Below are positions 1 to 64,000 of a stretch of DNA of 64,000 nucleotides, piece after piece (the first letter of the stretch is position 1; the number at the start of each line of letters is the position of its first letter). Location of the stretch: assembly GCF_028368975.1 (NCBI RefSeq), contig NZ_JAQNDM010000002.1, positions 1,426,001 to 1,490,000 on the forward strand, read 5' to 3'. The notes under the pieces were generated by a model. It was given only the letters and a program-made list of their open reading frames with translations, was not told where the DNA came from and did not search any database. This DNA is from Stigmatella ashevillena (lineage in GTDB: Bacteria > Myxococcota > Myxococcia > Myxococcales > Myxococcaceae). The translations under genes and the position numbers were made by a program.

Positions 1-542
1 GAGAAGCAGGTGGCATTGCCGGTACCGTCGTAGACGTCGATGTCCTTCGGCTTTCCGGCATAGGAGTGCCGCCGCAGGTAGTCGCTTGGGCTCGCCGCCA
101 CGAACACGCCCGTGGCCGACTTCTCGAGCCGGTGAGGGGCCATCCCAGAGCGCTCAAGCGCCTCCCAGCTGACCTCGAGCAGCATGCGCTGCTGCGGATC
201 CATGAGGATCGCCTCGCGAGGCGAGATACCGAAGAAACGGGCGTCGAACGTATCGATCGAATCGAGCATCCCGGCCCGGCGCGTGTACATCTTCCCGGAG
301 GACTTCGGATCTGGATCGTAGAAGGCGGCGACATCGAAGCGGTCTGGTGAGACCTCCGAGGTAGCGTCCTGGCCGGACGATAGCAGCCGCCAGAAGTCCT
401 CCGGGCTGGCCACCGAGCCAGGAAGACGGCACGACATCCCGAGGATGGCGATGGGCTCTGCGGTGAGCGAGAAGACCCTGGACTCGAGATCCCGGATGAC
501 GTGGAAGGCCTGCTGAAGCGGCGTGGGCTTGGTGGCGGTCAT
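1..542 (-). CDS. Type I polyketide synthase, N-terminal part (cut by window edge)
   Basis: This gene starts at an ATG 5 bases after the stop of the large synthase upstream, so the two are surely co-transcribed. Only about 180 residues are in the window. They show a short N-terminal docking helix (residues about 8-28), then the start of a ketosynthase (KS): the EPIAILGMSC opening, the FFGISPREA and DPQQR motifs, and a TGVFVAASPSDY stretch. The active-site Cys and everything after it lie beyond the left edge. It is therefore at least one more elongation module of the same assembly line. Whether a thioesterase follows cannot be seen. Confidence in the family is high; domain content past the KS is unknown. 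Confidence 0.95.
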   Translation of the reverse strand, partial: MTATKPTPLQQAFHVIRDLESRVFSLTAEPIAILGMSCRLPGSVASPEDFWRLLSSGQDATSEVSPDRFDVAAFYDPDPKSSGKMYTRRAGMLDSIDTFDARFFGISPREAILMDPQQRMLLEVSWEALERSGMAPHRLEKSATGVFVAASPSDYLRRHSYAGKPKDIDVYDGTGNATCF

Positions 543-547
543 TGCTG

Positions 548-10741
<10,194 letters not shown>

Positions 10742-10916
10742 CTCGCGGTCGCTAAAATGGCGAGGGCAGCCGGTGCGGCAAAGCGGCGCCGGGCAACTCT
10801 CGAAAAGAGGGAAACGGGCGTAGCTCCCACTGGGCAGCTCCTGTCGAAGACACTCACGGGATCGCACCGGAGCACGCAGCCAGAAAATCGACTCGACGTG
10901 GCGATCCGGCACAAGT

Positions 10917-10945
10917 GTCTAACACAGCACATCTGTACCTGACAA
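10917..10945 (-). promoter_or_regulatory. Candidate leftward sigma70-type promoter
   Basis: On the minus strand TTGTCA (10945-10940) matches the -35 consensus in five of six bases and is followed, after exactly 17 bases, by TTAGAC (10922-10917), a poor -10 match. It would give a leader of roughly 165 bases before the ATG at 10741. The weak -10 makes this a tentative call. Confidence 0.25.
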
Positions 10946-11225
10946 TAGTGGGGTACGGACTTGATCCGGCCATGAGACATCGGATCAGGGCTCCCTGCGG
11001 GCCCTAGCGCCCTTCCCTACAGACCCGTGTCCGCATCAGCCGCTCGGCTGCTTGCGATTGATGTCCTCGCCGCCTGCCTGAAGCACCCCTGTCAACAACT
11101 CTCAACATCACCACCGGAGCAGAGCCAAAAGCTCTCAATACATCCTGACCAGGGCTCCATACCCTGTGGGTTGCGTCACCGATCACCCCGGTCTCACCGG
11201 AAGCGGTACGGATCTATGAACCCAA

Positions 11226-11258
11226 AATGCCGCTCTCTCTGGGCCCCGAATGCCGCTC
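11226..11258. repeat. Direct repeat AATGCCGCTC, possible operator
   Basis: The ten bases AATGCCGCTC occur at 11226-11235 and again at 11249-11258. The start-to-start distance is 23 bases, about two helical turns, so a dimeric regulator could bind both on one face. The pair sits about 140 bases upstream of the PKS-A start. Function is inferred only from position and spacing. Confidence 0.35.
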
Positions 11259-11386
11259 CATGATCAGCAACCAACTCGCTGCTCTTCCGCTGGTTACCGG
11301 TCTGTCCCTGTTGCTGAAGTGTTAAGAGCATGATACTCGTGCCGACGCAATTCATCCTGTTGATTTTGTGCCAGCGAATACGAGTC

Positions 11387-11391
11387 GGGAG
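11387..11391 (+). promoter_or_regulatory. Ribosome binding site supporting the TTG start of PKS-A
   Basis: GGGAG lies 5 bases before the TTG at 11397. No in-frame ATG gives the N-terminal docking helix, and the next candidate, a GTG at 11406, would sit too far from this site. The site therefore favours TTG. Confidence 0.5.
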
Positions 11392-11396
11392 CGTCC

Positions 11397-14300
11397 TTGG
11401 CTACAGTGAATCGGGTCCTTCGCGCGCTCGAGCAGGCAGAAGCGAAGATCGTGGCGCTCGAGCAGCGGCGCGACGAACCGATCGCCATCGTGGGTCTCGG
11501 CTGCCGCCTTCCCAAGGGTGACTCTCCGGACGCTTTCTGGCGCGCACTTGACGCTGGAGTCGATGCGGTATCAGAAATTCCCGAGTCGCGTTGGCGGCTC
11601 GATTCCTCCTTGAGGAAGGCGCGCTGGGCGGCGCTGCTCGACGACAACGACGTCATGGGTTTCGATGCAGGCTTCTTCGGTATCTCACCGCGCGAGGCCG
11701 CAGCGATCGATCCGCAACAGCGGTTGTTTCTTGAGGTTTCGGTAGAGGCCCTCGAAGACGCGGGAATTCCGCTCGAGTCGGTTCGCGGCTCTCGAACGGG
11801 TGTGTTCGTCGGGATGATGACGTTGGACTATCAGCATCTCTCGATGGAGCGCCCGATAGACAAACTCGATATCTATACGTCCACGGGTATCGGTGCCTGT
11901 TTCGGCAGCGGGCGTCTTTCTCATATTCTTGGATTTGAAGGACCGTCGCTCTCCACCGACGCTGCCTGTTCGTCTTCGCTGGTCGCGCTGCACCTGGCTT
12001 GTCAGAGTTTGCGTACACGCGAATGTGATCTCGCCGTGGCCGGCGGCGTCAATTTGATGCTGTCGCCGTGGACGATGCACCTGTTCGTGAACATGCAGGC
12101 GCTCTCTCCCGAGGGACGCTGTCGCACGTTCGACGCAGGCTCCAATGGTTTCGTTCGCGGAGAGGGCTGCGGCGCCATCGCGCTCAAGCGTCTGTCGGAT
12201 GCGCTGCGCGATGGTGATTCGATTCGAGCGCTGGTGCGCGGGTCTGCCGTCAATCACAACGGGCGCTCGAGCGGTCTGACGGCGCCCAGCGTCCTGGCGC
12301 AGCGAGCGCTGTTACAACAGGCGCTGGCAGCGGCGCAGGTTCAGCCCCAGGACGTCGGCTATATCGAGGCGCACGGCATTGGCACCCCGCTGGGAGATCC
12401 AGTCGAGATCGAGGCCCTGAAAACCGTGCTCGGTGCGCCTCGCGCGGATGGCTCGAACTGCGTCGTCGGCTCGGTCAAGACCAATGTCGGCCATCTGGAG
12501 GCAGCAGCAGGGATCGCGGGGATCATCAAGACGGTCCTCGCCTTCGAGCACGAGCGCCTTCCACCTCATCTGCACCTTGAGGCCTTGAACCCTCGGATCG
12601 AACTCCAAGGGACGGCACTGACCATCTCCAGTGCTGGCCAGGCATGGCCGCGTGGCGCCCGGCCGCGGCGAGCAGGCGTGAGCGCGTTCGGCCTCAGTGG
12701 TACGAACGCGCACGTGGTCTTGGAGGAGGCCCCCGCTCCAACCGGCAGCGAGGCAGATCTTCCCGCCGATGCTCAACCTCACATCGTGGTGGTGACAGCC
12801 CGCAGCGAGGCGAGCTTGCGGCGCCTTGCTGGGCGATACGCGTCGTACCTGGAGGCAGAGCCCACTCCAGCGCTCCGGAACATCGCGTACACGACGACGA
12901 GGCGCCGCAGTCATCACCCCCATCGGCTGGCTGTGGTGAGCAAGACCTCCGGCGAGCTGGCCTCAAGCCTCCGAAAATGGCTCGATGGCGGCGAGACACC
13001 ACACCTGCGCGCCGGTCGCGCTGCTCCCAGCGGAGCGACGATCGTATTCCTGTATTCGGGCGACATAGGAACCTGGCGAGCGCTGGGACGCGAACTGGAC
13101 AAGCGTTCCGAGGCGTTTCACGGCGCACTTCAGCAATGCCAGGTGGCCTTCTCGGCGCTGGGCGCCGGAATCCCCCTGCTTGAGCTCCTGAGGGCAACCG
13201 TCGCGGAGCGGCCAGAGTTCTTCGAGCCGATGCTGTTCGCACTCCAAGTGGCCGTGACAGCGGAGTGGCGGGCCTGCGGCGTGGTGCCAGATCGCGTGCT
13301 GGGGGACGGCGTCGGCGAGATGGCCGCAGCGCATGCGGCAGGCATCTTGTCCCTCGAAGCCGCAGCTGAGGTGGTCTGGCGGCGCAGCGAGGCGATAGCA
13401 CGTTCCGGCGAGCACTCCCCTCCCCTGCACGCTGGAACGGCTGCTGCTCTTGAGTCGGCGCTGCGAGCGTTGGCCCCGAAGGATGGGCACATCCCGTTCT
13501 TCTCGACGGTGACTGGGGAACGTGAACCGGGCGAGTCCCTGAGCGGCACATATTGGGCACGCCACCTGCGTGAGCCAGCGCGGCTCGGCGAAGCGCTGCA
13601 GCAGGCACTGGGTGGTGAACCGGGCGTGGTGGTTCAGGTGAATGCCTCCCCATCAACGACGGCTGCCGTCACCCAGCTGATCGCACCGGGCGGCAACCAA
13701 GCCCGGGTTCGCGTTGCATCCAGCCTGCGCCCGGACGCGCCGGGGCGGCAGGCCCTGCTTGAAGCACTGGCAGAGGTGTTCGTCGCCGGAGGCGCCGTGG
13801 CATGGGCCGAGGGTCCTCATGCGAGCGGGAGACTGGTGCGCCTGCCCACCTACGCCTGGGAACTCGAGCGGCACTGGCTCGAACGAGCCGACGGCGCTCC
13901 GGTATCTACTCCAGCGGCTCGACCACCAGATGGCGCTGGGGCCGCAGAGCGTGAAGAGAAGGAGCGCAAAGCCTCGCCGCTCCTTGTCCAGCGGTGGCAA
14001 CCACGAGCGCCCGGACGTGAAGCGCAGGGTGAACTCTCGCAGACAGGCGGCAAGTGGTTGCTCGTGAGCAACGGCGAACCGCGCAGCGAGCGGTTGTCGG
14101 CCCTGCTTCGCGCCGCCGGTCAGGACGTGACCTCATGGCAGTGGGGCGACAGCGACGCCGACATCGAGGCAACGCTGTCCATGGCTTTCGGCGAAGAGGA
14201 GGCGCGCGGCATCGTGGTGTTGGGGGGCTCCACGCGCTCACTGCCAGGACCGAGCGACGGGGTGGGCCTCCAGGCGCAGGTGGAGCGGGAATGCAGGGAT

Positions 14301-16889
14301 GTTCTGCAGCTTGCCCAGCGCGCGGCGCAACGGCGTTGGCGGCGGTCTGCGCCGCGGCTATGGCTGCTCACCGAATCGTCACAGCGGGTCGTTCCGGACG
14401 AGGTGAGCGGTGAGGCGCCGACTGCATCGCTGCGCGGTGCCGCGCTATGGGGTCTGGGCCGGACGATCAGTCTGGAGCACCCTGAGCTGCGCTGCACGCG
14501 CCTGGATCTCGAGGCGCAAGCCGAGCTGGAACTGGTGGCTGCGGAGCTCCTCCGCGACGCTTCGGACGAAGAGCTGGGTCTACGCGGCACGTCGTGGTAC
14601 GCCGGGCACCTTGAGCGCCCCGGCCACGCGCCAACCCAAGCGAATCGCGAGCCCTCACAGGGGCGGCCTTTTCGCCTTGAACTTGATCGAGCCGGAATCC
14701 TCGATCAGATGAAGTTCCGCGTGGCGCAGGTGCTACCGCCCGGCCCCGGGCAGGTGCGCGTGAAGGTGGCCTCGGCGGGGCTGAACTTCATGGACGTGAT
14801 GACCGCCATAGGCATCTACCCGGGTGCCAACACCGGCGGCCTTGAGCCCATCGTACTGGGAGGAGAGTGCGCTGGGGTCATCGAAGCGGTTGGGCCGGGG
14901 GTCGAGGCCTTCTCGGTGGGCGATCAGGTGGTGGCGGTGGGCCGGGGGTGCTTCGGCTCGTCCCTCACGACGGACGCCGCTTACGTGCAGCGGCGGCCCG
15001 AAGGCCTGGACACGGTCCTGGCCGGTGGGGTCCCGATCGTGTTCCTCACCGCTTGGTACGCGCTCATCACGCTTGGCCGTCTGCAGCCGAAGGAGCGCGT
15101 TCTCATTCACTCGGCGGCGTCCGGCGTCGGGCTCGCCGCAGTGCAGATCGCGCAATGGCGCGGTGCTGACATCTACGTCACCGCAGGCACGGAGGAGAAG
15201 CGGGCACTGTTGCGGCAGATGGGCCTCACCACGGTCCTGGACTCGCGCACCCAGGCTTTCGCCGCCGAAGTGCTCGGCGCCACTGGTGGCGAAGGCGTGG
15301 ACATGGTGCTCAACTCCTTGTCAGGAGAGTCGATCGAATCGAGCCTTTCCACCCTGGCGAGCGACGGGCGCTTTTTCGAGATCGGCAAGACGGACATCTA
15401 CAGCGCGGATCGCGCGCTGAGCCTGTTGCCGTTTCGCAAGCGAATCTCGTACCAAGCGGTGGACCTGCTGGGCCTGGCGCAGGAGCGCAAGCAGCGCTTC
15501 GCGACGTTGTTCGCCGAGGTCATGGATGCGTTTGCCTCCGGCGTGCTCCGCCCACTTCCGACCGAGGTGTTTGGCGCGGCAAACACCCTCGAGGCGTTTC
15601 GGCACATGGCCTCGGGCCGACATACCGGCAAATTGGTGGTGAAAGTCGAGGGGGCCGAGGTCGAAGTCGAGCAGTCGAAGGCGCCGGTGATCGACGAGCG
15701 GGCCAGCTACCTGGTGACAGGAGGATCAAGTGCACTGGGGTTGTCGCTGACGGAGTGGCTCGTCGAGCAGGGAGCGCGGCGCATCGTATGGCTGAGTGGC
15801 CGCGGGCTGGCGGGTGTGCCCGCCTCGGAGGCGACGCGCCTGGAGGCTCTGCGTGCGCGCGGCCTCGAACTGAAGGCATGCGTGGGCGACGTGAGCCGAC
15901 AAGGCGAGGTGGCTGCCGCGGTGGCCGCGGCCGAAGCCCTGGGGCCCCTGCGCGGCGTAGTGCATGCAGCCGACGTGGACGACGGCGCGGGTGCGCGAAG
16001 CAGCACCGAGCCCAGCGCCGTGATGACGCCGAAGGTGGCCGGTGCCTGGAACGTGCACCTGGCGACCGAACGAGCGCCGCTGGACTTCTTCGTGCTCTGC
16101 TCGTCCACGTCGGCACTTCTCGGGGCACCGGGCCTCGCCTGGGACGCAGCGGCCAACGCCCTCTTGGATGGGCTGGCACGCCACCGACGAAGCCGCGGAC
16201 AGGTAGCGCTGAGCGTGCAATGGGGCCCGGTTGCCGCTGATGACGGTGGCGGCACCCTTGCCGCCGGGGGTGTCTGGAGCCTGGCTCCCCACGAGGCATG
16301 GCAGGCGCTGCGCGCGCTGCTCGCGGCTGGCACCGACAGTGCAGGCGTGATCCGCTTCAACGCCCGCCAGCTGATCGAATACCACCCTCACCTGGCCACC
16401 GGGACCCGCTTTCTGCCGTTGCTGGCCAGCGGTGACGAGCCCATTCAGGGAGGAGATCGCGCGCTGCTTGCCCGGTTGGCCAAGGCGAGCGAAGCCGAGC
16501 GTATCGCGCTCATCGAACAGCTGGTTCGCCAGCAACTGTCGCAGCTCCTCCGTGCGGACCTCGAGCGCATTGAACAGGATGTCCCCTTCAAGTCTCTGGG
16601 CATCGATTCGCTGATGGGACTCGAGCTGCGCAACCGCCTCGAAGCGGCGCTGGGCATCTCGCTGTCCGCGGCGCTGCTCTGGGCCTATCCCGATATGCGC
16701 TCGCTCCGCGAGTACCTGCTCAGCAGGTTGATCGTCAGTGTGCCGCCCGTGGTAGAGGAGCGCGGACCAGCCGTTCCGCGCGACGCGACCGATCAGAGCG
16801 CCTTGCTGGATCTGCGCCAGCTGTCGGACGAACAGAAGGCAGCGCGTCTTGAGCAAGAGCTCGAGTCACTCGAGCGCCTGCTGCAGTAA
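11397..16889 (+). CDS. Type I PKS-A: KS-AT(dead)-ER-KR(dead)-ACP
   Basis: A protein of 1830 residues with one module that looks unable to work alone. An N-terminal docking helix (3-26) leads into a KS with DAACSSS (Cys191) and HGIGT for the usual HGTGT; its His residues are present. The AT (about 530-800) is degraded: the opening GQGSQ is gone, the nucleophile motif GHSxG reads GDGVGE (Asp637, Gly638, so no His or Ser), and the subdomain carrying the YASH/HAFH motif is deleted. There is no DH. The ER (about 1085-1400) keeps LNFMDV, IGIYPG, the NADPH loop HSAASGVG and LNSLSGE, so it looks active. The KR (about 1420-1650) has GGSSALG but Trp1582-Asp1583 replace the catalytic Ser-Tyr pair of SYAAAN, so it is probably dead. 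The ACP has GIDSL (Ser1738). The start is TTG with GGGAG upstream. It is the only apparently intact ER in the window. Confidence 0.95.
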   Translation: MATVNRVLRALEQAEAKIVALEQRRDEPIAIVGLGCRLPKGDSPDAFWRALDAGVDAVSEIPESRWRLDSSLRKARWAALLDDNDVMGFDAGFFGISPREAAAIDPQQRLFLEVSVEALEDAGIPLESVRGSRTGVFVGMMTLDYQHLSMERPIDKLDIYTSTGIGACFGSGRLSHILGFEGPSLSTDAACSSSLVALHLACQSLRTRECDLAVAGGVNLMLSPWTMHLFVNMQALSPEGRCRTFDAGSNGFVRGEGCGAIALKRLSDALRDGDSIRALVRGSAVNHNGRSSGLTAPSVLAQRALLQQALAAAQVQPQDVGYIEAHGIGTPLGDPVEIEALKTVLGAPRADGSNCVVGSVKTNVGHLEAAAGIAGIIKTVLAFEHERLPPHLHLEALNPRIELQGTALTISSAGQAWPRGARPRRAGVSAFGLSGTNAHVVLEEAPAPTGSEADLPADAQPHIVVVTARSEASLRRLAGRYASYLEAEPTPALRNIAYTTTRRRSHHPHRLAVVSKTSGELASSLRKWLDGGETPHLRAGRAAPSGATIVFLYSGDIGTWRALGRELDKRSEAFHGALQQCQVAFSALGAGIPLLELLRATVAERPEFFEPMLFALQVAVTAEWRACGVVPDRVLGDGVGEMAAAHAAGILSLEAAAEVVWRRSEAIARSGEHSPPLHAGTAAALESALRALAPKDGHIPFFSTVTGEREPGESLSGTYWARHLREPARLGEALQQALGGEPGVVVQVNASPSTTAAVTQLIAPGGNQARVRVASSLRPDAPGRQALLEALAEVFVAGGAVAWAEGPHASGRLVRLPTYAWELERHWLERADGAPVSTPAARPPDGAGAAEREEKERKASPLLVQRWQPRAPGREAQGELSQTGGKWLLVSNGEPRSERLSALLRAAGQDVTSWQWGDSDADIEATLSMAFGEEEARGIVVLGGSTRSLPGPSDGVGLQAQVERECRDVLQLAQRAAQRRWRRSAPRLWLLTESSQRVVPDEVSGEAPTASLRGAALWGLGRTISLEHPELRCTRLDLEAQAELELVAAELLRDASDEELGLRGTSWYAGHLERPGHAPTQANREPSQGRPFRLELDRAGILDQMKFRVAQVLPPGPGQVRVKVASAGLNFMDVMTAIGIYPGANTGGLEPIVLGGECAGVIEAVGPGVEAFSVGDQVVAVGRGCFGSSLTTDAAYVQRRPEGLDTVLAGGVPIVFLTAWYALITLGRLQPKERVLIHSAASGVGLAAVQIAQWRGADIYVTAGTEEKRALLRQMGLTTVLDSRTQAFAAEVLGATGGEGVDMVLNSLSGESIESSLSTLASDGRFFEIGKTDIYSADRALSLLPFRKRISYQAVDLLGLAQERKQRFATLFAEVMDAFASGVLRPLPTEVFGAANTLEAFRHMASGRHTGKLVVKVEGAEVEVEQSKAPVIDERASYLVTGGSSALGLSLTEWLVEQGARRIVWLSGRGLAGVPASEATRLEALRARGLELKACVGDVSRQGEVAAAVAAAEALGPLRGVVHAADVDDGAGARSSTEPSAVMTPKVAGAWNVHLATERAPLDFFVLCSSTSALLGAPGLAWDAAANALLDGLARHRRSRGQVALSVQWGPVAADDGGGTLAAGGVWSLAPHEAWQALRALLAAGTDSAGVIRFNARQLIEYHPHLATGTRFLPLLASGDEPIQGGDRALLARLAKASEAERIALIEQLVRQQLSQLLRADLERIEQDVPFKSLGIDSLMGLELRNRLEAALGISLSAALLWAYPDMRSLREYLLSRLIVSVPPVVEERGPAVPRDATDQSALLDLRQLSDEQKAARLEQELESLERLLQ

Positions 16890-16893
16890 GGAG
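16888..16893 (+). promoter_or_regulatory. Ribosome binding site for the TTG start of PKS-B
   Basis: AAGGAG overlaps the TAA stop of PKS-A and lies 8 bases before the TTG at 16902. It fixes an otherwise unusual start and implies coupled translation of A and B. Confidence 0.7.
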
Positions 16894-16901
16894 CCCGGGC
16901 T

Positions 16902-27035
<10,134 letters not shown>

Positions 27036-27041
27036 CCGATC

Positions 27042-30000
27042 ATGTCGACCCCCGATACCGTCGAAACCCGCAAAGCGCTGCTTCGTCAAGCGCTGTCCAA
27101 GATCGAGGGGCTGGAGCAACGGCTCTCCCGGGCAGAGCAATCTCGAGACGCGCCGATCGCGGTGGTCGGAGTGGCGTGCCGATTCCCCGGGGACGCGACA
27201 ACTCCGGAGCGCTACTGGCAAAACCTGGCGGCGGGCCGTGACGCGGTGAGCGAGGTGCCGCCCGACCGCTGGGACAACGCCGCCTGGTTCGACCCGGATC
27301 CGGAAGTGTCGGGCAAGACGTCCTCGCGTCACGGCGGATTCCTCGGCACCATCGATCAGTTCGATGCGCCGTTCTTCGGCATCGCGCCGCGCGACGCACG
27401 CTCGATGGACCCGCAGCAGCGCCTGGTCCTCGAGTGTGTATGGGAAGCGTTCGAGCGCGCTGGGATCCCACCCGCCTCACAAGCCGGGAGCCGCACCGGG
27501 GTGTTCGTCGGCATCGCCGCCACCGACTACGGCTGGCTGATTCAGGACAGCAAGGGCGCGACAGCGCTCGATGCCTATTTCTTGACCGGCGTCGCCCCCA
27601 GCTTCATCTCCGGGCGCACCGCTCACGTGTTCGGATTCGAGGGGCCGGCTGTTTCGATCGACACCGCCTGCTCCTCATCGCTGGTGGCGGTACACCTCGC
27701 CTGCAGCAGCTTGCGCCTCGGCGAGACCGATACCGCGGTTGCCGCCGGCGCCAATTTGCTCCTCGCGCCAATGTCGCAGGTCATGATGTCCAAGGTCGGC
27801 GTCCTGTCGGCCTCGGGACGCTGCCGTGCGTTTGACGCGACCGCGGATGGCTTCGTCCGCGGTGAAGGGATCGGTGTGGTCGTCCTCAAGCGACTGGCCG
27901 ACGCGGTGGCCGCCGGCGACCCAGTGCTGGCCGTCATCCGTGGCACTGCGGTCAACCAGGACGGCGCCACCAACGGCCTCACGGTCCCGAGCAAGAAGGC
28001 CCAGGAGCGGGTGATTCGATCCGCGCTCGACAACGCCCGGATGACCCCCCATGACGTGACCTATGTGGAGGCCCACGGGACTGGGACTGCCCTGGGCGAT
28101 CCCATCGAACTGCGGGCGCTGGGAGACGTCTACGGCAAGGATCGCCCACAGGACCGCCCTCTCTACGTCGGCTCGGTCAAAACCAACTTTGGCCACACCG
28201 AAGCAGCGGCTGGAATTGCCGCGTTCATCAAGGTGATCCTGGCGCTCGGGAACGAGGGCATTCCTCCGCACCTGCATTTCCAAAGACCCAGCCCTCACGT
28301 GGATTGGAGCCGCTTGGGGATCCAGATTCCCACGGTGATGGTCCCGTGGGGCACCTCTCGGCGCGTCGCCGGTGTGAGCGCCTTCGGGGCCAGTGGCACC
28401 AACGCTCACGTCATTGTCGAAGCACCGCCAGTCCGCGAGGGCACCGCCGAAACAGCACAAGCCCCAGATTCGCTGCGCGCCGAGTTGGTGGTGGTTTCGG
28501 CTCGCAGCGACACCGCAGTGTCGGAACTGGCGCAGGCCTTCGTGGGACACCTGGAGAACGAGCCGACGGTACCGCTCGCCGAACTGGCAGCAAGCGCAGC
28601 AGGGAGCCGCAGCCACCACGAGCATCGGATCGCGGCCGTCGCCGAGAGCCCGGGAGAACTCGCCACCGTGCTCTCGGACCTGGCCCGCGCCACGCCACGT
28701 GCCGAGGGAGCACAGGGCCGCGCAGATCCCGATGCGCGCCCCCGGATCGCATTCGTGTTCCCAGGCCAGGGCTCCCAATGGGCCGGGATGGGGCGTGAGT
28801 TACTGGCCCAGGAACCGGTGTTTCGCAGCGCGGTGGAGCGCTGTGCCGAGGCCTTCTCCCCCCACGTGGACTGGTCACTGATCAGCGTGCTCAATGGGGG
28901 TGCCGAGGCGGATCGCATCGACATCGTGCAGCCAGCGCTGTTCGCTATGTCCGTTGGACTCGCCGCGTTGTGGCGCTCTTGGGGAATTGTGCCCGACGCG
29001 GTGATCGGCCACAGCATGGGCGAGGTGGCAGCCGCGCACGTGGCCGGGGCTCTGTCCCTGGAGGACGCGGCACGCATCATCTGCCGCCGCAGTCGGCTGC
29101 TCCGCACGGTCAGCGGTCAAGGGGCGATGGCGGTCGTCGAACTCGGGGTAGAGAAGGCACAGGCGCGCCTGCAATCGCGAGCAGCACTGCTTTCGGTTGC
29201 CGTTCACAACGGCCCCCATTCCACGGTGATCGCCGGGGAGACCGCAGCACTCGAAGCGCTGCTCCGCGAACTCGAAGCGGAGTCGGTGTTCTGCCGACGG
29301 GTCCACGTCGACGTCGCCTCTCACAGCCCTCAGATGGACGCCCTGCGCGCACCACTCCTGGCCGAACTCGCCGGGCTGGCGCCGCGTCCCGGAACCACGC
29401 CGATCTACTCCACGGTGACGCAACAGGTGCTGGCTGGCGGCGAACTCGACGCGCCCTATTGGGCTCGCAACCTTCGCGATCCGGTCCAGTTCGCTCCGAT
29501 GATCGATCGCCTGCTCGGCGACGGCCACACCGTGTTTGTGGAAATCAGTCCGCATCCGATTCTGCTGCCGATCCTCGAGGAGAGCTTGGCCCGCAAGGGG
29601 GGCGGCGCGTCAGCGGTGGGCAGCCTCCGCCGCGAGCGTTCAGCGCGACGGATGCTCCTGCAAGCGCTCGGTGAGCTTTACGTGAGGGGCGCTCCGGTCC
29701 AGTTCTCGGCGCTTTACCCAAAACCACGCCGACTCCGGCTGCCGACCTACCCGTTTCAACGCGAGCGGTACTGGATCACCCCGGGAACTCGGCGCGAACA
29801 CCGGGCAGAGGCAACAGGCGGTCTGCTCGGAGTCGGGATCGAGTCTTCTGTGGCGAGCCGCACTGCCATCTGGCAGCGGTGGTGGAGCAGCGACAACGCA
29901 GGTTTCCTCGGCGAGCATTCGGTCTCTGGCTCGCCCTTGGTGCCATCGACGCTTTATCCGCTGCTGGCGGCCGAAGCGGCACGCCGCGCCGGAGCCGTCG

Positions 30001-33000
30001 CACCCCAGGCAGTGAGCGAGTTCGTCTTCGGTGCCCCACTGGAGCTTGGCTCATCATCAGAGCAGGGGCGAGAGCTGCAACTGGCATGGCTCGGAGCGGC
30101 GAGCAAGCCTGGCCGTTTCCGTGTGTCCAGTCGCCGTGTCGGCGAGGGGTGGACGGTGCACGCGGGCGGCCGGGTGACAGCAGCAGCAGCGAGTACATCC
30201 GCCGAGCCGCTCGAGGCCGTACGCGGAAGACTCGCGCGCGGAGTCCCCAGCGCAGAGCTGTACCGTGCGATGGAGGCCAACGGCATCGTCAACGGGCCCA
30301 GCCTGCGTCCGATCGAAGAGCTGTTTATTGGAGAGGGCGAGGCACTGGCGCGCCTGGTGCTCTCCGAACGTGCCGCCCGTGCCACTCACGGATTGGCCAT
30401 CCATCCTGCCCTCTTCGACGGTGCGCTACAGGCTGTCGGCGCGGTCCTGGCTTCTTCGGTGAAGGGGGCAGGCGCGCCGCTGCCTGCCAAGATCGAGCAC
30501 ATGCTCGTGCAGACGTCGGCCGCCACGAGCGGCTGGAGCCACGTGCGCGTGCGGGCCCTCTCAGAAGGGCGATGGAGCGCCGACGTCACATTGTGGGACG
30601 ACGCCGGAACGCCGCTGGCGCTGGTCACGGGCCTGCACCTCGAGCGTCCAGCAGCGTCTCGCCAACAGGCGGCTGGCCTGTTTCGCCCGAGCTGGGAACA
30701 CGCTCCGTTACCGGAGCCCGAGACATTCGCGTCTCAGCCGCCGACCGAGCGCTGTCTGATTGTCGCCAGATCTGGCGCCTTTGGCCGTGCGCTCCGGGAT
30801 AGCCTGCTCTCACGGACGCAAGACGTGCGCCTGTATGAAGCCAACGGCCCGCTCGGTCCAGAGGAGGTATCTCAAGCCATCGGCGGCGACACGATCGCCT
30901 GGAGCGCCATCGTCTACGTGCCCCGCAGCGCCAGCGGGACACACGAGGCAGCGGCGGAGTTGCTGTCCGAGATCGCAGCAGATCTGCAGGCGCTGTCGCT
31001 CGCTGCCGCAGCGCTTGCCATTGTGCCCACGCTCTCCATCGTGACCGAAGCCACCGGAATCCAGGACGAGGCACGAGCGATCTCGACCTTGGCGGTCCTC
31101 CAGGCAGCCGCCGACGCTGTCGCCCGAGGCGTATCACCACTCCGCTGCACGCGGATCGCGTGGACACGGGGCGCGCCACTCGACGGCGTGGTCCGAGAAC
31201 TCCTGGAGCGGCCAGGCGAAGACGAGGTGGCATGGCGCCCTGATGGGCGCTACGTGGCCCGGTTGCGCCGTCCTCCATTGGAATTGCCCGTGGTCCATCA
31301 AGCGTACACGGGCGAGCCGTGCCGGTGGGTGGCTGGGAGAACCGGAGAGCTGGGTGGCCCATCGCTTCGCGCCGCCATCCGAAGGACGCCGGGTCCCGGC
31401 GAGGTCGAACTCCAGGTTCGCGCCGTCGGATTGCCTGCCCATGGCCTCGAGGAGGCACTCGCCGCGGATGGGGCCATGCCGGGTCTCGAATACTGCGGGA
31501 CGGTGGTGGCGCTCGGCCAAGGGGTCAGTCAGGCTGCCATCGGTGACGAGGTGCTCGGAATCGTGCGTGGCGGATTGGCCTCTCATGTCACCGCGCCAGC
31601 CGCCCATCTGCTGCGTCGGCCGGAGGCCCTCACCGCACCGCATGCGGCTGGCACCGCCCTCCCCTATGCAGCAGCCTGGTACGCGCTGCACGAAGCCGGA
31701 CGAATCGAGCGCGGCGAACGCGTCTTCATCCATGGAGCAGCCACCGGCATCGGCCTCGCTGCCGTGCATCTCGCGCTGCGGGCTGGGGCCGAGGTCCATG
31801 CCTCGGCTGCGCCGTCCCAGTTGGCGTCTCTGAGAGGCCTCGGCGTCACCAGCGTTGCCGACGCCAGTGCATCGGGACTTGTCGACGAAATTCTACGCGC
31901 CACCTCAGGGAGAGGGGCACACGTGGTGTGCAACACCCTCCCCGGCGCTGCGGGGGCTCTGGCCGCACTGCTCACCCGCGGCGGACGGCTCCTAGAGCTG
32001 GCACCACGCACCTCGAAGGTGACGCTCCTCGAGAACGAGGCATTCGAACAAGACCTCCACCACAGCCTCCTGCACCGCCGTCTCTCCTATCACTGCATCG
32101 ATTTGGCAGTGCTCGCGGAGGATCGGCCTGCCTCCTATCGTGCCGCGCTGGAGCAGGTTCTGGCACTGCTCGGACGCGGCGAACTCGCCCTCCTGCCCGT
32201 CCGCTCGTATGCCCTGGGCGAAGCCGCGCAGGCCCTGAACGCTCGGGCGAGCGGCGACGAGGCCGACAATCGGGTCCTCTCCTTCGAAGACAGCAGCACT
32301 GTGCACCTCTCGGTGCCCATGCCTCCTTGGACGGGGATCTCGCCCGAAGGCACCTATCTGCTCGGCGGAGATGGCTCGGCGATGAGTGCCCTGCTGGTGC
32401 GCTGGCTCGCCAAGGAGGGTGCGTCTCACATCGTCGTGGTCACGCCACCCGCTGATGACAACGATGGCCCATCCGCCGAACTCGCCCGGGCAATCCACGA
32501 AGCAGCGACCTCTGGACGACGGGTCGAGTGGAAGCGCCAGGCGAACCTCGCTCGCGAACACTGGGAACAGATTCTGCGGCCTGAAGACGGCGAGACTCCT
32601 CGCTGGAGAGGAGTCTTCTACGGCGCATCGCCGTCTGAGGGCCCCCTTGGCCTGGACTGGACGGAGAAGGTGATCCCAGCCCTTGAGCTTGCAGCGGCCA
32701 TGGGAGGCCTCTCGCTAGACAGCTTCGCACTCGTCAGTCCGCTCGGCACCCGTATTTGGAGCAACGAAGAGACGCTCGTGTCGGCCTTCTCCGCCATCGC
32801 GGAGGCGAGCTGCCGTGCTGGGCTTCCAGCGCTGGCACTGGCACTGGCGCCCTCTGGCACCGGCCCCAGTGACGATCGCGCTGCCCACGCCACTGAGCTG
32901 GCGCGCCTCCTGCGCGAAGCGCTCGCGACCCGCCAGTCGCAACTCGTCGCATTGCCAGCCCGGCTCGATGAGAGCTGGCTCGAGCGCGTACGCGCGCAAC

Positions 33001-33398
33001 AGCGCTTCGCCGAGCCGGTCGCTGAGCTGGCCACCTCGGCGGCACTGGCCTCGACGAAGAACGCCTTGCTCGCCATCAGCGATCCGCAAGTCCGGAGAGC
33101 CCACCTCGACGAGTTGCTGCGGACCCAACTGGCCGCAGTCCTCGGCATGGAGGCCTCACGGCTCCACGCGCAGACCCAGCTCCATGGGCTGGGGCTTGAT
33201 TCACTGATGGCGCTCGAGCTGCGCAAGCGGATCGAGCAAGCGCTGGGCGTTCGGCTGTCTGCCGCCCTCCTCTTGGCAGGAGGCGCGCTCGCCAAACTTG
33301 TCGATCACCTCGTCGAGCTCTGGGAGGGGTCCGAAGGATCGCCCGCCGTCCCGAGCGGAGACGGCAACCACAACGCGGAGGTGAAGTCTCATGCCTGA
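27042..33398 (+). CDS. Type I PKS-C: KS-AT-DH-ER(dead)-KR(dead)-ACP
   Basis: A protein of 2118 residues, ATG six bases after PKS-B. It opens with a docking helix (6-34). KS has DTACSSS (Cys210) and HGTGT. AT has GHSMGE (Ser658) and VASH, methylmalonyl-like. DH is complete by motif: HSVSGSPLVP (His959) and FDGALQ (Asp1126). ER (about 1420-1720) keeps the NADPH loop HGAATGIG but has lost the LNFxDV/YPG catalytic stretch (now LPAHGLEEAL), and LNSLSGE reads CNTLPGA. KR (about 1745-1960) has a broken nucleotide loop GGDGSAMS and no recognisable Ser/Tyr active site. ACP has GLDSL (Ser2054). With no ketoreduction the good DH has no substrate, so the module should leave a beta-keto group, as module 2 of PKS-B does. 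It has the full length of a fully reducing module, so this looks like decay of one rather than a simple condensing module. Confidence 0.95.
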   Translation: MSTPDTVETRKALLRQALSKIEGLEQRLSRAEQSRDAPIAVVGVACRFPGDATTPERYWQNLAAGRDAVSEVPPDRWDNAAWFDPDPEVSGKTSSRHGGFLGTIDQFDAPFFGIAPRDARSMDPQQRLVLECVWEAFERAGIPPASQAGSRTGVFVGIAATDYGWLIQDSKGATALDAYFLTGVAPSFISGRTAHVFGFEGPAVSIDTACSSSLVAVHLACSSLRLGETDTAVAAGANLLLAPMSQVMMSKVGVLSASGRCRAFDATADGFVRGEGIGVVVLKRLADAVAAGDPVLAVIRGTAVNQDGATNGLTVPSKKAQERVIRSALDNARMTPHDVTYVEAHGTGTALGDPIELRALGDVYGKDRPQDRPLYVGSVKTNFGHTEAAAGIAAFIKVILALGNEGIPPHLHFQRPSPHVDWSRLGIQIPTVMVPWGTSRRVAGVSAFGASGTNAHVIVEAPPVREGTAETAQAPDSLRAELVVVSARSDTAVSELAQAFVGHLENEPTVPLAELAASAAGSRSHHEHRIAAVAESPGELATVLSDLARATPRAEGAQGRADPDARPRIAFVFPGQGSQWAGMGRELLAQEPVFRSAVERCAEAFSPHVDWSLISVLNGGAEADRIDIVQPALFAMSVGLAALWRSWGIVPDAVIGHSMGEVAAAHVAGALSLEDAARIICRRSRLLRTVSGQGAMAVVELGVEKAQARLQSRAALLSVAVHNGPHSTVIAGETAALEALLRELEAESVFCRRVHVDVASHSPQMDALRAPLLAELAGLAPRPGTTPIYSTVTQQVLAGGELDAPYWARNLRDPVQFAPMIDRLLGDGHTVFVEISPHPILLPILEESLARKGGGASAVGSLRRERSARRMLLQALGELYVRGAPVQFSALYPKPRRLRLPTYPFQRERYWITPGTRREHRAEATGGLLGVGIESSVASRTAIWQRWWSSDNAGFLGEHSVSGSPLVPSTLYPLLAAEAARRAGAVAPQAVSEFVFGAPLELGSSSEQGRELQLAWLGAASKPGRFRVSSRRVGEGWTVHAGGRVTAAAASTSAEPLEAVRGRLARGVPSAELYRAMEANGIVNGPSLRPIEELFIGEGEALARLVLSERAARATHGLAIHPALFDGALQAVGAVLASSVKGAGAPLPAKIEHMLVQTSAATSGWSHVRVRALSEGRWSADVTLWDDAGTPLALVTGLHLERPAASRQQAAGLFRPSWEHAPLPEPETFASQPPTERCLIVARSGAFGRALRDSLLSRTQDVRLYEANGPLGPEEVSQAIGGDTIAWSAIVYVPRSASGTHEAAAELLSEIAADLQALSLAAAALAIVPTLSIVTEATGIQDEARAISTLAVLQAAADAVARGVSPLRCTRIAWTRGAPLDGVVRELLERPGEDEVAWRPDGRYVARLRRPPLELPVVHQAYTGEPCRWVAGRTGELGGPSLRAAIRRTPGPGEVELQVRAVGLPAHGLEEALAADGAMPGLEYCGTVVALGQGVSQAAIGDEVLGIVRGGLASHVTAPAAHLLRRPEALTAPHAAGTALPYAAAWYALHEAGRIERGERVFIHGAATGIGLAAVHLALRAGAEVHASAAPSQLASLRGLGVTSVADASASGLVDEILRATSGRGAHVVCNTLPGAAGALAALLTRGGRLLELAPRTSKVTLLENEAFEQDLHHSLLHRRLSYHCIDLAVLAEDRPASYRAALEQVLALLGRGELALLPVRSYALGEAAQALNARASGDEADNRVLSFEDSSTVHLSVPMPPWTGISPEGTYLLGGDGSAMSALLVRWLAKEGASHIVVVTPPADDNDGPSAELARAIHEAATSGRRVEWKRQANLAREHWEQILRPEDGETPRWRGVFYGASPSEGPLGLDWTEKVIPALELAAAMGGLSLDSFALVSPLGTRIWSNEETLVSAFSAIAEASCRAGLPALALALAPSGTGPSDDRAAHATELARLLREALATRQSQLVALPARLDESWLERVRAQQRFAEPVAELATSAALASTKNALLAISDPQVRRAHLDELLRTQLAAVLGMEASRLHAQTQLHGLGLDSLMALELRKRIEQALGVRLSAALLLAGGALAKLVDHLVELWEGSEGSPAVPSGDGNHNAEVKSHA
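33377..33384 (+). promoter_or_regulatory. Strong ribosome binding site for the P450 inside the PKS-C end
   Basis: GGAGGTGA lies 6 bases before the P450 ATG at 33391, within the last codons of PKS-C. It marks the overlapping start as real and would let the P450 be translated well relative to the synthases. Confidence 0.7.
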
Positions 33399-34787
33399 AG
33401 TCGCTGAAATGAAGTCTGCCAAGGAAGGCTTTCCAGAGGGTCCATCGAGCGCATTCTGGACCTCGGTGCGCTATGCGCGCGATCCGGTGGGCCTCTATCG
33501 AGCGCTTACCAAGTACGGCGACGGTCACACCGTCACGATGCCGCTGCTGCTGGGGCCCATCGTGGGAGCGGTCAGCCCACAAGCCGCCAAGGACATCTTG
33601 ACCGCCGATACGGCGTCGCTCGACATCTTCGGCCCGGAGGCGCTGGCCATGGTCTTCCGGCCGCGTTCCCTCGTCATGCTGTCGGGTGAGCAGCACGCGC
33701 GTGAGCGCAAGCTCTTGATGCCGGCGTTCAACCGGGCAGATGCCGTCCGCGCCTATGCCGTGACGATGCAGGAGACGGCGCTCCAGTACGCGAGCGAGAT
33801 CGCCGTGGGCAAGCCGTTCGTCATGCAGAAGCTCGCCCAGCGGATCCTGCTCCAGGTAGTCATCCGCGATGTGTTTGGCGTGACGGAGCCCGCCGAGCAG
33901 ACGGAGCTCAAGCAGCGCGTTCGCGAACTCTTCGAGGCGTCGTCGCCTGCCCTCATCTTCTTCCCGGGACTCCGCCATCGCTTCGGCGGGATTGGCCCGT
34001 ACGCCAACTGGCAGCGCGCCGACGCGCGGCTGACTCGGCTCATCCACGACCTCATCGCCCGGCGCCGCGCCGCGCCCCCTGGCTCCAAGGTGGACGTCCT
34101 CAGTCTCCTGCTCACGGCGCGCTACGAAGACGGCAGCGTGCCCAGCGATGAGGTCGTCCACGACGAGCTGATGGCGCTGTTCTTCGCCGGGCACGCGGCA
34201 ACGGCGACAACCATCTCCTGGGTGTTTCACTGGCTGCACCGATATCCGGAGACGCTGGCCAAGCTGCGCCAGGAGCTGGCCACCCTGCCTCAAGACACCG
34301 AGCCGATGAGCTACATGAAGCTTCCGTACCTCGAGGCGGTGTGCAACGAAACCCTGCGCATCTACCCGCCCGTGGCAGATCTGTACCGCAAGCTCCGGGT
34401 TCCACTCCGTATCGGATCGAACACCGTCCCGGCGGGGACTGGCGTCGCGGTGTTCACGACGATCATTCATGCGCGGGAAGATCTCTTTCCAGAGCCGATG
34501 CGATTTCGCCCCGAGCGTTTCGCCGAGCGAAACTTCACCCCCTTCGAGTTCCTGCCGTACGGAGCGGGCGCACGGCGGTGCATCGGAGCCGCCTTCGCCC
34601 ATCAAGCGCTGAAAATCGTGGTTGCGTCGATCTTGCGCCAATGGGAACTCAGTCTGGAGACGCAGGACGAGCCGGCGGTGCGCCAGGGTGTGGGTGTGGG
34701 ACCCAAGCACGGAGTGCGGATGCGCATCCTCCGCAACGCGACCGAGGCGCGGGCGCCGGGCGCCGCAGGATCGAGCACGGTGCTGTC

Positions 34788-34791
<4 letters not shown>
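33391..34791 (+). CDS. Cytochrome P450 monooxygenase
   Basis: A soluble bacterial P450 of 466 residues that presumably hydroxylates or further oxidises the polyketide. The start overlaps the PKS-C stop by 8 bases, and its own TGA overlaps the PKS-D ATG (ATGA), so all three are translationally coupled. Visible motifs are the K-helix ExxR (NETLRIYPP), the PERF-type RPERF, and the haem loop [13 protein letters not shown] with Cys397 as thiolate ligand. The I-helix normally reads AGHETT; here it is AGHAAT, so Ala269 and Ala270 stand where the Glu and Thr that help split oxygen usually sit, with Thr271 one place later. This may be tolerated through substrate assistance, as is known for EryF, which lacks the Thr. 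No redox partner gene is seen in the window. Regiochemistry cannot be told from sequence. Confidence 0.93.
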
Positions 34792-42911
<8,120 letters not shown>

Positions 42912-42934
42912 GCAGCATGATCGAGGGCAATCCC

Positions 42935-44437
42935 ATGGAAAAGAAGACTCCCATCGTGATCGTGGGCGCTGGACCTTGCGGCCTCGCGGCGGCCTGCGGA
43001 CTCCGGCGCCGTGGCATCGAGGCGACCGTATTGGACTCCTCGGCTGAGCCGGGCAGCGGCTCGCGGGCCATCCTCTTGTGGCCGCCGGTGCTCGATGTGC
43101 TCGACGAGCTGGGCCTGCTGCCCGAGGCCGAGAAGCACGGCTATCGTCCTCGCGCGCTGTGCTACCACACCAGCCGCAAGCGGACGATCCGCTTGCCGCT
43201 CGACAAGGTGGACGGCCCGCTGGTGCTCCGCCAAGACCGCACCAGCCGGCTGCTCGAGGCGGCGTTGGAGAAGCTGGGTGGCCGCGTCGAGCGGCCGGTT
43301 CGCGTCACCGAGGTTGTCGCCGGAGACGATGCGGTACGGGTCAAGGCCGAAGGCCCTGGCGGGGCCTCGCTGTCCTACGCGGCTGACTGGCTGATCGGCG
43401 CCGATGGGGCGCACAGCACCGTCCGCAAGCTGCTGGGGATCGAGTTTGTTGGCACGGAGTTCTCGCGCTCGTTCGCGCTCGCCGAGGGACAGGTTGAGGG
43501 CGAGTTCGATCGCGAGGATGCCCACTATTACGTTACGCCCGCTGGCGTGCTCGTGGTGATCGCCCTGCCCGGCGGAGAGGTCCGGCTCAGCGGAGCCCTC
43601 GACGAGGGCGAGCAACTCAGCCTCGAAGCGGTGCAGCGCCTGCTCGACCGGCGCGGCCCAGGGCATCTGCGCGTCTCAAACCCGAGCGTGCTCACCACCT
43701 TCAGCGCCCCGCATCGAGTCGCCTCGACGATGCGCATTGGCCGTTGTTTCCTGGCTGGCGACGCCGCCCATGTGCATTCCCCGGCCGGAGGCCAGGGTCT
43801 CTCCCTCGGAATGCAGGACGTTCGCAATCTGGTGTGGAAGCTTGCTGGCGTGATCGACGGCCGGTTGGCTCCAGCGATCCTCGACAGCTACGATCTCGAG
43901 CGAAGGGCAGCGGCACAGCAAGTGGTGAAGTCCATCCACCAGCTGACCCGCCAGACCTTGTTCCCGCCAATGGCACTGCGCGTCCGCAACGCCGTGCTGA
44001 ACCTCCTCCATCGCGCAGGGCGCTTGCAGAACATCTTGGTGCCGTCCCTGGCCGGACGGCAGATTCACTATCCGGATGTGCTCTTCGGGGAGCCGCTATC
44101 ACCCGGGCCCAGCAAGCAGAGGCGGCGCGCCGACGCCCTGCCGACCGCGGGAATGCAGGCCCCGGCTTGGGCTCCGAAAGATGCTGGCAAGAACCTGGAC
44201 GGCTTCCGCTTGATCACCGCAGGACCCAGAGACAGCGCGCTGGCGCAACGCGCCGGTCAACTTGCCGAGGGTCGGCCCTCGATCGCCGAATACCACCACC
44301 TTGCCGAGGCCAAAGAGGGCTTTTTGCTGCTCCGCCCGGACGGCTACGTGGCCGCCAGTGGGCAGGCCGCTCCGCAGCTCGATCAAGCATGGCAGCGGTT
44401 GGAGCGCATCGTGCAGCAGCCCAAGGCGGTGGGCTGA
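42935..44437 (+). CDS. FAD-dependent aromatic-hydroxylase-type monooxygenase
   Basis: A class A flavoprotein monooxygenase (PHBH/phenol hydroxylase-like) of about 500 residues, last gene of the rightward operon. Seen are the FAD dinucleotide fold [13 protein letters not shown] at the N terminus, the DG motif [12 protein letters not shown], and the GD motif [18 protein letters not shown] that binds the ribityl chain. A C-terminal thioredoxin-like region ends in DGYVAASG, typical of the longer members. Two starts are possible: ATG 42917 and ATG 42935. GAGGG seven bases before the second favours it, giving [11 protein letters not shown]. It probably hydroxylates or oxidises the polyketide after or during assembly; a Baeyer-Villiger reaction is possible for this class but not shown by sequence. 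A weak hairpin (44430-44446) overlaps the stop and lacks a T-run. Confidence 0.92.
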
Positions 44438-44530
44438 GCAAGCCCAACGGTGGAGGGTGTACGCAAAGGCTTTCGGCGGTAACCCCGCCCGCGTCTCTCT
44501 TCGTTGGGGAATCAGACGGCTCCTGGATCC

Positions 44531-45439
44531 ATGAACGAGCACTACCCCAGGGTCCGGATCTTCGCGAGCCACGGTGCCCCCATTCTTCGTGAGGGCATCA
44601 CGATCTGCTTCTACATGCGCCGTTCCCACCACGAGGTCGCGCGTGCCGTACAGCAATCGATGGATGCCTACTTGCGCACAGTGGGACCCCACACCCTGGC
44701 ATGGTACACGGGCCAGGATGACTGGCAGATGTTGGACGCCCACAGTTGGGACAGTCTCCGGCACAAGTTCCTCGAGAAACCTTGGCCCTGCCTTGAATTG
44801 AAAGATGACCCTGCAGGCGTTCATGGATTCGGGATGGAGTACTACGGCAAGTGGTTTGAGGACCCCCGTGGACTTCAAGAACCGGACATGGTGTCCGCCC
44901 TTGGTTTTTGGCTACCCACGGAGTTCCTGGAAGCGCAAGGGCCCGTTGCCGTGCGCAACTTGGCCCTGGAGTTGGCCGATCCTCTGCCCTTCTGCTCGGG
45001 CCACGCGGGCCTTTCTTTCCATGCTGTGCATGGCTATCGAGAGACTGAAGAGAAGCTCAGTCAATTGTGCCTGCGCTACCCAGGCATGGATGTGACCCTG
45101 CTTCGAACTCTGTCCTGGAAGCTCGGGGCGCGAGTCAAAGGGCCTGCTTGGCTCACATTTCTTGGACAGCCTGCCCTCGGCGAAGTGAGGGGGATCGATG
45201 GATTACGCGCTCGCCTCTTCTCCCCGAGCACCACTGTCCAGCAGTTGCAGGAAGAACGGGCCATCGTCACTCTCGGCCCATGGCCCAAAGCAGGAGACAC
45301 CGAGGCAGGAGACCACCTTCCCGCGTACCGAGAACTGGCGTCCGTGCTGGAACCTGCCCTGTACCGGTCATCCGAGCCCTGGTCGCCTTACTTTCCCAAG
45401 GATACCTGGCAGCGATGGGAACGGCGTTTCGTAGATTGA
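44531..45439 (+). CDS. DUF3396 (type VI immunity-like) protein
   Basis: A protein of about 302 residues that I recognise as DUF3396, a family in which some members are immunity proteins for type VI secretion nuclease effectors and many myxobacterial copies are of unknown use. Seen are an N-terminal FYMRRSHHEVA stretch, a central GFWLPTEFLEA block, a SFHAVHGY segment and the C-terminal WLTFLGQPALG plus VTLGPWPKAGD. No signal peptide or membrane segment is visible, so it should be cytoplasmic. The ATG at 44531 is preferred over an upstream in-frame TTG (44504) because neither has a good ribosome site and ATG is commoner. It lies about 95 bases after the monooxygenase but looks unrelated to polyketide synthesis. 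No toxin-like neighbour is present. A broken second copy lies at 46598-46999. Confidence 0.75.
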   Translation: MNEHYPRVRIFASHGAPILREGITICFYMRRSHHEVARAVQQSMDAYLRTVGPHTLAWYTGQDDWQMLDAHSWDSLRHKFLEKPWPCLELKDDPAGVHGFGMEYYGKWFEDPRGLQEPDMVSALGFWLPTEFLEAQGPVAVRNLALELADPLPFCSGHAGLSFHAVHGYRETEEKLSQLCLRYPGMDVTLLRTLSWKLGARVKGPAWLTFLGQPALGEVRGIDGLRARLFSPSTTVQQLQEERAIVTLGPWPKAGDTEAGDHLPAYRELASVLEPALYRSSEPWSPYFPKDTWQRWERRFVD

Positions 45440-45446
45440 AAACAAA

Positions 45447-45465
45447 AATTGGGCTTGCCCCAATT
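45447..45465. terminator. Intrinsic terminator between convergent genes
   Basis: AATTGGG and CCCAATT form a perfect 7-bp stem around the loop CTTGC. Read leftward the stem is followed by TTTTGTTTT, so it is a normal Rho-independent terminator for the minus-strand gene at 45475-46371. It lies 8 bases after the DUF3396 stop and may also slow rightward transcription. Confidence 0.75.
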
Positions 45466-45474
45466 GACGGTGGC

Positions 45475-46371
45475 TCACCAATCTGGATGGCAAGCGAAGG
45501 GCGAGTCCGGCCAGAGTCGTCGGCACCGCAACCCTTCATCGCATACAACGGGGCCTTGGGGATTGCAGCTTGGCAAGCACTGCCCGACGTCGCAGACTTT
45601 CTCTGAGCCGCAAGCAGGAGAGCTTTGGCCGCACCGTTCGATGCACTCCATCCATACCTTGCCAGGGTGCGTCGGCGCCGTGAGAGCCCTACACGCTTGG
45701 CCTTCGGGGCAAGGAAATTCCTGGCAGTTGTGGCCATACACCCGTGCACATACCGAGGCTCCTTCCGCAAACCCAACACAATGCTGGCCTTCGGGGCATT
45801 CCCGCCCCGAGCACGTAGGCAGGCAAATAGGCTCAGGCGCTGTATCCGCGCAGAGAAAACCCTCGGGGCAACCTACCGCCTGCGCGCCCAAGCGGCACGG
45901 TCGACCACACCAATGATAGTTATTGCCACTACACACCAGTCCGGCTGCGCAGGCGTGCCCTCTATCTTGCGGTGCGGGATCGCAATACTCCCCTTCTTGT
46001 CGCACGCCTATGGGAACGCAGATGCGTACCCGCAGCCCCTTCTCTTTCGTGGCGAGAGCGCGACAGACGTGCTCTTCCGGGCACTGCGCATCCATCATGC
46101 ACTGGCTGTCTGTGCAATATGATTGGTTGTACCGGGCCTCAAACAAGCAAGCCAGCGGAGGTTCACACTCGGCACCTGACCCACACTCATGCCGATATGT
46201 CATCAACCGCATCCGCTGCTCGTTATCGAGCATGGGGCTGGTGTGCACCCCGAGTGTCGCATCTGCTGGCACCTCCGACCTCAGCAACCCCCCGAGCACC
46301 AGGACGAGCGGTAGTGGCAGCAACACGCCGACGCAGACAACCGCGACTTTGCGCCAGCTCACCCTCTGCAC
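45475..46371 (-). CDS. Membrane-anchored Cys-rich extracytoplasmic protein, function unknown
   Basis: I do not recognise a named family. The 298-residue product begins with a basic stretch and one hydrophobic segment (about 9-30, VAVVCVGVLLPLPLVLVLGG), a signal anchor or uncleaved signal peptide. The rest carries 32 Cys, an even number, in spaced repeats of the form C-PEG-x-x-C (CPEGFLC, CPEGQHC, CPEGQAC), which suggests a stack of small disulfide-bonded modules like those common in secreted myxobacterial proteins. It must therefore fold outside the cytoplasm. The start is GTG 46371; a second GTG four codons later is possible. It is convergent with the DUF3396 gene and ends at a good terminator. 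Adhesive or scaffold use is only a guess. Confidence 0.7.
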   Translation of the reverse strand: MQRVSWRKVAVVCVGVLLPLPLVLVLGGLLRSEVPADATLGVHTSPMLDNEQRMRLMTYRHECGSGAECEPPLACLFEARYNQSYCTDSQCMMDAQCPEEHVCRALATKEKGLRVRICVPIGVRQEGEYCDPAPQDRGHACAAGLVCSGNNYHWCGRPCRLGAQAVGCPEGFLCADTAPEPICLPTCSGRECPEGQHCVGFAEGASVCARVYGHNCQEFPCPEGQACRALTAPTHPGKVWMECIERCGQSSPACGSEKVCDVGQCLPSCNPQGPVVCDEGLRCRRLWPDSPFACHPDW

Positions 46372-46597
46372 TTACGGCACTGCTCCTTGTCTGCACTGAC
46401 GGCAGTCGTCCGAATTCTTCTTGCTAGGTCCACAAACCGCCTCAATTCGCTCATTCGAGCAGCGCCTGATGACGAGGTCCTGCGTATCCTTGTGGACGGC
46501 CTTGTTCACGCGTCCGTCCTTTCCGAATCATGGGGAATGGAACTACTCGCTCTCTCCGAGACGGCAAGCGAGCGCTCGGCAGGTGAAATGATTACAG

Positions 46598-46999
46598 TTA
46601 TTTTGCGACAGCCCCTGACTGACAGAGCCGCAGCAGCCAGCGGCGGATGTTGTCCTTGTCCAGGGAGATCCACCCGGTGCGCTCCTCGTACAGGAAGGGC
46701 TCGAGCAGATGCGCCAAGGCACGGTACTGCGGCACATGCGTCTGCTTCGCTGTGTCGATGGCATCCGGCCACTTTCCCAGGGTGATGAGCAGGCGTTCAC
46801 CATGCATGGGTTGGAACGACACTTCCGGGAACACGAGTTTCTGACGCAGGTCCTCTTGGCCGCCAAGCTGACCGAGCAACGGCTGGCCCAAGAACGTCAG
46901 CCAGTATGCGCCTCGCGCTCGGGTGCCGATGACCCGGCTCGTTTCATCGAGCCGATAGAGATCCATCCCTAATGGACTGTCCGCGAAGTCATTCGACAT
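46598..46999 (-). pseudogene. Truncated DUF3396 gene, C-terminal part only
   Basis: The 133 codons read from an ATG at 46999 match the last third of the intact DUF3396 protein at 44531-45439. Shared points include AYWLTFLGQPLLG against AWLTFLGQPALG, then LLITLGKWPDA against VTLGPWPKA, and the closing ALAHLLEPFLY against LASVLEPALY. The N-terminal two thirds are missing; the upstream minus-strand sequence is open but unrelated. It lies in the opposite direction to the intact copy, so this is not a simple tandem duplicate. A short stand-alone protein cannot be excluded, but a remnant is more likely. Confidence 0.65.
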
Positions 47000-47000
47000 A

Positions 47001-47303
47001 GTGGAAACGGGGCCTGGAGAAGGAGCGTTGCTCATCGGGCCGAGAGGGACGGACGCGAAGGTGACGGTGGGGGCGGGCGGCACGCTGCGCACGTTCCTGG
47101 GACCGTTCTTCTCGGAGAAGGGCCATCCGCTCCTGGACGACGTGCAGCTCGCGGGCGTGAGGTGGACGGCGGGAGACAACCCGCCCGGGCGAGCGCTCGT
47201 CACTGCCGGAGAAGCAGTGCTGCTGTCCGAGGAGGAGGGCCTCGATCGGTGGTTCAATCGCGCACTGACTGCAACCCGCTTCTCGGACCTCCTGGCCACC
47301 TGA
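47001..47303 (+). pseudogene. Possible gene remnant (BatA/VWA-protein-like stretch)
   Basis: A 100-codon open frame with good myxobacterial codon use. The stretch HPLLDDVQLAGVRWTAG, then LVTAGEAVLLSEE, reminds me of the C-terminal part of BatA-like proteins with a VWA domain, but the tail then departs. It abuts the truncated DUF3396 copy head to head and has no clear ribosome site. It could be a remnant of a larger gene or chance coding. The next 200 bases to 47500 hold nothing I can identify. Confidence 0.25.
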
Positions 47304-47500
47304 AACGGGTGGGTGACTGATGAGTACCGCCCTACACGGACTCCAGCCTGGCCGGCTCCGAAGCGGATGCTCCCTTGTTCGACTGGGAGACGCTGGCACC
47401 CTCGCAAGGGGCGCCATTTTCCAACATTGCTGGATTTACACGTATTACGCTTACCGAGCAGCTCGACACACTGAGCAAGACATCCCTCTGGAGAAGCGCG

Positions 47501-49429
47501 ATGAAGAAATACGCACTGCTGCTCACGGGCATCATGGCTTGCAATCCCACCGCCAGGGTAGAAGAGCCGACCCTGACATCGCAGCGGCAGAATCTAGCCT
47601 CCGTGAAGACGCTCGTCGCCACGAGCAGGACGTTCCTCCCAGGAGAGATGCCCACCGCGCAGTACTGTCAGACGGACACCGTGAGCGAGTACGGACTCCC
47701 ACCTCAGGGTGTTCCGTTCCCCGCGAACACCATTTCCCTGACCTATGACGACGGGCCGGACGCCTACACGCTGGAGCTGGCGCGCTACCTGAACCAGAAG
47801 GGCATCCGGGCCACGTTCTTCATCAACGGGTGCCGCATCAAGGGCCACCCGGTCTGTTCCCCTTCGGATACCACGCAGTACCCGGAGAGCTGGCTGAGTG
47901 AGATGGTGGCGAAGGGCCACCGCATCGGCAACCACACGGAGAACCACACGCTGCTGACGGCCGACGATCCGGAGCGCAGGCGCCAGCAGCTGGGTGCCAC
48001 GCAGCAGCTCATCGACCCCTACATCCGGGACGGGTACTTCCTGGTCCGCGCGCCTAGCAACTGCTGGAACGCAAGCGTCGCGGAGACCATCAACGCGGAT
48101 CCCTATCTCAGCAAGTTGGAGGGGACATTCGGCTACGACTCGAGCTACGGGGACTGGAACTGCCCGACCAGTGAGACTCCCGGCCAGTGCGCCCAGAACA
48201 TCGTCAACGTCTTGCCCCCAGGCCGCAACGGCATCGTCCAGCTCCATGACCGGAACGTGGCCCCAGGAAGTGACTACACCCTCAAGCTGACGAAGTGCCT
48301 GGTGGAGGGAGTCAGCGATCCCTCCGTCGGTTGCCCCAGCGCGCTCCTGCCCGGGGTCACCTACGTCCCCCTGGATGCGCTCGCCGGCATCCGGGGGCAG
48401 TTCAGCTTTGCCACGCCCGAAGTGGTCGCCACCGAGTTCAGCGACAACACCGCCTGGCCCTCCCACTTCGGCTACTACGGCACCGTGCGGGCCGGGGACA
48501 TCAACGGCGACGGCCACACGGACGTGTGCGCGCGGGGACCCGACGGCGTCCGGTGCGCCCTATCCCAGAGGGGCACGTTCAGCGCCGCCACTCTCTGGCA
48601 CACCGGCCTCTCGGACAACCTGGGCTGGCTGCCGCCGGAGTACAGCACGACCCTGCAACTCGGCGATGTCGACCACGACGGGAACGCCGACCTGTGTGCC
48701 CGCGGCGTGGATGGCCTCTACTGCTACAAGTCGAACGGGCAAAATGGCTTCGCCGCTCAGCTCACCTGGTGGGCTGGCATGTTCTCAGACGCCAATGGCT
48801 GGAACGCCGAAGAGAGCCGCTATGGATCCATCCACCTGGCAGACATCGACGCGGATGGTGACCTGGACGCCTGCGGCCGCGCGCCCGATGGCATCGTCTG
48901 CGCCCACTTCAACGGCTCCGCGTTCGGCTCTCTCCAGACGTGGGCGAGCGACTTCCGGGATGACATGGGGTGGGCGCCCGCCCGATACGGCTCGACCCTC
49001 CGCTTCGCCGACCTCAACGCGGATGGAAAGGCGGATGTGTGCGGGCGCGGGGTCAACGGTCTGCGCTGTCTCGTCTCGAATGGGACGGCCTTCGTCAACG
49101 GCACCAACTGGAGCTGGCCGGCCTTCGCGGACGTCGAGGGCTGGCACACGAGCCGCGCGCGGTACCGGTCCTTCCAGCTCGCCGACGTGGACGGCGACGG
49201 CCGGGCGGATGCCTGCGGCCGGAACGCCACCGGCATCGTCTGCGCGTTCTCCAATGGAGCGAGCTTCGACCGCACCCGGCACGTCTACAATGCCGACTTC
49301 ATCGACGCCAATGGGTGGGGGCTGGACAAGTACGGCAGCACCGTCATGCTGGCCGACATCAACAACGATGGCCACGCGGACGTCTGCGGGCGGGGCGCCT
49401 ACGGGATTGCCTGCGCCCGCGCGCCCTGA
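47501..49429 (+). CDS. Polysaccharide deacetylase lipoprotein with six FG-GAP-like repeats
   Basis: A predicted 642-residue envelope protein. The start is ATG 47501 with GGAG seven bases upstream; the open frame continues further 5' without sense. The N terminus has a short hydrophobic run ending IMAC, a fair lipobox with Cys14. Residues about 58-260 are a NodB-type carbohydrate esterase 4 domain: LTYDDGP (metal-binding Asp pair), HRIGNHTENH (His metal ligands), RAPSNCW and IVQLHD. It should remove acetyl groups from a surface glycan, for example chitin, peptidoglycan or a myxobacterial polysaccharide. Residues about 310-642 are six copies of a repeat centred on DxNxDGxxDxC (such as DINGDGHTDVC, DVDGDGRADAC), calcium-binding FG-GAP/VCBS-like blades, each ending in a Cys and followed by G-ARG or GRG. 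The repeats may form a beta-propeller that binds substrate or wall. Confidence 0.85.
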   Translation: MKKYALLLTGIMACNPTARVEEPTLTSQRQNLASVKTLVATSRTFLPGEMPTAQYCQTDTVSEYGLPPQGVPFPANTISLTYDDGPDAYTLELARYLNQKGIRATFFINGCRIKGHPVCSPSDTTQYPESWLSEMVAKGHRIGNHTENHTLLTADDPERRRQQLGATQQLIDPYIRDGYFLVRAPSNCWNASVAETINADPYLSKLEGTFGYDSSYGDWNCPTSETPGQCAQNIVNVLPPGRNGIVQLHDRNVAPGSDYTLKLTKCLVEGVSDPSVGCPSALLPGVTYVPLDALAGIRGQFSFATPEVVATEFSDNTAWPSHFGYYGTVRAGDINGDGHTDVCARGPDGVRCALSQRGTFSAATLWHTGLSDNLGWLPPEYSTTLQLGDVDHDGNADLCARGVDGLYCYKSNGQNGFAAQLTWWAGMFSDANGWNAEESRYGSIHLADIDADGDLDACGRAPDGIVCAHFNGSAFGSLQTWASDFRDDMGWAPARYGSTLRFADLNADGKADVCGRGVNGLRCLVSNGTAFVNGTNWSWPAFADVEGWHTSRARYRSFQLADVDGDGRADACGRNATGIVCAFSNGASFDRTRHVYNADFIDANGWGLDKYGSTVMLADINNDGHADVCGRGAYGIACARAP

Positions 49430-49578
49430 GCATCACGCCAAGCGCCTGGCGCGAGCCCGTCACCGGAAGGCTGCCAACCCGCGCACATCCGCTCGGGTTC
49501 GAATGTCGGCTGTAGAGCCACAGCCTCGTCATCAGTCCAGGATCAACAGCGCGTTGACGCCGAGCACGTGCACCATCG

Positions 49579-49885
49579 TCAGTGCCCACCTCGCGCGGCA
49601 ATGCGCTCGGAGATCCACCGGTCCGTCTCGCGCCACTGCTCGAAGAGCCAGACGTCACGCCCTTGCTCCGGAAGCTCATCCGCCGCGACGCGCCTCAGGC
49701 GGATCTCGATAGTCCGGCCGATGAGCGCACCTCGCCACCAGGGTCGCCACGGCTTCGATCTCCGCCTTGCCGCGATCACCTGAGCGCTCGACGAACACGT
49801 TGGGCAGCCGCCTCCCGACGACGTCGAGACACGGATCCCAGAGCAGCTCCCGCTTCAACACGTACTTGAGCTGGCCCCGGCGCAA
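49579..49885 (-). pseudogene. Broken lysophospholipid acyltransferase gene
   Basis: Two reading frames carry separate pieces of one family. Frame one (from 49885) reads LKYVLKRELLWDPCLD then VVGRRLPNVFVERSGD, the mid-part of bacterial 1-acylglycerol-3-phosphate acyltransferases. From about 49722 the sense moves to another frame with ALIGRTIEIRLRRVAADELP and FEQWRETDRWISER, the usual C terminus of the same family. The N terminus with the HxxxxD catalytic motif and the middle with the EGTR-type motif are both missing. So the gene has lost its 5' end, an internal block and its frame. Family assignment is from memory of these conserved phrases. Confidence 0.6.
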
Positions 49886-49933
49886 GAGTCACCCCAGGCC
49901 GCGTGGTGTTGAGGCTTACGCCTGCCCAGAGCC

Positions 49934-49979
49934 AAAAGGCCAGTCCCTTACCGCGCACCCCATGGGAGGGCGGCCTTTT
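49934..49979 (+). terminator. Terminator-like hairpin
   Basis: AAAAGGCC (49934-49941) pairs with GGCCTTTT (49972-49979), with CCCT and AGGG as a possible inner stem. The ending TTTT suits a rightward intrinsic terminator and the A-run suits a leftward one. It lies between two gene remnants, so it may be a leftover. Confidence 0.4.
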
Positions 49980-49988
49980 CAGAGGTGA

Positions 49989-50311
<323 letters not shown>

Positions 50312-50440
50312 CCGCCCTCAAGGTTCCAGTGCGCCCCCGGTGGTCCACCCGGCGACTCTGATGTGGACCTTCTCGCCGGGCACTTGGCCTTCCCTGTCCC
50401 CTGTCTGCTTGCCCGACTTCCGCGGCGACACCCAGAAACG

Positions 50441-50474
50441 AAAAAAGCCCCCGAGTCTTTCGACTCGGAGGCTT
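50441..50474 (-). terminator. Intrinsic terminator after tRNA-Leu
   Basis: CGAGTC and GACTCG pair around TTTC; the stem extends through AAGCC/GGCTT with one C-A mismatch. On the minus strand it is followed by TTTTTT. It closes the gap-pgk-tpiA-secG-tRNA run. Confidence 0.85.
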
Positions 50475-50483
50475 GATCCGGAG

Positions 50484-50565
50484 TGCCCAGGGCGGGATTC
50501 GAACCCGCACACCTTTCGGCGCCACCCCCTCAAGATGGTGTGTCTACCAGTTCCACCACCTGGGC
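50484..50565 (-). tRNA. tRNA-Leu (anticodon GAG)
   Basis: The minus strand gives an 82-nt class II tRNA: acceptor GCCCAGG pairing with CCTGGGC and discriminator A, D-arm with the leucine-type GGTAGACAC, anticodon stem CCATC/GGTGG with loop TTGAGGG (anticodon GAG, reading CUC and CUU), a variable arm around GCGCCGAAAGGTGT, and a T-arm with GGTTCGAATCC. CCA is not encoded. It lies 76 bases downstream of secG, a common place for a leucine tRNA in bacteria, and is followed by a strong terminator. Confidence 0.95.
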
Positions 50566-50641
50566 GAACCAACGCGGCCCATGTACCGAACCGCCGTGCT
50601 TCGCGCAACGGTTTTCAACCGCTGCGCTTCCAACATTCTTC

Positions 50642-51079
50642 TTATTGCTGCGGCGCAGGCTGCGCCGGTGCCGCCTCGGTCGGAGCCGGAGCAGGCGCCT
50701 CGCGCGGCTGCTCCACGCTGGGCGGGGTTCCTTCCGTTCCCCCTGCCGCAGGCGGCGTTGCTGCCGCCGGTGCCGGTACCGCAGTGCCTCCCGCCGCTGC
50801 GGGAGCCGCTGCCGCCGGAGGCGTGGCCACCGGGCCCGCCGCCACAGAGGGACGAAGGCCCACGAACGACAGCCCCAGCGAGGTCAGGAAGAACAGCGCC
50901 GCGCAGACGCCCGTCAGCTTGCTGAGGAACGTCACCGCGCCTCGGCCACCGAAAGCGCTGGTGGCCGCACCACCGCCGAGCGCAGAGCCCATGCCCGCGT
51001 CCTTCCCGGGCTGCAGCAGGATGACGAAGATCATGAACACGCACAGCAGGACGTGCACGATCGTGAAGAAGGTCAGCAT
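50642..51079 (-). CDS. secG: Protein translocase subunit SecG
   Basis: A 145-residue SecG, the small accessory subunit of the SecYEG channel in the inner membrane. Two hydrophobic helices are seen: residues about 3-22 (FFTIVHVLLCVFMIFVILLQ) and about 52-74 (LTGVCAALFFLTSLGLSFVG). Between them is the family hallmark QPGKDAGMGSALGGG. The first 75 residues are the whole normal protein; the remaining 70 are an Ala/Pro-rich, low-complexity tail that I take as a lineage-specific cytosolic or periplasmic extension. It follows tpiA by about 95 bases in the same direction, an arrangement common in bacteria. Confidence 0.95.
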   Translation of the reverse strand: MLTFFTIVHVLLCVFMIFVILLQPGKDAGMGSALGGGAATSAFGGRGAVTFLSKLTGVCAALFFLTSLGLSFVGLRPSVAAGPVATPPAAAAPAAAGGTAVPAPAAATPPAAGGTEGTPPSVEQPREAPAPAPTEAAPAQPAPQQ

Positions 51080-51174
51080 GGCTTCTCTTTCAGACGCTCA
51101 GTGGAAAAGGACGCGCACCCTACACAACCGGCCAGTGGGGTGACAACTCCTTAACGTCACCCCGCCCCCTGCCC

Positions 51175-51945
51175 TCAAACCCCTGCCTTGACGATGGCCG
51201 CGAAGTCGCCCGCTTTCAGACTCGCGCCCCCCACCAGGGCCCCATCCACATCCGGCTGTCCCAGCAATTCCGCGGCGTTATCCGGCTTGACGCTGCCGCC
51301 GTACTGAATCCGCACCTGACCTGCCGCCGCCCCGTCGTACAGCCGGGCGAGCTGCGAACGGATGGCCACGTGGACCTCCTGGGCCTGGGCACTCGTGGCG
51401 GTACGCCCCGTGCCGATGGCCCAGACGGGCTCGTACGCCAGAACGAATCGGGCCACGTCCGCCGCGCTGAAGCCCGCCAGTGCGCCCTTCACCTGGCGCT
51501 CCACCACTTCCAGCGTCTGGTTCCCCTCACGCTCGGCCAGCGTCTCGCCCACGCAAATGATGGGCACCATGCCCGCCTTGAGCACGGCCCGGGAACGCTT
51601 GTTCACCGTCTCATCCGTCTCCCCGAAGAACTGGCGGCGCTCGGAGTGGCCGACGATGACGTAGGCACAGCCCACCTCCTTCAGCATCGGCGCGGCCACC
51701 TCGCCGGTGAAGGCCCCGGAGACCTCCCAGTGGCAGTTCTGCGCCGCCAGCTTCAGGTTCGAGTCCTCGATGGCCTGGGCCACCGAGTGCAGTGCCACGA
51801 AGGGAGGCGCGATGACCAGTTCCACCTTGTCACCCAGCGCCGAGACCACCCCCCGCAGCTCTCGCACCAGGGCGAGCGCCTCGGGGACGGTCTTGTTCAT
51901 CTTCCAGTTGCCAGCAATGATCTTCCGGCGCGCTTCGGCGGCCAT
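51175..51945 (-). CDS. tpiA: Triosephosphate isomerase
   Basis: Interconverts dihydroxyacetone phosphate and glyceraldehyde 3-phosphate in glycolysis and gluconeogenesis in the cytoplasm. The 256-residue length is normal. Seen are the substrate lysine in GNWKMNKT, the catalytic His in IVGHSERR, the catalytic Glu in [11 protein letters not shown] (with the flexible loop), and the phosphate-binding YGGSVKP and GALVGGASL. The ATG at 51945 has GGGAGGGACC just upstream. It is the third gene of a gap-pgk-tpiA-secG run, 36 bases after pgk. Confidence 0.97.
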
Positions 51946-51981
51946 GGTCCCTCCCGGGAGATGATGGGACTGCGAGGATGG

Positions 51982-53172
51982 CTACTTCGTCTCCAACGCC
52001 TTGATGCCCGGCAGCTCGCGGCCCTCAAGGAACTCCAGCGACGCACCGCCACCGGTGGACACGTGGCTCATCTTGTCCCCGTAGCCCATCTGCTGCACGG
52101 CCGCCGCGCTGTCGCCTCCGCCGATCACCGTCACCGCTCCCCGGTTGTTGGCCATCGAGTCGGCCACCGTGCGCGTGCCTTCCGCGAACTGCGCCACCTC
52201 GAACAGGCCCATGGGGCCGTTCCAGATGACCGTCTTCGCGTTGCGGATGTGCTGGTTGAACTGCGCGCGCGTCTTCGGCCCGATGTCCAGGCCCATCAAG
52301 TCCGCAGGGATGGCCCGGTCCGGCGTCTCGCTCTTCACGCCCTGCGCGGTGGGCTCGTTGGCCACCACGTGATCCACCGGCAGCACGATGGACGTCTTCA
52401 GCCGCTGCGCCGCCTCCAGGATCTTCGTGGCCAAGGACAGCTTGTCCGCCTCCACGCGGCTCTTGCCCACCTCGATGCCCTGCGCCTTGAGGAAGGTGTA
52501 GGCCATGGCGCCGCCGACGAGCAGCGCGTCCACCTTGGGCAGCAGGCTCTCGATGACCTTGATCTTGTCGCTCACCTTGGAGCCGCCCAGGATGGCCACG
52601 AAGGGCTTCTCCGGGTTCTTCAGCACGCCGCCCAGGTATTCGATCTCCTTGCGCATCAACAGGCCAGCGCCCTTCTCCTTCACGAAGGGAACCATGCCCG
52701 CGGTGGACGCATGGGCGCGGTGCGCGGTGCCGAACGCATCGTTGATGTACACGTCCGCCAGCGCCGCCAGCTCGCGCGCGAAGGCCTCGTCATTGGCCTC
52801 CTCTTCCTTGTGGAAGCGCAGGTTCTCCAGCACCAGCACCTGCCCGTCCTTCAGCTCCCGCACCTGCTTCTTCACCCCATCGCCCACGCAGTCGTCGGCG
52901 AGGATGACTTCGTGCTTGGCCCCGAGCAGATCGGCCAGCTTCGAGGCGGCGGGCTCCAGCGACAGCTTCGGATCCGGCCCCGCCTTGGGACGGCCGAGGT
53001 GGGAGGCCAGGATGACCTTGCCACCCATCTCCAGCGCGCGGCGGATGGTGGGCAGCGCCTCACGGATGCGGGTGTCGTCCGTCACGCGCCTGCCCTCCAG
53101 CGGGACGTTGAAGTCCACGCGGATGAAGACGCGCTTGCCCGTGAGCTGCATGTCATCGATGTAGCGGATCAT
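51982..53172 (-). CDS. pgk: Phosphoglycerate kinase
   Basis: Transfers phosphate from 1,3-bisphosphoglycerate to ADP in glycolysis. The open frame runs far upstream, but the ATG at 53172 has AGGGGAG eight bases before it and gives a normal 396-residue enzyme beginning [15 protein letters not shown]. Motifs are VDFNVPL and SHLGRP (substrate site), [30 protein letters not shown], and the nucleotide loop GGGDSAAAV with [13 protein letters not shown] at the C terminus. It lies 35 bases after gap and is evidently in the same operon. Confidence 0.97.
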
Positions 53173-53207
53173 CTTGGTTCTCCCCTCTCGGTCCCAGGCG
53201 GTACTGG

Positions 53208-54221
53208 CTAGAAGCCCTTGGACGCCAGGAACTTGGTGGTGTCCACCATGCGGTTGGAGAAGCCCCACTCGTTGTCGTACCACGCCATCACCTTCACGAG
53301 GTTGTCCCCCATGACGTAGGCGTTGGTGGAGTCGAAGATGGCCGAGTGCGGGTTGCCGTTGAAGTCGATGGAGACCGTCTGGTCCTCGCTGTACTGGAGG
53401 ATGCCCTTGAGGGGGCCCTCGGCGTTCTTGCGGAACGCGGCCTTCAGCTCGTCCTCGGTCACCGTCTTGGTGGTCACCACCGTCAGGTCCACCAGGGACA
53501 CGTTCGGGGTGGGGACGCGGATGGCCAAGCCGTGCATCTTGCCCTTGAGCGCCGGGAGCACCTCGCCGATCGCCTTCGCGGCGCCCGTGCTGGTGGGGAT
53601 CATCGAGAGCGCGGCCGCGCGCGAGCGGCGCATGTCCTCGTGCGCCAGGTCCAGCACGCGCTGGTCGTTGGTGTAGCTGTGCACCGTCGTCATCAGGCCC
53701 TTCTCGATGCCGAAGTTCTCCAGCAGCGTCTTGGCCACCGGCGCCAGGCAGTTGGTGGTGCACGAGGCGTTGGAGATGACGTGGTGCTTGGCCGGATCAT
53801 ACTGCTCGTGGTTGATGCCGTAGGCCAGCGTGAGGTCCGGGCCCTTCGCAGGCGCCGAGATGATGACCTTCCGGGCGCCCGCCTTCAGGTGCTTCTCGGC
53901 CCCCTCGCGCGCGGTGAAGCGGCCGGTGCACTCCAGCACGATGTCCGCGCCCAAGGACTTCCAGGGCAGGACCGTCGGGTCCTTCTCCGCGGTGACGGCG
54001 ATGGTGTGGCCGTCCACGATGATGCCCTTGTCCGTCGCCTTCACCTCTCCGGGCCAGGTGCGGTGCACGGAGTCGTACTTGAACAGGTAGGCCAGCGATG
54101 AGGGCTTATCGAGATCGTTGATGGCGACGACTTCGATGTCCTTCTCCTTGCGGCTGAGCACCGCGCGCAGCACGCAGCGTCCGATGCGTCCAAAGCCGTT
54201 GATGGCGATCTTCGTAGCCAT
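53208..54221 (-). CDS. gap: Glyceraldehyde-3-phosphate dehydrogenase
   Basis: NAD-dependent oxidation and phosphorylation of glyceraldehyde 3-phosphate. The 337-residue length is standard. Seen are the dinucleotide fold [13 protein letters not shown], the active-site SNASCTTN with its Cys, the catalytic His region HSYTNDQ, the phosphate site STGAAKA, and the C-terminal [18 protein letters not shown] lies about 8 bases before the ATG. It is the first gene of the glycolytic run, so its promoter should be in the 95 bases between 54222 and 54316. Confidence 0.97.
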
Positions 54222-54316
54222 GTCTATTCGTCTCCTTCAGGGCGGTGGGCCCGGTGCCCACTCGGGGTTGGGTCGAGTTGAAGAGCGGCCGACCGTAGGC
54301 ATCTGCCGCATCCGAG

Positions 54317-57133
54317 TCAACGACTGGAATTTGCCGTGCGACGCCGGGCTCGTTGGAGCTGCACAGTTACGAGCAGGCTCAACCACGCCATGAACACCGG
54401 ACCGCCGCCCGTACCGCAGCCACAGCCGGTGTCCGCCGCGTCGTAGATGTCTGGCACCCCGTCCACCACATAAGGAGGCGGGAGAGGGTCCGGCGGCCGG
54501 GGGTCATTGCCCGTGGCGGTGTTCCACTGGTTGGCCGGCCCGGGGTCAGGAGGCGAAGGCTCGTCTCCTGGCGGGACAGGCGCCACGGCGAGCAGCCCCG
54601 TGCGCGCAAGGAAGGTTCCCAGCACGTACTCTCGGCGCCACGGGCTCACGATGCCTTCCAAGGGGACACCCAAGAAGAGCACCTGTCCCCCCGGCGCCGA
54701 GGCCACTCCGGCGGACAGCTCCGTTCCGGCGTAGCGCAGCACGGAGGCGCTCCCTCCGACGGGGGCCAGCACATCGGGACTCCCCACGGACAGCCCGCCC
54801 AGGGTTCCGTCATCGAGCATCAGGTGGGTGGCCGAGGCAAGCCACTGGGTGGGCTGGCCCTCCACGAGCAGCGAAGAGGCGCCGCTCTCCACCGAGGCAC
54901 GGAGAATGTCCGCCAGGAAGGCCTGATCTTCCGCGCCCCCTGCGAAGAGCTGAGAGGCCGCATGGCTTCCCGAGAAGATCAGGTGTCCTCCTGCGGAGAC
55001 GAAGGCTCGGATCGCATCCTGCTCCATCCGGGTAGGGGGGGCGCCCTTCACGCCCCCGCGCCCCGTGAACCAATCCACCAATGAATACCCCGTGAGCTCG
55101 GCGAGCCCCGAGGCGAGGGCCTCGTTCGTCGCGCTGTCGAAGGCCACCTCGTGCCGCGCCACCGCGGCGCCATGGCGCCGGACCGAAGAGCCATCGTTCA
55201 TGGCCTCCAGCAGCACGCGCACCGGTGAGCCCAGATCATATGGGGTGAGGTCCTCGGTCAGGTTCATGGAGGCATCCAGCCGGTCGAAGGCGTTGACGAT
55301 GAGCACCGGCGGGGCCGTGCCGGTCCGCACCCCCACCGTGTCCGAGGGGAAGGACTCTCCGCCCGCGTTGAGGGCCGCCACCCGGAAGTAGCGCGTGGTG
55401 CCCACCGGCACATCCAGGGTGAAGACGGTCTCGGCCGTCTCCTGGCCCTCGTCCCAGCCCAGGCCATCTTCACTCTGGTAGACGCGGTAGGCGGTGGCCG
55501 CGTGCCCACCGAGATCATCGCTGTCCGTGCCGGGAGGCGCCCAGCGCACCTCCACCCTTCCAGCCTTGTTGCGCGCGGCCACCGCGGTGGGAGGCTCGGG
55601 CGGCAAGTGGACGGGCACGCCATCCCGCGTGGCGAAGTATTTGATGAGACCCTGAAGGATGGCGCGCGCCGCGACCCTCCGGAAATCCGCCTCGCGCAGG
55701 TGCACCGCATCCTGGACCGAGTCGTGATAGGCAACTTCGAGCAGCACCGAGGGCATCTCGGGGTTGTGGGCCGGATTCACCTCTCCGAAGTAGGCCGAGC
55801 GCAGCTTGCGCGTCCTCCAGGTCCCCAACGACGTCTTGAGATCGCGATCCAGCTCATCCAACAGCGCCTGGGCCATCACGTCACTGCCGGGAACTCCCGT
55901 GAAGTTGAGCGTGCCATCCACCGGATTGGGGCCGTAGACGTAGCCCTCCGTTCCATAGCCGGTGCCACCGGAGGCGTTGGTATGCCAGGCCACGTAGACG
56001 GCGTCCTCGCCCTCCTCATGGTCCCAGGCCGCGAAGCGCGACCGCGCGGTGACATCGTCGTTGCGCTCGTTGCTCAGCCTGTTGGCTCCCGAGGGAGCAA
56101 ACACCGCGGCGGGCGCGCCACTGAACTGCGCGTGGTAGCGGGTGCACTCCTCGTAGCGCGGCCGGGGCAACGGCCCCATCTCCGCGTCTCCGATGAAGCC
56201 CGTTCCGCCTCCAAAGCGCACCGCATCCAGGGACACGCTGCCCTGCGACGTGGAGTCATTGAGCGCCAGCACCGCTCCCTTCGCCGGGTCCTGCCCTGCC
56301 TTGAAGTAGAAGCGCCCGAGCAGCACCCACGTTCCGCCGTGGCGGCGCTGGTTCACCCGGAAGTGACTCTCGCCTCCCGCATGCCGCACCACGAAATGGG
56401 CATCCGGCACACGCGACGGATCCGCGGTGTAAGCGATGTACACGTACCGGGCCCCCTCCTCCGGAATCTTCGGCACCCAGGAGGCCGACGCCGTCGCCTG
56501 GGAGGCAGCAGTCATCCACCGGCTGCCCCCGAGCTTGAAAGGCTCGACGTTGTTCGCCATGGGCGAGGAAGGGGGACCCCACCCAGGCACCGGGGACGTG
56601 CCAAAGAGGCTCGCCTCCCCGACCTCCGCGTAGCCCGGATCGCCATTGTTGACGATGGCCATCCGCCGGTTGAGATCGGGCTCCCGCAGCGGCACCACCA
56701 CGGCCCCCGCCCCCATCAACATGGGCAGCAGGTACTGGTTGAGCGTCTCCGCGGAGACCAGGTCCTCGACGACTTCGTTCGTGTTGGGACGCTGTGTCGC
56801 CCAGCGCGCCAGGGGAGCGCTTCGATAGAAGCCGTGCCCGGGGCTCAGGTAGACCGTCTTGCCGGACAGCGCCCCGCCGTGCACCCGCGTCTGGGGAACC
56901 CCCGAGAGGGCTCCTCGCACGGAGTCCCGGAGCTCACGGCGGACGCGCGCTGGCTCGGCGGCACCTCCAGGAGACACCTCGTGCGCCCGTGGCCCCGGCC
57001 GGGGAACGTAGACTCGGCCGGGTGGATCCAGACCACAGTCGAGGGGATCTTCCTGGGGAACCTGGGCCCCCACGAGCGTGGGAAGCAGCGTGAGGACAAG
57101 GACTTGACCGTGCTGGAGCCGGAGGCGTGCCAT
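54317..57133 (-). CDS. MYXO-CTERM N-acetylmuramoyl-L-alanine amidase with golvesin-like and FN3 domains
   Basis: A 938-residue exported protein. The N terminus is a signal peptide (VLVLTLLPTLVGA). An Amidase_3 fold, a zinc enzyme that cuts the peptide off the glycan of peptidoglycan, is split: LSPGHGFY near residue 95, then NERNDDVTARSRFAAWD and YVAWHTNAS, then SVLLEVAYHD with the catalytic Glu. Between the first and second parts (about 190-330) sits a golvesin-like beta domain (YVYIAYTADPSR, HFRVNQRRHGGTWVLLGRFYF). An FN3 domain follows (about 545-640), then a glutamine-amidotransferase-like region containing GGHLIFSGSHAA. The C terminus is a MYXO-CTERM tag: GCGCGTGGG, a hydrophobic helix and RARRR, which directs Cys-dependent anchoring on the cell surface by myxosortase. 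The start has only a weak ribosome site. Confidence 0.88.
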   Translation of the reverse strand: MARLRLQHGQVLVLTLLPTLVGAQVPQEDPLDCGLDPPGRVYVPRPGPRAHEVSPGGAAEPARVRRELRDSVRGALSGVPQTRVHGGALSGKTVYLSPGHGFYRSAPLARWATQRPNTNEVVEDLVSAETLNQYLLPMLMGAGAVVVPLREPDLNRRMAIVNNGDPGYAEVGEASLFGTSPVPGWGPPSSPMANNVEPFKLGGSRWMTAASQATASASWVPKIPEEGARYVYIAYTADPSRVPDAHFVVRHAGGESHFRVNQRRHGGTWVLLGRFYFKAGQDPAKGAVLALNDSTSQGSVSLDAVRFGGGTGFIGDAEMGPLPRPRYEECTRYHAQFSGAPAAVFAPSGANRLSNERNDDVTARSRFAAWDHEEGEDAVYVAWHTNASGGTGYGTEGYVYGPNPVDGTLNFTGVPGSDVMAQALLDELDRDLKTSLGTWRTRKLRSAYFGEVNPAHNPEMPSVLLEVAYHDSVQDAVHLREADFRRVAARAILQGLIKYFATRDGVPVHLPPEPPTAVAARNKAGRVEVRWAPPGTDSDDLGGHAATAYRVYQSEDGLGWDEGQETAETVFTLDVPVGTTRYFRVAALNAGGESFPSDTVGVRTGTAPPVLIVNAFDRLDASMNLTEDLTPYDLGSPVRVLLEAMNDGSSVRRHGAAVARHEVAFDSATNEALASGLAELTGYSLVDWFTGRGGVKGAPPTRMEQDAIRAFVSAGGHLIFSGSHAASQLFAGGAEDQAFLADILRASVESGASSLLVEGQPTQWLASATHLMLDDGTLGGLSVGSPDVLAPVGGSASVLRYAGTELSAGVASAPGGQVLFLGVPLEGIVSPWRREYVLGTFLARTGLLAVAPVPPGDEPSPPDPGPANQWNTATGNDPRPPDPLPPPYVVDGVPDIYDAADTGCGCGTGGGPVFMAWLSLLVTVQLQRARRRTANSSR

Positions 57134-57224
57134 GATGGGGCCGGACCATAAGCGCCCGTCCCCCTGTACGCGAGCACGGCCATCCGCCCATTTGCAGTGC
57201 TAGTGTGCCCGCCTCCCAAGCTCG

Positions 57225-57905
57225 ATGAACACCCCCACCCCTCCTCGCCCTCAGTTTCCACACCGGGGGAGCCCCGGCCTGCTGGCTTCGTTCCACCACG
57301 CGTGGAAAGGCCTCATCCACACCGTCGTCTACCAGCGCAACATGCGCGTCCACCTCGTCTCCGGCGTGCTTGTGGGACTGGTGGGCAGCGGCATCCCGCT
57401 GGGGCTCGCCGAGAAGGTGACGCTCATCTTCTGCGTCCTGCTCATCTTCTTCGCGGAGATCCTCAACAGCGCGCTCGAGCACCTGGTGGATCTCGCCGTC
57501 CAGCAGTTCGATGAGAAGGCTCGCCTGGCCAAGGACGCCGCCGCCGCCGGCGTGATGGTGCTCGCCCTGGGCACGGTGGTCATCTTCGCCGCCCTGCTCG
57601 TCCACAACTGGGGCACGGTGCTGACGAGTGGACCGCAGATCGCCCGTCAGGTGACGCTGGGTCTGCCCTTCACCGCGTGCGTCACGCTGCTCGTGCTTCC
57701 CCAGGCCCGCCCGGCCTGGGTGGACTGGCTCGCCTTCCTGGGCGCGGGGCTGCTCATCGCCCTGCAAGCTTCGGAGACCGCCAGCTCGGTGTTCTCGGCA
57801 CTGACCGCCGGGCTGCTCGTGGTGGCGGGAGCGGCCGCCCGCGAGCGCAGACGCGCCGGAGCACATAAAAAAACCGGCGCCGCGCCGGTTTCTCCTCCGC
57901 CGTGA
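57225..57905 (+). CDS. dgkA: DgkA-family lipid kinase with extra C-terminal membrane helices
   Basis: A small membrane kinase that phosphorylates diacylglycerol or, in many bacteria, undecaprenol, recycling lipid carriers for wall synthesis. The core (about 25-130) has SFHHAWKGL, helices around VHLVSGVLVGLVG and VTLIFCVLLIFFAE, the catalytic EILNSALEHLVDL, the metal/ATP site DEKARLAKDAAAAGVM, and a helix VVIFAALLVHNW. The family usually ends near residue 120. Here about 95 more residues add three likely helices (TLGLPFTACVTLLVL, WLAFLGAGLLIAL, ALTAGLLVVAGAA) and a basic tail. The gene is divergent from the amidase and its last codons overlap a hairpin. Confidence 0.88.
   Translation: MNTPTPPRPQFPHRGSPGLLASFHHAWKGLIHTVVYQRNMRVHLVSGVLVGLVGSGIPLGLAEKVTLIFCVLLIFFAEILNSALEHLVDLAVQQFDEKARLAKDAAAAGVMVLALGTVVIFAALLVHNWGTVLTSGPQIARQVTLGLPFTACVTLLVLPQARPAWVDWLAFLGAGLLIALQASETASSVFSALTAGLLVVAGAAARERRRAGAHKKTGAAPVSPPP
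57867..57891. terminator. Hairpin terminator overlapping the dgkA 3' end
   Basis: AAACCGGCG and CGCCGGTTT form a 9-bp stem around CCG (57871-57891). Read leftward it is followed by a run of seven T, a classic intrinsic terminator for the small minus-strand gene at 58005-58208. Read rightward it ends GGTTTCTCC, weaker. It lies inside the last codons of dgkA, so the two convergent transcription units share it. Confidence 0.65.
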
Positions 57906-58004
57906 GCGCATGGCTCCGGGGAACTCACTGCGCCTAGGGGGTGTGGAACCCCGAAACCAGTCCGGAGCCCACTCGCCCGCTAGGGTGGGGTGCAGTCTAC
58001 CGGA

Positions 58005-58208
58005 TTAGACCCGGGGCTGGAAGCCCGGGCCCGCCTCGGAAGCGACGGGGGGGACTTCTGGCTTGGCACCGCTCTTGATGTCCTCGGTGACCATGTCGAG
58101 CAGCTCCGTGGCGATGCCGATGACTTGCTGCGGCGTATAACCGCTTGCGCGCAGCTGAGCGTAGAACGTGCGCGCCAGGATGCGGGGGCCTTTCTGATCG
58201 GTGCTCAA
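58005..58208 (-). CDS. Small conserved-looking protein, function unknown
   Basis: A 67-residue product starting at TTG 58208, with GGAGG seven bases before it, a strong sign that it is a real gene. It reads MSTDQKGPRILARTFY and then a likely amphipathic helix pair around YTPQQVIGIATELLDMVTED, ending in a Pro-rich tail. There is no membrane segment or signal. I do not recognise a family. It is convergent with dgkA, and the hairpin at 57867-57891 would end its transcript. Confidence 0.65.
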   Translation of the reverse strand: MSTDQKGPRILARTFYAQLRASGYTPQQVIGIATELLDMVTEDIKSGAKPEVPPVASEAGPGFQPRV

Positions 58209-58532
58209 GGAACTGCCTCCAAAAAGAGGGGGGGGCTGGGGAAGTCGTCCCTCACCACTTCAACCCTCATGCCAACAGTTGGCCGCAAAACGGATTCCCC
58301 GGGATTCCCCATTGGCTGCGGTGGGTTAAGCAGGGCCTGGCCTCCCCTCCGGGGGCTCAGAGGTGCGAAACCCGCTTCGCATTCCCACCAGGGGTCCAGG
58401 GGATGCAGCCGCTGGGTGCATAAAAAGGTACACACTTGGTTCGCGGGAGGGGGCGCCTCTTGTCTTTCCAAGGGCTTGCATTCCCCCCGGTGGCCGAGAC
58501 AGATACGCCCCCCGCGCAGGAGACGAACACAT
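58209..58532. other. Gap of 324 bases, likely divergent promoter region
   Basis: It separates the TTG-start small gene from the FAD dehydrogenase and must hold promoters for both. I see an eight-G run (58228-58235), a short palindrome CCAACAGTTGG (58272-58282) and a tandem GGATTCCCC pair (58292-58310), but no gene and no good -10/-35 pair. Confidence 0.4.
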
Positions 58533-60128
58533 ATGGCGTACCGGGTGAACAACATCGGGCTGTGGCTGGACGAGCCGGAGGAGCTGCTCGGCCAACGTGC
58601 CGCGGAGAAGCTGGGGGTGACCCGGTCTGATCTCGCGTCGGTACGTGTGGTGCGCTCGGTGCTGGATGCCCGCAAGAAGGGCAGCCCTCGCTACATTTAT
58701 ACCCTCGAGGTCACCCTGGCGCCGGGCCGCCCACCGCCCCGCCTGCCTCCGGATGTCAGCGAGGCCCCTGCCCTGCCCGAGCCGTTGCCCCGGGTGAAGG
58801 AGCCCGAGCGCTGGCCGCTCATCATCGGCACCGGGCCCGCGGGCCTCTTCTGCGCCCTGGGCCTGCTGGAGCGGGGGGTGCGCAGCATTCTCCTGGAGCG
58901 GGGCCGGGAGGTGGTGACGCGCCGCAAGGACGTGGCCAGGCTGATGCGGGACGGCACGCTCCATCCCGAGAGCAACATGAACTTCGGAGAGGGCGGCGCC
59001 GGGGCCTACACCGATGGCAAGCTCTCCACGCGCATCAACCACCCCATGGTGCGCAAGGTCATCGAGACGTTCGCCCAGTACGGCGCACCGGACCACATCC
59101 TCATCGAGGGCAAGCCGCACATCGGCTCGGACCTGCTGCCGGGGGCGGTGGCCCGCATCCGAGACATGCTCATCGCCGGGGGCTGCCAGGTGCTCTTCGA
59201 GCACAAGGTGGAGGATCTGCTCTACCGGGAGGGCCGGGTGGCGGGCTTGAAGCTGGTGGATGGACGCACGCTGGAGAGCGACCGGGTGGTGCTGGCTCCG
59301 GGCAACTCGGCGCGCGAGCTGTACGAGCGCTTCGCGGCGGACAAGCACGTGAGCGTGGAGGCCAAGCCCTTTGCCCTCGGCTTCCGCGCCGAGCACCCTC
59401 AGGGACTCATCAACAGCATCCAGTACGGCAGCGCGGCGAAGAATCCCAAGCTTCCCCCGGCCGATTACAAGCTGGCGGAGAACCTGGATGTGGACGGCGA
59501 GATGCGAGGCATCTACTCGTTCTGCATGTGCCCCGGCGGCATCGTGGTGCCGACCCCCACCGAAGAGGGCCAGCAGTGCACCAACGGCATGAGCAACTCG
59601 CGCCGCAACGCGAAGTTCGCCAACTCCGGCATCGTCGTCACCGTGTCCGTGCAGGACTTCGAGCGCGAGGGCTTCCATGGACCGCTCGCGGGGCTCGAAT
59701 TCCAGCGCTACTGGGAGAAGAAGGCCTATGAGCTGGGCGGCGGAAAGTTCTTCGCCCCGGCGCAGACCATTCCGGATTACCTCGCGGGCCGCGCGAACAA
59801 GGACCCCGGCGACACCAGCTACCGGCCCGGCATCGTCCGCACGGACCTCAACGTCCTGTTTCCCGACCGCCTCACTCAGTCCATCAAGCAGGCCCTGCGG
59901 GCCTTCGACCGGAAGATGCGCGGCTTCAACAGCGACGAGGGGAAACTCATCGGCATCGAGAGCCGCACCAGTTCGCCCCTGCGCATCACCCGCGGCGAGG
60001 ATCTCCAGTCCGTGTCGCTGCGAGGCCTGTACCCCGTGGGAGAGGGGTGCGGCTACGCGGGCGGTATCGTCTCTTCGGCCATTGATGGGTTGCGGGCCGC
60101 TGAGCAAATTGCCACGGAGCTGACCTAG
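58533..60128 (+). CDS. FAD-dependent dehydrogenase (COG2509-type)
   Basis: A 531-residue flavoprotein. The open frame extends 181 codons further 5', but ATG 58533 with AGGAGA nine bases upstream starts the typical N-terminal ferredoxin-like part (MAYRVNNIGLWLDEPEELL, then RSVLDARKKGSPRYIYTLEV). The FAD fold follows at about residue 95: IIGTGPAGLFCALGLLERG and a LLERGREV strand. Further family marks are NFGEGGAGAYTDGKL, MCPGGIVVPT, NGMSNSRRNAKFANSGIVV and the closing GLYPVGEGCGYAGGIVSSA. The substrate of this group is not established. It stands alone or with the next small gene, 15 bases downstream. Confidence 0.88.
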   Translation: MAYRVNNIGLWLDEPEELLGQRAAEKLGVTRSDLASVRVVRSVLDARKKGSPRYIYTLEVTLAPGRPPPRLPPDVSEAPALPEPLPRVKEPERWPLIIGTGPAGLFCALGLLERGVRSILLERGREVVTRRKDVARLMRDGTLHPESNMNFGEGGAGAYTDGKLSTRINHPMVRKVIETFAQYGAPDHILIEGKPHIGSDLLPGAVARIRDMLIAGGCQVLFEHKVEDLLYREGRVAGLKLVDGRTLESDRVVLAPGNSARELYERFAADKHVSVEAKPFALGFRAEHPQGLINSIQYGSAAKNPKLPPADYKLAENLDVDGEMRGIYSFCMCPGGIVVPTPTEEGQQCTNGMSNSRRNAKFANSGIVVTVSVQDFEREGFHGPLAGLEFQRYWEKKAYELGGGKFFAPAQTIPDYLAGRANKDPGDTSYRPGIVRTDLNVLFPDRLTQSIKQALRAFDRKMRGFNSDEGKLIGIESRTSSPLRITRGEDLQSVSLRGLYPVGEGCGYAGGIVSSAIDGLRAAEQIATELT

Positions 60129-60143
60129 CAAGGGAAGAAGCCC

Positions 60144-60500
60144 ATGCGTTACCGCGTCCGCACCCCGGAAGGGGAATTGGATTACGCCAGCCTCGGCGAC
60201 CTTCAGCAGGCCTACGTCCAGGGGCTCGTGGAGCCGCACGATGAAGTGCTCGAAGAGGGCGGCTCCCTGTGGCGCAAGGCCGAGAGCCTTCCGGTCCTGG
60301 TGCGCGCCCGGAGCTCCGCCCCCAAGCCTCGGGCCCGCTCCCAGGCCTTGGCGGTGAGCGTCGGGGTGCTGCTCGCGACCGTGGCCCTCGTGCTGATGTG
60401 GCAGGAGGCGGGCCTGTTCCTCATGCTCGCGATCGCCCTGCTCGTCGGGGTGCTCATGCGGGTGACCCTCAAGGCCTTCCGCCGGCCGCCCCCCTTCTGA
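60144..60500 (+). CDS. GYF-like small membrane protein
   Basis: A 118-residue protein. Residues 1-55 (MRYRVRTPEGELDYASLGDL, GLVEPHDEV, SLWRKAESLPVL) look like the GYF_2/DUF4339-type domain, which binds peptides and is often fused to membrane helices. Two helices follow (about 70-85 LAVSVGVLLATVALVLM and 90-107 LFLMLAIALLVGVLM) with a basic end. It lies 15 bases after the dehydrogenase, with AAGGGAAGAAG before its ATG, so co-transcription is likely. The function is unknown. Confidence 0.75.
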   Translation: MRYRVRTPEGELDYASLGDLQQAYVQGLVEPHDEVLEEGGSLWRKAESLPVLVRARSSAPKPRARSQALAVSVGVLLATVALVLMWQEAGLFLMLAIALLVGVLMRVTLKAFRRPPPF

Positions 60501-60565
60501 CGCTCCCTCCCCTGCCCTCCAGCGTGGCGGCGCGGCGCTTGCCGCCAGCAACCACGGGCGCCCCC

Positions 60566-61768
60566 ATGTTCTCCCAAGCGGGCGCACAGGCCCGTGGACC
60601 GCAATGGCGCGGCGAACGGAGGACGGCTTTGCTCAACACCTATCTGTCCCGGGAAGCAGCGCAGAAGTTGCGTCATGGCGCCTTCTGGCTCCGTCGAGAG
60701 GACATCCTTTCCATGGACGGTACGCCGACGGCCGGAGAGCCCACCCAGCTTCGGGACGAGGAAGGGCACGTGCTCGGCCTGGGGGATGTCGACCTGGAGT
60801 CCTCCTATGCGGTGCGCCGCCTGGGGCTGCCCGAAGAGAGCGCGGAGGGGCTCATCCCCCGCCATGTCCGCCACGCCTTGGAGCGCCGGGCGCGCCTGCT
60901 GGACGACCCTCGCTTCTGCCGGTTGGTGAACGACGATGGGGACGGGCTGCCTGGGCTCATCGTGGACCGGTACGACACGCACTTCGTCGTCCAGACGCTG
61001 ACCCGGGCCATGGACGCGCGCTTGGAGGAAATCACGCGCGCCATCGTGGAGGTGGCGGGAGCCAGCTCGGTGCTGCTGCGCAACGACTCTCCCCGGCGCC
61101 AGCAGTTGGGGCTGGCCCCCCAGCGGCCCCACGTCCTCTACGGAACCCCTCCCCGCTGGTGCCGCCTGCTGGAATTGGGGGCACGGTTCACGGTGGACCT
61201 CACCTACGGCCAGAACACTGGCTACCACTATGACCAGCGGGAGCTGCGTCGCTTCCTGGCCCGGTTGGCCCAGGGCGCCCGGGTGCTGGATCCGTGCTGC
61301 AACGTGGGCGGCCTCTTCGTCCACGCCGGGCTCCACGGTGCCCGGCAGATCCTCGCCTATGACGGCAACCCCGACTCAGCGGACCTCGCGCGCGAGAACG
61401 CCGAGGCCAATGGGCTGCTCGGACGGGTCCGGGTGGAGCGGGCGTCCACCCTTGCCGTGCTCCGCGGCGCGCAGGACACGTTCGATCTCGTGCTGCTCGA
61501 CACCCAGGAGGTGGGCTCCCACGAGGACTTCATCGAGCATGTCCGGCTGGCCCTCAAACGGACGAGGCATGGCGGCCGGTTGCTGCTGGCGGGCTACCAC
61601 CCCCCGCTCGCCCGAGGGGCCTTCGAGGAACTCGTGGCGGAGTCGTGTGAGCGTGAACAACGCATCGCGTTCAGGCTGGCCCGGTTCGGCCTGCCGCCCG
61701 ACCACCCCTTGCCCGTGAACAGCCCAGGGGCGGAATACCTCAGCGCAATGGCGCTCGAAGTGAACTGA
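60566..61768 (+). CDS. RlmI-like class I SAM-dependent methyltransferase
   Basis: A 400-residue protein built like the 23S rRNA cytosine-C5 methyltransferase RlmI: an N-terminal PUA-like part (LSREAAQKLRHGAFWLRRED), a middle EEHR-like part with DGDGLPGLIVDRYD, and a Rossmann fold starting LDPCCNVGGLFVHAGLHGA with NPDSADLARENAEANG. The YGQNTGYHYDQRE motif is conserved. The usual LDPP catalytic loop is instead LDTQEVGSHED, and the fold motif has a double Cys. Activity on rRNA is therefore uncertain. The start is chosen at ATG 60566; upstream in-frame starts exist and no good ribosome site is visible. Confidence 0.8.
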   Translation: MFSQAGAQARGPQWRGERRTALLNTYLSREAAQKLRHGAFWLRREDILSMDGTPTAGEPTQLRDEEGHVLGLGDVDLESSYAVRRLGLPEESAEGLIPRHVRHALERRARLLDDPRFCRLVNDDGDGLPGLIVDRYDTHFVVQTLTRAMDARLEEITRAIVEVAGASSVLLRNDSPRRQQLGLAPQRPHVLYGTPPRWCRLLELGARFTVDLTYGQNTGYHYDQRELRRFLARLAQGARVLDPCCNVGGLFVHAGLHGARQILAYDGNPDSADLARENAEANGLLGRVRVERASTLAVLRGAQDTFDLVLLDTQEVGSHEDFIEHVRLALKRTRHGGRLLLAGYHPPLARGAFEELVAESCEREQRIAFRLARFGLPPDHPLPVNSPGAEYLSAMALEVN

Positions 61769-61809
61769 CCCCCCATCATGGAACGCGCTCCCGGCAACAG
61801 GGAATGGTA

Positions 61810-63381
61810 GTGTCCGCGCCCACGATGACGACCGACAATTCCGCTGGTACCCCCGCCCCCGCCTCCGAGGGCGGCTCCGTCGAGACCGTTCGCAAGGTGT
61901 ACGCGAAGGATCTGCGAGAGAAGGACCGCGTCCAGACCGTTTTCCGCGTCACGCAGAAGAGCAAGGTGACCGCGCGCAGTGGCAAGGTGTTCCTCTCCTT
62001 GGTGCTGGGCGACAAGAGCGGCGAGGTGGACGCCCGCATCTTCGACAAGGTGGACACCTTCGAGCCCGCCTTCGCCATCGGAGACCACATCCTGGTCCAG
62101 GGCCACATCATCAGCTTCCATGGGAAGACCCAGCTGGTAGTCGAGGCCCTGGAGCGCCTGGATCCGGGGCCGTTGGACCTCACGGAGTTCGAGCCCCCCC
62201 CGGCCCCGCCCGAGCCCGCCGCTGCCGCCGAGGCCCCTCAGGACGCGGCCCCCGAGAAACCCGCTCCGGCCGCAGACAAGCGCGAGGAGAGCACCCCGGA
62301 CAAGCGGCCCGCCCGTGAAGAGGGCGCCAACACCGGAGGCAACGCCGGAGGCAATGCCGGGGCCCGCGCCGTGGGACAGATCCGCGAGATCGTCACCGAG
62401 CGGATCAACGATCCCTACGTGAAGCAACTGCTGCTGGCGTTCCTGGACGATCCCCAGCTCGCCGCCCACCTGCCCATCGCCCCCGCCGGCAAGGGCGTTC
62501 ACCACGCCTACCGTGGCGGACTGGCCGAGCACCTGCTGTCGGTGATGCGATTGACGCTGCGCGTCGCGGACCACTACCCCATGGCGGACCGGGACCTGCT
62601 GCTGGCCGGCGCCCTGCTGCACGACGTGATGAAGGTGGCGGAGATCTCCGCCGAGAAGGGCTTCGACTACACCGACGAGGGCAAGCTGGTCGGCCACCTG
62701 GTGATGTCGGCGCAGAAGATCCGGGAGAAGACCCTGGCCATTCCCGGCTTCCCGCCCCTGCTCGAGCACCACCTCACCCACCTGGTGCTCGCCCACAACG
62801 GCAAGCTGGAGTACGGCTCGCCCAAGCTGCCCATGACGCTGGAGGCGTACATCGTCCACGCCCTCGACACGCTGGACTCGCGGATTGCCTCCTGGCTGGA
62901 GGCCATGGCGCGGGACTCGAACGAGAAATGGACGGAGCCGCTCAAGCTCTACGATCAGCGCCAGCTCTGGAAGGCGCCCGCCCCCACCTCGCGGGGCAAG
63001 TCGCCAGTGGAAGGCCGCCGCAAGACGCGCGAAGAGCGCCGCAAGCCCAAGGGCCAGGGCCAGGGAGGCGCCGCCGCCCAGGGTCAAACCCCGGCCACCG
63101 AGGCTCCCGCCCATCCTCCCCGCAAGGAGCGTCCGCCCCGCGAAGGCCGTCCGCCCCGTGAGGAGCGTGGCCCCCGCGAGGAGCGGCCGCCGCGTGAAGG
63201 CCGTCCGCCCCGCGAGGAGCGTGGCCCCCGCGAGGAGCGGCCGCCCCGAGCCCCCCGCGATCCGAACAGCCTGCCCCAGGAGCTCACCTTCAAGCCGTTC
63301 AGCGCCCTGACCACGCTGGCGCCCGCACCCGCCGAGTCCTCACAGAGCAAGACCGAGGACAACAGCTCCACGGAAGGATGA
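61810..63381 (+). CDS. YhaM-like 3'-5' exoribonuclease (OB fold plus HD domain) with Arg/Pro-rich tail
   Basis: About 523 residues. The best start is GTG 61810, with AGGGA six bases before it; ATG 61804 or 61825 are possible. Residues about 25-115 form an OB nucleic-acid-binding fold (VYAKDLREKDRVQTVFRV, KSGEVDARIFDKVD). A Pro/Ala-rich linker follows. Residues about 190-370 form an HD hydrolase with HHAYRGGLAEHLLSV, then LLHDVMKVAEI and HLVLAHNGKLEYGSP, as in YhaM, which trims RNA from the 3' end. The tail is basic and contains an 18-residue repeat (PPREGRPPREERGPREER) twice, possibly an RNA- or protein-binding region. YhaM itself has no such tail. The gene ends one base before the next start. 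Confidence 0.85.
   Translation: MSAPTMTTDNSAGTPAPASEGGSVETVRKVYAKDLREKDRVQTVFRVTQKSKVTARSGKVFLSLVLGDKSGEVDARIFDKVDTFEPAFAIGDHILVQGHIISFHGKTQLVVEALERLDPGPLDLTEFEPPPAPPEPAAAAEAPQDAAPEKPAPAADKREESTPDKRPAREEGANTGGNAGGNAGARAVGQIREIVTERINDPYVKQLLLAFLDDPQLAAHLPIAPAGKGVHHAYRGGLAEHLLSVMRLTLRVADHYPMADRDLLLAGALLHDVMKVAEISAEKGFDYTDEGKLVGHLVMSAQKIREKTLAIPGFPPLLEHHLTHLVLAHNGKLEYGSPKLPMTLEAYIVHALDTLDSRIASWLEAMARDSNEKWTEPLKLYDQRQLWKAPAPTSRGKSPVEGRRKTREERRKPKGQGQGGAAAQGQTPATEAPAHPPRKERPPREGRPPREERGPREERPPREGRPPREERGPREERPPRAPRDPNSLPQELTFKPFSALTTLAPAPAESSQSKTEDNSSTEG
63133..63240 (+). repeat. Two tandem 54-bp repeats inside the YhaM-like gene
   Basis: Bases 63133-63186 and 63187-63240 are 54-base copies differing at only a few positions, with a third copy starting at 63241. 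The length is a multiple of three, so copy number can change without shifting the frame. They encode the Arg/Pro/Glu-rich tail. Confidence 0.85.
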
Positions 63382-63382
63382 C

Positions 63383-64000
63383 ATGGCGAAGCGGCTCGGA
63401 GAACGCCTGATCGAGGCCGGCCTCGTCACCGCCGAGGCCGTGGACAAAGCCCTCGAACACCAGAAGATCACCGGCCACAAGCTCGGCGACTGTCTGGTGG
63501 AACTGGGCCTGCTCCCGGAAGCCGCCTTGCTGCGCTTCCTGGCCACCGAGTTCCAGACGCGCTTTGTCTCCGCGGACAAGCTGGCCAAGGCGAAGATCGC
63601 CACGGCCGTGCTGGACCGGATCCCCGTGAGGATGGCCGAGTCGAACAACGTGCTGCCCCTGGCGTACGACGTGGAGCGCAAGCTGCTCTCCATCGTCGCG
63701 GCGGAGCCGCAGAACAAGGCGGTGCTGGAAGAGATCGCCCTCGTCACCGGCGTCTCGGAGGTCTACGCGTTCGTGGGCCTGCGCAGCGCCATCGCCGCAG
63801 CCATCCGGAAGTACTACTACGGCGACCCGACCGCCTTCACCGCCCTGGAGGCGGGCAACCCCCAGGTGCAGCGGGCGGACGTCTCTGCCATGGCCGGCGC
63901 CTACGAGGCCACGGGCAGTGGCAGCCGGAGCGCCCCCATTTCGCAGCTCCGTTTCGAGACGGACCCAGGCTCGCGCTTGTCGCGGGCCGCCGCCGGCTCC
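63383..64000 (+). CDS. GspE N-terminal (MshEN) domain protein, partial
   Basis: The ATG at 63383 follows the ribonuclease stop by one base, with AAGGA upstream, so the two are coupled. The 206 visible residues begin RLGERLIEAGLVTAEAVDKA and LGDCLVELGLL, the paired MshEN motif found at the N terminus of GspE/PilB secretion ATPases and in some c-di-GMP-binding proteins. A second part follows (IPVRMAESNNVLPLAYD). From about residue 165 it turns into Ser/Ala/Gly-rich linker. The rest lies beyond the window, so it is unknown whether an ATPase domain follows. Confidence 0.85.
   Translation, partial: MAKRLGERLIEAGLVTAEAVDKALEHQKITGHKLGDCLVELGLLPEAALLRFLATEFQTRFVSADKLAKAKIATAVLDRIPVRMAESNNVLPLAYDVERKLLSIVAAEPQNKAVLEEIALVTGVSEVYAFVGLRSAIAAAIRKYYYGDPTAFTALEAGNPQVQRADVSAMAGAYEATGSGSRSAPISQLRFETDPGSRLSRAAAGS

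Follow-up and report, generated by a model that had tools for sequence, protein, structure and literature searches.

A cytochrome P450 of a myxobacterial polyketide cluster with alanine at both positions of the I-helix acid-alcohol pair and without the L-helix glutamate

The 64-kb window, meaning the whole stretch of DNA analysed, covers one arm, and a portion of the second, of a modular type I polyketide cluster, whose genes are given in Table 1 together with the diagnostic residues of a cytochrome P450 encoded between PKS3 and PKS4. The overlaps and spacing of the genes suggest that PKS1, PKS2, PKS3, the P450, PKS4 and a FAD monooxygenase form one operon. Solved relatives of the FAD monooxygenase include rifampin monooxygenase and a flavin-dependent Baeyer-Villiger monooxygenase. 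The far end of the cluster lies outside the window and contributes two further P450 genes close to the window edge (L019:12112-13542 and within L019:13370-14878). The source genome comprises 10.95 Mb in two contigs and gives 18 P450 matches, two of which (L009 and L018) overlap.

Table 1. Genes of the cluster within the window and residues of the P450 discussed in the text
Feature	Position	Strand	Remarks
PKSm0, start	1-542	-	extends past the window edge towards another two P450 genes
PKSm1, two modules, divergent arm	548-10912	-	
PKS1: KS-dead AT-ER-dead KR-ACP	11397-16889	+	
PKS2: KS-AT-DH-KR-ACP / KS-AT-dead KR-ACP	16902-27035	+	
PKS3: KS-AT-DH-ER-dead KR-ACP	27042-33398	+	overlaps P450 start by 8 bases
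Cytochrome P450 gene	33391-34791	+	uninterrupted ORF, 466 aa
Arg90 for Gly before helix C	33658-33660	+	R in 3/3 orthologues, G in 46/46 relatives
I-helix segment AGHAATA, residues 266-272	34186-34206	+	sequence
Ala269 and Ala270 codons (GCG, GCA)	34195-34200	+	sequence, alignment
ExxR motif E320-T-L-R323, intact	34348-34359	+	sequence
Asp330, place of BM3 Ala330	34378-34380	+	D in 3/3 orthologues
Tyr390 for FxxGxxxC Phe (BM3 Phe393)	34558-34560	+	Y in 3/3 orthologues, F in 46/46 relatives
Heme-thiolate Cys397, intact	34579-34581	+	sequence
Ala406 for L-helix Glu	34606-34608	+	A/A/S in 3 orthologues, E in 46/46 relatives
PKS4: ACP-KS-AT-AT-DH-ER-KR-ACP	34788-42911	+	start overlaps P450 stop (ATGA)
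FAD monooxygenase (PF01494)	42917-44437	+	last operon gene

Searches of 59, 96 and 195 genomes, in overlapping sets, located two orthologues of the P450, one in the same genus (G005, 95% identity) and one in another genus of the same family (G017, 78%), with the next best match at 43% (G022). The nine genes used as synteny queries (PKSm1, PKS1-4, three P450s and the FAD monooxygenase; PKSm0 was left out) occur in the same order in the three genomes. An ORF directly after the cluster (44504-45439) matches TsiV (PF11876, a type VI immunity family) with 192 bits, and on the other side L019:5289-8645 (minus strand) encodes two FtsX/MacB-type permeases and an ABC ATPase, a possible exporter adjoining the cluster; neither has a counterpart in the stretches of G005 and G017 compared at an E limit of 1e-20. 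About 9 kb past the conserved block L019:1180-3513 (plus strand) encodes a protein with AT, nitronate-monooxygenase-like and FabD-insert domains (trans-AT/ER type), for which the G005 and G017 stretches give weak AT matches only (33-36%).

The AT and KR domains of the PKS proteins were called dead from their catalytic motifs. The PKS1 AT is without its catalytic Ser (GDGVG or GDGIG) and the PKS1 KR without its Tyr (replaced by Asp); PKS1 is probably unable to load its own extender. Both the catalytic Ser and Tyr are missing from the KR of PKS2 module 2 and from the PKS3 KR. These dead domains (PKS1 AT and KR, PKS2 module-2 KR and PKS3 KR) are common to the three genomes in a domain comparison that covered the PKS proteins other than PKSm0. 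From the dead KRs of PKS2 module 2 and PKS3 a β-keto, and hence enolisable, ketone-bearing chain is predicted. No thioesterase match was found in the PKS proteins scanned, a set that left out the first 181 residues of PKSm0, and a chain ending in PKS2-PKS3 would carry two adjacent ketones and be released without a thioesterase, perhaps as a pyrone or furanone. PKS4 has an architecture of the kind used by chain-starting modules of other myxobacterial clusters and may be a loading module; it is late in the operon yet begins with an ACP and carries tandem ATs, and the genes may not stand in the order of chain assembly. An aurafuron-like furanone pathway was considered because of the P450, the FAD monooxygenase and the missing thioesterase, and is neither favoured nor excluded.

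The P450 matches the PF00067 profile with 212.9 bits (cut-off 22.8), and with heme ligand Cys397 and an ExxR motif it belongs to the P450 superfamily, with Tyr390 at the Phe of the FxxGxxxC motif. The AlphaFold model (mean pLDDT 86.5, pTM 0.87), which contains neither heme nor water, gives Z scores of about 38-41 with the folds of CYP51, CYP184A1, CYP120A1 and BM3, and shows residues 253-284 of the I helix as a single unbroken helix. Arg395 and Arg396 are retained (Arg in 45/46 and 28/46 relatives, respectively) and the Cys loop is of the same length as in the relatives; together with Cys397 and the ExxR motif these features fit heme binding and electron uptake, although they are no proof of either. 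The original prediction that both ExxR and the Cys loop are normal is correct for ExxR and wrong in part for the Cys loop, where Tyr stands for Phe. The closest sequences, sharing fold and motifs, are same-phylum Glu-Thr P450s (L024-L032) and cyanobacterial plasmid P450s, with identities of 37-43% to the former, which are unnamed, and 29-37% to the latter; over the 25 plasmid matches listed the range is 28-37%. Membership of a CYP family calls for about 40% identity or more with its named members, and the label "CYP110-like" is tentative; the sequences compared carry no family labels.

Residues 266-274 of the P450 read AGHAATATT. The alignment with 46 related P450s (one per locus from L024-L087, leaving out identical sequences and the own-genome loci L001-L018) runs without gaps through the I helix, and positions 269/270 are Glu-Thr in 46/46 relatives and Ala-Ala in 3/3 orthologues, the latter number including the P450 itself. 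These positions correspond, in canonical numbers, to Asp251/Thr252 of P450cam, Glu244/Ala245 of EryF and Glu267/Thr268 of BM3, the numbering being tied to PDB chains by fragment checks in which the P450cam and EryF chains count one off. Because the P450 aligns gap-free to Glu-Thr relatives, the claim that acid and alcohol are both replaced by Ala within AGHAAT is borne out, and the alignment places no other acid-alcohol pair at the oxygen-binding kink. A shifted alignment in which Thr271 would be the true alcohol was considered and is ruled out by the absence of gaps on both sides. A 40-residue query of the PDB gave 42 matches, and no Ala-Ala occurs in the five alignments viewed, which is a weak test for another P450 with AGHAA. 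The cluster's own P450a and P450b have Ala-Thr and Glu-Ser at the two positions. The second cluster P450 at L019:12112-13542 (plus strand), about 6-8 kb outside the left end of the window, reads AAFATT in the three genomes, with the acid replaced by Ala and the Thr retained; its copy in this genome retains the L-helix Glu, and the gene is 93% identical to that of G005 and 76% to that of G017.

The change at the I helix is part of a wider pattern, which the original prediction does not mention. Out of 14 residue columns that are invariant in the 46 relatives (two gap columns having been dropped), five are altered in all three orthologues, namely G90R, E269A, T270A, F390Y and E406A/A/S, and three of the five are proton-relay residues (269, 270 and 406). 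Position 406 (Cys+9) is equivalent to Glu366 of P450cam, Glu360 of EryF and Glu409 of BM3, the offsets having been verified on PDB chains. Both members of the I-helix pair and the counterpart of the L-helix Glu are thus lost from the P450, and every one of the 46 relatives has Glu-Thr, the Cys-loop Phe and the L-helix Glu, whereas the P450 has none of them. The same count made for 22 other lineages, with 14 to 18 invariant columns each, gives no change in 13, one in six, two in two and 4/18 in one (L087), so that the P450 clade has the most altered invariant columns among the 23 lineages; the match at L087, the second-highest lineage, carries in-frame stops.

A broader set of 95 same-phylum P450 rows was compared at these positions; the rows are the loci ranked best by the searches, not a random sample, take in the own-genome loci L001-L018 and include a few partial repeats of one gene (e.g. 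L005 and L014). Only the three orthologues are without all three relay groups. Cys+9 is Glu in 87 rows, Gln in four, Ala in two, Ser in one and Phe in one, and the Cys-loop Phe is present in 92/95, with the three orthologues having Tyr. L012 (Ala-Pro) and L017 (Gly-Pro) are also without acid and alcohol and retain the L-helix Glu. Arg at position 90 occurs in five rows in all, two beyond the orthologues. Named plasmids give 686 records with P450 matches; of these, five P450s were compared, and each has the L-helix Glu and the Cys-loop Phe. The P450 of Chroococcidiopsis plasmid pB (L118:295-1662) has AGQDAS, in which the Asp is kept, the Thr is replaced by Ala and a Ser is adjacent, much as in EryF; this Asp-Ala enzyme nevertheless retains the L-helix Glu, unlike the present P450. 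The clade also has new polar residues, among them Asp330, where 38/46 relatives have Val, Leu, Ile or Met. The BM3 equivalent, Ala330, is described as an active-site residue (PMC11900375), and Asp330 may be a candidate substitute acid, perhaps a distant one, or a substrate anchor. Tyr390 had been considered as a strong redox tuner, a role weakened by the report that BM3 F393Y is similar to wild type (PMC9820634); the substitution may be neutral for that reason. Single members of the pattern can thus be neutral, and the strength of the case lies in the joint and conserved loss.

Both orthologues retain AGHAAT and a 12-residue stretch of the protein. The original prediction called for a survey of relatives, and the survey finds Ala-Ala common to three orthologues in two genera. 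Codons 269/270 are GCG GCA, GCG GCG and GCG GCG in the three orthologues, and this difference in the spelling of the two Ala codons excludes a sequencing slip. The dN/dS ratio of the P450 (Nei-Gojobori) is 0.076 against G005, below those of the five other cluster genes compared (0.082-0.151), and 0.354 against G017, above those of the same five (0.224-0.324). All these ratios are far below 1 and the P450 gene is under purifying selection; low dN/dS and the agreement of the orthologues despite differing codons rule out a sequencing error or a pseudogene. In the tree the three orthologues form a clade with 100/100 support, whose stem measures 0.82 changes per site, with L024/L063 as the sister pair (support 93/85). 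Since this clade branches from within the Glu-Thr P450s, the loss of the pair is derived; as judged from the sequences, it would either have arisen once before the genera split or have travelled between genera with the cluster.

The original prediction compared the enzyme with EryF (CYP107A1), in which the 5-OH of the substrate is the direct donor to dioxygen and Ser or Thr in place of Ala245 reduces activity (PMC10741444). The comparison is apt at the alcohol: both are P450s of polyketide pathways in which Ala (Ala245 and Ala270) replaces the conserved Thr and has a hydroxy residue beside it (Ser246 and Thr271). It does not extend to the acids, as EryF keeps Glu244 and Glu360 whereas the P450 has Ala at both (Ser406 in one orthologue), leaving one of the two EryF-type residue features present. 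Glu360 and Glu244 are proposed members of a hydrogen-bond network in EryF, and with E244D and E360D the product titre is only 17% and 38% of that of wild type (PMC9049603). Because EryF keeps and needs both residues the analogy is only partial, and an EryF-type relay is not one that the P450 could copy residue for residue, since both Glu counterparts are missing. As to the third lost group, a water chain of P450cam reaches Glu366 via the widened I helix (PMC3840065).

The P450 probably activates oxygen with help from the substrate or performs less usual chemistry. The likeliest reading, though one that could well turn out otherwise, is that of an active heme-thiolate oxygenase of the modular polyketide pathway that takes its protons from the polyketide, from water or from both. 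The enzyme descends from ordinary AGHETT P450s, both residues of the I-helix pair and the L-helix Glu having been lost in one lineage, and would still accept electrons and O2. The proton for O-O cleavage would come from the polyketide, as an enol or hydroxyl of the β-keto-rich chain, together with ordered water, and oxygen activation would await the right substrate, as in EryF but taken further. A β-keto chain would offer enol OH groups for the supply of protons and equally ketones for nucleophilic peroxo attack. Against protons from the substrate stand the incomplete analogy with EryF, whose two retained glutamates are both important, and the ratio of 0.354 against G017 as the highest of six genes. 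In addition, by analogy with engineered BM3 variants that tolerate loss of the acid and are active with E267V among other changes (PMC11900375), single losses might matter less than supposed.

The tolerance of BM3 for E267V also bears on the idea that the P450 is an ordinary monooxygenase, in which water relays the protons, pocket groups such as Asp330 and Thr271 compensate and the outcome is routine hydroxylation. Asp330 is new, present in 3/3 orthologues and located at a BM3 active-site position, Thr271 is retained, and aromatase T310A, though it leaks hydrogen peroxide, keeps 36% of its activity toward androstenedione (PMC9366932). On the other side, aromatase D309N loses 95% of the activity toward 19-oxo androstenedione and compound I is not formed (PMC9366932), position 330 may line the pocket short of the O2 site, and the joint loss of the relay is confined to orthologues (3/95 rows); routine hydroxylation is on this evidence unlikely. 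A somewhat less unlikely course is that a longer-lived ferric-peroxo or hydroperoxo species attacks a ketone, aldehyde or alkene of the polyketide in place of C-H hydroxylation by compound I, with C-C cleavage, Baeyer-Villiger-like insertion or epoxidation as the outcome. All three relay groups are gone, the dead KRs predict a chain with a ketone, and chemistry of this kind survives in P450s that have lost the acid or the alcohol. Hydroxylation by CYP17A1 E305G and T306A is down 10-15 fold with no significant effect on the C-C lyase reaction, which is read as peroxo-anion chemistry, and a hemiketal specific to the lyase path has been detected (PMC13312268); this lyase reaction shows an inverse solvent isotope effect. 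P450cam T252A epoxidises 5-methylenylcamphor, having lost effective hydroxylation (PMC9112060). These are single laboratory mutations, whereas the P450 shows a natural and conserved double loss plus that of the L-helix Glu. Thr-to-Ala mutants of several P450s, however, uncouple or leak hydrogen peroxide (PMC9366932, PMC9112060, PMC11900375), the BM3 Thr268 variants among the former (PMC11900375), and the FAD monooxygenase of the same operon, with a Baeyer-Villiger enzyme among its solved relatives, could do the step itself. The more specific proposition of a natural P450 stripped of proton delivery that directs a nucleophilic ferric-peroxo species at a polyketide ketone, as a native counterpart of CYP17A1 E305G/T306A and P450cam T252A, is likewise doubtful.

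Chemistry that dispenses with O2 activation is improbable. It could take the form of a rearrangement or dehydration of a hydroperoxide or endoperoxide, or a cyclisation, as in CYP74 and CYP8 (allene oxide, divinyl ether and prostacyclin synthases), or of peroxide use as in the CYP152 peroxygenases (BSβ, SPα and OleT). The Cys-loop Phe is not conserved in CYP74 and CYP8, which function without O2 activation (PMC11900375), and the acid-alcohol pair is lost from CYP152 as it is from the P450. CYP152 enzymes have instead an Arg-Pro that binds the fatty-acid carboxylate and a different proximal loop (PMC5818669), whereas the P450 has Ala-Ala with a loop of the usual length and falls outside CYP152, scoring 41.9 bits with the CypC model of that family (cut-off 600). 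Furthermore, the loop length and Arg395/396, as in the relatives, fit electron delivery, and no peroxide or hydroperoxide source is evident among the cluster proteins scanned. Hardly to be expected is a catalytically dead or auxiliary P450 retained for binding, in the manner of the P450-like glycosyltransferase activators. The loss of the relay residues would suit it, as would the conservation of several dead domains elsewhere in the cluster, but the heme Cys, ExxR and predicted fold are intact, the gene is under purifying selection and the model of P450-derived glycosyltransferase activators (TIGR04515) gives 25.4 bits against a cut-off of 343.

P450s without the Thr or without the pair are known already; what is new is the joint absence of the I-helix pair and the L-helix Glu from a conserved biosynthetic enzyme. 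Searches of one open-access library directed at pair-less P450s or at clusters of this type led to papers on EryF and CYP105N1 and to no description of such a joint loss, which is limited evidence. In the work cited, proton delivery was cut in laboratory mutants and the picture is confused by uncoupling and hydrogen peroxide leakage. A natural enzyme maintained by selection without the three relay groups would reveal what replaces them, whether the substrate, water or chemistry in which a second proton is not required, and the three orthologues, their canonical relatives and five defined residues make the question testable. For genome mining, the pattern marks a pathway in which plain hydroxylation should not be assumed for the oxidation step.
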